A stretch of 64,000 nt of DNA from Nitrospirales bacterium. Lineage in GTDB: Bacteria > Nitrospirota > Nitrospiria > Nitrospirales > UBA8639. Position 1 is the stretch's first letter; the number at the start of each line of letters is the position of its first letter. This document shows, piece by piece, positions 1 through 64,000 of this stretch. The notes under the pieces were generated by a model that made no database searches, was not told the origin of the DNA, and saw only the letters and a program-made list of their open reading frames with translations. Where the stretch lies: positions 1-64,000 of the forward strand of contig JAJEJG010000001.1 in assembly GCA_022828225.1 (NCBI GenBank). The letters run 5' to 3'. The translations under genes were made by a program, and so were the position numbers.

Positions 1-67
1 GAATGAGCAATTTCCACTTCCGGACATAATTGCGGTAGAGGGTCTTATCCTGAGTATTGTGTCGCAT
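1..67 (-). CDS. 5' end of an unidentified gene, cut by the window edge
   Basis: A minus-strand reading frame opens with ATG at 67 and runs off the left edge, giving 22 residues that begin MRHNTQDKTLYRNYVRKW. A clear Shine-Dalgarno (GGAGG) lies 7 bases before the ATG, which is why this short end is believed to be a gene. The residues are basic and rich in aromatics, but too few remain to name a family. The next gene on the right is on the opposite strand, so 68-257 is a divergent intergenic region. Confidence 0.5.
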   Translation of the reverse strand, partial: MRHNTQDKTLYRNYVRKWKLLI

Positions 68-133
68 GGGTTCGCCTCCAGATGATGGGATGAGTGACCC
101 TACATTCTGTCAACGAATTAGTGAACATCTACA

Positions 134-158
134 ATCCCCGACGTTTGTAATCGGGGAT
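134..158. repeat. Short palindromic repeat unit (ATCCCCGA...TCGGGGAT)
   Basis: ATCCCCGA at 134-141 pairs perfectly with TCGGGGAT at 151-158 around a 9-base loop. The same words, including the loop text ttacaaacg and the neighbouring phrase aaagaccctggatcc, recur in the opposite orientation around 28941-29094. It therefore behaves as a dispersed intergenic repeat and not as a one-off hairpin. No gene lies within it. Confidence 0.6.
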
Positions 159-185
159 CCAGGGTCTTTGCCTTTGTCGTCGGTC

Positions 186-225
186 TTTCCCCTCCTTTGT
201 AAGGAGGGGTGAAGGGGAGGTAGAG
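186..225. repeat. Dispersed 40-bp GC-rich repeat, copy 1
   Basis: This 40-base stretch, built around CCCCTCCTTTGTAAGGAGGGG, matches 26895-26934 at all but one base. It contains an inverted repeat (CCCCTCCTT / AAGGAGGGG) and sits between genes, as expected of REP-type elements. A weaker echo of its tail (caggggaggtaga) occurs near 59218. Confidence 0.75.
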
Positions 226-257
226 GCATTTCGAGAGAAAGATGCATAGTCTTACTG

Positions 258-560
258 ATGGTTGTGGAGGGAATACTGCTCTGGAGCTGTGCGACTCCAG
301 GCGTTCTCAAAGAGAACGAAACTGACAGCCCCGGTCCGGCCGACGTGGCGACCATGGAGCAGCCCAAGGACCGCACCTGCGACGCCGGGAAATATCGGAC
401 ACTCATCGGGCGACCTAAAGTGGAGATCGACATCACTGCCCTGCCTCGACCCTTGCGGGTCTATCCTGCCGGCAGCCGGATCACCATGGATTACAGGCCG
501 GAGCGATTGAACATCGTCATCGGACCTGATGGGCACGTGGTCAATGTCCGATGCGGGTAA
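258..560 (+). CDS. Inhibitor I78-family protein
   Basis: This is a 100-residue protein. From about residue 41 it matches the I78 peptidase-inhibitor fold: CDAGKYRTLIGRP, then the RVYPAGS, TMDYRPERLN and PDGHVVNVRCG segments that form the conserved C-terminal half. Members are small serine-protease inhibitors, often exported. The N-terminus (MVVEGILLWSCATPG) is hydrophobic with a Cys and may be a shortened lipoprotein-like signal. It stands alone, with a dispersed repeat just upstream. The start is uncertain; the family match to the C-terminal 60 residues is good. Confidence 0.75.
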   Translation: MVVEGILLWSCATPGVLKENETDSPGPADVATMEQPKDRTCDAGKYRTLIGRPKVEIDITALPRPLRVYPAGSRITMDYRPERLNIVIGPDGHVVNVRCG

Positions 561-683
561 GCTCTCGACCCTTAGGCCAACGGGGCACATTTCCCGATGC
601 AAGCAGAGTCTGACACGTCAACGGTCAGGCGGTCGCTCGACGTGCAGGCCGGTGATCCTTGACGTTCGTTGAGATTCCAATGT

Positions 684-1322
684 TTAGATTTTGTGATTTC
701 CTGGTGCAGACCGGGCGGCTTCTCTCGCCAGTTGATCGACCAACTCGTTATACGGTTCGCCGGAATGGGCTTGCACTTTGTGCCACGTGAGGGTCATTCC
801 CAAGGCCCGGACCCGTTCCGCGTATGCTTGAGTAAAGGACGTCCGGGCTTTCCACGTCCCATCCACCCAACTGGCCAGCCCCTGATAGTCGAAATGGACC
901 TCCGCGGCTGCAATGCCGCGCGCCCGGCACCATTCCAATGCCTGCAAGACCGCCTGTATTTCTCCTGCCACGTTGCGATGCCGGCGCGCTTCGGCAGGCA
1001 CGTCATGCCCGCTCGCGCGGTGGAGTTCCCCTCCGCCATCGAAAATGACGTAAGCCCAGCCGAAGTTCAGGCGTCCCGTGCTGCTCGGCAGACATGACCC
1101 GTCGACCCAAACGTGTATGGTGCCGGTGGTCGGAAGGGTCCCGGTTGGTGGAAGGCCGGTCGTCGCATCGGGGTGGGATTCTCCCATAAACGACAAGGCT
1201 TGAGCTTTCGTTGGAAAGGCTTTGTAGACGGCTCCGGGAAATCCCTTGACCTGCTCTTCACACGAGGGCCAGGTGGTATAGACCCCGGGCCGGCGCCCCT
1301 TGCGCACGGCGTAGAATTTCAC
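684..1322 (-). CDS. rnhA: Ribonuclease HI with N-terminal hybrid-binding domain
   Basis: The protein has 212 residues. Residues 1-50 (KFYAVRKGRRPGVYTTW...AFPTKAQALSFM) form the small RNA/DNA-hybrid-binding domain also called the caulimovirus viroplasmin domain. Residues 75-205 form the RNase H fold with the four acidic catalytic residues visible: VDGS, AGEIQ, FDYQGLASW and NELVDQLARE. It cuts the RNA strand of RNA-DNA hybrids. The start is GTG, 5 bases after the stop of the upstream lipoprotein gene, with AAGGGTGA as ribosome site, so the two genes are probably co-transcribed and translationally linked. Confidence 0.9.
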   Translation of the reverse strand: MKFYAVRKGRRPGVYTTWPSCEEQVKGFPGAVYKAFPTKAQALSFMGESHPDATTGLPPTGTLPTTGTIHVWVDGSCLPSSTGRLNFGWAYVIFDGGGELHRASGHDVPAEARRHRNVAGEIQAVLQALEWCRARGIAAAEVHFDYQGLASWVDGTWKARTSFTQAYAERVRALGMTLTWHKVQAHSGEPYNELVDQLAREAARSAPGNHKI

Positions 1323-1327
1323 GGCGT

Positions 1328-2494
1328 TTATTCACCCTTCAGCCGTTTCACGCGTTCCAGGACGAACCTGATGCGTTTGGCTTCCTTGGGAATCCCTTGG
1401 ACCAGGGCGACATACGTTTCGTATTCTTCGATCGCCCGGCGGGTATCGATCTGTTCCAGGCTTTGTGCCAGATTGAACCGTGCTTCGGGATAGTTCGGGG
1501 CAAGGACGAGCGCCCGTTTGAAGAGTTCGATGGCGCGGGACGTCTGGCGTTGTTCGTCCAGGACCCGGCCGAGATTGCTGATGATCACCGGAGAATTGGG
1601 GCGAAGCGAGAGGGCCTGCTCCAGTTCGCGTTGCGCGTCGGCCAGTTGGTCCTGGTCCCGAAGCGCCAGGCCCAGTCGATGGTGCGCTTCGGCGACGCGA
1701 GCCTCGTCCTTGAGCCCAAGTTGAATGGATCGCCGGTAGGCGTCCACGGCAATCTTGGGCTGGGCGGTGCCGCAGGACCCGAATAACGCGGCTTCCCCTC
1801 GCGCGAATTGCTGAAGGCCCGGGAAGTCGTCGCTTGAGTCCGTCTCCGGCGAGGATTCGCCCGGCGTCGCGGACCGGCTTCGGTTGAGATCCGGCAGAAA
1901 GGTCTCATGATAACTTGACAGGAGTTGCTCGTACGGATCGATCGCCATGGAAGCCACGAGTAACGTCGGGTCACCCTCACTCTCCAGCACCAGGTATTGG
2001 GTCGTGCTGGTGTAATCCCCGGTCCGGTACAGGACCGCGGATCGCGCGCCCTCTTGGGAAAGGAGCTGCGTGGGGTCGATGTAGAACGTGGACGACGGGC
2101 GGAGTTCGGATAACGTTTGCTTCAGTACGGGATACGGTTTCAAGGACAGCCCGTTGTTATAGCGAAACACGGCCCCGACCAGACGCTGCTCATCATTGAA
2201 AAAGTAAAACCGGTCGTGGTCGGCCTGTCCGCTTTGCGCCGAACGTTGCAGTTGTTCTCCCGACCCCCAGGGCACTTGTTCATAGCGGAGGCCTTGCCAG
2301 TGTTTGACGACACTCTCCTTGGCGTCGCACAGGCGCGACGCGCCCAACAATTCGAGGTCGCTCGCTGACGGAGGGAGCATCGGGTCGAGACGGGGCGCAG
2401 GCGTGGGTCCGCAGGCCGTCAGCAGGCCCAGCCACAAGACACACAACCACGCCCCTGGCGGGTTTATTGCTGAGCGGGTGGGGAAAAACCTCAA
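1328..2494 (-). CDS. TPR-repeat lipoprotein
   Basis: The frame is open to 2782, but the upstream part runs through tRNA-Val, so the start must lie below 2530. The best choice is TTG at 2494, giving 388 residues that begin with a lipoprotein signal ending in LGLLTAC-G (lipobox). The C-terminal 160 residues hold TPR-type helices (AHHRLGLALRDQDQLADAQRELEQAL, NLGRVLDEQRQTSRAIELFKRAL, ARFNLAQSLEQIDTRRAIEEYE). This suggests a membrane-anchored scaffold protein facing the periplasm. The central region of about 200 residues is not recognised. It lies between the tRNA and rnhA on the same strand. Confidence 0.7.
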   Translation of the reverse strand: MRFFPTRSAINPPGAWLCVLWLGLLTACGPTPAPRLDPMLPPSASDLELLGASRLCDAKESVVKHWQGLRYEQVPWGSGEQLQRSAQSGQADHDRFYFFNDEQRLVGAVFRYNNGLSLKPYPVLKQTLSELRPSSTFYIDPTQLLSQEGARSAVLYRTGDYTSTTQYLVLESEGDPTLLVASMAIDPYEQLLSSYHETFLPDLNRSRSATPGESSPETDSSDDFPGLQQFARGEAALFGSCGTAQPKIAVDAYRRSIQLGLKDEARVAEAHHRLGLALRDQDQLADAQRELEQALSLRPNSPVIISNLGRVLDEQRQTSRAIELFKRALVLAPNYPEARFNLAQSLEQIDTRRAIEEYETYVALVQGIPKEAKRIRFVLERVKRLKGE

Positions 2495-2529
2495 GCTCGA
2501 CCTGTGTCGTTCAATGAAGAATGGAGGAA

Positions 2530-2604
2530 TGGTGGGCGATACTGGTATCGAACCAGTGGCCTCTTCCGTGTGAGGGAAGCGCTCTCCCACTGAGCTAATC
2601 GCCC
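2530..2604 (-). tRNA. tRNA-Val (anticodon CAC)
   Basis: A full cloverleaf of 75 bases can be folded on the minus strand. The acceptor stem is GGGCGAT/ATCGCCC, the D arm GCTC/GAGC, the anticodon stem CTTCC/GGAAG with loop CTCACAC (anticodon CAC, reading GUG valine codons), and the T arm ACTGG-TTCGATA-CCAGT. Discriminator A is followed by an encoded CCA at 2530-2532. It precedes the TPR lipoprotein gene by about 35 bases on the same strand. Confidence 0.97.
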
Positions 2605-2736
2605 ACATGAGAAGTCTATCATAGCCCGTTGATTCCTGACAATGAACCGCGCGTATGTGAACGGTTCGTGGAGGGAGGCGTTGACAGCACATAGGGTTGC
2701 CCACATAGGATGACAGGCTGTGCGGGTGGCAAGGTG

Positions 2737-3720
2737 ATGGACGATTTCGAGAGACAATCTGTCGGGAATTCGCATCCGGCAAAGCACGTTCCGACGCGCG
2801 GCATTCCGTCCTGGTTGAGGCTGGTTCAAGACGGTTTTCTCGTATGGGTCATGCTCGGCGCCGCCTGGGGTTGGTTCATGCCGGGTCCTGCCGCCTCCGG
2901 GAAAATTTGGATTCCCGAAGCCTTGGCCGCCGTGATGCTCGGGATGGGACTGACGCTGACGCACCGGGATGTGCTCACCCTGCGTCAGGGAGGCCGGATG
3001 TTGCTGTTGGGCGTGGCCTTGCAGTACGTGGTAATGCCGCTGGGGGCGTGGGGCATCGCGACCATCCTGGGCCTGCCGAAACTGTTGGCGCTCGGCGTGA
3101 TCCTGGTCGGTGCCTGTCCCGGGGGGACGGCCTCGAACGTGGTGGCCTACCTCGCCCGGGGCGACGTGGCGTTATCCGTGGGCATGACGACGGTCTCGAC
3201 GTTGCTCAGCCCGCTCTTGACGCCCCTGTGGATTTGGCTTCTCGCCTCCACGTGGTTGGCCATTGACCCGCTCCCGCTTTTATGGACGGTGACGAAGATC
3301 GTCTTGTTGCCGGTGGTTGCGGGCATGTTTCTTCGCCGCGTGTGGCAACCGGGTCCCCGGTTTCTTGAAGGCGTGCTGCCGCTCCTGTCGATGGTCATGA
3401 TCGCCTGGATCGTCGGGGTCATCGTCGGGTTGAATCACGATCATCTCCACGTGGCCGGCCTGGTGGTGCTGGCCGTGGTCCTCCATAACGCGCTGGGCTT
3501 GACGCTCGGGTATTGGGGATCTCGACTGGGGAACGTTTCGCCTCGCCTTTGCCGAACCGTGGCCCTCGAAGTCGGCATGCAGAATTCCGGGCTGGCCGTG
3601 GCCCTGGCCGTGGCGCATTTCGGCCCGGTGGCCGCCGTCCCCGGCGCGGTGTTCAGTATCTGGCACAACGTGACCGGCCCCCTGTTGGCGACGATCTGGC
3701 GCCGGTCGCATAGAGCGTGA
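2737..3720 (+). CDS. Bile acid:sodium symporter (BASS) family transporter
   Basis: An integral membrane protein of about 327 residues with nine or ten hydrophobic segments. Family signatures are visible: MLGMGLTLTHRDV in the second helix, LGVILVGACPGGTASNVVAYLARGDVALS in the crossing-helix core, and ALEVGMQNSGLAVALA near the C-terminus. BASS members take up organic anions with sodium; the substrate here cannot be read from sequence. An in-frame ATG nine codons upstream (2710) is an alternative start. It stands alone, divergent from the tRNA/lipoprotein unit. Confidence 0.88.
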   Translation: MDDFERQSVGNSHPAKHVPTRGIPSWLRLVQDGFLVWVMLGAAWGWFMPGPAASGKIWIPEALAAVMLGMGLTLTHRDVLTLRQGGRMLLLGVALQYVVMPLGAWGIATILGLPKLLALGVILVGACPGGTASNVVAYLARGDVALSVGMTTVSTLLSPLLTPLWIWLLASTWLAIDPLPLLWTVTKIVLLPVVAGMFLRRVWQPGPRFLEGVLPLLSMVMIAWIVGVIVGLNHDHLHVAGLVVLAVVLHNALGLTLGYWGSRLGNVSPRLCRTVALEVGMQNSGLAVALAVAHFGPVAAVPGAVFSIWHNVTGPLLATIWRRSHRA

Positions 3721-3857
3721 ATCTCGCTGCAATGCGGTCCGTCACTCAGTAACGGTTCAGTCCTTCATGCCGTTTGTTATCGGCACGTTATCGCTCAAGC
3801 CAATCCCTCGCCAATCAACAACAAATAGTAGTTATAGCCATAGATTTATACAACATC

Positions 3858-3886
3858 TTGACTTGATAAGTGTAACTTGCTAAGTT
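3858..3886 (+). promoter_or_regulatory. Possible promoter for the Pal-like gene
   Basis: TTGACT at 3858-3863 is followed after 17 bases by TAAGTT at 3881-3886. It lies in an AT-rich 250-base gap and about 85 bases before the gene start. The -35 match is good, the -10 weak, so this is only a candidate. Confidence 0.25.
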
Positions 3887-3970
3887 TTATAAATTAAGGT
3901 GTTTGGCTGGTAGGCGCTCGGCGTCACGCATGCGCCGGTTAGAGGATGCAACAGAAAAGGAGGGTTCTGC

Positions 3971-5047
3971 ATGGCCACCATAAAAGCGAAGAGTGTCGTG
4001 ACTCTGCTTGTCATCGGCATAGGTCTGTTGGTGACGTTATCAGCATGTGAGAATTCGAAACATGCGGAAGTCATGAGTACGGAAGATTTATGGGCAGACG
4101 GCCAAACGGCGACAGTTCCTGATGCGGATACGCAGACAGAGATAGAGGCACAGAGTGCTCAACCCGGCGGTTCATTCGAGGGACAATCCATCGACGAGGA
4201 GCTATTGGGCTTGTCGGAACCCCTCGTGTTCGCCCCGGAACCTCCACCGAGTCCGGACTCACCGGCTCGCGATGCATCCGAGTCCGATGCTGAGACGACA
4301 CCTGCTCCTGAAGCGGCATTTTCCGCTCCTGCGCGTGTTCTTCCGAAAGGATATTCGGAATCCCCGCGTGTCGAACGGAGCCCGGGATCGGACTACGTTC
4401 CCGACTCACCCCCTCAAGTTTTTCGGGATGCCCGTGTCAGGGAGTTTGGTGTCAGTGTCTTGGACCAGCCGGCGAAGGAAATCGTCCAGGCTGAGGAACT
4501 GGCACCGGTGCCGCCACCGCCACCTGCAGCAGCGCCGTCACCCGTGAATGAGGTTGCGGAGAAGACCTTGTCCACCGAGGAACCCGTTGCCGAGCCGGAG
4601 ATGGAGATCGCCAAACTCGAACCATCCGATTTCATTCACGAAGCGCCCGGGCCGGCGCTGGAAGCCGGCCGCGTTGAAACGGGTGTGGAGTCGGAGTTGG
4701 CCGACGTCTTTTTTGATTTCGATCAATATGCAATTCAGTCCAGTGCCATCCCCGTATTGGAGAAGAATGCCGAACTGCTGAAACAGGCCTATAAGACATC
4801 CAGCGTGCTGATCGAAGGCCATTGTGACGAACGTGGGACAGGGGAGTATAACCTGGAATTGGGGAAACGCCGGGCGCAAGCCGTCAAAGAGTATCTGGTT
4901 GATCTGGGAATCGAGGAATCCAGACTTCAAATTGCCAGCTACGGGAAAGAAAAACCGTTCTGCGCGGAATCCACGCCGAGTTGCTGGCAAAATAATCGAC
5001 GCGGGCATTTTGTGCAGCGCGTCCTCCAGACCTCCTTGTCAAAGTGA
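3971..5047 (+). CDS. pal: Peptidoglycan-associated (Pal/OmpA-type) lipoprotein
   Basis: The protein has 358 residues. The N-terminus is a lipoprotein signal (VTLLVIGIGLLVTLSAC; lipid Cys about residue 26). A long acidic, proline-rich linker of about 200 residues follows, with runs such as VPPPPPAAAPSP. The last 115 residues are an OmpA-like peptidoglycan-binding domain: DVFFDFDQYAIQ, LIEGHCDERGTGEYNLELGKRRAQAV and the Pal-type ending CWQNNRRGHFV. Pal tethers the outer membrane to the cell wall with the Tol complex. The linker is much longer than in classical Pal (about 170 residues in total), and no tol genes are nearby. Its 3' end is duplicated at 6674. Confidence 0.85.
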   Translation: MATIKAKSVVTLLVIGIGLLVTLSACENSKHAEVMSTEDLWADGQTATVPDADTQTEIEAQSAQPGGSFEGQSIDEELLGLSEPLVFAPEPPPSPDSPARDASESDAETTPAPEAAFSAPARVLPKGYSESPRVERSPGSDYVPDSPPQVFRDARVREFGVSVLDQPAKEIVQAEELAPVPPPPPAAAPSPVNEVAEKTLSTEEPVAEPEMEIAKLEPSDFIHEAPGPALEAGRVETGVESELADVFFDFDQYAIQSSAIPVLEKNAELLKQAYKTSSVLIEGHCDERGTGEYNLELGKRRAQAVKEYLVDLGIEESRLQIASYGKEKPFCAESTPSCWQNNRRGHFVQRVLQTSLSK

Positions 5048-5126
5048 GTGGACGCAGAAAGTTGCGCAACCCAAGCTTGGGTAGAGAGGACCGGATGTCG
5101 CCGGAAGAATCCGTGAGACGCGAAGA

Positions 5127-6605
5127 TCACGGGGCAGTGGCAAGGTGTCGGGTTAGGGCCAGGACGAAACGGGCGGCTGTACCGAGCCTGTCGGCTTGGA
5201 TGGTCTCCGGGGTGTCGGAGGCCTGATGAAAATGAGGATGGGGCCCAGCCGTGACCACCGCCACAGTGGGAATGCCGGCTTTGGCAAACGGTACGTGATC
5301 GCCTCCGGGAAAGAACCCGTAGAGTTTGACGGCCTCGGATAACCCGGCCTGTTCAGCCGCGCGGGCGGCAACCTCCTTCGACATGTTGGTAACCCCGACG
5401 GTGAGTTCGCCATTGCCCGAGCCCACGTGATCCACATTGATCATGGCGACGGTGTTCGCCAAGGGATGCGTGGGATGCCGAACGTACCAGGTCGCTCCCA
5501 GCAGGTTTTGTTCTTCCCCGCTGAATGATGCGAACAGAATCGTTCGCTTGGGCGACGGATCGTTCTTCAGAATACGCGCGAGTTCCAACAACACGGCCGT
5601 CCCCGACGCGTTGTCGTCGGCGCCGGGAAAGAGCAGTCCCGCCTGGTTTCCGAAATGATCGCGATGCGCTCCGAGAATCACGACGTCGTCTTTCAGGACC
5701 GGATCGCGGCCGGGAATCGCGGCCAACACGTTGACCAGCGACCCCGCCTGCCGCTGAGCCTCCCATTGCACGTGTACCAGGCTGTTGAGCGCTCTCGATT
5801 GGACCATGCGATCCTCGTTCAAGCTGGTTTGGATATCCATGACCGACAAGGCTTGCGCGTCGAACATGGCCGTTCCGATCTCGCCGCCGATCCAAACTCC
5901 GGGTAACGGCCGGTCGTCACCGGCATTCGTGTAAAACGCCAATGGCTGGCGTCCCATGCCACGGCGCGCGGCGTATCGACTCAACACCGGCCCGGTGAAG
6001 GTGATAAAACCCGCAGCGCCTTTTTCCCGGGCGATTCGTTCTTTTTCCGCGTGGTGTACGTGGAGAGGATAATGTGACGGTTTTCCTCGTAAGAACATGA
6101 CCACACGGTCGCGGACTGCCACACCTTCATATTCATCCCACCCGCGCGCAGGGTCCGCGATGCCGTACCCCACGAAGACCAGAGGGGCCGTGAGATTGAC
6201 AGAAGGTGAGTCAAGGACCGGAAGAAACTGAGAGCCCAATTGCGGGACGATGGTGTCCGGTGCAGGTTCCCCGGAAAAAGAAAACTCCAGGGTCGCAGGG
6301 GCCTCGAACTGCGTGACTGTTACGGGGCCCGTCTGTCCCCATGGCATCCGTTGTTGCGTGCCTATGTGCTCCTGACCGGCAGGGGACAGGCTGAGCTGTT
6401 CAAAACGCTCGGCGACGTATTCCGCCGAGCGACGTCCGCCCTCCGAGCCGGCTTGTCGTCCGGCAAAGTCGGGATGACTCAGGATGCGAATGTCCCGCAT
6501 CATGCGAGGAAGGTCTGGCAGGGTGACACGATCGACCGCGTCAACGTGAAGCGTGAGTGCAACGAGCCCGCTGATGAATGTGATTGTAAAGAGGGCCGGT
6601 TTCAT
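5127..6605 (-). CDS. Secreted M28-family zinc aminopeptidase
   Basis: The protein has 492 residues with an N-terminal signal peptide (KPALFTITFISGLVALTLHVDA). A protease-associated (PA) insert is visible around residues 145-225 (VFVGYGIADPARGWDEYEGV). The M28 catalytic part has the zinc ligands and catalytic residues in order: GAHRDHFG, PGADDNASGTAVLLELAR, SFSGEEQNLLGATWYV, INVDHVG and a final HFHQASDTPE. Substrate unknown; related enzymes trim peptides outside the cytoplasm. It lies between the intact pal gene and a remnant of a second copy, both on the opposite strand. Confidence 0.9.
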   Translation of the reverse strand: MKPALFTITFISGLVALTLHVDAVDRVTLPDLPRMMRDIRILSHPDFAGRQAGSEGGRRSAEYVAERFEQLSLSPAGQEHIGTQQRMPWGQTGPVTVTQFEAPATLEFSFSGEPAPDTIVPQLGSQFLPVLDSPSVNLTAPLVFVGYGIADPARGWDEYEGVAVRDRVVMFLRGKPSHYPLHVHHAEKERIAREKGAAGFITFTGPVLSRYAARRGMGRQPLAFYTNAGDDRPLPGVWIGGEIGTAMFDAQALSVMDIQTSLNEDRMVQSRALNSLVHVQWEAQRQAGSLVNVLAAIPGRDPVLKDDVVILGAHRDHFGNQAGLLFPGADDNASGTAVLLELARILKNDPSPKRTILFASFSGEEQNLLGATWYVRHPTHPLANTVAMINVDHVGSGNGELTVGVTNMSKEVAARAAEQAGLSEAVKLYGFFPGGDHVPFAKAGIPTVAVVTAGPHPHFHQASDTPETIQADRLGTAARFVLALTRHLATAP

Positions 6606-6673
6606 AGACCTTACTATCCCATACTGCGCGGTTTATTGATATGCCCTGAGAAAACCTACAATACCTTGACTAA

Positions 6674-6808
6674 GCCAGTTACGGGAAAGAAAAACCTTTT
6701 TGCGCGGAATCCATGCCAAGCTGCTGGCAAGATAATCGACGCGGACATTTTGTGCAGCGCGTCCTCCGGACCTCCTTGTCAAAGTGAGCGGACGCAGAAA
6801 GTTGCGCA
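6674..6808 (+). pseudogene. Remnant of a second pal gene (3' end only)
   Basis: These 135 bases match 4934-5068, the last 37 codons of the Pal-like gene plus some 3' flank, at roughly 90% identity. The frame is intact to the same TGA (6785-6787) and still reads SYGKEKPFCAESMPSCWQDN and onward. Most differences are silent third-position changes, as expected if the copy was once a working gene before truncation. Upstream homology stops abruptly at about 6674, and no start codon or signal remains. Confidence 0.85.
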
Positions 6809-6875
6809 GGTCGAGCTTGCGGGGACATGATAAGGCAACATCGGCACCTAATATGTCCCTTCACGGGCTGCGCAC

Positions 6876-8345
6876 GTGCGGAAACTCGAAACACTGAATT
6901 TTGACAACACCTATGCCCGGTTGCCCGAAGTCTTCTTTGAACGGGTGATGCCCACGGGCTTCGAATCCTCCCACCTGGTCAGTTTCAATCCTTCGGCCGC
7001 GGACTTGATCGACTTGGACCCGGACGAAGCCAAACGTCCGGAGTTCCATGAGGCCATGGGCGGCAAACTGCTTCTGCCGGGCAGTGAGCCTATTGCCATG
7101 CTGTATGCGGGTCACCAGTTCGGTCACTACGTGTCGCCGCTGGGGGACGGCCGGGCGATTTTGCTGGGCGAAGTCCGCAATGGCCGGGGCGAGACCTGGG
7201 ACCTGCACCTGAAAGGTGCGGGGATGACCCGCTTTTCACGGGACGGCGACGGCCGGGCGGTGCTTCGTTCGACGATACGGGAATATCTGTGCGGGGAGGC
7301 CATGCACGGTTTGGGTATCCCGACGACCCGATCCTTGTGTCTCATCGGCAGTGACGAAGCGGTACTGCGGGAAAGCGTGGAGACCGGCGCGATGCTCGTG
7401 CGGATGGCCCCGAGTCACGTCCGGTTCGGGACCTTCGAAATCTTCTTTTATCGCCGTCAACACGAGCACCTCAAGACCCTGGCCGATTACGTGCTGGCCG
7501 GGCATTTCCCGCATCTTGGCGGCGGCCCCGATGTCTACGCGCGATTCTTGCGTGAAGTCGCCGAACGCACCGGCCGGCTGATTGCCCAATGGCAGGCAGT
7601 GGGCTGGGCGCACGGGGTCATGAACACCGATAACATGTCGATCCTGGGCCTGACCCTCGACTATGGACCCTATGGCTTCATGGATGATTTCAACCCGGGG
7701 TTCATTCCCAATCATTCCGACCATCATGGCCGCTACTCGTTTCAGAACCAGCCCGATATCGGGTATTGGAACGTCCGTGCGATTGCCCAGGCCCTGTCCC
7801 CCCTGGTGGAGGAAGCCGACGTGCTGGGGGCCCCTGAAATCTATGAAGCCACCATGCAGCAGACCTATGCGGACTTGATGCAGGCCAAATTGGGCTTGAA
7901 AGAAGCCCGCGAAGGAGACGACAAGCTCCGGCGCGATCTGCTCGCGCTCATGCATAGCAACCACGTGGACTACACGAATTTCTTTCGGGCGCTTGGAACC
8001 TTCACCCAGGATGACCCCTCGGCGAACGGGCATCTGCGCGATCAATTCCTCGACCGGGAAGGATTCGACTGGTGGGCGGACCGGTATCGCGCCCGGCTCA
8101 AAGCCGAGCACAGCGTGGACACCGACCGCAAGGTACGCATGGATGCTTGCAATCCCAAATACATGTTGAGGAATTACCTGGTCCAGATCGCGATTGAACG
8201 GGCAGCCCGGCACCGGGATTATTCCGAGATCGACCGCCTGCGGGAACTGCTGAGCCGCCCGTTCGACGACCAGCCCGAGATGCACGAGTATGCCGCCCCG
8301 CCGCCGGACTGGGGCAAGCAGATCGTGGTGAGTTGCTCGTCGTAG
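6876..8345 (+). CDS. selO: SelO (YdiU/UPF0061) protein AMP transferase
   Basis: The protein has 489 residues and a GTG start. It belongs to the pseudokinase-fold SelO family, which transfers AMP from ATP to Ser/Thr/Tyr of target proteins in redox stress. Strong signatures are AMLYAGHQFGHYVSPLGDGRAILLGEV, LHLKGAGMTRFSRDGDGRAVLRSTIREYL, the VLVRMAPSHVRFGTFE-like segment and GVMNTDNMSILGLTLDYGPYGFMDDF. It ends in CSS, so the final Cys is near the position where some eukaryotic members carry selenocysteine. The start sits shortly after the pal remnant. Confidence 0.93.
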   Translation: MRKLETLNFDNTYARLPEVFFERVMPTGFESSHLVSFNPSAADLIDLDPDEAKRPEFHEAMGGKLLLPGSEPIAMLYAGHQFGHYVSPLGDGRAILLGEVRNGRGETWDLHLKGAGMTRFSRDGDGRAVLRSTIREYLCGEAMHGLGIPTTRSLCLIGSDEAVLRESVETGAMLVRMAPSHVRFGTFEIFFYRRQHEHLKTLADYVLAGHFPHLGGGPDVYARFLREVAERTGRLIAQWQAVGWAHGVMNTDNMSILGLTLDYGPYGFMDDFNPGFIPNHSDHHGRYSFQNQPDIGYWNVRAIAQALSPLVEEADVLGAPEIYEATMQQTYADLMQAKLGLKEAREGDDKLRRDLLALMHSNHVDYTNFFRALGTFTQDDPSANGHLRDQFLDREGFDWWADRYRARLKAEHSVDTDRKVRMDACNPKYMLRNYLVQIAIERAARHRDYSEIDRLRELLSRPFDDQPEMHEYAAPPPDWGKQIVVSCSS

Positions 8346-8373
8346 CGGAGGCCCGCCTTATTTCGCCGCACAA

Positions 8374-8412
8374 CCCCCTCTCCCCTGGAGGGAGAGGGCT
8401 GGGGTGAGGGGG
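8374..8412. repeat. REP-type palindrome, CCCTCTCCC family, copy 1
   Basis: A GC-rich inverted repeat (CCCTCTCCC...GGGAGAGGG) is followed by the tail CTGGGGTGAGGGGG. Copies with the same arms and tail occur at 31348-31386 and 59180-59216, always between genes. This copy ends 4 bases before the ATG of the next gene, so its GGTGAGGGGG tail may double as that gene's ribosome site. Confidence 0.8.
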
Positions 8413-8416
8413 CACG

Positions 8417-9103
8417 ATGATACGAGGCGTTCTTCTGTTAGTCCTGATCCTGATCGTGCTGATCGGGCCGCAGTTGTGGACCAGATGGGTCTTCAACAAA
8501 TATCGCGGTCATCGTGAGGACTACGCCGGGACGGGCGGGGATCTGGCCAGGCATTTGCTCGACCGGTTCGAGATGGCGCACGTACGGGTCGAGACCACGG
8601 AACTCGGCGATCACTATGACCCGCAGGCCAAAGTCGTCCGGTTGCTCCCTGATCATTACAACGGCAAGTCGTTGACCGCGGTGACGGTCGCGGCGCACGA
8701 GGTGGGACACGCCATTCAGGATCGAACCGGGTACGGGCCGCTGCACGAACGCACGAAACTCATCCGGTTGGCGCAAGGCGCGGAAAAGGCCGGGTCCTTC
8801 GTCATGCTCGGGATTCCCATCGTGGCCGGGCTGACCCGTTCACCGGCCGGCGGCCTGTTGGTGTTGCTGGCGGGTCTGGCCGTGATGTCGATGGGGGCGT
8901 TGGTGCATCTGGTGACCTTGCCGGTGGAATGGGATGCCAGCTTTCGCCGGGCCCTTCCGATCCTCGAGCAAGGCCGGTATATTCCGCCGAAGGACATGGA
9001 AGGGGCGCGAACCATCCTGACGGCCGCTGCGCTCACGTACGTCGCGGCGTCCCTGGGCGGCCTATTGAACATCTGGCGATGGATCATGCTCATGCGCCGG
9101 TGA
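8417..9103 (+). CDS. Membrane zinc metallopeptidase (YugP-like)
   Basis: The protein has 228 residues. It opens with a transmembrane helix (GVLLLVLILIVLIGPQLW), carries the zinc motif HEVGHAIQDR at about residues 95-104, and has two or three further hydrophobic segments (FVMLGIPIVAGL, LLVLLAGLAVMSMGALVHLVTLPVEWDASFRRAL). This order matches the Zn_peptidase_2/YugP family, whose biological role is poorly defined. The gene starts directly after a REP-type palindrome, in the same direction as selO. Confidence 0.9.
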   Translation: MIRGVLLLVLILIVLIGPQLWTRWVFNKYRGHREDYAGTGGDLARHLLDRFEMAHVRVETTELGDHYDPQAKVVRLLPDHYNGKSLTAVTVAAHEVGHAIQDRTGYGPLHERTKLIRLAQGAEKAGSFVMLGIPIVAGLTRSPAGGLLVLLAGLAVMSMGALVHLVTLPVEWDASFRRALPILEQGRYIPPKDMEGARTILTAAALTYVAASLGGLLNIWRWIMLMRR

Positions 9104-9181
9104 GCGGCAGGCGTGGTCCTTTTGTTGCCCCAGATTTGGCGGCGCCTCTCGGCCAGGCCAAAGGCGGGAAGTCCATAACTC

Positions 9182-9490
9182 TCAAGCTTCTGAAAGCTTT
9201 CTCAGCACTGCTTCTGCCGGGGTTTCCAGCTTCTTTTTTCGATTACACTCGTGACATGCCGGGACGGTGTTGCCCTTGGTGGATTTCCCGCCGCGGGCCA
9301 GCGGCACCACGTGGTCCATGGACAGTTGGTCCGGCTGAAATTGGTTGCCGCAGTAGTGGCAGCGCCCTTTGTGCAGTTGCTGTTTCCACCAGGGGGTCCG
9401 TTTGAGCGCGCGGGCTTTGTCCCGCTCCTTGCGAATGCGTTTGGCGGTTTCGGGGTCGGGGTCGATTTCGAAGTAGGGTTCGGGGGGCAT
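9182..9490 (-). CDS. HNH endonuclease domain protein
   Basis: The protein has 102 residues. The HNH/zinc core is complete: CHYCGNQF, then SMDHVVPLARGGKSTKGNTVPACHECNRKK, with two CxxC pairs and the His-Asn-His residues. The charged N-terminal half (TAKRIRKERDKARALKRTPWW) may bind DNA. Free-standing small HNH proteins are common in bacterial chromosomes, and the target is unknown. It is transcribed with the arginine genes but separated from them by about 50 bases. Confidence 0.88.
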   Translation of the reverse strand: MPPEPYFEIDPDPETAKRIRKERDKARALKRTPWWKQQLHKGRCHYCGNQFQPDQLSMDHVVPLARGGKSTKGNTVPACHECNRKKKLETPAEAVLRKLSEA

Positions 9491-9542
9491 TCATGGGAGC
9501 TTAACGGAGTTTAGCGAAATTTTCACGTGTATGCCGGAGCCG

Positions 9543-10358
9543 CTAATCCAGGGCCAGGGTCAGGCATTTGGCGGAGCCGCCGGATTTGAGGAATTGGTCC
9601 AGGTCGAGCGGGTGGGATGTGTACCCGCGGTCTTCGAGCATGGCCATGGTTTCCGGGCACCCCGAAGGCAGCACCACGTGCCGCTCGACGCACACGGCAT
9701 TGCACGCAAAGCGCGCGGCTTCGGCATGGGACACGACGATACGTTGCCGTTCGTCCACGCGGTCCGCAATCGCGGCTTGAGCGTAGGCGTCGAACGCCGG
9801 AGGATAGTACAGCAGTTCGCCGTTGCCGAGCGGGCAGAAACAGGTATCCAGGTGATAGAACCGGCTCGTGACGAGTTCCAGGGGCAGAATTTCCTTGCCG
9901 TAGACCTCGCTTAACACGCGATGGGCTTTGATGTCGCTACGTTGCCGGTACCCTCCGAACCAGGCATCGGGGAAGCCCAGCAGGTCTCCCGCTCCTTCGA
10001 AATAACACTCCTCGTCCAGGAGGATCACGCGGTACCCGTGTTCCTTGAACCACTGCGCAAAGTGTTCCTCTTCTCTCCGTCGTTCCGGATGCCGGAACCG
10101 GCTGATGACGGCCGTGCCGTCGTGCACCACGCCGGCATTGGCGGTGAACACCAGGTCGGGCAGGCCCGGAACCGGCGTCATCCGTTCGAGTTTGGCGCCG
10201 GCGTCCTGTTCCAGCACGCGGGCGAGGGCCCGCCATTGGGCCTGGCTCTCGGCCTTATCGACGGCATTGGAGACACGCATCCACGGGTTGATTTCGTACC
10301 GGATCCCGAAATGATCCGGTGGGCAAACCAGGAAGCGAGCCATCGCCATAGTCCGCAT
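9543..10358 (-). CDS. Arginine dihydrolase-type amidinotransferase-fold enzyme (AgrE/ArgZ N-domain-like)
   Basis: The protein has 271 residues of the GME/arginine-deiminase fold. Segments resemble the catalytic domain of cyanobacterial AgrE/ArgZ, which turns arginine into ornithine, CO2 and two ammonia: PDHFGIRYEINPWM, LPDLVFTANAGVV, YFEGAGDLLG, RFYHLDTCFCPLGNGELLYYPPAF and the catalytic C-terminal GGSAKCLTL. In cyanobacteria this domain is fused to an ornithine cyclodeaminase domain; here that partner is the separate upstream gene. The first codons (ATGCGGACT) lie inside an inverted-repeat element, so the real start may be the ATG at 10349 or 10343. Dimethylarginine hydrolase activity is an alternative. 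Confidence 0.8.
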   Translation of the reverse strand: MRTMAMARFLVCPPDHFGIRYEINPWMRVSNAVDKAESQAQWRALARVLEQDAGAKLERMTPVPGLPDLVFTANAGVVHDGTAVISRFRHPERRREEEHFAQWFKEHGYRVILLDEECYFEGAGDLLGFPDAWFGGYRQRSDIKAHRVLSEVYGKEILPLELVTSRFYHLDTCFCPLGNGELLYYPPAFDAYAQAAIADRVDERQRIVVSHAEAARFACNAVCVERHVVLPSGCPETMAMLEDRGYTSHPLDLDQFLKSGGSAKCLTLALD

Positions 10359-10531
10359 GTTTCACCAGGCTTCGTCGCGAGGGCGTCGAGACGCCGTTGT
10401 GCTGGGGCGCACGGACTGCGAGACGCTGAAGGCATAGCTGGAAACTATGTCGAAGGGGCTCGCGGGAGTACGCCTCGGCACAGCGAGTGGACCGGCGCCC
10501 GTAGTAGGAGGCTGGTGAGACATGCGGACTA
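10349..10531. mobile_element. 183-bp inverted-repeat element between two genes
   Basis: The 22-base ends 10349-10370 and 10510-10531 are inverted copies that agree at 20 of 22 positions (core TAGTCCGCATG / CATGCGGACTA). The interior carries further hairpins, for example GGCGTC-GA-GACGCC, and no reading frame of note. The left end supplies the first codons of the dihydrolase gene, and the right end supplies the TAG stop of the cyclodeaminase gene. Size, ends and structure fit a non-autonomous mobile element or large REP/BIME-like unit. No other copy was noticed in the window. Confidence 0.6.
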
Positions 10532-11797
10532 CCCCTCCCAGCCGAGTGCTTGGGCCAATTGTCGCAGGAAGGATGCCGCATCCATCACGAGGCCGATGGA
10601 TTGGAAGCTGCCGCGGTCGCTGAGCTTGGTCGGTACCGCCGGGTTGATATCCACGCACACGGTCGGCACCTTCGCCGGCAAACAGTTTCCGGTGGCGATG
10701 GCATGCAGCGTGGTCGCGACCAGTAACGCGAGCCCCACGCCAGGGAGTGCGGCGCGCATGGCGGTTTGGGCCTGTCTCGTGTCCGTGATGACGTCGGGGA
10801 GCGGTCCGTCGTCGCGGATGCTGCCCGCCAACACCATGTCCACGTGTTGACGCACGCAGGAGGCGATGACTCCGTCTTGAATCAGTCCGGATTCCACTGC
10901 GTGTGTGAGACTGCCGGCGTTTCGGACGCGGTTGATGGTGCGCAGGTGATGTTCGTGTCCGTGAGGCACGGCGCACCCGGCGCGCAGGCCGTAGCCCAGG
11001 GACGTGCCGAACAGGCTGGCTTCCATGTCATGCGCAGCAAGGGCGTTCCCGCAAAACAGGACGTGAATGAAGCCGGACTCGATCAACCACGTCAATGCCT
11101 CCCGGCCTCCGGCGTGGATGACGGCTGGGCCACCCACGAACAGCACCTTGGTACCCAGGTCCGGGTCGCATGCGGCCTCGCCGTCCGTGCACGCCTTCTG
11201 CCGGTTGTCGCGAATCATCCGCATGCGCTTGGCCACGTCGGCGATCATCGGATGATGCGGGCGTTCCGAAGATACGTCGGCTGCCATGAAGGCAAACGCG
11301 TCCCGTTCGTGGGGCCGTTCCAGCGGAAAAACCCGAACGCCGGTTCGACCCGTGACGATCAAGTCTCCGGCCTTCACGTCGGCCATGGGGACGGTGCGAG
11401 CCCTCGGCGGATTCAACGTCACGCGAATGGCGAGGTCCATTTCGATCGCGTCCACGTCGAGCCATTGGTGGTTGAGGCGGATTTGCGTCCGGAGGTGCGA
11501 CGTCGCATAAAACGCATCCGGCAATATGCCGTCTTTCGGCGCGGACTCCAGGGTGCAATCAACGGCGTGTTCGACCACGGCCCCATGCGGTTGGACGGCG
11601 TGCAGGATGGCCGTGAGCCGTTGCGTGGAGTCGGCATGCACGGCGATCGTGGCCGTGGATGCGTCTTCTCGCGTGGCTCCGACGTGCATCTCCTTGATGG
11701 TGAAGGTGCCGCGGCGTTGGAGAATTGTGTCGAGCACCTTCGCCAGGATCAGCGAATCGATGATATGGCCTTCGAGGGTCACGGTTTCAGTCGCCAT
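10529..11797 (-). CDS. Ornithine cyclodeaminase-like protein, LOR/SDH conserved region (TIGR00300)
   Basis: The protein has about 422 residues, counted from ATG at 11797 (MATETVTLEGHIIDSLILAKVLD). It matches the TIGR00300 family: an N-terminal small domain (ILQRRGTFTIKEMHVG), a C-rich centre, and a C-terminal dinucleotide-fold half with LFVGGPAVIHAGGREALTWLI, GTSLGYGLRAGCAVPHGHEHHLRTINRVR and LLVATTLHAIATGNCLPAKVPTVCVDINPAVPTKL. Archaeal members and the AgrE C-domain convert ornithine to proline plus ammonia with NAD. It lies upstream of the dihydrolase gene on the same strand, so the pair likely works in sequence. Confidence 0.8.
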   Translation of the reverse strand: MATETVTLEGHIIDSLILAKVLDTILQRRGTFTIKEMHVGATREDASTATIAVHADSTQRLTAILHAVQPHGAVVEHAVDCTLESAPKDGILPDAFYATSHLRTQIRLNHQWLDVDAIEMDLAIRVTLNPPRARTVPMADVKAGDLIVTGRTGVRVFPLERPHERDAFAFMAADVSSERPHHPMIADVAKRMRMIRDNRQKACTDGEAACDPDLGTKVLFVGGPAVIHAGGREALTWLIESGFIHVLFCGNALAAHDMEASLFGTSLGYGLRAGCAVPHGHEHHLRTINRVRNAGSLTHAVESGLIQDGVIASCVRQHVDMVLAGSIRDDGPLPDVITDTRQAQTAMRAALPGVGLALLVATTLHAIATGNCLPAKVPTVCVDINPAVPTKLSDRGSFQSIGLVMDAASFLRQLAQALGWEG

Positions 11798-11907
11798 GGT
11801 TTTATTGTACACCCACGGGAGGTGCAACCCGTGGCCTCACTCCGCCGTGATTCGGGCAAAGGCACATTTTTCTGGTGACGGTTCAGGGTGGGTGGTATAC
11901 TGACAGC

Positions 11908-12531
11908 ATGTACCGGCTGGCCTCACGGAAACGGGTATTCGGGTTCACGGGCCTGGTGGCGGCTCTTTTCATCGGCGGAATGAGTTGGGCCGCGGTCGGG
12001 AACGGCGTGTTCCAGGGATTCATCCACCATATCGCCCAGCAGATTAACCGGGACAAAGTTGATTTTGCGGTCGCGGAGTCCTGCACCTCCTGGTTTTATG
12101 AGCAATTGAAAAAGCCTTCCCCGGTGCGCCCTGACGTGCAACAACTTTCTTTCGTCACGGAAGAAGACAGCTCCCATGCATGTGCCGGTCGATACCCCGG
12201 CATCGATGAAGCGCGTCAGGCCTTTGCGCACAGCCAATCCACGCTCTCGTTGAGCCTCACGTTTTATCAATTGGCATTGGTGGCCGATCGCAATGATGAT
12301 GAGCGCTATGACGCGGGCGAGTTGCAGGATATGTTGGCGTCCCTGAACGTGGCGCCGTTGCAGGGTGATCATCTTCAACTCCTTGCGAAGCTGAAGGGAA
12401 AATTCGACGACGTTCGTGAGACGATCGAGTTCACGACCCTGACCGATAGCATGCAGGCCTTATACAGCAAGGGGTACCGGTTCACCCCTGCGGATCAGGC
12501 CGCGATGGGTCGCGTGACGGGCGAGTCCTGA
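11908..12531 (+). CDS. Exported protein of unknown function
   Basis: The protein has 207 residues, counted from ATG at 11908. A signal peptide or membrane anchor is clear (KRVFGFTGLVAALFIGGMSWA). The rest is soluble and mixed in charge, with two Cys (SCTSWF, HACAGRYPG) that could pair in the periplasm and an acidic stretch DRNDDERYDAGEL resembling an EF-hand loop. No family is recognised. It stands alone on the plus strand and converges on the HEAT-repeat gene with only 13 bases between the stops. Confidence 0.65.
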   Translation: MYRLASRKRVFGFTGLVAALFIGGMSWAAVGNGVFQGFIHHIAQQINRDKVDFAVAESCTSWFYEQLKKPSPVRPDVQQLSFVTEEDSSHACAGRYPGIDEARQAFAHSQSTLSLSLTFYQLALVADRNDDERYDAGELQDMLASLNVAPLQGDHLQLLAKLKGKFDDVRETIEFTTLTDSMQALYSKGYRFTPADQAAMGRVTGES

Positions 12532-12544
12532 TGTCGCAGGAACC

Positions 12545-13198
12545 CTAACCTATTCTTTCCACCGCTTCCCTGGACCGGCTCCTCACGGTCTGATCCCAGT
12601 CTTCCTTCATCGTATATTCCAGTTTGGCTTTGGCTTCCGTGGCGCGCATGCGTCCGAGGGCCAGCGCCGCGCAGCCCCGGACGTACGCGTGATCGTCTTC
12701 CAACGCCTTGATCAACAGGGGAATACTCTCCCGGTGTTGCACGACGCCCAGATAACTGGCCGCCATGCCGCGGATACGGTGCTGTTTGTCGCCCAGAGAT
12801 CGTTTGAACGTATACAGGAACACCTCGGCCATGTCCGTGGCGACGCTTTCCAGTCCTTCCAGTTGAAACTCGTTCAGTTCGATCAGTTGGCTGGCGAGAT
12901 CGAACCGCTTGCGCGGCGCCTTTTCGGCGGAAAATTGTTTGAGGAGTTTGTCCCGACGGTTTTTCTTGTGTTTCGCGCGTTTGATCTTTCGTACGTTCAC
13001 CCACGTGAGGAGGGTGACGACGACGACCAGGAACAGGACGGGGACGACTTCATCGACGATAAAGTCCTGCGTGTCGAAGTCCAAGTGGTTCCAAATCCAG
13101 ACCCCGCCGACGATCAGGATGATCAGGGCCAAGGCCACGCTGATGTTGGCTTGTCCCCGTTGATTGGTGAGATGGGATGAAGGCGCGTCGATGGCCAT
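12545..13198 (-). CDS. Membrane-anchored HEAT-repeat protein
   Basis: The protein has 217 residues. Two hydrophobic helices lie at about residues 18-38 (NISVALALIILIVGGVWIW) and 48-66 (VVPVLFLVVVVTLLTWV), followed by a very basic stretch (KIKRAKHKKNRRDK). The C-terminal half contains HEAT-type helical repeats (IRGMAASYLGVVQHRESIPLLIKALEDDHAYVRGCAALALGRM). Such repeats bind proteins; the partner is unknown. It is the last gene of a minus-strand run, 11 bases after the SirB1-like gene. Confidence 0.75.
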   Translation of the reverse strand: MAIDAPSSHLTNQRGQANISVALALIILIVGGVWIWNHLDFDTQDFIVDEVVPVLFLVVVVTLLTWVNVRKIKRAKHKKNRRDKLLKQFSAEKAPRKRFDLASQLIELNEFQLEGLESVATDMAEVFLYTFKRSLGDKQHRIRGMAASYLGVVQHRESIPLLIKALEDDHAYVRGCAALALGRMRATEAKAKLEYTMKEDWDQTVRSRSREAVERIG

Positions 13199-13209
13199 GA
13201 CGCTAACGG

Positions 13210-14091
13210 CTAGTGGACGTGTGGGTGATGCTCCCGGTTTTCAAGAGCGGTCAGCAGCCGGCGAAATCGCCGGCCCTCGGTCGTCTCTTGACGGGTTTCG
13301 TACACGGCAACGAGGTTGCGAAGCATGCGCGCCATGATCTGGGCATGGGAGCAGGGTTCGAGATAGCGACGGTCGAACTCGACGCCATGGTTCTGCAACA
13401 GTCGGGCACAATCCTTTTCCGTGAGCATGGTTCCTTCGTGAAAACAGTCAATGAACACGGGCTCCGTCTGCAACCCGACAAGAAAATGGCCCGGCAGGCC
13501 GATTCCGGTCACGGGCACGCTAAGCCGTTGCCCCAGAAGCAGATACACGACCGACAAACTGATCGGGATCCCGACGCGGTCGTCCAGGACGCGATGCAAA
13601 AAACTGTTGTTGGGGTCGTAGTACTGTTCCGTGTTTCCCCGGAACCGCAGGGTCTGAAACAGGTACTCGTTGATGTGGCGCACGACTTGGCGAGGGGCGC
13701 CTGAGGAAAGGGGTCGGAGTTCGGCGGCCATCTCGTCCAGTCGTTGTTGATACGGAGTCGTCTCCATTTCAGGGTCCCCTGTCCGGGCAATCAGGAAGGC
13801 TCCGGCTTCCAGGTCGAGGTCCGGCGCCGAAGTCCTGATGAGCGCGTCCCAGTGTCGTTCGACGTCCGCTTGGGCAATGTCCTCGATGACGGTCCGGATG
13901 CGTGAGGCCAGGGAAGGATCGTCGCAGTTCGTGAGGGTATTTCTCAGGAAGGGGACCGCTTCGGGCCCCGTATTGACGATGTGCCGGTGAATCTGCCGGG
14001 CGACACGTGCATCCTGGTCGGAGAGCAGGTGGACCAGCGCTTCGATGTTCGTTGCGAGTCGTTCGGTGGAGGATAACGGTGCGTTCTTCAT
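13210..14091 (-). CDS. SirB1-family (transglutaminase-like core) protein
   Basis: The frame is open far upstream, but sequence above about 14112 is antisense-type filler overlapping the permease. The likely protein is 293 residues from ATG at 14091, with GTG at 14112 as an alternative. Signatures are YYDPNNSFLHRVLDDRVGIPISLSVVYLLLGQRLSVPVTGIGLPGHFLVG, typical of SirB1/transglutaminase-core-2 proteins, and a TPR-like C-terminal tail. The usual catalytic Cys position reads Ser (GIPISLS), as is common in this family. Function poorly known. It follows the permease by about 26 bases. Confidence 0.8.
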   Translation of the reverse strand: MKNAPLSSTERLATNIEALVHLLSDQDARVARQIHRHIVNTGPEAVPFLRNTLTNCDDPSLASRIRTVIEDIAQADVERHWDALIRTSAPDLDLEAGAFLIARTGDPEMETTPYQQRLDEMAAELRPLSSGAPRQVVRHINEYLFQTLRFRGNTEQYYDPNNSFLHRVLDDRVGIPISLSVVYLLLGQRLSVPVTGIGLPGHFLVGLQTEPVFIDCFHEGTMLTEKDCARLLQNHGVEFDRRYLEPCSHAQIMARMLRNLVAVYETRQETTEGRRFRRLLTALENREHHPHVH

Positions 14092-14117
14092 CGCGGAGGA
14101 GCCCGTGTTCACGAGTC

Positions 14118-14903
14118 CTACCCGATTGCCCGGCGGAAGGCTTTGGCCCCGCCGTACAGGCACACGGCGTCGAAGATGGCGAGGATCACGAACGCCATGC
14201 CGACCCGGGGAAGGGCCGCGTTCCATCCCGTAATGATGAGCGGGCGGACGGCGTCGATGACCCAGGTCATCGGATTCACCATGGCGACCGCCTGCATCCA
14301 TCCCGGCATAGCCGAAAGGGGCACGAGCGCCGAACTCAGAAAAATCATGGGCAGGGACAGAAAGCCCAGCATGGAAAAGAAATCTCCGTGGCTTTTGACG
14401 GAAAACGCCAGGGCCATGGAGATCGCAGTCAGCCCCACGCCGAAGAGCATCCCGATCACCAGGATCACGGCGATGCCCGGCAGTCCGGTTTCGAGGCGCA
14501 CGCCGAAGATGAACGCGATGCTCAGAATGACCAGGATCTGCATGCCGGTAATGGCCATCACGAAGAGATACCGGCTCAGGATCACGGAGGACCGGTGAAT
14601 GGGCGTGGACATCATGCGTTCCAGGAATCCGTTCTCTTTGTCGAACAACAGGTCCACGCCGCCGGCCAGCCCGTTGTTGAGGACCGTCATGACGACCACC
14701 CCGCCCGCGAGGAAGCTCATGTAATTGGGGGCTTCGAGGATTTGAATGTTGGCCGCGCGTTGAAAGAGGCTGCCGAAGAAGATGAGCCAGAACAGCATGG
14801 GCTGGACCAGGGTAAACAGCATACTGAACTTCTCCCGGCTGAGCCGGCGCACCCACCGCATCGTCAGGGCGAGCACTTCCTGTCTGTAGTGTTGGAAAGT
14901 CAT
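14118..14903 (-). CDS. ABC-2 type transporter permease
   Basis: The protein has 261 residues with six hydrophobic segments in the ABC-2 arrangement: FTLVQPMLFWLIFFG, YMSFLAGGVVVMTVL, FVMAITGMQILVILSIAFIFGV, IAVILVIGMLFGVGLTAISMALAF, LGFLSLPMIFLSSALVPL and the C-terminal helix. The loop NGFLERMMSTPIHRSSVILSR and the pattern MPGWMQAVAMVNPMTWVIDAVRP are characteristic of DrrB-like exporters. It pairs with the ATPase gene just upstream. Cargo unknown; lipids, antibiotics and polysaccharides are all carried by relatives. Confidence 0.92.
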   Translation of the reverse strand: MTFQHYRQEVLALTMRWVRRLSREKFSMLFTLVQPMLFWLIFFGSLFQRAANIQILEAPNYMSFLAGGVVVMTVLNNGLAGGVDLLFDKENGFLERMMSTPIHRSSVILSRYLFVMAITGMQILVILSIAFIFGVRLETGLPGIAVILVIGMLFGVGLTAISMALAFSVKSHGDFFSMLGFLSLPMIFLSSALVPLSAMPGWMQAVAMVNPMTWVIDAVRPLIITGWNAALPRVGMAFVILAIFDAVCLYGGAKAFRRAIG

Positions 14904-14917
14904 GATTCGGCCCCCGG

Positions 14918-15898
14918 CTATTCCTCCACCGCGTCCGGGGTCCCGCCCCGTAATCCGTGCCCGGTGTGGGCGACGAACACGTCATCGAGTCGGGGACGAT
15001 GGTATTCGATCCCATCCAGGCTGCAATCGACGCGTTGGGCCACTTCGATCACCGCGGGCAGGGATTTCTCCGGAGATTCCACGAGAATATCCAGCCCGGT
15101 GGGGTTGAGGCGCACGTCACGGATCAAGGGTAAGGACATGACGCCTTCGCGCAGGCGAGGCAGTTTATCCGTTTCGTATTCCTTGATCGTCACCGAGAGG
15201 CTGTCGCCCCCCAACCCGGTCTTCAACTCCAGGGGCGACCCGATGACCCGGATGGCCCCGCCGTCGATGATCGCGAGTCGATCGCACAGTTGATCGGCTT
15301 CTTCCAGGTAATTGGTCGTCATGACGATGGTGATGCCGTTCTCACGGAGTTGTCGGATATAGTCCCAGATCCTGAGCCGGCTTTGGACGTCCAATCCCAG
15401 GGTCGGTTCATCCAAAAACACGATCTTGGGATTGGGCAGTAACCCGCAGGCAATATCCAGTTTGCGTTTCATGCCCCCGGAATAGGTTTTGGCCACGCGG
15501 TCCGCGTGCTCTTCGAGATTGACGAGCTTCAACAGTTCGTCGATCCTCGCGTTCGTTTCCGTCCGGGAAAGGTGGTAGAGTCCCCCCAACAACTCGAGGT
15601 GTTCGCGGCCGGTGAGAAACCGGTCGACGGCGCGTTCCTGCGGCACGTAGCCGATCAGGCTCCTGACGGTATCCGCTTCCGCCACGATGTCATGGCCCAG
15701 CACCGTAGCCGTGCCGGTGGACGGGGGCAGCACGGTGATCAGCATCCGCAGGGTGGTGCTTTTCCCGGCGCCGTTGGGGCCCAGGAGTCCGAAGATCTCA
15801 CCGGCGCGGACCGTGAACGACAGATCTTCCACGGCCGTCACCGGGCCGAAAGTTTTCCCCAATCGTGCGACGTCGATCACTACGGCGGGATCCATCAT
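14918..15898 (-). CDS. ABC transporter ATP-binding protein (DrrA-like)
   Basis: The protein has 326 residues. Walker A is GLLGPNGAGKST, the Q-loop region YVPQERAVD, the signature YSGGMKRKL and Walker B KIVFLDEPTLGLD. The switch position that is usually His reads Asn (TTNYLEEAD); DrrA-type relatives carry Gln there, so loss of activity need not follow. A C-terminal extension of about 90 residues matches the drug-exporter class (DIL...RLDDVFVAHTGHGL). The start is the ATG at 15898 whose first bases overlap the TGA of the Lon-N gene (ATGA), implying coupled translation. It energises the adjacent permease. Confidence 0.93.
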   Translation of the reverse strand: MMDPAVVIDVARLGKTFGPVTAVEDLSFTVRAGEIFGLLGPNGAGKSTTLRMLITVLPPSTGTATVLGHDIVAEADTVRSLIGYVPQERAVDRFLTGREHLELLGGLYHLSRTETNARIDELLKLVNLEEHADRVAKTYSGGMKRKLDIACGLLPNPKIVFLDEPTLGLDVQSRLRIWDYIRQLRENGITIVMTTNYLEEADQLCDRLAIIDGGAIRVIGSPLELKTGLGGDSLSVTIKEYETDKLPRLREGVMSLPLIRDVRLNPTGLDILVESPEKSLPAVIEVAQRVDCSLDGIEYHRPRLDDVFVAHTGHGLRGGTPDAVEE

Positions 15899-16602
15899 CC
15901 CCACCCTGACAATTGAGTTTCACCGTCGAGTTTGAACTTCAGGAAGTCGATCAAGCGGCGGGTTTGTTGGTAGAGGCTTTCGGCTTCGAGCAGGAACTGT
16001 TTTTCCAGCGGCGTCAAGTCCAGGCACGAGGAGAGCCCGTTGACAAGGACGCGGTCGGTCATGGCTTCATCGGTCACAAGCTCGCAGAGTTTCTCGGCCT
16101 TCCGGGATTGCAGGTACCGCATCGCCAACGCGGTGAGAGTTGAGCGGACGGATCCTTCGGCTCCGCTTCCTTCGACTTCGCTCAGGACAGGCCCTTCGGC
16201 AATCGTGTGAAACGGCTCACTCGGTCCCAGCGTGATTTTGGCCTTGCGATACCGGGCGTCAAAATATTCCTCTTCAATCGTATACCGATACAAGCCTTGC
16301 AGGATCAGGTTTGACCGGCCATCCTCCAACGGCTCGATATGAGTCATGCGACCCACGCACCCCAGGGAAAAGATCGGGGGATTGCCGTAATACTGGCTCT
16401 CCCATCCCTGCTTGAACAAGGCCATACCGATGCAGGAGCCTTCACGGCCGGCATCGGCCACCATGTCCCGGTAGCGTGGCTCGAAAATATGCAGGGGCAA
16501 ATAGGTGTCCGGAAACAGGACGACGTTGGGAAGCGGAAAGATCGGGATGATCTCGGGAACCGGAAAGGCCTTCGAAGAAGGCGTGTCATTTACTGCAGGC
16601 AT
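15895..16602 (-). CDS. Lon N-terminal (substrate-binding) domain protein
   Basis: The protein has 235 residues from ATG at 16602. It consists of the Lon substrate-binding domain alone, without ATPase or protease parts: IPIFPLPNVVLFPDTYLPLHIFEPRYRDMV, GCVGRMTHIEPLEDGRSNLILQGLYRYTI. Stand-alone forms are widespread and their role is unclear. Around residues 134-150 an alien stretch (PVLSEVEGSGAEGS) is encoded by a dispersed palindromic repeat inserted in frame. It heads the run Lon-N, ABC ATPase, ABC permease, SirB1-like, HEAT. Confidence 0.87.
   Translation of the reverse strand: MPAVNDTPSSKAFPVPEIIPIFPLPNVVLFPDTYLPLHIFEPRYRDMVADAGREGSCIGMALFKQGWESQYYGNPPIFSLGCVGRMTHIEPLEDGRSNLILQGLYRYTIEEEYFDARYRKAKITLGPSEPFHTIAEGPVLSEVEGSGAEGSVRSTLTALAMRYLQSRKAEKLCELVTDEAMTDRVLVNGLSSCLDLTPLEKQFLLEAESLYQQTRRLIDFLKFKLDGETQLSGWG
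16151..16199. repeat. Palindromic repeat inserted in frame in a coding gene
   Basis: The stretch contains CCTTCGACTTCGCTCAGGACAG, the complement of the repeat word CTGAGC(T/G)...GTCGAAGG seen between genes at 25469-25500 and 26801-26845. It lies inside the Lon-N gene without breaking its frame and adds about 16 residues including LSEVEG. Such SEVEG tracts arise when this repeat class lands in a tolerant loop. Confidence 0.7.
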
Positions 16603-16743
16603 GCGGTACGATAGCCGACGCTCAAAATTCCTGTCAACGTGAAGGTCCGTGAGTATTCGTACGGTGACTATGCGAAGATGCCGCGAAGCGTGAATGGTCC
16701 GCGAAGCCAGAACCTCGGGGTCCGGTCCGGAGGAATACAGCCC

Positions 16744-17961
16744 GTGCCACGTCTGCGTTCGAGGGTGGTTGGTCTGTGTTGCGCGTTGTCGATTGTACTC
16801 CCTCTTCAGTTGGGAGAGAGCCGTGGTAAGGGGGACCCTCCTTCTCTTCCCGAAGGTCTCACGGGTGCCGCTTCCGCCTCCGTTCCGTCGCAAGAGCTGA
16901 TCCCGGCGCGGCCGGGGTACGTCTACGCGTTCCCCCGCGATCACGGTTCCCATGATGACTACGGCTTGGAGTGGTGGTACTTCACCGGTCACCTCTATGA
17001 TCAATCGGCACGACGGTTCGGCTATGAAGTCACGTTTTTTCGCAAGGCCATCAATGACGCGCGCGTCCGCGAACATCCGTCCCGTTGGGCGTTGCGGCAT
17101 TTGTATTTCGCGCATCTGGCCTTGACCGACGTGGAAGGGGCCGCCTTTTCCTTTTCCGAAAAATTAAGTCGCGCGGCCTTTGGAAAAGCCGGCGCCGATC
17201 CCGGGCGGATGAAGGTCTGGATCGACCGCTGGAACCTGGAACCCGTGACCGAGGAGCATCGGCAGTTGCATCTCACGGCCCACGATGCAAAATTCGGGGT
17301 GGATCTGACGCTCGTCCTGAACAAGCCACCCGTGATCCACGGCCAAGAAGGGATCAGTCGCAAGGGCGCCGGCCCCGGCCAGGCGTCGCATTATTATTCA
17401 CTCACGCGTCTGGCGACCCGGGGCACCGTCCGGGTCCGGGGCGAACCGTTCGAGGTTGCCGGGACCAGTTGGATGGATCATGAGTTCGGGTCCGGCGGCT
17501 TGGGCGAGGATCAAGTCGGGTGGGATTGGTTCAGCGTGCAATTTGATTCGAACGTCGAATTCATGCTGTATCTCTTGCGCAAACGGGACGGGTCCCATGA
17601 TCCGGCGTCGAGCGGGACGTTGATCTTTCCGGACGGCACGAGCCGGCACCTGACACGCGCGGACTTCGTGGTTCGAACGACGGATCAGTGGAGCAGTCCA
17701 CACGGCCGTGCGCAGTACCCGGCGAAATGGATCGTGGAGGTCCCGTCCGTCCCGCTTGAGGTCACGATCACGCCGGTGCTGGCCGATCAGGAACTGCGGA
17801 CCGAAAACAGTACCCGGGTGACGTATTGGGAAGGCGCCGTGGACGTCCGCGGTCATTACCGGAATGCGCCCGTCACCGGGAACGGATACGTGGAACTCAC
17901 CGGATACGCGAACCCGCTGGAATTGGACCGTGATTCACGAAAACGTCACCTGAGCCGATGA
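16744..17961 (+). CDS. AttH/CrtC-like secreted lipocalin-fold hydrolase
   Basis: The protein has 405 residues from GTG at 16744, chosen because GGAGG lies 10 bases upstream and the product then begins with a normal signal peptide (RLRSRVVGLCCALSIVLPLQLG). The open frame itself continues to 16639. Family marks are DDYGLEWWYFTGHLYD, FGYEVTFFRKA, HYYSLTRLATRGTV and AGTSWMDHEFGSGGLGEDQVGWDWFSVQ, as in AttH and carotenoid 1,2-hydratase-like proteins. Substrate unknown. Its stop overlaps the start of the next gene by 4 bases (ATGA), so the two are co-translated. Confidence 0.88.
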   Translation: MPRLRSRVVGLCCALSIVLPLQLGESRGKGDPPSLPEGLTGAASASVPSQELIPARPGYVYAFPRDHGSHDDYGLEWWYFTGHLYDQSARRFGYEVTFFRKAINDARVREHPSRWALRHLYFAHLALTDVEGAAFSFSEKLSRAAFGKAGADPGRMKVWIDRWNLEPVTEEHRQLHLTAHDAKFGVDLTLVLNKPPVIHGQEGISRKGAGPGQASHYYSLTRLATRGTVRVRGEPFEVAGTSWMDHEFGSGGLGEDQVGWDWFSVQFDSNVEFMLYLLRKRDGSHDPASSGTLIFPDGTSRHLTRADFVVRTTDQWSSPHGRAQYPAKWIVEVPSVPLEVTITPVLADQELRTENSTRVTYWEGAVDVRGHYRNAPVTGNGYVELTGYANPLELDRDSRKRHLSR

Positions 17962-18992
17962 AGACCGTCATTCGACAGGCCGTTGCATTTTCGATGGTGG
18001 TGGGTTTGTTGCTGGGATGCTCCCAGCGCAGTGATCGAGTGGTTGCGGTCGTCATTCATCCGGCCAAACCGAAGTTGGTGTACGTGGCGACGGAAGAAGC
18101 CGTGTATAAAACCCGGGACGGGGGACAGTCGTGGAAGCGGTTGTCGGAGGGGTTGACCCGCGTTCGGGTCATGAACCTGGTCATCGATCCGAAACTCCCG
18201 GCGAACGTGTTTGCCGGGACGCTGGCCGACGGGGTGTACAAGAGTCCCGACGGCGGGCGGCGTTGGCTCCCGCGCAATGCCGGCATTCAGAAAGGGACGA
18301 TCTCGGCCAACGTGAATCAACTGGTGTTCGATCCGCGGGACTCGCAAGTCCTGTACGCGGCCACGACCGTGGGGGTGTTCCGGACACAGGACGCCGGCCG
18401 GTCCTGGACCGAACGGATGCGAGGCATGAACGAAATCAATTTCATCGTGGCGTTGGCAGTCGATCCGGTCAGCCCCAATATTCTCTACGCGGGGACGAGC
18501 GGTGGGGTCTTTCGGAGTTTTGACGGCGCGGACCACTGGACAAAGGCCAATAACGGGCTTGTGCCCGACGATGCCAAAATGGCGTCCATGGCCTTGGGCG
18601 TCAATCGTGTGCTGATCGATCCTGTCGATCCGGACGTCGTCTACGCGGGTACGACCCAAGGCGTGTTCAAGACGCTCAATAAAGGGGAGGCCTGGTCGAG
18701 ACTCGCGGCCGAACTCGGAGAACTCTACGTGAGCAGTCTCGTATTGGTACCGGGAAACGGGCAACACCTCTACATGGGGACCAGCAAGGGTATCTTTCAG
18801 AGCCGGGACGGCGGACAAACGTGGAAAGCCACGAACGAGGGGTTGGACAACCTGAATATTCGAGCGATTGCCATGGATCCCCAGGATTCGCGGGTCCTGT
18901 ATGCGGGTACGAACGGAAGCGGTCTCTTCCGGAGTCAGGATGGTGGTGAGTCCTGGACCCACCTCCCATTGGCGCCTAAAGCGCAGGAATGA
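17958..18992 (+). CDS. Beta-propeller (BNR/Ycf48-like) lipoprotein
   Basis: The protein has 344 residues. A lipoprotein signal ends VVGLLLGC-S. The rest is repeats of about 45 residues with the pattern (V/I)YAGT..GVF+(S/T)+DGG.SW, for example VYKTRDGGQSWKRL, VYKSPDGGRRWLP, VFRTQDAGRSWTE and LFRSQDGGESWTH. These are Asp-box/BNR blades forming a six- or seven-bladed propeller outside the cytoplasm. Relatives act as assembly factors or carbohydrate binders; none can be chosen here. It overlaps the AttH-like gene by 4 bases and is the last gene before the nxr control region. Confidence 0.87.
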   Translation: MKTVIRQAVAFSMVVGLLLGCSQRSDRVVAVVIHPAKPKLVYVATEEAVYKTRDGGQSWKRLSEGLTRVRVMNLVIDPKLPANVFAGTLADGVYKSPDGGRRWLPRNAGIQKGTISANVNQLVFDPRDSQVLYAATTVGVFRTQDAGRSWTERMRGMNEINFIVALAVDPVSPNILYAGTSGGVFRSFDGADHWTKANNGLVPDDAKMASMALGVNRVLIDPVDPDVVYAGTTQGVFKTLNKGEAWSRLAAELGELYVSSLVLVPGNGQHLYMGTSKGIFQSRDGGQTWKATNEGLDNLNIRAIAMDPQDSRVLYAGTNGSGLFRSQDGGESWTHLPLAPKAQE

Positions 18993-19128
18993 TGGAATTT
19001 TGCCACGCATCCGTTACCGAGAGGTAACAATGGAAGGGAAGGTGCAAGTTCTTTCCCGCATCTTTGAATGAAGATCAATTTTGTGATTTCTCGTACTCTT
19101 TTGGTCAATAAAACTGGAATAATGTCAC

Positions 19129-19150
19129 CAATGGCACAAAACAATGGCAC
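19129..19150. repeat. Paired direct repeat CAATGGCAC, possible activator site
   Basis: CAATGGCAC occurs at 19129-19137 and again at 19142-19150, a period of 13 bases, about 340 bases before the sigma-54-type promoter. Distant paired sites are the usual arrangement for sigma-54 activators, but nothing identifies a specific regulator. Confidence 0.3.
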
Positions 19151-19485
19151 TATTTAACTTTATGTCAAATCATATGTGTTTATCGTCAAGCCTCATAGGC
19201 TGAATGGACCATTAAGTTACGAAAACTACACGTCTGATGATCGGTTCATGACAGGCAGTTTATTTAAAGATATCATAACATATTGTTTTAATTGATATAA
19301 AATGAAATTTTGAAGATAGTTCAATCGCTAGGTCGCATGGCGTCGAAATTTTTGGTCATCCGGGGTAGGGTCGTAGTCCATTCGTGCTACCGAATGGAAA
19401 CGTTAGGGAAGGACCAGAATTCTTTAAAAAACAAATTTCTACTTATTTTCAAATAGTTATAAGTTTTATATGGGATCATGCGCAA

Positions 19486-19501
19486 TGGCCCGAAAATTGC
19501 T
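19486..19501 (+). promoter_or_regulatory. Sigma-54 (RpoN)-type promoter for nxrAB
   Basis: TGGCCCGAAAATTGCT matches the -24/-12 consensus TGGCACG-N4-TTGCW with one difference, and has the required GG-N10-GC spacing (GG 19487-19488, GC 19499-19500). It faces nxrA, predicting a transcript start near 19512 and a leader of about 165 bases. Sigma-54 promoters require an ATP-driven activator protein; none is encoded in this window. Confidence 0.65.
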
Positions 19502-19558
19502 AGAATCTACGTGTTATTAATGTCAGTCAGCCTGTCGTCAAGGCGGAGGATGAACGGA

Positions 19559-19690
19559 ATGATGAAGCAAGAGTCGGGAAGGGAGGTGGTAAGTCAGCAG
19601 TTTTCCCCAACAGGGGGTTTTTTCATTAATCCATTCCACGTTAGGCCGATCGGCCTTTACACGAGGAGGTTTCACAATGTTTCTTTCTAG
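19559..19690 (+). CDS. Possible 43-residue leader ORF overlapping nxrA start
   Basis: An ATG at 19559, preceded 9 bases away by GGAGG (19545-19549), opens a 43-codon frame that ends at 19690, 14 bases inside nxrA in another frame. It would be transcribed from the predicted sigma-54 promoter. Its translation would pass over the hairpin, the palindrome and the nxrA ribosome site, so it could couple or tune nxrA translation. The peptide resembles nothing recognised and the frame may be chance. Confidence 0.25.
   Translation: MMKQESGREVVSQQFSPTGGFFINPFHVRPIGLYTRRFHNVSF
19604..19656 (+). promoter_or_regulatory. Leader hairpin with T run, and 14-bp palindrome, before nxrA
   Basis: CCCC-AACA-GGGG (19605-19616) followed by G and six T resembles a weak terminator or attenuator. 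Downstream, AGGCCGATCGGCCT at 19643-19656 is a perfect 14-base palindrome ending 6 bases before the nxrA ribosome site. It could be an operator in DNA or a small hairpin in RNA near the ribosome site. Both lie in the predicted leader. Confidence 0.4.
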
Positions 19691-22600
19691 ACGTCAATTT
19701 TTAAAAGTGACCACCGGGACGGTGGCGGCAGTGGCGTTGGCGGACAAAGCCTTGGCCTTGACCGCGCTGCAACCGGTTGTCGAAGTGGGCAACCCGCTGG
19801 GCGAGTATCCGGATCGCGCCTGGGAGCGGGTGTACCACGATCAGTATCGCTATGATTCGTCGTTTACGTGGGTCTGCTCCCCGAACGACACGCACGCCTG
19901 CCGCATTCGTTCCTTCGTGCGTAACGGCGTGGTCATGCGGGTCGAGCAAAACTACGACCACCAAACCTACGAAGACCTCTACGGCAACCGCGGAACGTTT
20001 GCTCACAACCCGCGGATGTGCTTGAAGGGGTACACGATGCATCGTCGGGTGTATGGGCCCTATCGGTTGAAAGGTCCCTTGATGCGCCGTGGTTGGAAAG
20101 CCTGGATGGATGCCGGTAGCCCGGAATTCACCCCGGACGTCATGAATAAGTACAAATTCACTTCGCGGTACCTGGATGACATGTTGCGGGTAAGCTGGGA
20201 TACGGCCTTTACGTATCTGGGCAAAGCCATGGTCATTATCGCGGAGCGGTACAGCGGCGAAGCCGGTGCCCGTCGGTTGCGGGAACAAGGCTATCCGCCG
20301 GAAATGATCGAAATGACCAAGGGTTCCGGCGTGCGGTGCATGAAGTTCCGCGCGGGGATGCCCATCTTGGGCGTGATCGGCAAAATGGCCGTCACTCGGA
20401 TGAACGGTGGCTGCGGCGCGTTGCTCGACCACTACATTCGGAAAGTGAAACCTGCCCAGGCCCAAGGCGGCCGGTACTGGTCGAACTACACCTGGCACGG
20501 TGACCAAAACCCAGCGCATCCGTTCTGGTCCGGGGTCCAAACCTCTGACAACGACATGAGCGACATGCGGTTCGCGAAGTTGAACACAAGCTGGGGCAAG
20601 AACTTCGTCGAAAACAAAATGCCGGAAGCGCACTGGAAGCTCGAAAGCATCGAGCGCGGCGCGCGGGTGGTCGTGATCACGCCGGAGTACAACCCGACGG
20701 CGTATCGTGCCGACTACTGGATTCCGGTTCGGCCGGAAACGGACGCGGCGTTGTTCCTGGGTGCCTGTAAGATCATGTTCGACGAGAACATGCACGACCA
20801 TGATTTCTGCTCGGCCTACACGGACATGCCGATTCTGGTTCGTACGGATACCCTGCAATACCTGGATCCGCGCGACGTGATCAAGGGCTATAAATTGCCG
20901 GACTTCTCCAAGACCTATTCAGGGAAAGTGCAAACCCTGAATCCGGCGAAGATTGCCCGTCTCGGCGGTTTCATGGTGTGGGACACCAATAAGAACCAGG
21001 CCGTGCCGATTCACCGTGAATTGGTGGGCTGGCACTATCGGAACAGCGGTATCGAGGCGGCGTTGAACGGGACCTACCGGGTGAAGTTGCTGAACGGCCG
21101 GGAAGTCGACGTGGCACCGATCTTCCAGTTGTATCAAGTCCACTTGCAGGACTACGACCTGGATACGGTCCACCAGATCAACCGGGCCCCGAAGGACCTG
21201 ATCGTCCGCTGGGCCAGAGATTCAGGTACCATCAAACCGGCAACGATTCACAACGGGGAAGGCACGAACCACTACTTCCACCAAACCATCATTGCGCGTG
21301 GCGCGGCGATGGTGTTGATTCTCGCCGGGAACGTCGGGAAGTTCGGGACCGGGCAACATACCTGGGCCGGGAACTACAAAGCGGGGATCTGGAACAGCAC
21401 CCCGTGGTCCGGCGGTGGTTTGGGCACGCACACCGCGGAAAATCCGTTCAAGATCACGACGGATCCGAACGCACACGGTAAAGAAGTGCACGTGCGTGGC
21501 TACTACTATGGTGAAGAGGTGGCTTACTGGAACCATGGGGACACGGCGTTGATCGTGAACACGCCGAAGTATGGGCGCCGGGTGTTTACCGGAAAAACGC
21601 ACATGCCGACCCCGACCAAGTTCCGGTGGGTGGCGAACGTCAACGTGTTGAACAACGCCAAACACCACTATGACATGGTTAAGAACGTGGACCCGCACAT
21701 CGAATGTATCGTCACCCAGGACATCGAGATGACCTCGGACGTGAACCACGCGGACGTGGCCATGGGTGTGAATACGTGGATGGAGTTCACGTATCCGGAA
21801 CATACCGCGACGGTGTCGAATCCGTGGTTCCAGGTGTGGAAAGGGGGCATCCGGCCCTTGTATGACACCAGAAACGACCTGGATACGACCGCCGGCGTGG
21901 CCGCCAAATTGACCAACATGACGGGCGATGGGCGGTTCCGGGATTACTTCAAGTTCGTCTATGACAACCGGGTGGACGTGTACGTGCAACGGTTGTTGGA
22001 CGCCAGTTGTACGGGGTACGGGTACAGCGTTGACACCATGCTCAAGTCCGAAAAGGGCTGGATGGTGCTGTGCCGGACGTATCCACGGCAACCGTTCTGG
22101 GAAGAGACGAACGAATCGAAGCCGCAATGGACGCGGACTGGCCGGTATGAAAACTACCGGACGGAGCCGGAAGCCATTGAGTACGGTGAAAACTTCATTT
22201 CGCACCGGGAAGGGACGGAGGCCACTCCATACCTACCGAACGCGATTATGACGACGAACCCGTACGTACGGCCGGATGACTATGGTATTCCTATCACCGC
22301 GCAGCACCATGACGACAAGACGGTGCGGAACATTGCGTTGCCGTGGCAGGAAATCAAACGGTACTCCAACCCGCTGTGGGAGAAGGGGTATCAATTCTAC
22401 TGCGTGACGCCGAAGACGCGGCATCGTGTACACAGCCAATGGTCAGTGAACGACTGGGTGCAGATGTATGAATCGAACTTCGGTGACGCGTATCGGATGG
22501 ATAAACGGACACCGGGCGTGGGTGAGCATCAACTTCACATGAACCCACAATCGGCGAAAGACCGAGGCATCAACGACGGTGACTATGTGTACGTTGACGG

Positions 22601-23114
22601 CAATCCGGTTGATCGGCCGTACCGCGGATGGAAGCCGAGTGACCCGTACTACAAAGTGGCTCGGTTGATGATTCGTTGTAAGTACAACCCGGCGTTCCCG
22701 TACCACGTGACGATGGCGAAACACGCTCCGTACGTGGCCACCGCGAAATCCGTGAAGGGTCACGAAACACGACCGGATGGACGGGCCATCGCGATGGATA
22801 CGGGTTATCAATCCAACTTCCGGTATGGGGCGCAACAGTCCTTCACACGTGACTGGTTGATGCCGATGCACCAGACCGACTCACTGCCGGGCAAACACGC
22901 GGTGGGCTGGAAGTTTAAATTCGGGTATCAAGTGGACAACCACGCAGTCAACACCACTCCGAAAGAATGTCTGATGCGGATCACCAAAGCAGAGGACGGT
23001 GGTATCGGCGGCAGGGGTCCATGGGAGCCAGTCCGGACCGGGTTTACGCCTGGGCAGGAAAATGAGTTCATGATCAAGTGGCTCAAAGGCGACCACATTA
23101 AGATCAAGGTGTAA
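19677..23114 (+). CDS. nxrA: Nitrite oxidoreductase alpha subunit
   Basis: The protein has 1145 residues, the length typical of Nitrospira NxrA. It oxidises nitrite to nitrate at a molybdenum bis-MGD centre on the periplasmic side. The N-terminus is a twin-arginine signal (SRRQFLKV, residues 4-11), so the folded complex is exported. The first iron-sulfur site reads C67-x3-D71-x3-C75...C115, with Asp in place of one Cys. The segment YWSNYTWHGDQNPAHPFWSG and the following TSDNDMSDMRF lie where the Mo-proximal Asp of type II DMSO-reductase enzymes is expected. The ribosome site GAGGAGG is 7 bases from the ATG. It is co-transcribed with nxrB 74 bases downstream. Confidence 0.98.
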   Translation: MFLSRRQFLKVTTGTVAAVALADKALALTALQPVVEVGNPLGEYPDRAWERVYHDQYRYDSSFTWVCSPNDTHACRIRSFVRNGVVMRVEQNYDHQTYEDLYGNRGTFAHNPRMCLKGYTMHRRVYGPYRLKGPLMRRGWKAWMDAGSPEFTPDVMNKYKFTSRYLDDMLRVSWDTAFTYLGKAMVIIAERYSGEAGARRLREQGYPPEMIEMTKGSGVRCMKFRAGMPILGVIGKMAVTRMNGGCGALLDHYIRKVKPAQAQGGRYWSNYTWHGDQNPAHPFWSGVQTSDNDMSDMRFAKLNTSWGKNFVENKMPEAHWKLESIERGARVVVITPEYNPTAYRADYWIPVRPETDAALFLGACKIMFDENMHDHDFCSAYTDMPILVRTDTLQYLDPRDVIKGYKLPDFSKTYSGKVQTLNPAKIARLGGFMVWDTNKNQAVPIHRELVGWHYRNSGIEAALNGTYRVKLLNGREVDVAPIFQLYQVHLQDYDLDTVHQINRAPKDLIVRWARDSGTIKPATIHNGEGTNHYFHQTIIARGAAMVLILAGNVGKFGTGQHTWAGNYKAGIWNSTPWSGGGLGTHTAENPFKITTDPNAHGKEVHVRGYYYGEEVAYWNHGDTALIVNTPKYGRRVFTGKTHMPTPTKFRWVANVNVLNNAKHHYDMVKNVDPHIECIVTQDIEMTSDVNHADVAMGVNTWMEFTYPEHTATVSNPWFQVWKGGIRPLYDTRNDLDTTAGVAAKLTNMTGDGRFRDYFKFVYDNRVDVYVQRLLDASCTGYGYSVDTMLKSEKGWMVLCRTYPRQPFWEETNESKPQWTRTGRYENYRTEPEAIEYGENFISHREGTEATPYLPNAIMTTNPYVRPDDYGIPITAQHHDDKTVRNIALPWQEIKRYSNPLWEKGYQFYCVTPKTRHRVHSQWSVNDWVQMYESNFGDAYRMDKRTPGVGEHQLHMNPQSAKDRGINDGDYVYVDGNPVDRPYRGWKPSDPYYKVARLMIRCKYNPAFPYHVTMAKHAPYVATAKSVKGHETRPDGRAIAMDTGYQSNFRYGAQQSFTRDWLMPMHQTDSLPGKHAVGWKFKFGYQVDNHAVNTTPKECLMRITKAEDGGIGGRGPWEPVRTGFTPGQENEFMIKWLKGDHIKIKV

Positions 23115-23188
23115 GCAGAGAACCAGATCACGTGTGGACTATTAGCAATTGAACTGACTTTATTGAGTTCAAAGAAACGGAGGAAACC

Positions 23189-24478
23189 ATGCCAGAAGTT
23201 TATAATTGGCAATTAGGGCGGAAGATGCTGTATCCCTACGAGGAACGGCATCCAAAGTGGCAATTCGCCTTTGTGTTCAACATCAATCGCTGCTTGGCCT
23301 GTCAGACCTGTTCCATGGCGGATAAATCCACATGGTTGTTCTCGAAGGGCCAGGAGTACATGTGGTGGAACAACGTGGAAACGAAGCCGTATGGCGGATA
23401 TCCACAGTTCTACGACGTGAAAATCACGCAGTTGATCGAACAAGTCAACCCAGGCGGACAGGTGTGGAACGTGCGGGTCGGCCGCAAACACCATGCGCCG
23501 TATGGGGTGTTCGAAGGAATGACCATTTTCGATGCCGGGGCCAAAGTCGGCCAGGCCGCGATCGGGTACATTCCGACGGACCAAGAATGGCGTTTTGTCA
23601 ACATTTATGAAGACACGGCCACGTCAATGCGCGCCCTTGTGGAAGGCATTGATAAGACCGGGTTTACCAAAGAAGAACCATGGCGGATGACCGGCAGCAG
23701 CTTGCCGGAACATGAAACCTACTTCTTCTATCTTCAACGCATTTGTAACCATTGCACCTACCCGGGTTGTTTGGCTGCGTGCCCGCGGAAGGCCATCTAC
23801 AAGAGGCCGGAAGACGGGATCGTGCTGATCGACCAGAACCGGTGCCGTGGGTACAAGAAGTGCGTGGAGCAATGTCCATTCAAAAAGCCGATGTATCGGG
23901 GTACGACTCGGGTCACCGAGAAGTGCATCGCTTGCTATCCGCGGGTCGAGGGGAAAGATCCTCTGACCGGCGGCGAGCCGATGGAAACCCGGTGTATGGC
24001 GGCCTGCGTGGGTAAGATTCGCTTACAGAACCTCGTCAAGATCGGTGAGGATGGACTGTGGGCGGAAGATCGGTGGAACCCCCTGTACTACACCATCCGT
24101 GTGGAACAGGTGGCGTTGCCGCTGTACCCGCAATGGGGCACCGAGCCGAACGGGTTCTACATTCCCCCGCGGCAAGCGCCTCGTGGCTACATCCGGCAGA
24201 TGTTCGGGCCGGGCGTGGACAATGCGATCGAGAAGTACCTGGTGCCGAGCCGGGAACTGTTAGCCGTCCTCCAGCTCTGGAGAGCGAGCCAACAGATCGT
24301 CTTCCGGTACGACATCATTCCTGGACCGAAAGTGTTCGAAACCCAAATTCACGGTCGGAAGTTCGAGATGTACAACGACACCGTGTTAGGGTTCAACAAG
24401 TCCGGGAAGGAAGCCGTGCGGCAGCAGGTGGAAGAGCCGATTTACATTCGGCCAGCCGAACGCGCTACTTGGCTGTAA
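23189..24478 (+). CDS. nxrB: Nitrite oxidoreductase beta subunit
   Basis: The protein has 429 residues with no signal peptide; it is thought to be exported with NxrA. It carries electrons through four iron-sulfur clusters. Ligand groups seen are C35-C38-C41 (then Asp45 where NarH has Cys), C186-C189-C194-C198, C219-x5-C225-x3-C229 with Tyr222 at the position that marks a 3Fe-4S cluster, and C246-C249...C269-C273. The ribosome site GGAGG is close to the ATG. A strong terminator follows 20 bases after the stop, so no gamma subunit is co-transcribed here. Confidence 0.98.
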   Translation: MPEVYNWQLGRKMLYPYEERHPKWQFAFVFNINRCLACQTCSMADKSTWLFSKGQEYMWWNNVETKPYGGYPQFYDVKITQLIEQVNPGGQVWNVRVGRKHHAPYGVFEGMTIFDAGAKVGQAAIGYIPTDQEWRFVNIYEDTATSMRALVEGIDKTGFTKEEPWRMTGSSLPEHETYFFYLQRICNHCTYPGCLAACPRKAIYKRPEDGIVLIDQNRCRGYKKCVEQCPFKKPMYRGTTRVTEKCIACYPRVEGKDPLTGGEPMETRCMAACVGKIRLQNLVKIGEDGLWAEDRWNPLYYTIRVEQVALPLYPQWGTEPNGFYIPPRQAPRGYIRQMFGPGVDNAIEKYLVPSRELLAVLQLWRASQQIVFRYDIIPGPKVFETQIHGRKFEMYNDTVLGFNKSGKEAVRQQVEEPIYIRPAERATWL

Positions 24479-24494
24479 GAGCCTGGTAGGGTAT

Positions 24495-24535
24495 GAAAAA
24501 AAGCCGGAGGTTTTCGGACCTCCGGCTTTTTTTTT
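24495..24535 (+). terminator. Intrinsic terminator of the nxrAB operon
   Basis: An 11-base perfect stem, AAGCCGGAGGT (24501-24511) with ACCTCCGGCTT (24518-24528), loop of 6, is followed by a T run to 24535 and preceded by an A run, so it could act in both directions. It lies just after the nxrB stop. Confidence 0.95.
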
Positions 24536-24656
24536 ACCAGCCGCATCGGCGGAAAGGCGTCAAAAAATTGCTTAGATTCCTGTTCTAAATGGTGTATCCT
24601 AAAGAGATATTTTACCGTGTATCAGCGAATGTCATGAAAGAAGCGATCCCGACAGC

Positions 24657-24986
24657 ATGAGTCTCGCGCCTCCTGATCCCGTTCCTGTTTCAGCTCGGGC
24701 CATTCCCTTTTGGGAACTTTTGGAGACCGGGACAGTGCCCGACGAATATCTCAAGACGGAATACGTTACTCAACAATTTGTCGAACGGTTGGTCCATTAC
24801 GTATTGAGCATTCCCTCGAAATCCATTTCAATTCCCCAGCTTTCGGCGATTCTCGAACAAATTGACGCCCGTCACCAGATCTTCTTTTTTAAGCGCTTAA
24901 AGGAAACGAGTCCACATAGTTTAAAGGAGTTTGCTCCGCTGTATTACGGCTTTATGGCAGAATTTCATCCGTTATTGTTTACCTGA
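24657..24986 (+). CDS. Small protein of unknown function downstream of nxrB
   Basis: The protein has 109 residues and no signal peptide or membrane segment. The composition is that of a normal soluble helical protein (EYVTQQFVERLVHYVLSI, IPQLSAILEQIDARHQIFFFKRL). No family is recognised. It lies beyond the nxr terminator, so it needs its own promoter or read-through, and its start lacks a clear ribosome site. The following gene is 46 bases away on the same strand. Confidence 0.6.
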   Translation: MSLAPPDPVPVSARAIPFWELLETGTVPDEYLKTEYVTQQFVERLVHYVLSIPSKSISIPQLSAILEQIDARHQIFFFKRLKETSPHSLKEFAPLYYGFMAEFHPLLFT

Positions 24987-25032
24987 CCCTGAGTCCGGCA
25001 ACCCCTGTGTTAGGAAGAACGTAGGAGGAACA

Positions 25033-25401
25033 ATGAACTCAACTTTACATCGAGCGATTTCAAGTTTTTACAACCTGATTTATGAAGCACAGGCGTTTTC
25101 CACGACCATGGCCCGAATCGATTCAGCGGACCACGATCGATATTTGGGGCGAGTGGAAGGGCTCAATTGGGTCCTGGACCGGTGTCAGGAGTTTGAAGAC
25201 GTGGACCAGAATCTCACCACGGCCTCCCTGCACAAACTGCTGGGTGACGTCAAATCCGATCTTGATCATGAACTATCCGTCCAGCGTCGTGAAAAGGGCA
25301 GAAGGGCGGACGGCCGGGAAGAAGCGCTCATCTTCGTGACCGATTATCTCACGAGTTTGATCACGGCCACGGAAATCGAATCGGCCAAGAGCCCGGTCTG
25401 A
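25033..25401 (+). CDS. Small helical protein of unknown function
   Basis: The protein has 122 residues from ATG at 25033 with a strong ribosome site (GTAGGAGGAACA). It is predicted all-helical and rich in charged residues (HDRYLGRVEGLNWVLDRCQEFEDVDQNL, SDLDHELSVQRREKGRRADGREEALIFVTDYL), with no membrane segment. No family is recognised. It is probably co-transcribed with the preceding 109-residue protein. Confidence 0.65.
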   Translation: MNSTLHRAISSFYNLIYEAQAFSTTMARIDSADHDRYLGRVEGLNWVLDRCQEFEDVDQNLTTASLHKLLGDVKSDLDHELSVQRREKGRRADGREEALIFVTDYLTSLITATEIESAKSPV

Positions 25402-25468
25402 CGGTTTTCATTCTGCCGTCGTTTCCGGGAATGCCCTTCCCCTGCAGAGGAAGCCGGAGCCTTCCCTG

Positions 25469-25500
25469 CCTGCCCTGAGCTTGTCGAAGGGTGCTGTCCT
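25469..25500. repeat. TGAGCTTGTCGAAG-type dispersed repeat
   Basis: CCTGAGCTTGTCGAAGGG lies between two small genes. The same word recurs at 26818-26831 and, as a reverse-strand variant, inside the Lon-N gene at 16151-16199. It is a short palindromic repeat widespread in bacterial genomes. Confidence 0.65.
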
Positions 25501-25508
25501 GATAGAGC

Positions 25509-25757
25509 ATGTTTGCCGCCGACCGATTCAAGTCACGCTGGATACGAGAGTGGATTATTTTCGCCGTCTGCCTCGGCTTGGGCGGGCATATCGCTCTCGG
25601 CCTCTTGCTGCACGCGCCGGACCAATGGCCGGCCGGCAGTTTGTGGCTCTATGGCGTGCTATTCGCGCTGTCGGTCTACGTCTGCGTCCAGTTGTTGCGA
25701 TCGGCGTGGTGGTTGTGGAGGGGAGAGCGGACCGCCGATTCGCAGGAACAAATCTGA
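25509..25757 (+). CDS. Small two-helix membrane protein
   Basis: The protein has 82 residues with two membrane helices (IIFAVCLGLGGHIALGLLLH and WLYGVLFALSVYVCVQLLRSAWWLW) and basic ends. Function unknown. An overlapping longer frame on the same strand has the composition of a shadow. The start is ATG at 25509, soon after a dispersed repeat. It converges on the Trm112-like gene. Confidence 0.6.
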   Translation: MFAADRFKSRWIREWIIFAVCLGLGGHIALGLLLHAPDQWPAGSLWLYGVLFALSVYVCVQLLRSAWWLWRGERTADSQEQI

Positions 25758-25771
25758 TCCGTCGGTCGGGC

Positions 25772-26062
25772 TTACAGAATGCCGTCTGTGGGGATCCCTT
25801 CCTCAACGAGCATGATCGGAATCATTTCCCTGATCGGATAGGTCACCTTTTTGTCGTGACGGATCAACCCGCCGTCGAGAGGCTCTTTCACTGGGTTCCC
25901 ACCCGTATTCTGCACTTCCCCAGTCTCAATTTTTCGGTTCAGGACATCGAGAGAGGAGGCATCCAACAGCGTCACCGCCTGCTTGGTTTCCGGGCAACGT
26001 AAAATCTCCAAAAGCGCCTCGTCCAGCGGCATCGCCGGGGCTGACTCGCTGTCAGGACTCAT
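25772..26062 (-). CDS. Trm112-like protein
   Basis: The protein has 96 residues, counted from ATG at 26062 (ribosome site AAAGGGAA); the frame is open to 26113. The Trm112/YcaR pattern is visible: LLEILRCPETKQAVTLLD at the start and GGLIRHDKKVTYPIREMIPIMLVEEG at the end. Trm112 proteins are small zinc-binding or zinc-less activators of methyltransferases. Only one of the usual Cys is present, as in many bacterial members. Partner unknown. Confidence 0.8.
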   Translation of the reverse strand: MSPDSESAPAMPLDEALLEILRCPETKQAVTLLDASSLDVLNRKIETGEVQNTGGNPVKEPLDGGLIRHDKKVTYPIREMIPIMLVEEGIPTDGIL

Positions 26063-26163
26063 GATTTCCCTTTCCGATTCGGTAGTTGTGTTCCACAGTC
26101 GTCTTCCATACACTAGATAATACGTCCATGGATTGCAAGGCGAGGTACTAGCGGTTGGCGACG

Positions 26164-26796
26164 ATGACTATGGATAAGCGCAGTCGACTGCAGCAACTCA
26201 AACGCTATTTCGTCGCGGGACTCTTTGTCGTCGTCCCGGCTTGGGGAACCTTCCTGATTCTCTCCACGTTGTTCGTGACGTTGGATGGACTGTGGGAGGA
26301 TCTGCTGGGTCCCGTGATGACGTTTGAAATACCGGGAGCGGGAATCGCGCTGTTATTCCTGCTCATTCTGGGGGCGGGCATGTTGGGAACCCGTCTCGTG
26401 GGGCAACGGTTCGTCAAACGCGTGGAGGACCTGTTCGAGCGGATCCCATTGGTCAGGAGTATCTATTACACTCTCAAGGGCATGACCGACGTGTTTCAAT
26501 TCCGGGAACGGTTCGGCCAAAGTACGGTGGTCGTGTTTCCGTTTCCCCGTACCGGCCTGTGGGCCATCGGATTTCTCATGGGCACCGCACCGGGGATGCT
26601 CCAGATAGCCGAAGACGATTCACTCATCATGGTGTTCGTGCCGACGGCTATTCACCCCTTTACGGGCTATTTGGCGTTCGTGGGCGCATCCAAGATCCAC
26701 CGCGTCAACCTGCGTCCCGAAGAAGCCATGAAATTGGAATTCTCCGCGGGGCTCTATCGACCACCCCAAGGCTGGCTGGCCGCCGACCCTCCCTGA
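26164..26796 (+). CDS. DUF502 membrane protein
   Basis: The protein has about 210 residues from ATG at 26164 (TTG at 26155 is possible). Two membrane helices (YFVAGLFVVVPAWGTFLILSTLFV and AGIALLFLLILGAGMLGTRLV) are followed by ERIPLVRSIYYTLKGMTDVF, VVVFPFPRTGLWAIGFLMG and MVFVPTAIHPFTGYLAFV, the hallmark order of the DUF502 family. The role is unknown; plant relatives (LCV-like) are also membrane proteins. It stands alone, with repeats downstream. Confidence 0.88.
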   Translation: MTMDKRSRLQQLKRYFVAGLFVVVPAWGTFLILSTLFVTLDGLWEDLLGPVMTFEIPGAGIALLFLLILGAGMLGTRLVGQRFVKRVEDLFERIPLVRSIYYTLKGMTDVFQFRERFGQSTVVVFPFPRTGLWAIGFLMGTAPGMLQIAEDDSLIMVFVPTAIHPFTGYLAFVGASKIHRVNLRPEEAMKLEFSAGLYRPPQGWLAADPP

Positions 26797-26800
26797 AGGA

Positions 26801-26845
26801 GCCTGCCCTGAGTCCTGAGCTTGTCGAAGGATCGAAGGGTTCGAC
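26801..26845. repeat. TGAGCTTGTCGAAG-type dispersed repeat, second intergenic copy
   Basis: CCTGAGCTTGTCGAAGGATCG with flanking inverted words (CTTCGA/TCGAAG) lies just after the DUF502 gene. It is the same family as 25469-25500 and 16151-16199. Confidence 0.6.
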
Positions 26846-26894
26846 CGCTTCCGTAGACTTGTCCCAGGCCAGGCAAGGCAAGGCTACTTCTTCT

Positions 26895-26934
26895 TTTCCC
26901 CTCCTTTGTAAGGAGGGGCGAAGGGGAGGTAGAG
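26895..26934. repeat. Dispersed 40-bp GC-rich repeat, copy 2
   Basis: Differs at one base from 186-225. It has the same inverted CCCCTCC...GGAGGGG arms and the tail GAAGGGGAGGTAGAG, and lies in the gap between the DUF502 and GNAT genes. Confidence 0.75.
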
Positions 26935-27011
26935 ATTGAGGTAGTAGAGACTGAGGCTGTAGGGTAGGAAGTCAAGTTTCCGGATTCCCGCTAACACTGG
27001 ATCCCACGACC

Positions 27012-27509
27012 ATGAACCAGTCAGATCTCCATATCCGGTTGGCCGAACCCCGTGATCTTGAATCGCTAGTCACGTATAACGTGGCGCTCGCGTCAGAAAC
27101 CGAAGACAGACAATTGGAACGGGATCTCCTTCAGTGCGGCGTCGAGGCGATCCTGGCCGACGCCTCCAAGGGGTTTTACGTCGTGATGGAGCACCGGCCC
27201 ACCGGGCAAATCATCGGACAGTTGTTGATCACCTTCGAATGGAGCGATTGGCGAAACGCCGTCTTCTGGTGGCTCCAAAGCGTGTACGTCCACAAGGACT
27301 GGAGACGACAAGGCGTGTTCAAAACCCTGTACGATTACGTGTTGGCAAAAGGCAAACGCCAAGGCAACGTGGCCGGTATCCGTCTCTACGTGGAACAGGA
27401 CAACGTCGTGGCCCAAGGAGTGTATGCGTACGTCGGCCTAGCCTCGGCACCGTACAAAGTATTCGAAACCGATTTCATTCTCCCCACCAGAACGAGTGAA
27501 AAATCCTGA
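27012..27509 (+). CDS. GNAT-family N-acetyltransferase
   Basis: The protein has 165 residues with one GNAT domain: the N-terminal strand (IRLAEPRDLESLV), the central WWLQSVYVHKDWRRQGVFKTLYDYVL containing the acetyl-CoA loop (RRQGVF), and a C-terminal LYVEQDNVVAQGVYAYVGL. The acceptor substrate is unknown. It stands alone between repeat-rich gaps. Confidence 0.88.
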   Translation: MNQSDLHIRLAEPRDLESLVTYNVALASETEDRQLERDLLQCGVEAILADASKGFYVVMEHRPTGQIIGQLLITFEWSDWRNAVFWWLQSVYVHKDWRRQGVFKTLYDYVLAKGKRQGNVAGIRLYVEQDNVVAQGVYAYVGLASAPYKVFETDFILPTRTSEKS

Positions 27510-27722
27510 ACACCTTCGTTTTCGCTTGATTTTCCCAGCTTGCAGCATGAGGACGACTACTCGTTGAATCGTTCGCCAGCCTTTGTGCTCGAATGGTGGA
27601 CAAGTGCAATCACGCCCGGTTAAAGTGTCTCAATGATCGGGCACCCTTGTCACGAGTATTAAAATCGAAGGGGCTAGCCGATCACGGTGCACCAAAGGTT
27701 TCCCAACAGACATGGTACGACC

Positions 27723-28376
27723 ATGCAATTCCATGTAGCCATAGCGCGCGAGTCGGGCGCGGAGCAGGCGGCGCAGACGTTGATCGCGTCCGTGCGTGAG
27801 GCGTTCGGCCGGACTGCCCCCGATTTGGTCTGTCTGTTTTTTTCGCCGCATTATGCGAAGGCCGCACGAGAATTGGTCGAGACGCTCCACCGGGAATTGG
27901 CCCCCCGAGTGATGGTCGGTTGTATGGGCGACGGTGTGATCGGGCCTGCCGAGGAATACGAGAATACGTCGGTCGTGACCTTGTGGGCGGCACAACTGCC
28001 CGAGGTGCGGATGGTCCCTTTTCATTTGACGTTCCACGAAAAGGAATCCCAATCCTCTTATACCTTTAAGGGATGGCCTCAGGAATTGGACTCACTGTCT
28101 GAGCGGCCCACGTTCCTGGTGTTTGCCGATCCCTTTTCCACGCCTATTGAAGACGTGTTTGAAACCATGGAGACACGCTGCCCGGGTGCGCCCGCGATCG
28201 GGGGCGTTGCCAGTGGGGGCACGGATCTGGGTGAAAATCGATTGGTGATGAACGGCGGGATCGTGCGGGAAGGCCTCGTCGGCGTGGCTTTATGGGGACC
28301 GGTGTGGATTCGGACCCTGGTGTCTCAGGGCTGCCAACCCATCGGCGAACGTTACGTGGTAACCAAGGCTGAATGA
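27723..28376 (+). CDS. FIST-domain protein, N-terminal half (interrupted gene)
   Basis: 217 residues from ATG at 27723 match the FIST N domain (VAIARESGAEQAAQTLIASV, VGCMGDGVIGPAEEYE, APAIGGVASGG). FIST domains bind small ligands such as amino acids and signal to partner proteins. The frame ends VVTKAE then TGA, exactly where intact relatives continue through an E-G-N-V-I-Y-E-L-G type junction. The same frame resumes 6 bases later as the FIST C half. A single base change (GGA to TGA) would explain the break. Confidence 0.8.
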   Translation: MQFHVAIARESGAEQAAQTLIASVREAFGRTAPDLVCLFFSPHYAKAARELVETLHRELAPRVMVGCMGDGVIGPAEEYENTSVVTLWAAQLPEVRMVPFHLTFHEKESQSSYTFKGWPQELDSLSERPTFLVFADPFSTPIEDVFETMETRCPGAPAIGGVASGGTDLGENRLVMNGGIVREGLVGVALWGPVWIRTLVSQGCQPIGERYVVTKAE

Positions 28377-28382
28377 AATATC

Positions 28383-28916
28383 ATGTATGAGTTGGGCGGC
28401 GTGCCGACCCTCGAACGGCTCCAGGAGACGCTCGAACGCTTGGGACCGGAACGGGGGAAACAGGTCGCCATGGCGGTACAGGTCGGCGTGGCGTTTGATG
28501 AGCAACGCGAGGAGTTTGGCCGGGGAGATTTTCTCATTCGTGGATTGCTGGGGGCGGACCAACGCTCCGGGGGCGTGGCGATTTCCGACGTCGTGAAGGA
28601 GGGGCAGACGATTCAATTTCACGTGCGGGATCCGAGTGCCGCGAGTGAAGATTTCAATCTCTTGCTGGCGCAGGATCGCGTGGACTTTCCGAATTCCCCT
28701 TTCAAGGGAGCCTTGTTGTTCAGTTGCAACGGCCGGGGCCGGCGTTTCTTCGCCGAACCCAACCATGATATTACGGCCCTCCAACGACAGGCCGACGGGA
28801 TTCCGGTCGCGGGGTTTTTTGCCGCCGGAGAGATCGGGCCGGTGGGCGGGAAGAATTTCATTCACGGGTATACCGCGAGCGTGGCGCTATTTGCCGAGCC
28901 GTTCCCGGATCAATAG
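28383..28916 (+). CDS. FIST-domain protein, C-terminal half (interrupted gene)
   Basis: 177 residues in the same frame as the preceding half, opening at ATG within the conserved MYELGGVPTLERLQ junction. It matches FIST C (GDFLIRGLLGADQRSGGVAISD, GALLFSCNGRGRRFF, GIPVAGFFAAGEIGPVGGKNFIHGYTAS). There is no separate ribosome site, so it could be made only by re-initiation or UGA read-through. Coding quality is preserved, so the interruption is recent, artefactual or tolerated. Confidence 0.8.
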   Translation: MYELGGVPTLERLQETLERLGPERGKQVAMAVQVGVAFDEQREEFGRGDFLIRGLLGADQRSGGVAISDVVKEGQTIQFHVRDPSAASEDFNLLLAQDRVDFPNSPFKGALLFSCNGRGRRFFAEPNHDITALQRQADGIPVAGFFAAGEIGPVGGKNFIHGYTASVALFAEPFPDQ

Positions 28917-28940
28917 AGTGGTATGAAAATACTCCCTTCT

Positions 28941-29094
28941 GTCATTCCCGATCCTCGATTACAAACGTCAAGGACAGGCTCTGATCGGGAATCCAGTGTC
29001 TTTTGTCTTCGCGGACAAACAAAAAGAGTAAAGACCCTGGATCCTTATAGATTGTCTGGATCCCCGATCAAGTCGGGGACAAGCGTCGAGGATG
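28941..29094. repeat. Cluster of dispersed repeat words
   Basis: This gap before the FKBP gene is built from the words seen near 134-158: ATTCCCGAT, CGATTACAAACGTC, AAAGACCCTGGATCC, ATCCCCGATCAAGTCGGGGA. Several pair as small hairpins. It looks like two or three decayed units of one intergenic repeat family. No gene is seen. Confidence 0.55.
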
Positions 29095-29183
29095 ACAGAT
29101 TAGAGAGAGGTTCCCTTTTCATCCCTTGGGGGGCAGGCTGCAACAAAGTGAGTCCATCAGCGCAACGAAAGGAATACAATCAC

Positions 29184-29621
29184 ATGGTGTTGAAAAACAT
29201 TCGGGCTTGGGTATGGGTCGTGGCGGTCAGTGGAGTCTTTGTTCTTCAAGGGCCGGCAACGGTGCTTGGAGCCGAACCCGAACCCGTCAAGACGGCTTCC
29301 GGGTTGCAATACGTGGATTTGGTGACGGGCGATGGTCGCGAGGCGCACGTGGGAGAAACCGCGTTCGTCCACTATACGGGGTGGCTGGAAGATGGAACGA
29401 AGTTCGATAGTTCGGTGGATCGCGGGGACCCGTTTTCTTTTCGGTTGGGTGCGGGGCATGTCATCAAAGGCTGGGATGAAGGCGTCGTGGGCATGAACAT
29501 CGGCACCAAACGCAAGTTGATTATTCCACCCGGTCTCGGATACGGCAGTCGCGGCGCGGGGCGCATCATTCCGCCGAACGCCACGCTGATTTTTGAAGTG
29601 GAACTTCTGGATCTCCGTTAA
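29184..29621 (+). CDS. FKBP-type peptidyl-prolyl isomerase, exported
   Basis: The protein has 145 residues. The signal peptide is [23 protein letters not shown], followed directly by one FKBP domain: [77 protein letters not shown]-type core, and [16 protein letters not shown]. It catalyses proline isomerisation in the periplasm. The frame is open upstream, but that part is repeat sequence. gcvT follows 60 bases later. Confidence 0.93.
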
Positions 29622-29681
29622 AATATCGTTCCGTTCACGGGAGGCGTTTCAGCCTGCCCGGCATCCGATTTCTCTGCTCTT

Positions 29682-30785
29682 ATGAAACACACCTCCCTGT
29701 ATGAGGCCCACGTGGCCCGGAAGGCCAAAATCGTGGATTTCGCCGGTTGGGCCATGCCCCTGCAGTATTCGGGCGTCCTCGATGAATATCATGCGGTCCG
29801 CGCGACCGCGGGTCTGTTCGACGTGAGTCACATGGGACGCCTGCACGTCGAGGGCCCCGGAGCCGTGCCGTTCCTGCAGCGAGTGACCACCAATGACGTG
29901 CAACGCATCGAGCCCATGGGCGCGCAGTACTCGATGATCTGCAACCCTGAAGGGGGCGTCAAGGACGATATTTTCGTGTACCGGTTGGGTGCGGAGGAAT
30001 TTCTGCTGTGTGTGAATGCATCCAATCTCGACAAGATCAGGGGTTGGCTGTTCCAACAGCAGGGTGACGAACAGGAGGAGTTGCGTATCGAGGACCAATC
30101 GGAAGAGCTGGCTCAACTGGCGCTGCAAGGGCCTGTCTCCAAGTCGCTGTTACAGGCGCACGTGCAATCGTCACTCGATGAGCTGAAGCCGCGACGCTGT
30201 CTCCGGGAGACGGTCGGCGGCGTCGAATGTCTGATAACGCGGACCGGCTACACCGGAGAGCCGGGATATGAATTGTACGTGCCGGCAAAGCAGGTTCGCC
30301 TTGTATGGGATCGGCTGATGCAGGCCGGACAAGACTTCGGCTTGAAGCCCGCGGGGTTGGGCGCGCGGGATTTGCTGCGGCTGGACATGGGCTATTTGTT
30401 GTACGGCAATGACCTGACCGAAACAACCACCCCGATCGAAGCCAATGCCAAATGGGTCGTGAGCTTTGACAAAGGCGCCTTCATCGGCGAGCCCGTGCTC
30501 AAACGACAAGTCCGGGAAGGACCGTCCCGGCGCCTGGTGGCATTCGAATTACTCGAAAAGGCCGTGCCCCGTCACGACATGCCATTGTTTGCTCAGGACA
30601 AACCGATCGGCACGGTGACCAGTGGGAACCTGTCGCCGGTTCTGCAGAAAGGCATTGGCATGGGGTACGTGGAGTCCGCCTATACCGAAACCGGAACGGC
30701 CTTCGACGTGGAGATTCGAGGCAAGCGCGTGCCTGCCAGAGTCGTCGGCCTTCCCTTTTATAAAAAGCCCAGGCCGCCGGCGTGA
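29682..30785 (+). CDS. gcvT: Aminomethyltransferase, glycine cleavage T-protein
   Basis: The protein has 367 residues. It transfers the aminomethyl carbon of glycine from H-protein to tetrahydrofolate. Marks: KHTSLYEAHVARKAKIVDFAGWAMPLQY, GLFDVSHMGRLHVEGPGA, NDVQRIEPMGAQYSMICNPEGGVKDD, TRTGYTGEPGYELYV and ARDLLRLDMGYLLYGNDL. The P-protein gene lies about 8 kb away on the other strand; gcvH is not in the window. A Nudix gene follows within 25 bases. Confidence 0.96.
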   Translation: MKHTSLYEAHVARKAKIVDFAGWAMPLQYSGVLDEYHAVRATAGLFDVSHMGRLHVEGPGAVPFLQRVTTNDVQRIEPMGAQYSMICNPEGGVKDDIFVYRLGAEEFLLCVNASNLDKIRGWLFQQQGDEQEELRIEDQSEELAQLALQGPVSKSLLQAHVQSSLDELKPRRCLRETVGGVECLITRTGYTGEPGYELYVPAKQVRLVWDRLMQAGQDFGLKPAGLGARDLLRLDMGYLLYGNDLTETTTPIEANAKWVVSFDKGAFIGEPVLKRQVREGPSRRLVAFELLEKAVPRHDMPLFAQDKPIGTVTSGNLSPVLQKGIGMGYVESAYTETGTAFDVEIRGKRVPARVVGLPFYKKPRPPA

Positions 30786-30807
30786 GGCCGTGCATGAATG
30801 CAGGGCG

Positions 30808-31323
30808 ATGAAGAAACCGATCTATAAGGGAAAAATCATCGACCTCTCCGTGGAGACGGTGACCTTGCCGAACGGGGCTACGGCCGACCTTGAGGTCATT
30901 ACCCACCCCGGGGCCGCGGCCGTGGTGCCGATGAAAGACGACCGGACGGTGGTCATGGTCCGGCAATACCGTCATGCCGTGGGGCGTTTCATCTATGAAA
31001 TCCCCGCGGGCAAGCTGCATCCCGGCGAAGACCCCAAGGAGTGCGCGGCCCGGGAACTGGAAGAAGAGACCGGTTACCAGGTGAACCGGTTGGAACCGCT
31101 CCTGAGCTTTTTGACCACGCCGGGCTTCACCAACGAAATCATTCACATTTTCGTGGGGCGCGAACTTTCGACGGGCACGCAAGATCTGGGTGTGGATGAA
31201 GTCCTGGAGATCATCGAAATGCCGCTCGACCAAGCCATCGCTCGTATCAATACGGGCGAGATCCAGGACGCCAAGACCATCATCGGCCTCCAGGCGGTTT
31301 GGCTCGGATTGCAGGATCAATGA
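30808..31323 (+). CDS. ADP-ribose pyrophosphatase-type Nudix hydrolase
   Basis: The protein has 171 residues from ATG at 30808. The Nudix box is complete: GKLHPGEDPKECAARELEEETGYQ (G-x5-E-x7-REL-xEE-xG). The preceding VVMVRQYRHAVGRFIYEIPAG is typical of ADP-ribose pyrophosphatases of the NudF class. It removes ADP-ribose or related nucleoside diphosphates. Close behind gcvT, so probably co-transcribed. A REP-type palindrome follows. Confidence 0.9.
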   Translation: MKKPIYKGKIIDLSVETVTLPNGATADLEVITHPGAAAVVPMKDDRTVVMVRQYRHAVGRFIYEIPAGKLHPGEDPKECAARELEEETGYQVNRLEPLLSFLTTPGFTNEIIHIFVGRELSTGTQDLGVDEVLEIIEMPLDQAIARINTGEIQDAKTIIGLQAVWLGLQDQ

Positions 31324-31347
31324 CCGAGAACAGGCCGGATCTTATAA

Positions 31348-31386
31348 CTCCCTCGCCCCTGGCGGGAGAGGGCTGGGGTGAGGGGG
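31348..31386. repeat. REP-type palindrome, CCCTCTCCC family, copy 2
   Basis: It has the same arrangement as 8374-8412: an inverted GC-rich pair followed by the tail GGCTGGGGTGAGGGGG. It lies between two convergent genes, where it could also help end transcription. Confidence 0.8.
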
Positions 31387-31429
31387 CATGGGTAGGACAT
31401 GCCTTGTGCCACCAAGAAGCCTCTCCGCT

Positions 31430-32428
31430 CTAACCCAACAGAAACCCGTCCTTTAACGGGTCGTCCGGGTCGATGATGAATTCGTGACGCCCCGTCAGCC
31501 AGGCGCTGCCTTCGACTTCCGGAAGGATCGCCGGGTAGGGACCCAGTTGTGTCTCCTCCACGATTTTTCCTCTGAACCGTGTGCCCAGAATGCTTTCAAA
31601 TTGCAGGGTTTGTCCCACTTGCAGATTCCCCTTGGCGCGAGCGAGCGCTAGGTGTGCGCTGACGCCGGTTCCGGTTGGTGAGCGATCCAAGGCGCCATTC
31701 GCAAAGATGCACGTCTGCCGCAGGTCTCCTCCGGGTGTCTGAGGGGAGCCGATAAAGATCGTGCCGTAGAGGTAGCCGAGTTCCGGCTCCGTGGGGTGGG
31801 CAATGGCGCGTTCGGCTATGATCGCCTGTTTGATGGCCAAGCCCAGGGTTTGGAGTCGCGGCGCGTGGTCAGGCTCCAGATTGAGACCCAGCGCCTCCGC
31901 CCTGCAAAAGGCATAGAACGCCCCGCCAAAGGCGATATCATATTGAACCGGGCCGATGCCCGGAACGTGAACCGTCTGATTCACATCCAGGACAAACGAG
32001 GGCACGTTGAGAAACGCGACGTTTCGTACCTTGCCTTCATCAAGGAACGCTTGAGCCGTCACCAGGCCGCTGGGGGTGTCAAACCGGATCGTGGTGGTTG
32101 GGATGGAAACGGGAAACAACCCCTGCTCCAGCATGACGGTCGCGAGTCCGATGATCCCGTGCCCGCACATCGTGCTGTAGCCTTCATTATGAAAAAACAG
32201 GACGCCGGTATCGGCTTTCGGGTGCGTGGGTGTGACCAACAGGCACCCGTACATGTCGTGGTGGCCTCGCGGTTCCCACATGAGCGCCGTGCGAAGATGG
32301 TCGAGGTGGGAACGGCAGTATTGCCGTTTTTTGAGGACAGTGGCCCCGGCAGGTTCGGGAAACCCCGACGTCACCACGCGAAGCGCTTCGCCGGCAACGT
32401 GACAGTCCAGTGTGGTGATAGTGTGCAT
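31430..32428 (-). CDS. trans-3-hydroxy-L-proline dehydratase-like (proline racemase family)
   Basis: The protein has 332 residues from ATG at 32428. Proline racemase fold: TITTLDCHVAGEALRVV, GHHDMYGCLLV, STMCGHGIIGLATV (first catalytic Cys) and DRSPTGTGVSAHLAL. At the second catalytic position, where racemases and 4-hydroxyproline epimerases have Cys, there is Thr. A Cys/Thr pair is the known mark of trans-3-hydroxy-L-proline dehydratase, which gives pyrroline-2-carboxylate. The neighbouring 2-oxoglutarate dioxygenase gene is on the same strand, 64 bases upstream. Confidence 0.82.
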   Translation of the reverse strand: MHTITTLDCHVAGEALRVVTSGFPEPAGATVLKKRQYCRSHLDHLRTALMWEPRGHHDMYGCLLVTPTHPKADTGVLFFHNEGYSTMCGHGIIGLATVMLEQGLFPVSIPTTTIRFDTPSGLVTAQAFLDEGKVRNVAFLNVPSFVLDVNQTVHVPGIGPVQYDIAFGGAFYAFCRAEALGLNLEPDHAPRLQTLGLAIKQAIIAERAIAHPTEPELGYLYGTIFIGSPQTPGGDLRQTCIFANGALDRSPTGTGVSAHLALARAKGNLQVGQTLQFESILGTRFRGKIVEETQLGPYPAILPEVEGSAWLTGRHEFIIDPDDPLKDGFLLG

Positions 32429-32492
32429 GAGTGGGCCGGGAGGAACGGGACTACCATGCGATGAGGAGGCCCGGAACAAATGAGCGCACCTG

Positions 32493-33146
32493 TCAGGTGT
32501 CGTGTTCCGTCATGAACCAACCGGCGATTGAAAGCCGTTTGTGCTCGCCCGCCAGCGCATCGACGCGGCACACGCGATGGAATCGGGGCACGGCGAAGAG
32601 GGCGAGCGATCCCGGTTCCGGGGCGATGCATTGGGCCACTTCCAGGACACGGTTCCCGCGCGAGTCCTTCCTGGCATGATAGATAATCAGTTCTCCACCC
32701 CAATCGGTGTTCCATTCGGAATGAACGTAGGTCGCCAGGGCCAACCGCCGGAGGGGTGGTGGGCGGTCACGGTTGGCGTAGGCTTCATCCGTATCATCAT
32801 GAGTCGGCAAACAGTCCCCGGCGCCATAGGAATAGAAATTGAAGTTCACGTGTCGTTGCCGGATATTGGGAAAGGATTCCACGTACTCCATAATGCTTGG
32901 CAACGACATTTTGTCGAGAAAGAGTTGCCGCTCCTTCGGACCCATTTCGGCTTTCAGCCAATTGCCTGAATCGGGGAAAGCTCTTGATACCGCGGGCATG
33001 TCCAAGAGACCCGTCCACGTCGAATGCGTCATCGCCTCTCGAAAGATTTCCATTTCCTTTTCGGTCCAGAAATTTTCCAGTACCAGGACCGGATCTTTCC
33101 GAAAAGAGAATTTTTTTGGATTGAATTGATGAAACGAGACTTTCAT
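32493..33146 (-). CDS. 2-oxoglutarate/Fe(II)-dependent dioxygenase
   Basis: The protein has 217 residues. Double-stranded beta-helix oxygenase with the metal site HxD (LPTHDDTDEAY), the distal His (PRFHRVCRVD) and the 2-oxoglutarate Arg (HKRLSIAGWF). Other marks are NFNFYSYGAGDCLPTH and DWGGELIIYH. Relatives hydroxylate proline or protein prolyl residues, though substrate cannot be fixed from sequence. Its downstream neighbour is a hydroxyproline-dehydratase-like gene, which makes a proline derivative a reasonable guess. Confidence 0.85.
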   Translation of the reverse strand: MKVSFHQFNPKKFSFRKDPVLVLENFWTEKEMEIFREAMTHSTWTGLLDMPAVSRAFPDSGNWLKAEMGPKERQLFLDKMSLPSIMEYVESFPNIRQRHVNFNFYSYGAGDCLPTHDDTDEAYANRDRPPPLRRLALATYVHSEWNTDWGGELIIYHARKDSRGNRVLEVAQCIAPEPGSLALFAVPRFHRVCRVDALAGEHKRLSIAGWFMTEHDT

Positions 33147-33223
33147 GAACGGACCTTACTCCGGCACGACGTCGGCTGGAACACCGATATTGATCGAAGG
33201 GTAAGGGAAGTGAAGGAGGACGG

Positions 33224-34888
33224 TCAAGAACGCTCGGGACTCGGCTGAGACAGGCGTTTGGCCAAGCGGCGCGCCACCCGGGTCATGGCGGTGGATCGGT
33301 CCTTGGGGTCGAGGATCACGTTGAGGACGTGCAGGTGTTCGGAATCCGCCATGGCCGAATCCATGGCGTACACAAAGGCCCCGAACGTCTCGACCCGGTG
33401 ACCGATACCGCCGTTGAGTAACGTGCAGATTTCGTCATAGCGCCATTCATGCACGTCATTGAACGGCCCTTCCAGGATTTCCCGTTCGGTGGTATAGCCG
33501 CGGTTGTTGAGAATGATGACGATGGGCGTGTGTCCGTGCCGGAGACAGGTCGCGAGTTCGGTCCCGGTCATCTGAAACGCGCCGTCGCCGACCAGGACCA
33601 GGGGTCTCAGGGACGGATCGGCGAAACCAGCGCCAAGCGCCGCGGGAACGCTGAACCCCATGGACGTATAGTAAGCCGGCGACAGGAACTCGGCGCTTTT
33701 CCGCACGCGGAGATTTGCGGAGGCGAAGAGTGATTCGCCCACGTCGGCAATCACCACGGTGTGTTCGTTCAGCAGCCCGTCCAAATACCCGACCATACTT
33801 TGAAGGGTCACGGGCGCGTGAGGAGGCGGTGCCTCAAACGCGCCTAAATCCCGAGTGGGCAGAGGGCGCGGCAGAAACGAGGGCAGTGGAGCCGTCGAGA
33901 GCGCCCGGATGAAGTCCTCGAATCGGACGCCTTCATAGCGATGGTGTTTGATGGCAATCGACTCGGCCGTGGCATGGATCGTCCGTCCGGCGGCCAGGAG
34001 CGTGGAATGGACCTTGACGTCCTCAACGTCGGTCAGGAGCGTGCCCAACGTCAGCAGGCAATCGGCTTGGTCCACGAATTCCAGGATTTCGTCACGACCC
34101 ACGAGTCCGCCGTACACGCCGATGAACAAGGGATGATCCTCCCGAATGACCGATTTGCCGAGCAACGTCGTGGCCACGGGGACGCCCATGCGTTCCACCA
34201 ACGTCGTGAGTTCGTGCTGGAGACCGAACCGGTAGATCTCCGCGCCGGCCAGAATCACCGGCCGTTCCGAACTCGAAAGAATGCTGCGAACCTCGTCGAC
34301 GGCTTCCTTCAAGGCGATGGGATCGCTTTCACCGGTCGTCGTGGGAGGCGTGTGGGAAGACACCCGGACAGGGGCGAAGACCATGTCCCGTGGAATTTCC
34401 AGATAGATCGGCCGTTTGTATTGCAGCAGGGCGGCCAGGGCGCGATCGATCTCTCGTTCGGCCGTGACAGGATCGTCGAGGATCACGGACGCGACGGTGA
34501 CTTTTTCGAACACGTCGCGTTGGGTAAAGAAATCCCGGACCATGTGATGCAGAAAAGGCGTGGTCAGTCGTTCGGCCAGTCCCGGCGAACCCGACAGCAG
34601 CACGACCGGCGACCGTTCCGCGTACGCGCAGGCAATGGCATTGACGATGTTCAGCCCGCCGACGCAATACGTGACGCAGGCCCCGCCTATGCCGTGGAGC
34701 CGCGCATAAGCATCCGCGGCAAACCCGGCGCAATCCTCGCGGGTGGTTCCGACGTGTTCGATGGGCGATTCCTCGATCAGTTGAAAGAGCGAAAGGACGT
34801 AGTCGCCCGGGATGCCGAAGATATGCTTCAGCCCCAGCCGGTGCAGGCGATCCAGAACCAGGGATCCGATGGTGTGGGACGTGCTCAT
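33224..34888 (-). CDS. Thiamine diphosphate 2-oxoacid decarboxylase (IpdC/PDC family)
   Basis: The protein has 554 residues. Three-domain ThDP enzyme: the N-terminal domain has GIPGDYVLSLFQLIEESPIEHVGTTREDCAGFAADAYAR with the activating Glu, the middle domain ERPVILAGAEIYRFGL, and the C-terminal domain the cofactor motif VGDGAFQMTGTELATCLRHGHTPIVIILNN. Of the family, indolepyruvate/phenylpyruvate or branched-chain 2-oxoacid decarboxylases fit best; acetolactate synthase is unlikely. Product would be an aldehyde. It precedes the dioxygenase gene by 77 bases on the same strand. Confidence 0.87.
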   Translation of the reverse strand: MSTSHTIGSLVLDRLHRLGLKHIFGIPGDYVLSLFQLIEESPIEHVGTTREDCAGFAADAYARLHGIGGACVTYCVGGLNIVNAIACAYAERSPVVLLSGSPGLAERLTTPFLHHMVRDFFTQRDVFEKVTVASVILDDPVTAEREIDRALAALLQYKRPIYLEIPRDMVFAPVRVSSHTPPTTTGESDPIALKEAVDEVRSILSSSERPVILAGAEIYRFGLQHELTTLVERMGVPVATTLLGKSVIREDHPLFIGVYGGLVGRDEILEFVDQADCLLTLGTLLTDVEDVKVHSTLLAAGRTIHATAESIAIKHHRYEGVRFEDFIRALSTAPLPSFLPRPLPTRDLGAFEAPPPHAPVTLQSMVGYLDGLLNEHTVVIADVGESLFASANLRVRKSAEFLSPAYYTSMGFSVPAALGAGFADPSLRPLVLVGDGAFQMTGTELATCLRHGHTPIVIILNNRGYTTEREILEGPFNDVHEWRYDEICTLLNGGIGHRVETFGAFVYAMDSAMADSEHLHVLNVILDPKDRSTAMTRVARRLAKRLSQPSPERS

Positions 34889-35002
34889 TCTCTATTGATT
34901 ATAACATGGCAAATAAGTATGTTGTACTAAACCTCGTCTTGCGTCATGAGTGAGATGAGTGAGGGATGTTTTCTATATTTTTTTCAGCGAGGAGGAAAAG
35001 CG

Positions 35003-35860
35003 GTGCGCACGGATCACTTATTTGTTGTCGTTACCCACGAGTCTGGGTTGCCGCCCGGCGTGCGGCGTATTTCGGATGGAATGAAAGGCGTACTGGCCGC
35101 GCTCGTAGCGATGTTTGTGTTCTTCGGCGCGAGCGCCCACGCCGGCGACGGGCCTTACGTCGGGATCGGGGCCGGCCTCAGTATTCTCAACGATTCCGGG
35201 GTCACGGCTCCCGCCAATGAGCCCTATCCACCGCTCACCATCAACGCGACCACCGACAACGGGTTTGCCGTGAGAGGCATGGCCGGTTACGCCTTTCCCA
35301 GCGGCTTTCGCGTAGAGGCCGAGATCGACTACCGCAGGCACGGTACAGACCAAATGGACGTCAAAAGCCCGGGCGGTCTTGTGGCACTCGCCGCTCCAGT
35401 CGTCGCTCCTGCATTTGGTTTACCCGGTACGACATCGTATGCTGATCTCCCTCCCCAAGGCCAAGCAGCCGCTGCTGCTGCTGTTACGGGATTACAGCCC
35501 GTCGACGGCGCTTTTTCGATGATCGCCTTCATGGCCAACGTGGACTATGATTTTGATACCGGATCCAGGTGGGTACCCTATATCGGCGGCGGCCTCGGGG
35601 TTGCGACGATTTCGCTCGATACGGAGAATGCGCAAGGCACGTCGCTCGCCGACGACAGCGATACCGTCTTTGCCTATCAGGTAGGTACGGGCATCGGCTA
35701 CGAGTTTCCCTTGGCAGAGGGCCGTTCAATCACCGTCAGTCTGGACTACCGATACTTCGGGACCCAGGACCCGACCTTCACAGGGGACGTGACGGGCGCT
35801 GAGTTCGATGTCGAAATCAGCGGACATGACATCGGCATCGGGATCATCTACGGGTTTTAA
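35003..35860 (+). CDS. Outer-membrane beta-barrel protein, first of a tandem pair
   Basis: The protein has 285 residues from GTG at 35003, chosen because GAGGAGG lies 7 bases upstream. The signal peptide has an unusually long leading part (about 25 residues, RTDHLFVVVTHESG...ISDG) before the hydrophobic core MKGVLAALVAMFVFFGASAHA. The mature part is a barrel: GPYVGIGAGLSILN, VRGMAGYAFPSGFRVEAEIDYRR, WVPYIGGGLGVATI, FAYQVGTGIGYEFPLAEGRSITVSLDYRYFGT and the C-terminal aromatic GIIYGF. Function unknown; possibly a porin-like or adhesion protein. It is paralogous to the next gene. Confidence 0.85.
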   Translation: MRTDHLFVVVTHESGLPPGVRRISDGMKGVLAALVAMFVFFGASAHAGDGPYVGIGAGLSILNDSGVTAPANEPYPPLTINATTDNGFAVRGMAGYAFPSGFRVEAEIDYRRHGTDQMDVKSPGGLVALAAPVVAPAFGLPGTTSYADLPPQGQAAAAAAVTGLQPVDGAFSMIAFMANVDYDFDTGSRWVPYIGGGLGVATISLDTENAQGTSLADDSDTVFAYQVGTGIGYEFPLAEGRSITVSLDYRYFGTQDPTFTGDVTGAEFDVEISGHDIGIGIIYGF

Positions 35861-35990
35861 GGGTGCCCAAGGAACCGACGGCTTACGGTTCGCGGCGAAA
35901 TACGGGTTTCTTTAATAATGGCTTTCTCTTCGGATGGCGTGAAGAGTGAAGCATGTCCTACATATTTTACGCAGGAGGACCAGACCAGTG

Positions 35991-36878
35991 ATGCGCACTG
36001 ACCCATTATTGACTGTCGTTTTCCACGAACCGGCCTTGCTGCACGGCATGCGGCGTTTTTCAAATGGAATGAAAGGCGTATTGGCCGCGCTCGCCGTGAT
36101 GCTCGTATCCTTTGGCGCGAGCGCCCACGCCGGCGAGGGGCCTTACGTCGCGGTCGGGGGCGGGGTCAACATTCTGAACGATGCCGACGTTACGGCGCAG
36201 TATGCCAATCCCCTGTTTACCCCGCTCGATGCCAAGTCCAGTACCGATACCGGGTATAAGGTGAAAGGCGCGCTCGGTTGGGCCTTTGCCAACGGCTTTC
36301 GCGTCGAAGGCGAGATCAGCTACCGGAAGCACAATCTGAACGAAATCAATGTCAGAAGTCCGGGCGCCTTTGTCCTTGACGCTTATAACGCTTTTGCAAG
36401 AAGCAGTAATCCACCTCTACCTGAGGGACGCGATTACTACCTTGCGGCTGCTGAAGCCAACCCAGGCCTAAAACAAACATTGGAACAGGCAGCTATCCGA
36501 GAAAGCCCCCACCCCCTCACCGGCGATTTTCAGGCACTGACCTTCAAGGCCAATGCTTTTTATGACATTGACCTGGGTTTCGCGTGGAAACCTTACGTCG
36601 GTGGCGGCATTGGGTTGACGAAGGTTTCCGTGGATGTGAGTTCGGGAACCACAGGCAATGTGCTTGTTGACGATAGTGAGACCGTGTTCTCGTATCAGGT
36701 GGGTGGAGGCGTCGGTTACGAGTTTCCCTTGCCGGAGGGCCGTTCGGTCACCCTCAGCCTGGACTACCGATACTTCGATGCCGGTTCGCCGACCTTCACA
36801 GGCCATGATAGCAACCTCGATTTCGACGCCAGCATATCCGGAAATTATGTGGGTGTCGGGCTCCGGTACGGGTTTTAG
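35991..36878 (+). CDS. Outer-membrane beta-barrel protein, second of a tandem pair
   Basis: The protein has 295 residues from ATG at 35991 with AGGAGG upstream. It shares with the previous gene the long signal leader (RTDPLLTVVFHEPALLHGMRRFSNGMKGVL-type order), the GEGPYVAVGGGVNILND start and the ending FSYQVGGGVGYEFPLPEGRSVTLSLDYRYF...LRYGF. The middle loops differ strongly, including a longer insert around residues 130-180. The pair arose by tandem duplication followed by divergence of the surface loops. Confidence 0.85.
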   Translation: MRTDPLLTVVFHEPALLHGMRRFSNGMKGVLAALAVMLVSFGASAHAGEGPYVAVGGGVNILNDADVTAQYANPLFTPLDAKSSTDTGYKVKGALGWAFANGFRVEGEISYRKHNLNEINVRSPGAFVLDAYNAFARSSNPPLPEGRDYYLAAAEANPGLKQTLEQAAIRESPHPLTGDFQALTFKANAFYDIDLGFAWKPYVGGGIGLTKVSVDVSSGTTGNVLVDDSETVFSYQVGGGVGYEFPLPEGRSVTLSLDYRYFDAGSPTFTGHDSNLDFDASISGNYVGVGLRYGF

Positions 36879-36917
36879 GCCGGGAATGTTCGAAGAGCCA
36901 TAAGGCAGGCGTCAGGT

Positions 36918-38177
36918 TCACCCACTGCCGTCTCGTACCCTGTTCTCCAACCGGTCAATGACCGCCGATCCCGCGGCGTCTCCCCAGACGTTCACCGTGG
37001 TGCGGCAGCGGTCCAGGAACCAGTCGATCACCAGGATGAGGGCAATGCCTTCGATGGGCAGGTTGACGGACTTGAGCACGATTACCATTGTGACGAGACC
37101 GGCTTCGGGAATTCCGGCCGCCCCCACCGCAGCCAGCGTCGCGGTCAGCACGATGATCACCGTCTGGGCGAACCCCAGTTCGATGCCGTAGGACTGCGCG
37201 ATGAACACGGCTGCCACGGCCTCGTAGAGGGCCGTGCCGTCCATGTTGATCGTGGCGCCCAGGGGCAGCACGAAGCGCGCGGTTCGCGGCGAAACCTTGT
37301 TCTCCTCGATCACGGCTTCCATGGTGAGCGGCAGCGTGGCCGAACTCGAACTGGTGGAAAACGCCGTGGTCAGGGCGGTTCCGATGTTTCGTGCGTACGT
37401 GAACACGTTCTGTTTCCCGACGAAATGGAGGAGCAGGGGAATCACGATCAGGCCGTGGATCAGCAAGCCCAGGATCACGGTGCCGGCATAGGCGCCTAAT
37501 TGCACCAATTGCGGCCAAAAGCCGCTGAACCCTCCCGCCTCGCCCAAACGGCCCGCAATCAACCCGCCGATGCCCACCGGCGCCGCCCACATCAGCAAGT
37601 GGACCATGGCCATGATGGCTTCGTTTACGCCTTCGACGACTTGAATCACGATCCGGCCCCGTTCGCCCACCGTCGTCAGGATCCCGCCGAAAACCAGGGA
37701 AAAAATGATCAGGGGCAAGACCTCGGCATTGGCCATGGCCGAGAACAGATTTTTCGGGATGAGCCCGGTCAGGATGGTCCGAAGCATTTCCGGTACGTTG
37801 GTGGGTTTGTCTTCCAAGCGTTCGGAGACGTTGGTCATGTCGCCGGCAACGGATTCAGCCGTGCCCGGGGTCCCGGGCTGGATCAACAAAACCAGGACCA
37901 GCCCGATGACGACCGCGATGCCCGTGGTGGTCATGAAATACAGGACCGCGCGGCCTCCCAGCGGGCCGAGTCGCCGTACGTCCCCGAGACTGGTGACGCC
38001 GACGATGATGGAACTCATGACCAGCGGGACCACGAGGACGAACAGGGCTTTGAGAAACAATTCCCCCAGGAACGCAACGGAATGTCCGGCTTCCGGCCAC
38101 GTCCCCCCGAGGATCGTGCCGATCACGATTCCCGACAGGATCGCGAACAGCAGCGCGTTTGGTGATTTCGCTTTCAT
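36918..38177 (-). CDS. Dicarboxylate/amino acid:cation symporter (DAACS family)
   Basis: The protein has 419 residues with eight membrane segments and the re-entrant loops of the GltP/DctA family: the serine-rich motif AFSTSSSSATLPLTMEAV, NMDGTALYEAVAAVFIAQ and AAVGAAGIPEAGLVTMVIVL. It imports C4-dicarboxylates or acidic amino acids with H+ or Na+. The specificity is not readable. It stands between the barrel genes and gcvP and ends about 40 bases from the convergent barrel gene. Confidence 0.95.
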   Translation of the reverse strand: MKAKSPNALLFAILSGIVIGTILGGTWPEAGHSVAFLGELFLKALFVLVVPLVMSSIIVGVTSLGDVRRLGPLGGRAVLYFMTTTGIAVVIGLVLVLLIQPGTPGTAESVAGDMTNVSERLEDKPTNVPEMLRTILTGLIPKNLFSAMANAEVLPLIIFSLVFGGILTTVGERGRIVIQVVEGVNEAIMAMVHLLMWAAPVGIGGLIAGRLGEAGGFSGFWPQLVQLGAYAGTVILGLLIHGLIVIPLLLHFVGKQNVFTYARNIGTALTTAFSTSSSSATLPLTMEAVIEENKVSPRTARFVLPLGATINMDGTALYEAVAAVFIAQSYGIELGFAQTVIIVLTATLAAVGAAGIPEAGLVTMVIVLKSVNLPIEGIALILVIDWFLDRCRTTVNVWGDAAGSAVIDRLENRVRDGSG

Positions 38178-38217
38178 GGCGCCTTTGGTTGAACCCCGTC
38201 GTCAGGGCGTTCGAAGG

Positions 38218-41097
38218 TTATTGATAATGCTCGATCGGAGGACACGTGCAGACCACGTTGCGGTCCCCATACGCACTGTCGATCCGTGAAACGGCCGGCC
38301 AGAATTTCAGGTCCCGGAGCCACGGCAGAGGAAAGGCCGCCTGTTCGCGTCCATAGGGATGATTCCAGTCCGCCTTGGTGACGTCTTCCATCGTATGCGG
38401 GGCGTTTTTCAAAGGATTATCATCTTGCGGGAGTCGCCCTTCTTCAATCTCGGCAATTTCTTTGCGAATCGTCAGCAGCGCGTCGCAATATTGGTCGAGT
38501 TCCGATTTGGATTCGCTTTCCGTGGGTTCGATCATCATGGTGCCGGCCACGGGCCAGGAAATGGTCGGGGCGTGGAAGCCGAAATCCATGAGGCGTTTGG
38601 CCACGTCTTCCACTTCAACGCCCGCGGACTTCTTGAACGGTCGCAGATCCAGAATGAATTCATGGGCGCACAAACCGCCCTTTCCGGTATACAGAATGGA
38701 ATAGTCCTTCTCCAGTCGCTTGGCCATGTAATTGGCATTCAGAATCGCGACGCCGGTGGCCCGGGTCAATCCTTCCGCGCCCATGAGCGCGATAAACGCC
38801 CAGGAAATCGGGAGGATACTCGGACTTCCGTAGGGTGCCGCGGAGACCGGGCCGATGCCCTGGTCCCCGCCCGTTTTGCGGACCGGATGTCCGGGCAAGA
38901 ATGGAGCCAAATGCGGGGCCGCGGCAATCGGTCCCATCCCGGGTCCGCCTCCGCCATGGGGAATGCAAAAGGTCTTGTGCAGGTTGAGATGACAGACGTC
39001 GGCGCCGATGTCGGCCGGCCGGCAGAGCCCGACCATCGCGTTCATGTTGGCGCCGTCCATGTAGACCTGGCCGCCGTGCTCATGCACGATTCCACAGATT
39101 TCCCGGATCGTTTCTTCAAAGACCCCATGCGTCGAAGGATACGTCACCATGAGGGCGGCGAGCGTCTCGTGGTGCTGGACGGCCTTGGCGCGCAGATCCA
39201 CCAGATCGACGTTCCCGTGTTCGTCACAGGCCACGGGCACGACTTGCATCCCGGCAATCGCCGCGCTCGCGGGATTGGTCCCGTGAGCCGACGCGGGGAT
39301 CAAACACGTGTTCCGGTGTCCGTGTCCGCGGCTTTCATGATACGCCCGGATGACCAGCAGTCCGGCATATTCCCCTTGAGAGCCCGCGTTGGGTTGGAGT
39401 GAAACGGCCGGATACCCGGTAATTTCCGAGAGCCAGGTTTCCAATTCCCGGAATAGTTGGGTGTACCCTGCCGTTTGTTCCGGAGGAGCAAACGGATGCA
39501 GGCGACTGAATTCCGGCCACGTCACGGGAATCATCTCCACCGTGGCGTTGAGTTTCATGGTGCAGGAACCCAGGGGAATCATGGAATGCACCAGCGAGAG
39601 GTCCCGAGACTGAAGACGATGCATGTAGCGTAACAACTCATGCTCGGAACGATACCGGTGAAAAACTGCATGAGTCAGAAAGGGGGTTGCCCGGGCAAAC
39701 GGGGCCGGCAGCGAGACGGAGCGCGTGCCCGCGAGTTCTTTTGCCGAAAACCTTACCTGCCCGTCTTTTGAGAACGTCTTCCAGAGCGTCTCCACGTCAT
39801 CCATGGTCGTGGTTTCATCCAATGCGATGCCGAAGGAGCCGTCCCCAAATTCTCGAAGGTCGAGACGATGTTGCTCCGCCCGTTCACGAACCCGTTCAGC
39901 CTGCGGCGCGTCGGTGGATACCCGCACCGTATCGAAAAAGAGTTCCTCCGGAACGCGACACCCGAGACGGGACAGGCCCTCGGCCAGGACGAGAGTCAAG
40001 CCGCGGACGCGCTCGGCGATGCGCTTCAGCCCGTCCGGCCCGTGATACACGGCATACATGCCGGCAATATTAGCCAACAGGACTTGCGCGGTACAGATGT
40101 TGCTCGTAGCCCGGTCGCGACGAATGTGTTGCTCCCGGGTCTGTAACGCCAACCTGTACGCGGTTCGGCCCTGGCTGTCCTTGGACACGCCGACGATGCG
40201 GCCGGGGATCTGACGTTTGTAGGCTTCGCGCGTGGCCAGGAACGCGGCATGCGGGCCCCCGAATCCCAAGGGCACGCCAAAGCGCTGGCTGGAGCCCACG
40301 GCGATGTCCGCGTCGAATTCTCCCGGTGGCTTGAACAGGGTCAGCGCGAGCAGGTCCGTGGCCACGACGACCAGCGTGCCCGCGTCATGGGCGCGCCGGA
40401 CCAGGTCGCGGTTATCGTGAACCGTGCCGTCCGTGGTGGGGTATTGCAGGAGGAGTCCGCCGTAGGACGCCCGTTCCCAGTCGATTTCATCGACCGGGCC
40501 GATCTCCAAATCGAGACCGAGCGACGTCGCGCGCGTCCGGACCACGGCCAGCGTTTGCGGGTGACAGTTGTGCGACGCGAAAAACGCCGGCCGGCCGGTG
40601 ATGGCTCTGCACATGGTCATGGCCTCAGACGCGGCGGTCCCTGCGTCCAGGAGCGACGCATTGGCCAAGGGGAGGCCGGTGAGATCGGTGACCATCGTTT
40701 GAAAGTTGAGCAGGGCTTCCAGCCGCCCTTGGGCGATTTCCGCCTGGTAGGGCGTGTACTGGGTATACCACGCCGGATTTTCCAGGATGTTCCGGAGAAT
40801 CACCGGGGGTGTATGACAATCGTAGTACCCCATCCCGATAAACGACCGGAACACCTGATTCTTGCCGGCCATGCGCCGGATGTCGGCTAACACCTCCTCC
40901 TCGCTCCGAGGGGGCGGCAAGTCAAGCGACTCCTGCAGGCGAATGTCCGCAGGGACCGTGGCATCGACCAACGTCTCCAGCGACGGGAATCCGAGGACGT
41001 TCAGCATGTCCCGGGTCTCAGCCTCCGTCGGCCCGACGTGTCGATCAAGGAACGTTTTCGCGGGCCTCAACCAAGTCTCTGCGGGGCGGTCAGTCAT
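38218..41097 (-). CDS. gcvP: Glycine dehydrogenase (decarboxylating), P-protein
   Basis: The protein has 959 residues, the single-chain form. It decarboxylates glycine with PLP and passes the methylamine to lipoyl H-protein. Marks: [17 protein letters not shown] at the start, [51 protein letters not shown], and the PLP lysine in [25 protein letters not shown]. Both N- and C-terminal halves are complete. It may share its transcript with the symporter gene 40 bases downstream. gcvT lies at 29682; H-protein is elsewhere. Confidence 0.97.
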
Positions 41098-41345
41098 GGA
41101 TGGCGCAACACGCGATGGTCAGTCAGGATTGAAAACGGTTCATCATGGTTTTTTCAGCAAGGTGTCAGGGAATAGTGGCGGTGAAACGGTCAATGCGCGT
41201 GAAGAACGTTCAACGATTATGAAGAGGTTGCCGGAGCGGTTGCTGCGTGGCCTTTTCCCGGCCGATGCGTGCGTGATCACGATCCATCATAAGCCTAACA
41301 TGGTCTCCCGAATCCTGCCAAGGTGCCTGCCGTCTTCACGGCGTT

Positions 41346-42146
41346 TTACCCTTGCACGTGGACGGTGACGGTCATGGATTCTGCGGCGTCTCCGATGCGG
41401 ATACCGGACACGGGCGCGGCGTCTCTGTAATCCAGACCCGTTGCCACGCGCACGTAGCGCTGATCGGGCGAGACTCCGTTTGATACATCAAACCCGGTCC
41501 ATCCAATTTTGTCTATCCAGGCTTCCGCCCAGGCATGGCTCGCGTCCTGTTCCGCTTTGTTTTCGATCAAGAGATACCCGCTTACGTATCGAGCCGGAAA
41601 GCCCAGAAGCCGTGCCGCACTAAGAAAAATATGCGTGTGGTCCTGGCATACGCCGTGGCCTGCCGCGATCGCGTCTTCCGCCGTAGTTTGGGGGTTTGTG
41701 CGTCCCTGCTGATAGGAAACGGTCTTGGCGACAAGGCCGGAAAGTTCGCGCAACCGTGTCAGGTCGTCCCGGACGTCATACGCCAGCGATTTGACGAGTT
41801 CGCGGATTTGCTCACCCGGCTTGGTGAGTGCGGTCGCTCGTTTGAAATACCACGACGGTGTGTCGCCGTACTGTCGGCCGGCAAGCCCGCTTTGCGCGAT
41901 CGTTTCGACCTCTCCTTGGCAATGGATGCTGATTTCTGACTGCTTTTCGTGAATACTGATCAGTGTCACGAGATTCTGGTGTTGATCGGTAAATTCGAGC
42001 TCTATGCGACCGCCGTCAACCGTCATGTCCCACGTGAGCACAGTCTGCGACGCCTGGGACTTCGGCGTCAGACGAACCTGCTGTAACGCATAGTGGACGG
42101 GCTGGTCGTATTCGTATTTTGTGAGATGGGAAATGCTCAGTCTCAT
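41346..42146 (-). CDS. Transglutaminase-like cysteine protease-fold protein
   Basis: The protein has 266 residues from ATG at 42146. The N-terminal bacterial TGL domain reads RLSISHLTKYEYDQPVHYALQQVRLTPKS, followed by the catalytic core with Cys (AAGHGVCQDHTHIFLSAARLLGFPARYVSGYL), His (QDASHAWAEAWI) and Asp (GWTGFDVSNG). It is the third gene of the ATP-grasp / alpha-E / transglutaminase set known from comparative genomics. It begins 4 bases after the alpha-E stop. Activity may be peptide-bond cleavage or ligation; unproven. Confidence 0.92.
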   Translation of the reverse strand: MRLSISHLTKYEYDQPVHYALQQVRLTPKSQASQTVLTWDMTVDGGRIELEFTDQHQNLVTLISIHEKQSEISIHCQGEVETIAQSGLAGRQYGDTPSWYFKRATALTKPGEQIRELVKSLAYDVRDDLTRLRELSGLVAKTVSYQQGRTNPQTTAEDAIAAGHGVCQDHTHIFLSAARLLGFPARYVSGYLLIENKAEQDASHAWAEAWIDKIGWTGFDVSNGVSPDQRYVRVATGLDYRDAAPVSGIRIGDAAESMTVTVHVQG

Positions 42147-42150
42147 CCTG

Positions 42151-43092
42151 CTACCCGTAAAAGCGGTAATCCATTTCAATCTGCCTGCCCAGGGCATTGT
42201 TGTCCCGGATGAAGTCCTGGATAAATTCATGCAAGCCGGATTCGAAGATCTCATCGATTGAGTGTTCCTTGAGCCTGGCGAACACACTTTCCGCTATGTC
42301 AATGCAGGGTTGGCGGACCCCGTAATCCTTGGCGAGATGCGTGAGATTATCCGTGATCTTCGAATAGCAGAAGGCGAGAGATCGCGGCATCCGGAGATCG
42401 AGCATCAGGAAGTTCGCGATCTCCCTGGGACGAACGTCGCCTTTATGGAGCCGGTGATAGGAGCGTTGAGCCGACACCGAGCGGAGAATGGTCTCCCATT
42501 GAACGTTATCAAGGGAACTGCCGACCAACGACACGGAGGGCAACAGCAAATAATACTTGACGTCCAAGATGCGCGCCGTGTTGTCCGCCCGTTCCATGAA
42601 CGTGCCCAGACGGGCGAAATTGAAAATCTCGTTACGCATCATGGTGCCGTGGAGCGTGCCGTTGAGCAGGGCGTTTTGCTGTTGGATCGTGCTCAGGACA
42701 AAGGGCAATTCCCGCTCTCGCACGGGACGGGCCAGCAATTCCCTGAGCGTCAGCCAGCATTCATTGGTGGCCGACCACAGCTCACGCGTCAGCGCGGTGC
42801 GCAGGAGGCGTGCATTGTCGCGTGCGGTCTGAATGATCGACATGACGCTGGACGGATTGGAGGGGTCGCGTAACAGGAAATCGATGACGCAGGTCGTCTC
42901 CATCCGGTCGTATTTTTCCCGGAAAGACTGCTCGACGCCGACCGTCGTGAGCACGGAATCCCACTCGTTCTCCGCGGCCGCAGCGCGGGTCAAAGCGATA
43001 CGAAAACCGGCATCGAGGAGGCGCGCGGTGTTTTCGTTACGTTCAAGGTACCGAAACATCCAGAACAGGCCGTCGGCGGTCTTCCCGAGCAT
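42151..43092 (-). CDS. Alpha-E domain protein
   Basis: The protein has 313 residues from ATG at 43092; the frame is open further, but that part overlaps the ATP-grasp gene. It matches the all-helical alpha-E family: MLGKTADGLFWMFRYLERNENTARLLDAGFR, FLLRDPSNPSSVMSIIQTARDNARLLRTALTRELW, RLGTFMERADNTARILDVKYY. The domain is always found with circularly permuted ATP-grasp enzymes and is thought to assist them. It begins 5 bases after the ATP-grasp stop. Confidence 0.92.
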   Translation of the reverse strand: MLGKTADGLFWMFRYLERNENTARLLDAGFRIALTRAAAAENEWDSVLTTVGVEQSFREKYDRMETTCVIDFLLRDPSNPSSVMSIIQTARDNARLLRTALTRELWSATNECWLTLRELLARPVRERELPFVLSTIQQQNALLNGTLHGTMMRNEIFNFARLGTFMERADNTARILDVKYYLLLPSVSLVGSSLDNVQWETILRSVSAQRSYHRLHKGDVRPREIANFLMLDLRMPRSLAFCYSKITDNLTHLAKDYGVRQPCIDIAESVFARLKEHSIDEIFESGLHEFIQDFIRDNNALGRQIEMDYRFYG

Positions 43093-43097
43093 TTGGC

Positions 43098-44522
43098 TTA
43101 TTCCTCCAGGACCCAGGTGTCCTTGGTGCCGCCGCCCTGGCTGGAATTGACGACCAGCGACCCCTTGTTCAACGCCACGCGGGTCAGCCCGCCTGGAGTC
43201 ATGTGAATCTCCTCCGGCGAAACCAGCACAAAGACCCGCAGGTCCACGTGGCGAGGGTCCAGGCCGTTCTTGGTGAGAATCGGCGTCGTGGAGAGCGACA
43301 GGGTGGGCTGGGCGATGTAATTGGCGGGGTTTGCTTCCAACTTGTTCCGGAATGCGGCGAGTTCCTTGTTGCTTGCGGTCGGCCCGACCAGCATGCCGTA
43401 CCCGCCGGAACCATGTACCTCCTTGACGACCAACTCGGGCAGATGGTCCAGCACGTAGCGCAAGGCGTCGATCTCGCTGCAACGCCAGGTCGGTACGTTC
43501 TTCAGCAGCGCTTTTTCGCCTGTATAGAACGCGATGATGTCCGGCATATACGAATAGATGGCCTTGTCATCGGCAATGCCCGTACCGGGCGCGTTGGCGA
43601 TGGTGATCCCACCGGCCCTGTACACGTCGAACATGCCCGGCACTCCCAGGAGTGATTGGGGATTGAAGTTGAGCGGGTCCAGGTACTCGTCGTCCACGCG
43701 TTTGTAAATAACGTCAATGGGGGCATACCCTTGGGTGGTCCGCATGGCCACGCGTCCATCGACCACGCGCAGATCATGACCTTCGACCAGTTCCGCGCCC
43801 ATCTGCCCGGCCAGGAACGCGTGTTCAAAATAGGCCGAATTGTAAATTCCCGGCGTCAGTATCGCGATCACCGGCGTTCCCTTGTGCGAATACGGGGCGC
43901 AGTTGCCGAGAGAGCGCCTCAGGGTTTTGGGATAGTTGCCGACGGCCTGCACGTTGATCTGTGCAAAGAGTTCCGGGAACATCTGGAGCATGATTTCACG
44001 ATTTTCCAGCATGTAGGAGACTCCGGACGGTGTGCGGGCATTGTCCTCCAGGACGTAAAATTCGTCTTCGCCGATGCGGACGATATCGACACCGACCACG
44101 TGGGTATAGACGTTTCCAGGTGGCGAGACTCCCATCATCTGTGGAAGAAATGCTTCATTGTCGGCGATCAACGCTGCCGGGATGCGACCCGCCCGGATGA
44201 TTTCCTGTCGGTGATACACGTCGTACAAGAAGGCATTCATCGCCTGGACCCGCTGCCGGATCCCGCGAACGAGCCGTGACCATTCGCGACTGGAAATGAT
44301 GCGCGGGACGATGTCGAACGGGATCAGCCGTTCGCTGGCTTCCTCTTCCCCATACACACTGAAGGTGATTCCGATCCTGCGAAATACGGTCTCGGCTTCA
44401 TCCGATTTCCGGCACAGCCACGCCGTGTCCTGGGACTCGAGCCATCGATGATAGTCGCGATAGGGCTCGCGATGCGTGTCGCCCATCCCGAACATTTCGT
44501 CGAATTTCATGAAGGCATTCAT
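43098..44522 (-). CDS. Circularly permuted ATP-grasp protein
   Basis: The protein has 474 residues (start ATG at 44522 or, four codons in, 44510). It matches the DUF404/407 type ATP-grasp: FDEMFGMGDTHREPYRDYHRWL, DRVLVVDGRVAMRTTQGYAPIDVIYKRVDDEYLDPLNF-like core, VVKEVHGSGGYGMLVGP and the C-terminal VDLRVFVLVSPEEIHMTPGGLTRVALNKGSLVVNSSQGGGTKDTWVLEE. Such enzymes are predicted to form amide bonds using ATP. It is first in the operon with alpha-E and transglutaminase genes. Confidence 0.93.
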   Translation of the reverse strand: MNAFMKFDEMFGMGDTHREPYRDYHRWLESQDTAWLCRKSDEAETVFRRIGITFSVYGEEEASERLIPFDIVPRIISSREWSRLVRGIRQRVQAMNAFLYDVYHRQEIIRAGRIPAALIADNEAFLPQMMGVSPPGNVYTHVVGVDIVRIGEDEFYVLEDNARTPSGVSYMLENREIMLQMFPELFAQINVQAVGNYPKTLRRSLGNCAPYSHKGTPVIAILTPGIYNSAYFEHAFLAGQMGAELVEGHDLRVVDGRVAMRTTQGYAPIDVIYKRVDDEYLDPLNFNPQSLLGVPGMFDVYRAGGITIANAPGTGIADDKAIYSYMPDIIAFYTGEKALLKNVPTWRCSEIDALRYVLDHLPELVVKEVHGSGGYGMLVGPTASNKELAAFRNKLEANPANYIAQPTLSLSTTPILTKNGLDPRHVDLRVFVLVSPEEIHMTPGGLTRVALNKGSLVVNSSQGGGTKDTWVLEE

Positions 44523-44766
44523 ACGATCAAAAATGGCTACCCACGATATTGTCAGGAAGCATGACGTCGATTACCTCGTGGCGAGGGAAAGTGGCCACGA
44601 GAACGGGAAGAAAGGCAAGTACCATTATCCAGATATTTCAGTATTTTTCAATCAGGCAAGACGCGATCCGGCATCGAACGATCAGACGCTCTGTTTTTCC
44701 TTGCTTGAGAAATTCTCGAGGTTCCGGTACACAAGAACCCGTCCGGTTTCCACGCAGGGAGACACG

Positions 44767-46083
44767 ATGATCATTTTATCCAACGTCAAGAAATTGTATG
44801 ACGGAACTTCAGCTTCCGGCGCGGCGGTGCATGAAGGCGTCGACGTGTGGGTGGAAGACGGCAAAATAGAGGCGGTGAAGCCGCATCGGGCTCAACCCGG
44901 CAATGACGTTCGCTACGTTGATTGTTCGTCACTCACCGCGACCCCGGGACTCGTGGACTGCCATAGCCATGTCACCGTATTGGGCATTCACGACGAAGAC
45001 TTGGCGACCATGAACGGGCCCGCCGGTCTGGTCTACACCGAGCGGATTCTCTATGCCACCTTGGTTCATGGCGGCGTGACGACCGTTCGTGACGTGGGAG
45101 GAGCCACACACGTGGTGAAACGATTGGTGGACGAGGGCGTGATCATCGGGCCCCGGTTGAAAATTGCCATTTGCATGCTGTCCACGACCGGCGGGCACGC
45201 CGATTTTCGAGGCACGGACCGGTGCCATGACACGGTGTCCCGGCTGTGGCCTGCCGGTCCCGGTCGTCCTTCGAGCATTGTGGACGGGCCTTGGGATTGT
45301 CGAAAGCGGGTGCGTGAAATCGCCGCGTGCGGCGGGGACCTGGTGAAAATTTGTACAAGCCCCGGGGTCGTATCTCCCTCGGACAAATTGGAGAATCGGG
45401 ATTTCACGCAAGCGGAAATCGAAGCGATTTGTGACGAAGCCGCCGGTCGCGGCATGATGGTTGCGGCCCATGCCCATAGCCGGCAGGGGATCGAATTGGC
45501 CATTGATTGCGGGGTGCATGACATTCAGCATATCTCGTTTCTGAATGAAGCCTTGGCGGAAAAAGCCTATGCCAAAGGGTGTACGGTGACCCCCACGTCA
45601 TGGATCAATTACGAGTTGCCCCAGGCGGAAAATCTCCCGCCTTTTGTCGCCGAAAAAGTGCGACAGGTGACTGAGGCGCATGCCGAATCGGTCAGAATCG
45701 CGCAGGCGAGCGGTCTCAACATGATTACGGGGACTGATCCGATCCTGCCCCGAATGCATGGCCGGAATTACATGGAAATGGTCTCGCTGATCAGGGATGG
45801 CCTTCCTCCCTTGGCGGCATGGTATAGCGGGACGGGACTTGCCGCCGAGCGTATCGGGCAAAACGATACCGGGAAATTGATGCCGGGGTATCGGGCCGAC
45901 ATTCTGTTCAGCCGGGGCGACGTGATTGCCGACCCGCACTTGTTCGATCAAGGGGCGTTAGCGGAAGTGATCAAAGACGGAATCGGCTATCGCGGTTATC
46001 TGAACGACATTCCCCAGAAAACATTTCGTTCCGGGGTGAACGACCTGCTGACTGGCGGGAACCAGCCGCAGCCGGATAACTAA
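44767..46083 (+). CDS. Amidohydrolase (imidazolonepropionase-like) family protein
   Basis: The protein has 438 residues from ATG at 44767 (AGGGAG ribosome site); the open frame upstream is not coding-like. Metal-dependent amidohydrolase: GLVDCHSHVTV (HxH), VKICTSPG with the carbamylated-Lys position, AAHAHS, HDIQHISF and MITGTDPILP (Asp). The C-terminal GKLMPGYRADILFSRGDVIADP is typical of imidazolonepropionase and prolidase-like relatives. Substrate unknown. It is divergent from the ATP-grasp operon with a 244-base gap, and a MITE-like element follows its stop by 8 bases. Confidence 0.9.
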   Translation: MIILSNVKKLYDGTSASGAAVHEGVDVWVEDGKIEAVKPHRAQPGNDVRYVDCSSLTATPGLVDCHSHVTVLGIHDEDLATMNGPAGLVYTERILYATLVHGGVTTVRDVGGATHVVKRLVDEGVIIGPRLKIAICMLSTTGGHADFRGTDRCHDTVSRLWPAGPGRPSSIVDGPWDCRKRVREIAACGGDLVKICTSPGVVSPSDKLENRDFTQAEIEAICDEAAGRGMMVAAHAHSRQGIELAIDCGVHDIQHISFLNEALAEKAYAKGCTVTPTSWINYELPQAENLPPFVAEKVRQVTEAHAESVRIAQASGLNMITGTDPILPRMHGRNYMEMVSLIRDGLPPLAAWYSGTGLAAERIGQNDTGKLMPGYRADILFSRGDVIADPHLFDQGALAEVIKDGIGYRGYLNDIPQKTFRSGVNDLLTGGNQPQPDN

Positions 46084-46091
46084 ATGAACCT

Positions 46092-46232
46092 GAACCGCTG
46101 ATTTCTTGTGATAGCGGGATGTAGGGCAAGGCGTCCCGTAGCGAAACCCGAGGCTTATCAGACTGGATAGGCGAGGGTTGAGCGAGGACACAACGCCGCC
46201 ATGCGCCCGATAGTGCAATAAATCAGCGGTTC
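46092..46232. mobile_element. MITE-like element, copy 1 (141 bp)
   Basis: Terminal inverted repeats are GAACCGCTGATTT and AAATCAGCGGTTC. The interior matches the element at 54825-54964 at roughly 85% (shared words TAGCGGGATG, GGCAAGGCGTCCCG, CGAAACCCGAGGCTTATCAG, GGGTTGAGCGAGGACACAAC). There is no reading frame for a transposase. It lies between the amidohydrolase stop and the stop of a convergent gene. Confidence 0.8.
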
Positions 46233-46235
46233 GGG

Positions 46236-46817
46236 TCAGGAAGGTTGGATTTCCGGCGTAGAAAAGTCCTGCTGCGCAGGGTCGTCCTGCAAATCCACGA
46301 CGAGTTCCCCTTTGGGTGAGAAAAAGCCCTGCCCGTCGATCTGGACAATCCCGTTACAGTTTTCCTGGAAGAATTCCAGGATCCACCCGTTGAAATCATA
46401 GCCTTCGTCGGTGATGTCGTTCTTGAGGATTCGAGTCGCAAGGATAAAGTGGGCTCGAACGACGAACTCTCTCGCCAGGTCGGCCTCCACGTCCCCAAAG
46501 GGGGAGAGGTGCGCGGAAAAGCCCTGCTGTTCTTTCTCGAAGACGTCTTGATAGGTGCCTTCATGACGAATGCAAAACAGTTGAATCGGTTTCTTCTCAC
46601 GATGATACCCGACAGCCATTTGGACCCATGAATAGTCATCGAGCACTTCAGGCTCCACGTTGGGTATGAGGGGAACTTGGCTTTTCGATCTCAGGAAATC
46701 CAACAACAAGCGGAGAGCAGGAGGGTTCTTGCGTTGGCAAAAGACCCGGGAATAGAGAAACTCGTTCCCTTCGTCATCGGATTTGGTCAATGAAATGACG
46801 GATAATTCGCGTCCCAT
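46236..46817 (-). CDS. Unrecognised protein
   Basis: The protein has 193 residues, soluble, with no signal. Mixed alpha/beta look: ELSVISLTKSDDEGNEFLYSR at the start, WVQMAVGYHREKKPIQLFCIRHEG, AREFVVRAHFILATRILKNDIT and GWILEFFQENCNGIVQIDGQGFFSPKGELVVDL at the end. No family is recognised. The stop lies 4 bases from the MITE-like element. A shorter overlapping frame in another phase was taken as a shadow. Confidence 0.65.
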   Translation of the reverse strand: MGRELSVISLTKSDDEGNEFLYSRVFCQRKNPPALRLLLDFLRSKSQVPLIPNVEPEVLDDYSWVQMAVGYHREKKPIQLFCIRHEGTYQDVFEKEQQGFSAHLSPFGDVEADLAREFVVRAHFILATRILKNDITDEGYDFNGWILEFFQENCNGIVQIDGQGFFSPKGELVVDLQDDPAQQDFSTPEIQPS

Positions 46818-46949
46818 GGTTATTCCCTTTCACTTGAATCGAGCAGGTTGAGCACACTGTACCGTGGCCGGAACCCGGGCATCAAGGAAACCGATTGATT
46901 CCGTCGAAAAGAATTCGCGGATATCTCGCATCATTCAAGGGTTTTGTGG

Positions 46950-46978
46950 TTGACAGTGTATGATGCTTTCGGTAGACT
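46950..46978 (+). promoter_or_regulatory. Sigma-70-type promoter for the HU gene
   Basis: TTGACA (46950-46955) is separated by exactly 17 bases from TAGACT (46973-46978). It faces the HU gene, giving a leader of about 130 bases. It is one of the best housekeeping-type promoter matches in the window. Confidence 0.65.
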
Positions 46979-47113
46979 CGCCTTCATCCTTTTTTGTGCT
47001 TGTCTTTGTTCAGTTCTGTGACGTTAAGCGTTTCAAGACATCTTCCAGTTTGAGCTAATTCTGCACGTGTTCTATCCTGCTGACACGTATCCTTATTCAA
47101 GAGGAGGTTCCTC

Positions 47114-47401
47114 ATGGCCAAAGCTATGACCAAGTCTCAGATCGTTGATCAGTTGGCGACAAAGTCTGGTGTGACAAAAAAGACCACAAGTGAAATTCTC
47201 GATAACTTGGCTGCCTTGGCTTACAAGGAAGCGAAAAACTCCTTTACCGTACCCGGACTGGGGAAGTTAGTGTTGTCTCATCGGAAAGCTCGAACCGGAA
47301 GGAATCCTCAAACCGGTGAGCCGATCAAGATTCCGGCCAAGAAAGTGGTGAAGTTTCGCGTAGCCAAAGTCGCGAAGGATTCCATCTTGGGCAAAAAGTA
47401 A
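47114..47401 (+). CDS. HU/IHF-family DNA-binding protein
   Basis: The protein has 95 residues, the usual length. N-terminal helices (TKSQIVDQLATKSGVTKKTTSEILDNLAALAYKEAK) and the DNA-clasping arm (FTVPGLGKLVLSHRKARTGRNPQTGEPIKIPAKKVVKFRVAK) are intact, including the conserved RTGRNPQTGE turn and the intercalating Pro. It shapes the nucleoid by bending DNA. The ribosome site is GAGGAGG. It is monocistronic behind a good promoter. Confidence 0.97.
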   Translation: MAKAMTKSQIVDQLATKSGVTKKTTSEILDNLAALAYKEAKNSFTVPGLGKLVLSHRKARTGRNPQTGEPIKIPAKKVVKFRVAKVAKDSILGKK

Positions 47402-47557
47402 CCTTTCGGTTTTGACGGTAAGCTCGGGGTCGCCTGTTTTGCGAACGGGGACGTCGAGTCAACGGTTTTTTACACGAAAAACAGAAAGCTCTGTACCCAA
47501 AACAATTTCACCGCATGGGTGTTTCTTGTTGTTTGAAAGGAGCACCAGGCCCTCGCC

Positions 47558-47833
47558 TTAATAAAACGAAGGCCCCAACCCTTTCGTACTCATTCCATCG
47601 TGGGCCACGAGGCTGATTTCGTCTCCATCGTGGACGGATGTATCTTCACTTGCAACCCGGCGATTGATCGTCACCATCACTTTATTTTCTCGTAAGAGTC
47701 TGGTCACCTGTCGAAGTTTGCGTCCCTGCTGTTTAATCAGTTGTTTGACTGAAAGGGGATCGTCCAGTTCACAGGCCAAACTCCGTTCGCCGTCGGACGT
47801 TTCCAAATCTCCCATCAAGGTTATGGTGACCAT
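47558..47833 (-). CDS. MoaD/ThiS-type beta-grasp protein without the Gly-Gly end
   Basis: The protein has 91 residues from ATG at 47833 (TTG at 47839 possible). The body fits a ubiquitin-like sulfur-carrier fold: VTITLMGDLETSDGERSLACELDDPLSVKQLIKQQ, VMVTINRRVASEDTSVHDGDEISLV. The C-terminus is AHDGMSTKGLGPSFY and lacks the Gly-Gly that carries sulfur, so it may need trimming or act differently. It stands alone. Confidence 0.65.
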   Translation of the reverse strand: MVTITLMGDLETSDGERSLACELDDPLSVKQLIKQQGRKLRQVTRLLRENKVMVTINRRVASEDTSVHDGDEISLVAHDGMSTKGLGPSFY

Positions 47834-48074
47834 CAACAATCTCTCTGTTGTTCAACAAGGTGATGCGGCGATCCAATTCTAATCATTGTGGATTGGGGAT
47901 TTTGGATCGTGGACCCGGAGTGCAGAATGATTCCATGCGGGATCTTATCAGGATGAACGTTCATGCGGCAAACGGGCGTGGAGGGGCCGGGCTGAGCCGG
48001 GGCATTGGCCGAGGCAAGAGAAATCAGTATACTGGATCGACGACAATCACGTAACCGAACTCCCTGATAGACTC

Positions 48075-48326
48075 ATGTGGCGTATCATTATCATTTTGGT
48101 TCTTCTGATCATTCTGTTTTTGATGATCCGGAAATCCATTCGCGATTTTCGCGGCCGAAAATCCACCGATCCTTCTTTACCCTCGAGAGACATGATGGTG
48201 CAGGATCCCGTCTGCAAACTGTATATCACGGCGGGTTCCGCAGTGGTGGAAAAAATCGGGGGGCAGCATTATCACTTCTGCAGCAACGAATGTGCCCACA
48301 AATTCAAGAGCTATATGTCCGGATGA
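48075..48326 (+). CDS. Membrane-anchored YHS-domain protein
   Basis: The protein has 83 residues. One N-terminal membrane helix (RIIIILVLLIILFLMI), a basic linker, then a short YHS metal-binding motif: DPVCKLYI...VEKIGGQHYHFCSNECAHKFKSYM. YHS domains often bind copper or other metals and occur in metal-handling enzymes. The helix places the domain on the cytoplasmic face or periplasm; orientation is unclear. It is convergent with the ArsS-like gene. Confidence 0.85.
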   Translation: MWRIIIILVLLIILFLMIRKSIRDFRGRKSTDPSLPSRDMMVQDPVCKLYITAGSAVVEKIGGQHYHFCSNECAHKFKSYMSG

Positions 48327-48363
48327 AGTCAGGGAAGTACCCGCAGAGAGCGGTCAGGAGAAT

Positions 48364-49428
48364 TCAGGCGAGCGTTCCACCGCAGGATGAACCCGCGCCG
48401 GCCGTGCACCCATAACAATGTTGGCCGATGACGACCGGTCGCCGGGCCAACGCCGCAAAATCAAAATTCTCGATGGTTTGCGGAAGGTCGTGATGCACGG
48501 GCATGTCGAGCATCTGGTTAAAATCGCAATCGGACAACCGTCCGTCCCATCCCACGCTGAGCAAGCTACGGCACATCAGGTGTTCGACCGAATGCGGGTT
48601 GAAATTCTCAATCAGCAGACTCATGTACGCTTCATACTGTCCTTGGGCGTACAGGTCGTTCAGGAAACGGTTAATGGGCATGTTGGTGATGGTATACAGG
48701 TGATTGAACCTGATCCCGAAACGTGATAGCAGTTGATCCTTATAGGCTTCCTCCAATTCCTGTTGATCAGGAGGCAGTTGCGGTCCCAAGGGGTTATAGA
48801 CGAGATTCAACACCAGGCCCATGCCTTCGTGTCCATAGCCCAACGCGTTCAATTGTCGTAAGGCGTCCAGACTCCGTGCGAAGACACCTTTGCCCCGTTG
48901 CTGATCCACGTTCTCCTCAAGATAGCAGGGCAGGGAGGCGATGATCTCCACCTGGTGATCAGCCAGAAATCGGGGAAGGTGGGATTTCCCTTTGACGGAA
49001 AAAACCGTCAAATTACAGCGGTCAAGCACCGTTCTCCCGAGCCCACGAGATTCTGAAACGAGATATTCAAAGTGCGGGTTCATTTCCGGGGCTCCGCCGG
49101 TGATATCCACGGTGGTGATCTGAGGATAGCGTCGAAGGACCGAGAGAATGCTCTCCATCGTCTCCCGGCTCATGATTTCCGTCCGGGAAGGGCCGGCGTC
49201 GACATGACAATGATGACAGGTTTGGTTGCAGAGTTTCCCGACGTTCACCTGTAACGTGTGGATCGTTCCGGCGCGGAGGGGCAGTCCCCCGTGTTCCGAC
49301 AGGGTGTGCGAAAAGACATTGGGAAGCACAGAGAGAGGCGTCATCGGCGCATTCGTGAATGGAAAAAATTTCGCATCGGTAACGGAACACTTGTAACAAG
49401 GCCACAGTCCGTTGATCAAGGGTTTCAT
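48364..49428 (-). CDS. arsS: Arsenosugar-type radical SAM protein (ArsS-like)
   Basis: The protein has 354 residues. The radical SAM cluster motif is CNQTCHHCHVDAGPSRTE (CxxxCxxC), with DITGGAPEMNPHFEYLV next to the SAM site and a Cys-rich end, GQHCYGCTAGAGSSCGG, which fits the DUF3641 C-terminal region. The best studied relatives add the deoxyadenosyl group in arsenosugar synthesis. No arsM or arsenic regulator is seen nearby, so arsenic chemistry is inference from family. The N-terminal 30 residues are uncertain. Confidence 0.85.
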   Translation of the reverse strand: MKPLINGLWPCYKCSVTDAKFFPFTNAPMTPLSVLPNVFSHTLSEHGGLPLRAGTIHTLQVNVGKLCNQTCHHCHVDAGPSRTEIMSRETMESILSVLRRYPQITTVDITGGAPEMNPHFEYLVSESRGLGRTVLDRCNLTVFSVKGKSHLPRFLADHQVEIIASLPCYLEENVDQQRGKGVFARSLDALRQLNALGYGHEGMGLVLNLVYNPLGPQLPPDQQELEEAYKDQLLSRFGIRFNHLYTITNMPINRFLNDLYAQGQYEAYMSLLIENFNPHSVEHLMCRSLLSVGWDGRLSDCDFNQMLDMPVHHDLPQTIENFDFAALARRPVVIGQHCYGCTAGAGSSCGGTLA

Positions 49429-49532
49429 GAGTCAGGTAACGCGGGGCCTCAATCCATTGTACCATGAGAAAATTCTTCCACGGGCCGCAGACTGATGCCG
49501 CTCGTTTCCAAGGACATGTCCCGGGACAGGAC

Positions 49533-50303
49533 CTATGGCTGAAGGAAGGTCAGCGCGCCGGCGGCCTCTTGGTCCACGAACCAGGTCAGAGTCCCGTCAC
49601 GTGGGCCGATCACTTGAGCAGGAAGCGCGTCGGGTTGAGAAGGTCCTTCAAGTACGGCGTGGAGCGTTGCGGCCTTGGCGCGGCCACTGATGAGAAACGT
49701 GACTTGCCTGGCGTGATTGAGGAGAACCGGGGTGAAGGTGATCCGGGACGCCTGTAGCTCTTCGACCCAGGGAGCGGCAACGAGCCGGCCCGTTTCATGC
49801 ACGGCCTGGGTGCCCGGGAACAGGGAAGCGGTATGCCCGTCCGGTCCCATGCCCAACAGGATCAAATCGAAACGAGGGACGTCCGCTTCGGAGACCTCGA
49901 ATTGCTCACGCAGCGCGGCTTCATATTGGTCGGCAGCGGCTTGGGCATTGGGGAGTTCACCTAACACACGATGAACCTGCGCCGTGGAAATGGGCAGGTG
50001 GCGAAGGAATGTTTCATGGGCCATTCGGTAATTACTGTCCGCGTGATCCGGAGGGACGTGACGTTCGTCTCCCCAAAAAAACCGGATTCTCGTCCAATCC
50101 AGTTGATTCCGGAAAGGCGGGACGGCGAGCATCGCATAGAGGCCTTTCGGGGTTGAGCCTCCGGCAAGGGCGATGGAAAACGAATGCCGCGCCGCGATGG
50201 CTCGCCGCGCGTGCTCGAGAACGTGGCGTGCCGCGGCTTCCAGCAACGCTTGGGTCGTCGGGTACACGTGTATGTCACGTTGAGGCGAAGGCATGCGGGG
50301 CAT
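49533..50303 (-). CDS. pgl: 6-phosphogluconolactonase
   Basis: The protein has 256 residues. Pgl/DevB family: FSIALAGGSTPKGLYAML, IRFFWGDERHVPPDHADSNYRMAHETFL, FDLILLGMGPDGHTASLFPGT. It hydrolyses 6-phosphogluconolactone in the oxidative pentose phosphate pathway. A transaldolase-type gene for the same sugar-phosphate network lies about 750 bases away on the other strand. A small lipoprotein gene is 27 bases upstream on the same strand. Confidence 0.95.
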   Translation of the reverse strand: MPRMPSPQRDIHVYPTTQALLEAAARHVLEHARRAIAARHSFSIALAGGSTPKGLYAMLAVPPFRNQLDWTRIRFFWGDERHVPPDHADSNYRMAHETFLRHLPISTAQVHRVLGELPNAQAAADQYEAALREQFEVSEADVPRFDLILLGMGPDGHTASLFPGTQAVHETGRLVAAPWVEELQASRITFTPVLLNHARQVTFLISGRAKAATLHAVLEGPSQPDALPAQVIGPRDGTLTWFVDQEAAGALTFLQP

Positions 50304-50330
50304 CAGAAAGGTACACTCACGGCCGTGTGT

Positions 50331-50687
50331 TCAGCAGCCGGAATACCCTGAATCTTCGAGTTTGCCCATTTTGTCGAAGTCCAAACGAATTTGACAGTCC
50401 GCGGGGGCCATAGTGGAAAGCGGGGAAGACGAGGTGCCGGTCAGGCGAAAATACATCCAGGTCTCGCCTCCGAAAAACCGCTTGGTTTTGGCCCCGGGCG
50501 TACCCCAATGCTCAAGAAACCACGCCTGCGTCTTTCCTTTGATCGCGGCAGGGTCAGGTGGAGCCTCCGCATGAGGAGACGTGCCACAGCCGCCCGCGGC
50601 CAACGTTCCGAGAAGAAGAACGCAGAAGATCGACGCCTGGGCCCTCATGATGCGGATATCGAACGGCATCTTCACGGAATCCTTCAT
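50331..50687 (-). CDS. Small lipoprotein of unknown function
   Basis: The protein has up to 118 residues. The lipoprotein signal is AQASIFCVLLLGTLAAGGC-G, so the real start is probably the ATG at 50669 or 50648. The mature part (GKTQAWFLEHWGTPGAKTKRFFGGETWMYFR) resembles the short SmpA/BamE-type repeat seen in many outer-membrane lipoproteins. The protein ends in GYSGC. Function unknown. Confidence 0.7.
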   Translation of the reverse strand: MKDSVKMPFDIRIMRAQASIFCVLLLGTLAAGGCGTSPHAEAPPDPAAIKGKTQAWFLEHWGTPGAKTKRFFGGETWMYFRLTGTSSSPLSTMAPADCQIRLDFDKMGKLEDSGYSGC

Positions 50688-50848
50688 GAATGCGAGAGGA
50701 AAGGCCCGGAAAACTTTGACTCGTGGACTTCCCTGAAACGCCCGGCAAAATCGTAACCCTGGCGCGGCGTCCAGTCAAATGAAGGAATGACCGATGCGGG
50801 GTGTCGTGGGCGATTTTCATACCAAGGGACCGGCGATAACCCCCCTGC

Positions 50849-50901
50849 CCCCCTTATCAGGAGGGTAGAGGCTCTCTTATAACGTCCCCCTGATAAGGGG
50901 G
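50849..50901. repeat. Long-arm palindrome in the gap before the aldolase gene
   Basis: CCCCCTTATCAGG (50849-50861) and CCTGATAAGGGGG (50889-50901) form a perfect 13-bp inverted repeat around a 27-base loop. A further GGATTGAGGGGG tail follows. It looks like another REP-type unit. The surrounding 359-base gap (50688-51046) otherwise holds only the promoter at 50919. Confidence 0.7.
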
Positions 50902-50918
50902 ATTGAGGGGGTTTCCGA

Positions 50919-50948
50919 TTGTCAAGGTTCGACGGGCTCAATTACAAT
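50919..50948 (+). promoter_or_regulatory. Sigma-70-type promoter for the aldolase gene
   Basis: TTGTCA (50919-50924) is followed after 18 bases by TACAAT (50943-50948), each one base from consensus. It faces the transaldolase-type gene and predicts a leader of about 90 bases. Confidence 0.5.
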
Positions 50949-51046
50949 AGACGCGAGTAGCGCGGTGAAGACAATGGTCGTCACTGTATCATGCAAATTC
51001 ACGTGACCGGGGAAAAGCGTCAACAACGTGCTGAGGGAGGAAGAAC

Positions 51047-51694
51047 ATGCAAATCTATTTGGATACGGGGAACGTCAAGGAAATTGCCGAAGCCGCTAGA
51101 ATGGGGATCCTGGATGGGGTCACCACCAACCCGTCATTGGTCTCCAAAGAAGGGCGGGACTTCAAGGACCTGATCCTGGAAATTTGTCAACTCGTGGATG
51201 GCCCGGTGAGTGCGGAGGTGGTGAGCGTGGAGGCTGATGCCATGGTCAAGGAAGGGTTGGAATTGGCCCGCATTCACCCCAACGTCGTGGTCAAATGCCC
51301 GCTGATCCCGGAAGGGCTCGCGGCCACCAAACGTCTGGCCGCCGAAGGCATCCGGGTGAACGTCACGTTGTGTTTTTCACCGACGCAAGCCCTGCTGGCC
51401 GCCAAGGCCGGCGCATGGTGCGTGTCGCCCTTCATCGGCCGCTTGGACGACGTCAGCAGCGACGGCATGGAACTTATCCGGCAAATCGTGACCATTTTCC
51501 ACAATTACGATTATCCGACCCAGGTGCTCGTGGCCAGCGTGAGACATCCGCAGCACGTGGTGGAAGCCGCATTGGTCGGCGGCGATATTTGCACCATGCC
51601 GTACGGCGTGTTTCAGCAACTGGCCAAGCATCCGCTCACGGACATCGGGCTCAAGAAATTCCTGGCCGATTGGGAAGCTAGGAACGCGCCGTAA
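51047..51694 (+). CDS. tal: Transaldolase / fructose-6-phosphate aldolase family
   Basis: The protein has 215 residues, the short form. It matches [36 protein letters not shown], the Schiff-base lysine in [50 protein letters not shown] and [23 protein letters not shown]. The enzyme is either transaldolase type 3B or FSA; sequence alone does not separate them. The ribosome site GGGAGGAAGAAC is strong. It works with Pgl in pentose phosphate metabolism. Confidence 0.95.
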
Positions 51695-51699
51695 GATTG

Positions 51700-52383
51700 T
51701 CAGGGCAGGCCGTTCACCAACTGCCGCGCGCGTTCGAATACGGCATGAAACATCGGGCGGGTGAGTTTTCCGGTAAAGGTGTTTTGTTGGCTGGGGTGGT
51801 ACGACCCTAACAAGGTAACGCCCCAGGCCGTGGCATAGCCGGTTCCGTGCCCGAACTTGGGTTTGCCCATGGTACGTCCCGGCGGTCCCGCGGCCGTCAG
51901 GTATTCATCAAAGGCGATTTTCCCCAAGGCCACCACCACGGCGATTCGCTTCAACAAACGAAGTTCTTCCAGCACGTAAGGTCGGCATGTTTCAAATTCT
52001 TCTTTCGTTGGCTTGTTGCCCGGCGGAGCGCAACGCACGGCCGCGCCCACGTAACAATCCGTCAATTGCAGTCCGTCTTCCCGATGGGTGGACTCGGCTT
52101 GATTGGCGAATCCGAATCGATGCAAGGCATCATAGAGCCAGTCTCCGCTTCGGTCGCCGGTGAACACGCGTCCGGTCCGGTTACCCCCATGAGCCGCCGG
52201 CGCCAACCCGATGACGTAGAGTCTCGCTCGGGGATCTCCGAACCCGGGAACGGGCCGGCCCCAATACTCCCACTCCTGAAAGCGTTTCACCTTCACGGCG
52301 GCGACCTCCCGGCGGTAGGCGGTCAAGCGCGGACAGCGCGTGCAATCGGCGATGGTCTGGTGTAAAACGTTGAGACGGCTCAT
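51700..52383 (-). CDS. Uracil-DNA glycosylase, family 5 (UDGb)
   Basis: The protein has 227 residues. Four Cys for the iron-sulfur cluster are spread as CTRC near the start and YVGAAVRCAPPGNKPTKEEFETCRPYV. The active-site motif GLAPAAHGGNRTGRVFTGDRSG and the downstream LLGSYHPSQQNTFTGKLTRPMF are those of UDGb, which removes uracil and other deaminated bases. The gene converges on the aldolase gene with 5 bases between stops, and is divergent from glycerate kinase. Confidence 0.93.
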   Translation of the reverse strand: MSRLNVLHQTIADCTRCPRLTAYRREVAAVKVKRFQEWEYWGRPVPGFGDPRARLYVIGLAPAAHGGNRTGRVFTGDRSGDWLYDALHRFGFANQAESTHREDGLQLTDCYVGAAVRCAPPGNKPTKEEFETCRPYVLEELRLLKRIAVVVALGKIAFDEYLTAAGPPGRTMGKPKFGHGTGYATAWGVTLLGSYHPSQQNTFTGKLTRPMFHAVFERARQLVNGLP

Positions 52384-52421
52384 CGCGGGAATCGTACCAT
52401 AACGAACGAACCGGCCGACAC

Positions 52422-53765
52422 ATGTCTATTCGTATCGATTGCCCCGACAAAAACGCCCGGACGATGCTCAAGCAACTGCTGCTCGCGGGGCTGGATGCCG
52501 CCGACCCCGAAACGGCGATCCGGCGCGCCGTCCGGGTCAGGAACAACCGTCTCAGGGTGGGCACGCGGGAGTACAACCTCAGCGGATTTTCGCGCATCGT
52601 CTGCATCGGGGCAGGGAAAGCCTCGGGTGCCATGGCGGTGGCGTTGGAACGACAGTTGGGGTCGCGGGTGGAAGGCGGTCTGGTCGTGGTCACCGATGGC
52701 CAGGCCGGAAAAACGAAACGGATACACCTGATCGAGGCGCGGCACCCGGTCCCCGATCATCGCAGTGAACAAGCCGCGAGACGGATGGTCCGGCTGCTGG
52801 AGTCGTTGTCGGAACGCGACCTGGTCCTGATGGTGCTCTCCGGCGGGGCGTCGAGCCTGTTGGCGGCCCCGGCCGTTGGTCTGACCTTGAAGGAAAAACA
52901 ACTCACGACCCGGTTGCTGCTCCGAAGCGGAGCCACCGTCCAGGAAATCAACACGGTGCGCAAGCACCTCTCCGGGATCAAGGGCGGTCGACTGGCGAAT
53001 GCCACGTCGGCCACGGTCATTTCGCTTATCCTGTCGGACGTGCCGGGCGATGATCCGGCCACGATCGGGTCGGGTCCCATGGCCCCGGATCCCTCAACGT
53101 TTACCGATGCGAAGCGAGTGCTCGATGCGTACGGCATCCGGAACCGGATTCCCTTGGCTGTTCGACGACACGTGGACCACGGAATCCGGGGACGCATACC
53201 CGACACGCCCAAACCGGGTGAGGCCCTGTTTTCCCGGATCCAACATCACGTGATCGGTAACAACCGCGCTGTCATCGAACGGATGGCCAAACGAGCCAGG
53301 GCGTTGGGGCTCCGTCCCCTGATCCTGACTACGACCTTGTCCGGGGAAGCGCGTGATATGGGAAAGCTCTTCGGAAATCTCGCCGGAGAAATGCGCGGTT
53401 CAGGCAATCCCGTCAAGCCGCCGGCGTGTTTGCTGGCAGGCGGGGAACTCACCGTGACCGTGAAAGGGAAGGGGATCGGGGGGCGCGCCCAGGAATTTGC
53501 CTTGGCGGCCGCTCCTTCGATCGACGGATTGTCTCGGGTGTTCGTGGCGGGGTTCGGCACCGACGGGATTGATGGGCCGACGACCGCGGCAGGGGCCATC
53601 GTGGATGGGAGAACCATCAGCCGGGCCAAGCAGAAGGGGGTCAGCTTCGAAGCGGCGCTTCGGGCGAATGACAGCTACCGTTTTTTTCACCGGGTGGGCG
53701 GGCACGTCGTGACCGGACCGACCGGGACGAACGTAAACGACGTCTATATGATTCTGGCTTTGTAA
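52422..53765 (+). CDS. Glycerate 2-kinase (DUF4147/MOFRL type)
   Basis: The protein has 447 residues. The N-terminal DUF4147 domain (GFSRIVCIGAGKASGAMAVALERQLG, LVLMVLSGGASSLLAAPAVGLTLKEKQLTTRLLLRSGATVQEINTVRKHLSGIKGG) is followed by a C-terminal MOFRL domain (PPACLLAGGELTVTVKGKGIGGRAQEFALAAA, GFGTDGIDGPTTAAGAIVDG). It phosphorylates glycerate with ATP to 2-phosphoglycerate, for instance in recovery of glycolate carbon. A MazG-like gene follows 26 bases later. Confidence 0.95.
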   Translation: MSIRIDCPDKNARTMLKQLLLAGLDAADPETAIRRAVRVRNNRLRVGTREYNLSGFSRIVCIGAGKASGAMAVALERQLGSRVEGGLVVVTDGQAGKTKRIHLIEARHPVPDHRSEQAARRMVRLLESLSERDLVLMVLSGGASSLLAAPAVGLTLKEKQLTTRLLLRSGATVQEINTVRKHLSGIKGGRLANATSATVISLILSDVPGDDPATIGSGPMAPDPSTFTDAKRVLDAYGIRNRIPLAVRRHVDHGIRGRIPDTPKPGEALFSRIQHHVIGNNRAVIERMAKRARALGLRPLILTTTLSGEARDMGKLFGNLAGEMRGSGNPVKPPACLLAGGELTVTVKGKGIGGRAQEFALAAAPSIDGLSRVFVAGFGTDGIDGPTTAAGAIVDGRTISRAKQKGVSFEAALRANDSYRFFHRVGGHVVTGPTGTNVNDVYMILAL

Positions 53766-53791
53766 CCAACGCTTGACCGAAAGGATGGGGA

Positions 53792-54199
53792 ATGTACGAA
53801 GCGCAAAAAATGGTTCGGGAGTTTCACAGGGAGTTCGATATCCACGTCGCGGAAAGCCCCGGCGTGCCGGATCCGAAGACCATGGTCCTGCGCGAGCGGC
53901 TCATTCAGGAAGAGTTTGACGAATTGAAGGAAGCCTTGAAAGCGGAAAACCTTCCCGCTATTGCGAAAGAACTCGCTGATCTGCTCTACGTCGTGTACGG
54001 CACGGCCATCTCCTATGGGATCGACATGGCGCCGGTATTCCGGGAAGTCCAGCGTTCCAACATGAGCAAGGTGGGCGGGTATAAACGGGAGGACGGCAAG
54101 TGGGTCAAACCGCCCACCTATTCCCCGGCCAGGATCGAACCTATTCTCGAAAGCCAGCAAAGGCGGTCAGCCTCGCGCCGGGCGAAAAATCGTCCCTAA
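53792..54199 (+). CDS. MazG-like/PRA-PH nucleotide pyrophosphohydrolase
   Basis: The protein has 135 residues. All-alpha NTP-PPase: the metal-binding EEFDELKEAL and ELADLLYVVYGTAISYGIDM helices are present with the E-x2-E...E-x2-D pattern, followed by PVFREVQRSNMSKVGG. It removes pyrophosphate from (perhaps damaged) nucleotides. The C-terminal tail is basic. It is probably co-transcribed with glycerate kinase. Confidence 0.88.
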   Translation: MYEAQKMVREFHREFDIHVAESPGVPDPKTMVLRERLIQEEFDELKEALKAENLPAIAKELADLLYVVYGTAISYGIDMAPVFREVQRSNMSKVGGYKREDGKWVKPPTYSPARIEPILESQQRRSASRRAKNRP

Positions 54200-54232
54200 T
54201 CCATCATGAGGAATGCGGGTCTTACCCCGGCT

Positions 54233-54778
54233 TCAAGGCTGGTGGCTGCTCTCGTGAGCCAGCAAGGTTTCCTTGATGGAAAGCCCGCCGCCGTAACCCA
54301 CGAGTTTCCCGTTGCTGCCGATGACGCGATGGCAGGGGACGATGATCGAAATGGGGTTCTGCCCGTTTGCCGCGCCCACCGCGCGGCTGGCCGCGGGCTT
54401 GCCGACAGTTTTCGCAATCTGCCCGTATGATCGCGTTTGTCCATACGGGATGGCCTGAAGGGCCTGCCAGACCCGTTGCTGAAACGGCGTGCCCTGCGGG
54501 GCCAGTGTGATCGTGAACGTTTTGCGTTTTCCGGAAAAATATTCTTCGAGTTGCCGGATCGGTCGTTGAAACGGTTTTTCGGCGTAGATCCACCGGGGGT
54601 CCGGCTCGGTCGGATGCCGGCCGTCCTGAAACGAGAGATGTGTCAACGCGCGAGCGTTTCCTGCCAGAAGAATCCGGCCCACGGGACTCCGGACGATACA
54701 ATAGGAAACGGCATCGCGTCGAACGCGAGTTTTGGCGGGGAGAGCGTTGTGACGAGAGATGGCTGAAGGCATGTTCAC
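54233..54778 (-). CDS. ogt: Methylated-DNA--protein-cysteine methyltransferase
   Basis: The protein has 181 residues. The C-terminal DNA-binding domain has the suicide cysteine in SIIVPCHRVIGSNGKLVGYGGGLSIKETLLAHE, preceded by GTPFQQRVWQALQAIPYGQTRSYGQIA. It takes methyl groups from O6-methylguanine. The N-terminal half fits Ogt. It is convergent with the MazG-like gene, and its start lies close to the MITE-like element copy 2. Confidence 0.95.
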   Translation of the reverse strand: MNMPSAISRHNALPAKTRVRRDAVSYCIVRSPVGRILLAGNARALTHLSFQDGRHPTEPDPRWIYAEKPFQRPIRQLEEYFSGKRKTFTITLAPQGTPFQQRVWQALQAIPYGQTRSYGQIAKTVGKPAASRAVGAANGQNPISIIVPCHRVIGSNGKLVGYGGGLSIKETLLAHESSHQP

Positions 54779-54824
54779 GACCGTATGGACGAATGAAATT
54801 GTAGCATAGCCACGTCAACTCACG

Positions 54825-54964
54825 GAACCTCTGATTTATGGTGATAGCGGGATGCAGGGCAAGGCGTCCCGCAGCGAAACCCGAGGCTTATCAGAGAGAT
54901 AGGTGAGGGTTGAGCGAGGACACAACGCAGCCATGCACCCGATAGTGCACTAAATCAGAGGTTC
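54825..54964. mobile_element. MITE-like element, copy 2 (140 bp)
   Basis: Terminal inverted repeats GAACCTCTGATTTA and TAAATCAGAGGTTC, 14 bases and perfect. The interior is homologous to copy 1 at 46092-46232. The end sequences differ from copy 1 at one base (CTC for CGC), and the change appears at both ends so that pairing is kept. No transposase frame. Confidence 0.82.
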
Positions 54965-55075
54965 TTTACCAAATTGCCGACCGGGGAATAGTGGGGGTTC
55001 TTCCCGCGCTTGCATAAACCGCAGGGATATGAAACCGTCGGTTTTTTGCGGACGCAGGGGATTTGGAGAAGAAAA

Positions 55076-56818
55076 GTGATACCGGGCAATCCGTTTACAT
55101 TGAATCGGGTTCTGATGTTGGCAAGCCTCGCCATCGTTGGGATCACGTTGACGGGATTCGCGTCCAATGACCCTCCGATGATGAACGCTGATGGGGCGTG
55201 GGAAGCGCGTGCTCTGTTGACGGTCGGAGACCGTCTCCCATCCAGGGCCCCACGTTTCACGGATCAAGGGTATCAACCCGCGGGTGCGCCGGACGGCCTC
55301 GGAGCCTATCAATTGGATCAAGAGACCATCCGGGTGCTGGTGAATCATGAATTGGACGGCAAGGCCGGGAATCCGTACCGGCTCGACAACGGCACGAAAT
55401 TGACAGGGGCGCGAATCAGCTTTCTGGATATCGACCGCCGGACTTCGCGGATTCTCGACAGCGGCATTGCGTATGGAACCATTCGCGACCGGCAAGGCCG
55501 GATCGTCGAAACGGGATTTCAAATCAATGAAGTCGCGCAGACCGGCCAAGGTCTGTCCCGCCTGTGTTCGAGCCAATTGATCGAAAAGGACACGTTCAAT
55601 TTTGTCGATACCATCTACCTGACCCAGGAAGAACTCTCGGACCCCCTGGGCCATCCGTATGGGGGAACGGTCTGGGCCTTGGACGTGGAACGCCAAACCT
55701 TGCACGCGGTGCCGGCGATGGGGCGCATGGCCGGAGAAAATACCACGCCCTTGTCCGGCCCGCGGGATGCGGTGGCCCTTCTGATCGGAGACGACACGAT
55801 CCCGCAAACCGTTGAGGCAGAGGACGCCGGACGGGACGCCGGCCTCCACACGTCTCCCGGCCACGTCGTCACGGCGCCCCTCTGGTTGTACGTGGGCCAG
55901 AAAAATGCTCCGGTGGTCGAACAGGCACTTCCGCTCGGCATTGATCCGGGAGACGCGTCGTTTCTGAACCGGAACGGATTACTCGCGGGGCAACTGTATT
56001 ACTTCGTGGCGGACCACGGCGTACGGACGGTAGCGCAATTCAATGGGACAGGGTCCACGCTCACCGGCGTCTGGAAAGAAATTGACGTGTGGGACGGAAC
56101 GAAGGCCGGGAAAAAAGGGTATGACCCAATGGGCTATAAAACGGGCTTGACGCTACGCCTGGAGGCAAAGGCCGGCGGCGCCTTTCAATTTTCCCGGCCG
56201 GAAGACGTGAGTACGCATCCTGTTATCGGCACCAGGGCAGTCCTGGCCTCGACCGGACGGGATACGGTGTTTCCCGATCATGATGCGTGGGGAACGATCT
56301 ACCGGATAGACGTCGACTTCGAGGCGATGAAGACCACACTCAAAATCCTGTACGACGGGGATGATGCCGGTGGCGCCCGGTTTTCACACCCGGACGCGGG
56401 AATCCGCAGCCCTGACAACCTTGAATGGGCGGATGATGGATGGATCTACATCCAGGAAGACAAGGCGAAACAACAGGACCCGCTGTTCGGAAGTCATTCC
56501 GGCGAGGAGGCATCACTCTGGCGTCTGGACCCGCTCACGGGCGAGGTGCAACGCATTGCCCGGATCGATCGATCCGTGGTGTTGCCCAAAGGCAGTACCG
56601 ATGAGGAGCCCGGTGTCATCGGAGCCTGGGAATCGTCCGGGATTCTCGACGTCACTTCTCTTTTCGAAACCCGCGTTGGAGAACGGATGCTGCTGGCCAC
56701 GGTCCAGGCGCACACGATACGCGACGGCCTGATCGCAAAGCACAACTTGGTCGAAGGCGGCCAACTCATCCTGCTCAGGCAGCCGCCTGCAGCAGTCCCC
56801 GAACGGGAAGGCAAGTGA
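55076..56818 (+). CDS. PhoX-like (DUF839) secreted protein
   Basis: The protein has 580 residues, started at GTG 55076 because GGAG lies 8 bases upstream and the product then begins with a signal-like segment (LNRVLMLASLAIVGITLTGFA). The DUF839 beta-propeller is shown by VLVNHELDGKAGNPYRLDNG, FVDTIYLTQEELSDPLGHPYGGTVWALDV and RSPDNLEWADDGWIYIQED-like blades. PhoX members are calcium/iron-dependent alkaline phosphatases, but key ligands were not all confirmed here. It overlaps the next gene by 4 bases (GTGA). Confidence 0.8.
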   Translation: MIPGNPFTLNRVLMLASLAIVGITLTGFASNDPPMMNADGAWEARALLTVGDRLPSRAPRFTDQGYQPAGAPDGLGAYQLDQETIRVLVNHELDGKAGNPYRLDNGTKLTGARISFLDIDRRTSRILDSGIAYGTIRDRQGRIVETGFQINEVAQTGQGLSRLCSSQLIEKDTFNFVDTIYLTQEELSDPLGHPYGGTVWALDVERQTLHAVPAMGRMAGENTTPLSGPRDAVALLIGDDTIPQTVEAEDAGRDAGLHTSPGHVVTAPLWLYVGQKNAPVVEQALPLGIDPGDASFLNRNGLLAGQLYYFVADHGVRTVAQFNGTGSTLTGVWKEIDVWDGTKAGKKGYDPMGYKTGLTLRLEAKAGGAFQFSRPEDVSTHPVIGTRAVLASTGRDTVFPDHDAWGTIYRIDVDFEAMKTTLKILYDGDDAGGARFSHPDAGIRSPDNLEWADDGWIYIQEDKAKQQDPLFGSHSGEEASLWRLDPLTGEVQRIARIDRSVVLPKGSTDEEPGVIGAWESSGILDVTSLFETRVGERMLLATVQAHTIRDGLIAKHNLVEGGQLILLRQPPAAVPEREGK

Positions 56819-57801
56819 ACGAGCGGGACGCGCCATCGGCCGGGTCTTTCTTCCGGAACGTCCGGCAATGCCTTGGGGTTGCGACGGTTCTGCTTGGCTG
56901 CGGTGTCGCGGGTTTGGCGGGCGCGGCTCAAGAAAATACCAATCCGCCGCCGGAGTTGGAGCCGCATCTGGCGGCCATCGCCGGGTTGGCACAACCGTCT
57001 CCGATCGTGACGATCCCCGATGGGTGGTTTTTCATGGGGACCGTGCGCAAAGACGATGACCCGTTCGGGTTGGAAACGCAGTATGACGACACGGAGTTTC
57101 CGCAACGACGGATCTGGCTGGACGCATATGCACTCGATCGCGATGAAGTGAGCATGGGTGAGTACCTGGCGTTTTTACACCGGCACGAACTGCCGGTTCC
57201 GCGCAAACTGCGCCACCTGATCTGGCATCTGATCGACGTACACGTTCTCCCGGATTACGTGATGGCGCGGTGGCCGGCCTTGTACGTGTCGTGGGACGAA
57301 GCGGATCAATTTTGTCGCGCGCACGGCAAACGCTTGCCCACCGAGGCGGAATGGGAAAAAGCCGCGCGGGGGACCGACGGCCGGGTGTTTCCCTGGGGCG
57401 CCGATCCTCCCACCGCGGACGTGGCCGTGTTCGGCTTGTATCACGTACACCAGATCCCGTTGGTCGCGGCCGTGGACAGTTTCCCGGAGGGGCAGAGCCC
57501 GTACGGGCTGCATCACATGGCCGGAAACGTGCGGGAATGGGTGCGCGATTGGTTTGGTCCGGACACGTATCCCCTGATGCCCGAACGGAATCCGCAGGGG
57601 GCCGAAGTCGGGCGGTATAAAAGCGTGCGCGGCGGATCGTGGCGAAGCCGGCCGCAACTCCTGCGAACGGCCACGCGCAACGGCGCCACGCCGGCCACGC
57701 GTTCGCCGAACATCGGGTTCCGGTGCGCCCGGACCTTATCGAATCCGGACGATGAGGTTATCGATGAAGCGCACCCCTCCGACCCGGATCGCGCCGAGTA
57801 G
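56815..57801 (+). CDS. FGE/SUMF1-like secreted protein
   Basis: The protein has 328 residues with a GTG start inside the previous stop. Signal-like N-terminus (LGVATVLLGCGVAGLAGAA). The FGE-sulfatase fold: VTIPDGWFFMGTVRKDDD, RRIWLDAYALDRDEVSMGEYLAFL, YVSWDEADQFCRAHGKRLPTEAEWEKAARGTDGRVFPWG, GNVREWVRDWF, VRGGSW and NIGFRCAR. The catalytic Cys pair of true FGE is not obvious, so it may instead be a binding or other oxidative member. Its last 66 bases overlap panC on the other strand. Confidence 0.87.
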   Translation: MNERDAPSAGSFFRNVRQCLGVATVLLGCGVAGLAGAAQENTNPPPELEPHLAAIAGLAQPSPIVTIPDGWFFMGTVRKDDDPFGLETQYDDTEFPQRRIWLDAYALDRDEVSMGEYLAFLHRHELPVPRKLRHLIWHLIDVHVLPDYVMARWPALYVSWDEADQFCRAHGKRLPTEAEWEKAARGTDGRVFPWGADPPTADVAVFGLYHVHQIPLVAAVDSFPEGQSPYGLHHMAGNVREWVRDWFGPDTYPLMPERNPQGAEVGRYKSVRGGSWRSRPQLLRTATRNGATPATRSPNIGFRCARTLSNPDDEVIDEAHPSDPDRAE

Positions 57802-58584
57802 GACGACGGTTCCCCGCAGACGGGTCAGCGGTTCGAGCGAGCGGGCGTCACAACAGCGCAGGTAGTCGATGGCGAGCCCATGCCCCGCGTCAAGGACCTT
57901 CACCATTTTCTTTTCGACCAGGTCAGCGCGCCGCGTCCCTCCAGCGATTGCTTGCTTCCCGGCAGCCAGGGCCTGGTAGAGGGCCAGGGCTCGTTGGCGT
58001 TGCGTGTTCGTCACGTAGCGATTTCGTGAACTCAGGGCGAACCCGTCCGCGTCGCGAACGGTCGGGCACAAGGTGATCCGTAAGTCGAGGTCAAGGTCCT
58101 TCACCAATTGCCTGATCACGCAATATTGTTGGTAGTCTTTTTGTCCCAAGAATGCTCGATCCGGACGGACGAGGTTCAACAGTTTGGTCACGACCGTGGT
58201 CACACCCTGAAAATGCGTGGGCCGGTGTTCTCCCTCCCATCGTTGGGACAGCGCCCCGACCGCAACGGTCGTTTGGAAATCATGGGGGTACAGGGTTTCC
58301 GCTTTCGGAAGAAAGACGAGATCGACGTTTTCCTCGCGACAGCATGCGAGATCCCGCGACAGGTCCCTGGGATAGCGACGGTAATCTTCGGCCGGGCCGA
58401 ACTGGAGCGGGTTGACGAAAATGCTGACCACGACCGTGCCGCACGTTCGACGGGCGTGTCGGATCAACGCCCGGTGCCCGCCGTGCAACGCCCCCATGGT
58501 CGGCACCAGCCCGATTGAGCCTCGGAGTGGATCGTGCCGGCGCTGCCAGGTTCGCAGGGCCTGAGTCGTTCGGATGATGCGCAT
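57736..58584 (-). CDS. panC: Pantothenate synthetase
   Basis: The protein has 282 residues. It joins pantoate and beta-alanine with ATP. Marks: GLVPTMGALHGGHRALI, VVSIFVNPLQFGPAEDYRRYPRDLSRD, GQKDYQQYCVIRQLVKDL, and DGFALSSRNRYV. The stop lies 66 bases inside the convergent FGE-like gene. It begins next to the folK stop, so folK-panC form a cofactor operon. Confidence 0.96.
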   Translation of the reverse strand: MRIIRTTQALRTWQRRHDPLRGSIGLVPTMGALHGGHRALIRHARRTCGTVVVSIFVNPLQFGPAEDYRRYPRDLSRDLACCREENVDLVFLPKAETLYPHDFQTTVAVGALSQRWEGEHRPTHFQGVTTVVTKLLNLVRPDRAFLGQKDYQQYCVIRQLVKDLDLDLRITLCPTVRDADGFALSSRNRYVTNTQRQRALALYQALAAGKQAIAGGTRRADLVEKKMVKVLDAGHGLAIDYLRCCDARSLEPLTRLRGTVVLLGAIRVGGVRFIDNLIVRIR

Positions 58585-59142
58585 TTAGTCAGCCGGAGGC
58601 AGGGCGCATGATGGCCGCATGGTGAACCGTGAACCGGGAACGATGTCGAGCCTTTGCACGCGGCTGGTGTCCGTCAGCCGGTCGAGCAGGGCTTGCATCG
58701 TTTGTTTGTATTGAGGATGGACCCAGTCCGGATCGAGTTCGGCCATCGGCGCCAGGACGAACCGCCGTTCATGGAGACGGGGATGCGGAACGGTAAGTTG
58801 CGGGGAGTCGATGATCCGTTGTCCATAGAACAGAATGTCCAAATCCATGGGCCGGGAAACGTTTTTCAACTCGGGGTCGCGCCCGAGGCCCCGCTCGGTT
58901 TCCCGGCAAATAGCCAACAAGTGTTCCGGCTGGAGTTGCGTCTCGAGACGAATGACCCCGTTATAGAACCACGTGGCGTCGTGCCCGTGAGCCATGTCGA
59001 TGGGTTCGGTCTCATAATACGACGAGACGCCGGTCAACGTGGACTGTGGCAACAGCCCCATCAAGGCCACGGCCCGGTCACAAAAATCCTGCCGGTCTCC
59101 CTGGTTCGATCCGAACGCGATAAAGGCGGTTTCGACGCTCAT
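58585..59142 (-). CDS. folK: 6-hydroxymethyl-dihydropterin pyrophosphokinase
   Basis: The protein has 185 residues from ATG at 59142; the frame above that runs through a REP-type palindrome. HPPK marks: AFIAFGSNQGDRQDF, SSYYETEPIDM, ERGLGRDPELKNVSRPMDLDILFYG and PHPRLHERRFVLAPMAEL. It makes the pterin diphosphate for folate. It directly abuts panC (stop and start adjacent). Confidence 0.95.
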   Translation of the reverse strand: MSVETAFIAFGSNQGDRQDFCDRAVALMGLLPQSTLTGVSSYYETEPIDMAHGHDATWFYNGVIRLETQLQPEHLLAICRETERGLGRDPELKNVSRPMDLDILFYGQRIIDSPQLTVPHPRLHERRFVLAPMAELDPDWVHPQYKQTMQALLDRLTDTSRVQRLDIVPGSRFTMRPSCALPPAD

Positions 59143-59179
59143 CCCTTCACCGTATTGATACGAAAAGAACCCTCTAGAA

Positions 59180-59216
59180 CCCTCTCCCCACCGTGGGAGA
59201 GGGCAGGGTGAGGGGG
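59180..59216. repeat. REP-type palindrome, CCCTCTCCC family, copy 3
   Basis: CCCTCTCCCCACC...GGGAGAGGGC followed by AGGGTGAGGGGG, the same layout as 8374 and 31348. It lies between dapL and folK on the minus strand and ends near a GGGGAGGTAG word shared with the 186 and 26895 family. Confidence 0.8.
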
Positions 59217-59250
59217 ACAGGGGAGGTAGACTGCCTTTGTAGGGCGGCAA

Positions 59251-60426
59251 TTACCACCCGATTTGTTTGAGCCGGTCCACGGCTTCGGCCAATCGCTCCT
59301 TGGTCGTGGTGAGGGCCATGCGAATGTAGCCTTCACCCGGAGCCCCGAACCCGTTTCCCGGCGTGGTCACGATCCCGGCTTTTTCCAACAGGTGCGCCGT
59401 GAAGGATGCGGACGTATAACCCTTGGGGACTTCGATCCAGACGTAGAACGTAGCCGAGGGCGTGTCAAATTCGAGTCCGAGGTTTCGCAACCCCGCGACC
59501 AACACGTCCCGGCGTTCCTGGTAAATGTCTCGGAGTCCGGCGGTGAGCCGGTCGTCGGACTCCAAGGCCGTGATCCCGGCTTCCTGCACGGCCTGAAATT
59601 GTCCCGAGTCCATGTTGCTCTTGATCTGGCTCAACCCCGCAATCACTTCGGCGCGGCCCACGGCAAACCCGATCCGCCAGCCCGTCATGTTGAAGGTCTT
59701 GGACAACGAATGAAACTCGATGCCCACGTCCATGGCGCCCTCCGCTTCCAGAAAGCTGGACGGGCGAAGGCCGTCGTAGAAAATTTCGGAATACGCCGCG
59801 TCGTGGCACACGATCACGTGATGCTCCTTCGCGAACGCAATCACGCGACTGAAAAACGCCGTGTCCGCGATGACCGACGTGGGATTGTTCGGCGAATTCA
59901 AGAACATCAGTTTCGCTTTTCGGGCCACGTCCGGGGAAATCGCGTTCAGGTCCGGCAGGAACCCGTTCTCTTTCAACAGGGGCATTTCATGGGCCATGCC
60001 GCCGGCAAAGCTGGCGGAAACCGGATACACGGGATACCCGGGGCTCGGGACCAGCACGACGTCGCCCGGGTCGATAAAAGCCATGGGCACGTGGCCGATG
60101 CCCTCCTTTGACCCGATCAGGGTGACCACCTCGGACTTGGGGTCCAGGGTCACGTTGAACCGTCGCTGGTACCAGCCGGCGACCGCGGTGCGAAACGACA
60201 ACATCCCGCTCGACGAAGGATATTGATGATGCTGCGGATCGGTCACCGCCTGTTGCATGCGCTCCAGAATGGGAGCGGGCGTAGGCAGGTCGGGGTCGCC
60301 GATGCCCAAATTGATGATATCGACCCCGCGAGCAATGGCCTGCTGCTTCATCTCGTCAATGGCCGCAAACAGATACGGGGGTAAGGTCCTGATGCGTTCA
60401 GCATACGTGATGGGAACACCACTCAT
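59251..60426 (-). CDS. dapL: LL-diaminopimelate aminotransferase
   Basis: The protein has 391 residues from ATG at 60426 (GGAG 8 bases upstream; GTG at 60435 possible). Class I/II PLP aminotransferase: DIINLGIGDPDLPTPAPILERM, YPSSSGMLSFR, LNSPNNPTSVIAD, the PLP lysine in HSLSKTFNMTGWRIGFAVG and a C-terminal GEGYIRMALTTTKERL. The closest fit is DapL, which makes LL-DAP in one step for lysine and peptidoglycan. It is followed by folK and panC. Confidence 0.87.
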   Translation of the reverse strand: MSGVPITYAERIRTLPPYLFAAIDEMKQQAIARGVDIINLGIGDPDLPTPAPILERMQQAVTDPQHHQYPSSSGMLSFRTAVAGWYQRRFNVTLDPKSEVVTLIGSKEGIGHVPMAFIDPGDVVLVPSPGYPVYPVSASFAGGMAHEMPLLKENGFLPDLNAISPDVARKAKLMFLNSPNNPTSVIADTAFFSRVIAFAKEHHVIVCHDAAYSEIFYDGLRPSSFLEAEGAMDVGIEFHSLSKTFNMTGWRIGFAVGRAEVIAGLSQIKSNMDSGQFQAVQEAGITALESDDRLTAGLRDIYQERRDVLVAGLRNLGLEFDTPSATFYVWIEVPKGYTSASFTAHLLEKAGIVTTPGNGFGAPGEGYIRMALTTTKERLAEAVDRLKQIGW

Positions 60427-60578
60427 TCCTGCCACTCCTTTTTCAACAATCGAACATGTTCAGGGTTGCGTTTCCAACAACACGGAGGAGTCACGTTACT
60501 GTACCGGCACGGTGCTTATCAAGGAACGCTTCGCGAGGGTCGAGTTGCCGATGACGCGGCGACGCATGCGCCGGCCGG

Positions 60579-61289
60579 CTAAACCAGGGCCAATTCCAGT
60601 TTATGTTTTCTTTGAACCCAGTCCGGCAGGCAGCGGTCCAGCAGTTTGTAAAAATCGGAATCGTGCTGCCGGTGTGAAAGATGGCAAAGTTCATGGATCA
60701 CGACGTATTCAATGCATTCTTTCGGGGCTTTGATCAGGTCCAGATTGAGCGTCAACCGGCCGTTTGTTGACAGGCTTCCCCATCGCGCCTTCATTTTTCG
60801 TATCTTCAGGCCCGGCCTGGCAACGGCATTGTTTTTGAACTTTTCCCAACACAGGTGAAAGACGTCCTGAAAGCAGGTCGAGGCTTTTTTGAAATACCAC
60901 GCTTCAAGCAGCTTTTGAACATGGTCCGGAGAAAGAGTTGGAGCCTGAATATGGAAATATCCGCTCTTGAGCAAAACCTGCGAGGTTTGGGATTTCCTGA
61001 TTTTCAGCCGGTATTTTCGTCCAAGATAAAGATGGGATTCTCCACTCACGTGGCGGCGTGGCGGGGTTTTCGGCTCAAACTGCTCAAAGTACAATATCTG
61101 ACGACGAATCCATCCGGCGCGCCTTTGTACCCTGCGGACAACGTCCTGCAAATCGCTTCCAAGCGGAGCTTTCACCACAACGGATTTGTCCGGGTGGACG
61201 GCAATCTCCATGGTTTTTCTCTTACAGTGCAGGAGGTCAAAAGCAATCGTCTCCCGTCCATACGCGATGGACTCCGCCATCCGGCTCAT
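60579..61289 (-). CDS. YgjP-like zinc metallopeptidase associated with type I restriction
   Basis: The protein has 236 residues. The zinc motif is in VVIHELCHLSHRQHDSDFYKLLDRCLPDW (HExxH...H), preceded by KMKARWGSLSTNGRLTLNLDL, the hallmark of the YgjP/WLM group. Such peptidases are often found beside hsdR. The start overlaps the hsdR stop by 4 bases, so translation is coupled. The 152 bases to dapL (60427-60578) show nothing. Confidence 0.92.
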   Translation of the reverse strand: MSRMAESIAYGRETIAFDLLHCKRKTMEIAVHPDKSVVVKAPLGSDLQDVVRRVQRRAGWIRRQILYFEQFEPKTPPRRHVSGESHLYLGRKYRLKIRKSQTSQVLLKSGYFHIQAPTLSPDHVQKLLEAWYFKKASTCFQDVFHLCWEKFKNNAVARPGLKIRKMKARWGSLSTNGRLTLNLDLIKAPKECIEYVVIHELCHLSHRQHDSDFYKLLDRCLPDWVQRKHKLELALV

Positions 61290-64000
61290 CCGTACATCCT
61301 GTTGCGGGCAATCCTCATGCTCCGCTCGATAATCTCATCCAGTTGTTCGTTGCCGAGATCAATGCCTCTTTTGGCTTTCACTTCGTCGTACAGGTAGTCC
61401 TCGATGTCGTTAATGGCGCTGTTTCGCGCATCCGGGTCATCCCAGAAATGCACTTTGCCGTGGCGTTGCAGAATGTCGTGGATGGCAAGAGCCGTATCCG
61501 CCGAGTGTGCATCACACGTATCGGCCGCGCAGGTTTCAAAAACAGGTTGAATGACACCGAAAAACGCGGCGGCGTCCCTGTTGAACCTCAGTTTCTCGGG
61601 CACGTCCTCATTGCCCCGGCTGTCGAAGTCTTTTTTCAGCCTGGAAACCTTATCCAGGTATTCCAGGCCGGAGATCCGCTCTGCCCTGAACTCGTCAATG
61701 ACCCGTTGGATCAGGTTTGAAAATTTTTGGTAAAAAGCCGGGTCTTCCTCCATTTTTTCGCTGATGGTGCGCTTCATCAAATGGGCGATGCTGTCGGCCC
61801 GTGAGGCTTCGGTTTTGCTCCCGTACTCGACCTCCGGGTCGCTTTCGCCCGTGGGAAGACCGTGAAACACGTCCTCCGGCGCGTTGATTTGCGTAACCCT
61901 GTCGGCCTGAATATGGGTATCCAGGAGCTTTTTGATTTTCGGCTCGTGTTCCCTGTAATCAACGGTATCGGCATAGCGCAGTTTCACCGACCGCCTCAGT
62001 TTTTCAAGCCGTTTCAAATCTTCCCGGTACTGCCGCAGGATTGTCTCGTCCGTGTCCGTTAAAAACTTGTGGGAGGAAAGGGCAATACCAAGGGACTTGG
62101 CATATTCCGCAAGCAGCCGGTAAAAGTCGCCTCTCCGTTCATCATCGCCCAAAAGCCGCTCATACTCTTCCTCATCGGCCTGGTTCTTGACCTCCCTGAA
62201 CACGTCCCAAAGATGGGAATGCTTCTGCGGCAGTTTGTCGATCTGCTCATTGACGGAAACCAGCGTTTCTTCCAGATCCTTCTCGGCAAACCCTTCCAGC
62301 GCGTCATACATCGTCAAAGCCGTGTTCAGTTCCCCGAGGATGCCTTCGTAGTCCACGATGTAACCGAAGTCCTTGCCTTCATGCAGCCGGTTGACGCGTG
62401 CAATGGCCTGGAGCAGCATGTGCTCGCGCAGTTTTCTGCAGAGATAGAGAACGCTGTTGACCGGCGCGTCGAATCCGGTCAGCAGTTTGTCCACCACGAT
62501 CAAGATTTCGGGCTCTTCCGCGTGTTTGAAACTCTCGATAAGAGTTTCCGAGTATTGGGTATCCGAGCCGAAGCGGTCCATCATCCTGTCCCAGAAAATC
62601 CGAACGTCGGAATTCGGCGCTTCGCCAACCTCTTCAAAGCCCTCTCGCATGTCGGGTGGGGAGATCACCACTTCAGAGGAAACGGCGTCGATTTCCTTCA
62701 TAAACTGGTGATACTGAATGGCCGTGGCTTTATCCGGCGCAACCAGTTGGCCCTTGAAACCCGTGCCCTGCCAGTTCGCGCGATAATGTTCGCTGATGTC
62801 GAAGGTGCGCATATAGACGACCTGTTTCGCCTTGTTGAGGGTATTGGCGCGGGAATACTTTTTCTTCAAATCGGCTTTCTGTTTTTCACTGAGATCGGCG
62901 GTGTATCGTTCAAACCACAAGTCAACGGCGGCTTTGTTCTGCTCCATTTCCACGTGACGCCCTTCGTAAAGCAGCGGCACAATCGCCTTGTCATCCAGGG
63001 CTTGCCGGACGGAATAGGAGGGCTCGATCAAGCCCCCGAATTTGACGAAGTTGTTTCTCTGCTCATTCGTGAGCGGGGTGCCCGTAAACCCGAGGTAGCA
63101 GGCCTTTGACAGCATCTGCCGCATTCGCGCCGATAGGTTACCGAACTGGGTGCGGTGGCTTTCATCGACCAGCACGAAAACGTTAGGGTCGTCGTCACTC
63201 ATCCCACCAGCATTCAACGCCTTGTCGAATTTATGCACGAGGGTCGTCACCACGGGCGTGTTCGACCTGATCAGTTCGAGAAGTTCGCGTCCGGTTGCCG
63301 CCCGCTTCGGCTCGATCCCGCACTGCCTGAAAACTTTTGTAATCTGCCGGTCCAGGTCTTTCCTGTCCGTTGCCATGATGAGGCGCGGGTTGGTGATCTC
63401 CCTATCCATAGCCAGAAGGCGCGCAAGCCAGACCATGGTCAGGGATTTTCCCGAACCCTGCGTATGCCAGATCATGCCGCCTTTTCGCCGTCCCTCATTG
63501 TCGAACGCCTTGACGCGTTGCAAAGCCGAGCGCACCACAAAAAACTGTTGGTAGCGCGCAATTTTCTTTTTGCCCGCGTCAAAAAGCGTGAACAGGCGGG
63601 AGAGTTCCATCAGCCTTTCCGGGCGGCAAAGGCTGTAGATGGCCCGGTCCTGCTCCGTGATCTGCCGGTCTCCCAATTCGTCGAAATATCGGCGGGCGGA
63701 AGCGAAGTCGCCGGAGAACAGGGCGTTTTTCGTTTCTTCTGTAAGCGGCGCGTTGACAACCTGCTCCACGTCCTGATCGCTGTCCTCTTTTTCCCTCCAG
63801 AGACTCCAGAATTTCTGTTCCGCTCCAACCGTGGCGTATCGGGCGTCGTTTTTGTTGATCGACAGCAACAATTGGGCATAGATGAAAAGCCGGGGAATAT
63901 ATTCCTCGGTCTGGTTGCGGATGGTCTGGGAGATGGCCGTTTCCACTTTTTCGCCCGGAGATTTGCATTCAATCACCACAAACGGAATGCCGTTCACGAA
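61286..64000 (-). CDS. hsdR: Type I restriction enzyme R subunit, 5' end cut by window
   Basis: Over 904 residues are present; the frame runs off the right edge. The visible N-terminal part shows the nuclease site FVVIECKSPG (ExK type), then the SF2 motor: HTQGSGKSLTMVWLARLLA (Walker A), IMATDRKDLDRQ, VLVDESHRTQFGNL (DEAD-like DESH), TGTPLTNEQRNNF, LLTGFDAPVNSVLYLCRKL and MLLQAIARVNRL. It translocates and cuts foreign DNA as part of HsdRMS. hsdM and hsdS must lie beyond the window. Confidence 0.95.
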   Translation of the reverse strand, partial: FVNGIPFVVIECKSPGEKVETAISQTIRNQTEEYIPRLFIYAQLLLSINKNDARYATVGAEQKFWSLWREKEDSDQDVEQVVNAPLTEETKNALFSGDFASARRYFDELGDRQITEQDRAIYSLCRPERLMELSRLFTLFDAGKKKIARYQQFFVVRSALQRVKAFDNEGRRKGGMIWHTQGSGKSLTMVWLARLLAMDREITNPRLIMATDRKDLDRQITKVFRQCGIEPKRAATGRELLELIRSNTPVVTTLVHKFDKALNAGGMSDDDPNVFVLVDESHRTQFGNLSARMRQMLSKACYLGFTGTPLTNEQRNNFVKFGGLIEPSYSVRQALDDKAIVPLLYEGRHVEMEQNKAAVDLWFERYTADLSEKQKADLKKKYSRANTLNKAKQVVYMRTFDISEHYRANWQGTGFKGQLVAPDKATAIQYHQFMKEIDAVSSEVVISPPDMREGFEEVGEAPNSDVRIFWDRMMDRFGSDTQYSETLIESFKHAEEPEILIVVDKLLTGFDAPVNSVLYLCRKLREHMLLQAIARVNRLHEGKDFGYIVDYEGILGELNTALTMYDALEGFAEKDLEETLVSVNEQIDKLPQKHSHLWDVFREVKNQADEEEYERLLGDDERRGDFYRLLAEYAKSLGIALSSHKFLTDTDETILRQYREDLKRLEKLRRSVKLRYADTVDYREHEPKIKKLLDTHIQADRVTQINAPEDVFHGLPTGESDPEVEYGSKTEASRADSIAHLMKRTISEKMEEDPAFYQKFSNLIQRVIDEFRAERISGLEYLDKVSRLKKDFDSRGNEDVPEKLRFNRDAAAFFGVIQPVFETCAADTCDAHSADTALAIHDILQRHGKVHFWDDPDARNSAINDIEDYLYDEVKAKRGIDLGNEQLDEIIERSMRIARNRMYG

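Follow-up and report, generated by a model that had tools for sequence, protein, structure and literature searches.

A conserved sigma-54-type promoter with enhancer-like and IHF-like elements upstream of nxrAB in Nitrospirales, and a candidate activator acting in trans

Introduction

Classical sigma-54 promoters of the nifH/NifA and glnAp2/NtrC type combine -24 and -12 boxes with an upstream activator site (UAS) and an IHF site. An IHF site between UAS and promoter is common in sigma-54 promoters but not universal. Nitrospirales perform much of the world's nitrite oxidation, and to our knowledge it is not known how these bacteria switch the key enzyme. Among the closest described cases are the nitrite oxidoreductase (NXR) genes of Nitrospira moscoviensis, where sigma-54-dependent regulators, one of them NifA-like, adjoin nxr copies, with none near nxrAB_1; sigma-54-dependent control of some nxr copies has already been proposed from these linked regulators (PMC6606698).

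Sigma-54-type regulators beside nxr in Nitrospira are thus already known, whereas the promoter architecture and regulator described here are new as far as the searchable literature shows. That literature, key subscription papers excepted, contains no earlier report of this promoter, of its dyad and IHF-like site, or of an NXR-linked regulator for unlinked copies. The window analyzed here, a whole stretch of 64,000 nt from a Nitrospirales bacterium, shares with the nifH and glnAp2 type the -24 GG, the -12 GC, a dyad ∼100 to 125 bp upstream, and a putative IHF-like site in between. In contrast to that type, the promoter in the window belongs to the central enzyme of energy metabolism in a chemolithoautotroph, and its start is predicted. 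The dyad, G-N-TACC-N4-GGNAAC, matches no UAS consensus known to us.

The nxrAB locus

The alpha subunit of nitrite oxidoreductase is encoded by nxrA (positions 19677 to 23114, + strand), whose product of 1145 amino acids shows a Tat signal and a molybdopterin domain. The beta subunit gene nxrB (23189 to 24478, + strand; 429 amino acids, 4Fe-4S) follows nxrA after a gap of 74 bp and is probably cotranscribed with it. The single copy of nxrA in the 2.36-Mb genome shows 84 to 99% identity to Nitrospirales nxrA. The nearest public records are Nitrospirales metagenome-assembled genomes, e.g., Nitrospira sp. SB0677_bin_15 and RHO3_bin_20, several of which presumably come from sponges.

The motif TGGCCCGAAAATTGCT (19486 to 19501, + strand) contains GG at 19487 to 19488 and GC at 19499 to 19500, 10 bases apart in a TGGCAC-N5-TTGC-like arrangement, and deviates from TGGCACG-N4-TTGCW by a single mismatch at position 5. 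The ATG of nxrA at 19677 lies 191 bases past its first base, and the intergenic region (18993 to 19676) spans 684 bp with 40% GC, compared to 58% for the window. A first-pass annotation of this DNA had claimed the GG-N10-GC spacing, a one-base difference from the -24/-12 consensus, the correct orientation about 190 bases before nxrA, and an unusually long AT-rich surrounding, all of which are borne out. With the C of the GC set at -12, the predicted +1 falls on 19512, the same position near which the annotation had placed the start.

Conservation of the sigma-54 boxes

The motif by itself proves nothing, as it stands at chance level. Matches with at most one mismatch number one in the window compared to 0.65 expected, half of the shuffles hold one, and the genome-wide count for TGGCNNGN4TTGCW (21 matches, compared to 18 for the reversed control) indicates no enrichment. 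Conservation was therefore used as the test. In an alignment of the region before nxrA from 13 nxrA-bearing genomes of the genus, including the genome of the window, TGGC-N8-TTGC is unchanged and at fixed spacing in all 13, while neighboring bases and lengths vary. Order-wide, 84 nxrA upstream regions were grouped into 52 clusters at 70% identity. GG-N8-TTGC occurs in 43 of these clusters, compared to 1 to 5 for any other spacer from 3 to 19 and to a mean of 2.4 (maximum, 8) in shuffled upstream regions; a slightly wider upstream region brings the number to 44. Since GG and TTGC were fixed by the order-wide search, their invariance there is by construction, and the spacer control is the test. 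The T at position 1 is also kept (38/44 clusters), in agreement with the sigma-54 consensus. The alignments argue decisively for conservation beyond chance, and the boxes, for which the first-pass annotation had proposed a comparison with related genomes, show no loss in the 13 genomes of the genus.

The chance-level counts of the motif in the window and genome could be taken to mean that it is a chance resemblance or the conserved site of another protein. Such a reading is highly improbable: the spacing at which GG and TTGC reappear in diverged upstream regions is exactly that of sigma-54 promoters and no other, and enhancer-like and IHF-like sites that keep their distances also speak against chance, which the spacer test across the order practically excludes.

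Enhancer-like dyads, the IHF-like site, and the leader

The enhancer-like dyad GCTACCGAATGGAAAC (19386 to 19401, + strand) lies ∼100 bp before the -24 box and is kept in the genus as a putative upstream activator site. Within the dyad zone, G-N-TAC is found in 39 of 44 clusters, compared to a shuffle mean of 6.4 (maximum, 14). Two large families can be distinguished, that of the window with G-N-TACC-N4-GGNAAC ∼100 bp before the box and another with G-N-TACG...TACYC ∼125 bp before it. Between dyad and promoter, the IHF-like site TTTCAAATAGTTA (19447 to 19459, + strand; -39 from the -24 box) is predicted to bind an IHF/HU-type protein. Its core, CAR-N4-TTR, is present at this place in 28 of the 44 clusters, where shuffles average 1.8 and never exceed 7, and is missing from the other 16, which counts against the full architecture there. 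The core is located at about -39 in the first dyad family and about -50 in the second, and the shifts of dyad and IHF-like site between the families appear to be close to whole helical turns. Judged by these alignments, the control elements seem to be retained in most of the order Nitrospirales.

Further elements are found upstream. A second, weaker dyad-like element, GTTACGAAAACTACAC (19216 to 19231, + strand), to which a similar role may be ascribed, shows an invariant GTTAC and a kept AAA..AAAC-like half in the 13-genome alignment. The perfect palindrome GTTACC-GAGA-GGTAAC (19013 to 19028, + strand), 20 bp after the preceding gene, is the sole perfect match in the genome and is kept in several genus members; it is possibly a third enhancer site or part of the terminator of the preceding gene. 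Between the second and first dyads, an AT-rich ATTGTTT...ATTGA (19280 to 19300) occurs in 13/13 genomes, possibly as another bending site.

When dyad and sigma-54 box are required together in strict form, the genome yields a single match, at nxrA. A search for a wider regulon with the composite of UAS and sigma-54 box returned only nxrA in this genome and almost only nxrA in the genus, with scattered GC-rich matches elsewhere being judged chance. One locus considered as a sister promoter (L126, TGGCGGGAAAATTGCT, contig C4) was dropped because its sequence seems to fall within a coding region, which we take to be glucose-6-phosphate dehydrogenase-like. At the nxrA locus of Nitrospira sp. SB0677_bin_15 (L056), the usual nxrA promoter is closely preceded by a second full set of dyad, IHF-like site, and sigma-54 box (3003 to 3118). 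This extra promoter copy precedes an inserted reading frame (3203 to 4066), in our reading similar to an NYN/PIN-type protein; the same holds for G008:C90.

The predicted leader of 165 nt (19512 to 19676, + strand) carries the conserved AGGAGGTGGT and, ahead of the ribosome-binding site of nxrA, a TTCCCC/GGGG hairpin, as seen in the alignment and in a scan for terminator-like structures. In this part of the window (19570 to 19660), AGGAGGTGGT has no nearby ATG and the small C/G hairpin is followed by T's, features kept in much of the genus. A search for a structured-RNA leader gave no Rfam family above the threshold, and folding is no better than that of shuffles.

Two classes of nxr copies

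At the named loci with enough flank, nxr copies were called linked if an activator gene lies ≤3 kb upstream. The dyad and sigma-54 architecture is present in 0 of 12 linked copies compared to 40 of 47 unlinked copies (Fisher P = 4.5e-8, not corrected for shared ancestry), and 7 of the 47 unlinked copies are without it. The unlinked N. moscoviensis copy L075 shows the architecture and, judged by its position, should be nxrAB_1. The linked copies of N. moscoviensis and Nitrospira defluvii are like the locus of the window in that sigma-54-type regulators have been proposed for nxrAB (PMC6606698). They differ in lacking the dyad and sigma-54 architecture, both parts of which are found before nxrA of the window. 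Here, no activator is linked and control is exerted in trans, and the same must hold for nxrAB_1 of N. moscoviensis. The N. defluvii-type linked copies (L107 and L109 to L112) contain a sigma-54-like TGGCAYG-N6-GTGCA without a dyad about 254 to 258 bp before nxrA.

Sigma-54 machinery and the candidate activators

The genome encodes one RpoN (PF04552 at 201 bits), whose translation contains the RpoN box ARRTVAKYR, and eight full-length Sigma54_activat proteins, i.e., AAA+ enhancer-binding proteins, seven of which contain GAFTGA; both components had been named by the first-pass annotation as ones to look for. None of the eight activator genes is located in the contig of the window, and the activator therefore works in trans. 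Of the three HU/IHF-family genes of the genome, one lies in the window (47126 to 47386) and matches the HU-beta and IHF-alpha models below the curated cutoffs.

Among the eight, the response regulator L033 (G000 contig C17:4575-6014) is the leading candidate, although its assignment as the nxrA activator is an evenly balanced call. L033 shows the domains of a sigma-54 enhancer-binding response regulator, a PF00072 receiver, a PF00158 AAA+ domain, and a PF02954 Fis-type HTH, all above the cutoff and with GAFTGA present. It stays below the curated equivalog cutoffs for AtoC (486/714 bits), NtrC (415/559 bits), NifA (395/529 bits), and NtrX (376/600 bits). The L033 gene overlaps that of a kinase whose domains are dCache, HAMP, and three copies of PAS. 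A ferredoxin-like protein and a TorD-like chaperone are encoded in the same cluster, which in G010, a genome of one contig, also includes an NxrC-like gamma subunit; the cluster order is kept in G066. The pair resembles those of the AtoSC/NtrBC type in joining a receiver-AAA+-Fis-type HTH regulator to a PAS-bearing membrane kinase, and AtoC and AtoS are its top-scoring NCBIfam models, neither reaching the cutoff. Contrary to AtoSC and NtrBC, it features dCache and three PAS domains in the kinase, an NXR gene neighborhood, and a four-cysteine cluster. The four cysteines lie between the AAA+ lid and HTH in 35/35 readable L033 orthologs and are arranged as C-x4-C-x11-C-x2-C in the genome of the window, where no other activator has such a cluster; they may form an iron-sulfur or zinc site.

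A clear ortholog of L033 (E below 1e-150) is present in 136 of 147 genomes and in 0 of 4 nxr-less genomes of family f4. Two small genomes of the same genus (G002 and G007, 90 to 92% complete) keep the promoter and contain just two activators, the orthologs of L033 and L035. Against L033 stand two genomes with a completeness rating of 99%, G077 and G113, which keep the promoter and in which full L033 was not detected, and the finding of no copies of promoter or dyad at the nxrC/TorD cluster. Activator genes likewise show no convincing dyad sites.

The main rival to L033 is the NtrX-like L035 (contig C7, with an NtrY-like kinase), which would link nxr to the overall nitrogen or redox state, with no dedicated switch. 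L035 has GAFTGA and a kinase partner gene, and orthologs occur in 8/8 genomes checked, including the reduced ones and G077, which is without detectable L033. Its neighborhood, however, is housekeeping, whereas L033 sits among NXR maturation genes, and the assignment to L035 is the less probable of the two. An activator other than L033 or L035 is unlikely. The PAS-type L039 was rejected as an obligate activator because four genus members without a close L039 ortholog (G001, G002, G007, and G008) keep the promoter. In G000 contig C1 (L205, 6030 to 10200), a PAS-type sigma-54 activator with several cysteines in its PAS domain is encoded ahead of two cytochrome c genes.

Proposed mechanism

In the preferred reading, nxrAB would be transcribed from an RpoN promoter at 19486 to 19501 that is unable to open alone. 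An AAA+ enhancer-binding protein acting in trans, most likely L033, would bind the dyad at 19386 to 19401, perhaps also the elements at 19216 and 19013, and an IHF/HU-type protein would bend the DNA at 19447 to 19459. ATP hydrolysis by the activator would then open the complex, with transcription starting near 19512. Conservation shows the promoter architecture itself; binding, bending, and start are inferred. That a UAS-IHF-sigma-54 promoter drives nxrAB, whichever protein activates it, is very probable. The sigma-54-type promoter claimed by the first-pass annotation is supported by conservation, by RpoN and eight activators, and by the dyad and IHF-like site, and the conserved layout together with this machinery also favors its suggestion that the core energy enzyme is under the control of an ATP-dependent activator.

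Alternatively, a sigma-70 promoter in the AT-rich region could carry most of the basal nxrA transcription, with sigma-54 only boosting it. In line with this alternative, the stretch from 19248 to 19320 contains four sigma-70-like matches, compared to 1.8 in shuffles. Inspection of the 13-genome alignment revealed no -35/-10 pair at a fixed position, which makes it unlikely, although the kept ATTGTTT...ATTGA near 19285 qualifies that argument. For the sigma-54 promoter, the more specific proposal of a dedicated NXR switch is tentative and slightly less secure than L033 itself: a membrane kinase and the cysteine-cluster regulator L033, encoded beside gamma-subunit and chaperone genes across Nitrospirales, would activate unlinked nxrAB via the UAS-IHF-sigma-54 promoter.

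Implications

The promoter kept across the order would place nxr under ATP-dependent, signal-gated control beyond housekeeping alone. The nxr copies fall into two regulatory classes, one trans-activated and the other self-linked, and this division may underlie differences in expression between paralogs. It is plausible that the genes beside another NXR subunit encode a two-component switch for nxr, and the conserved dyad together with the NXR-linked kinase/regulator pair provides concrete molecules for the study of this control in Nitrospirales.
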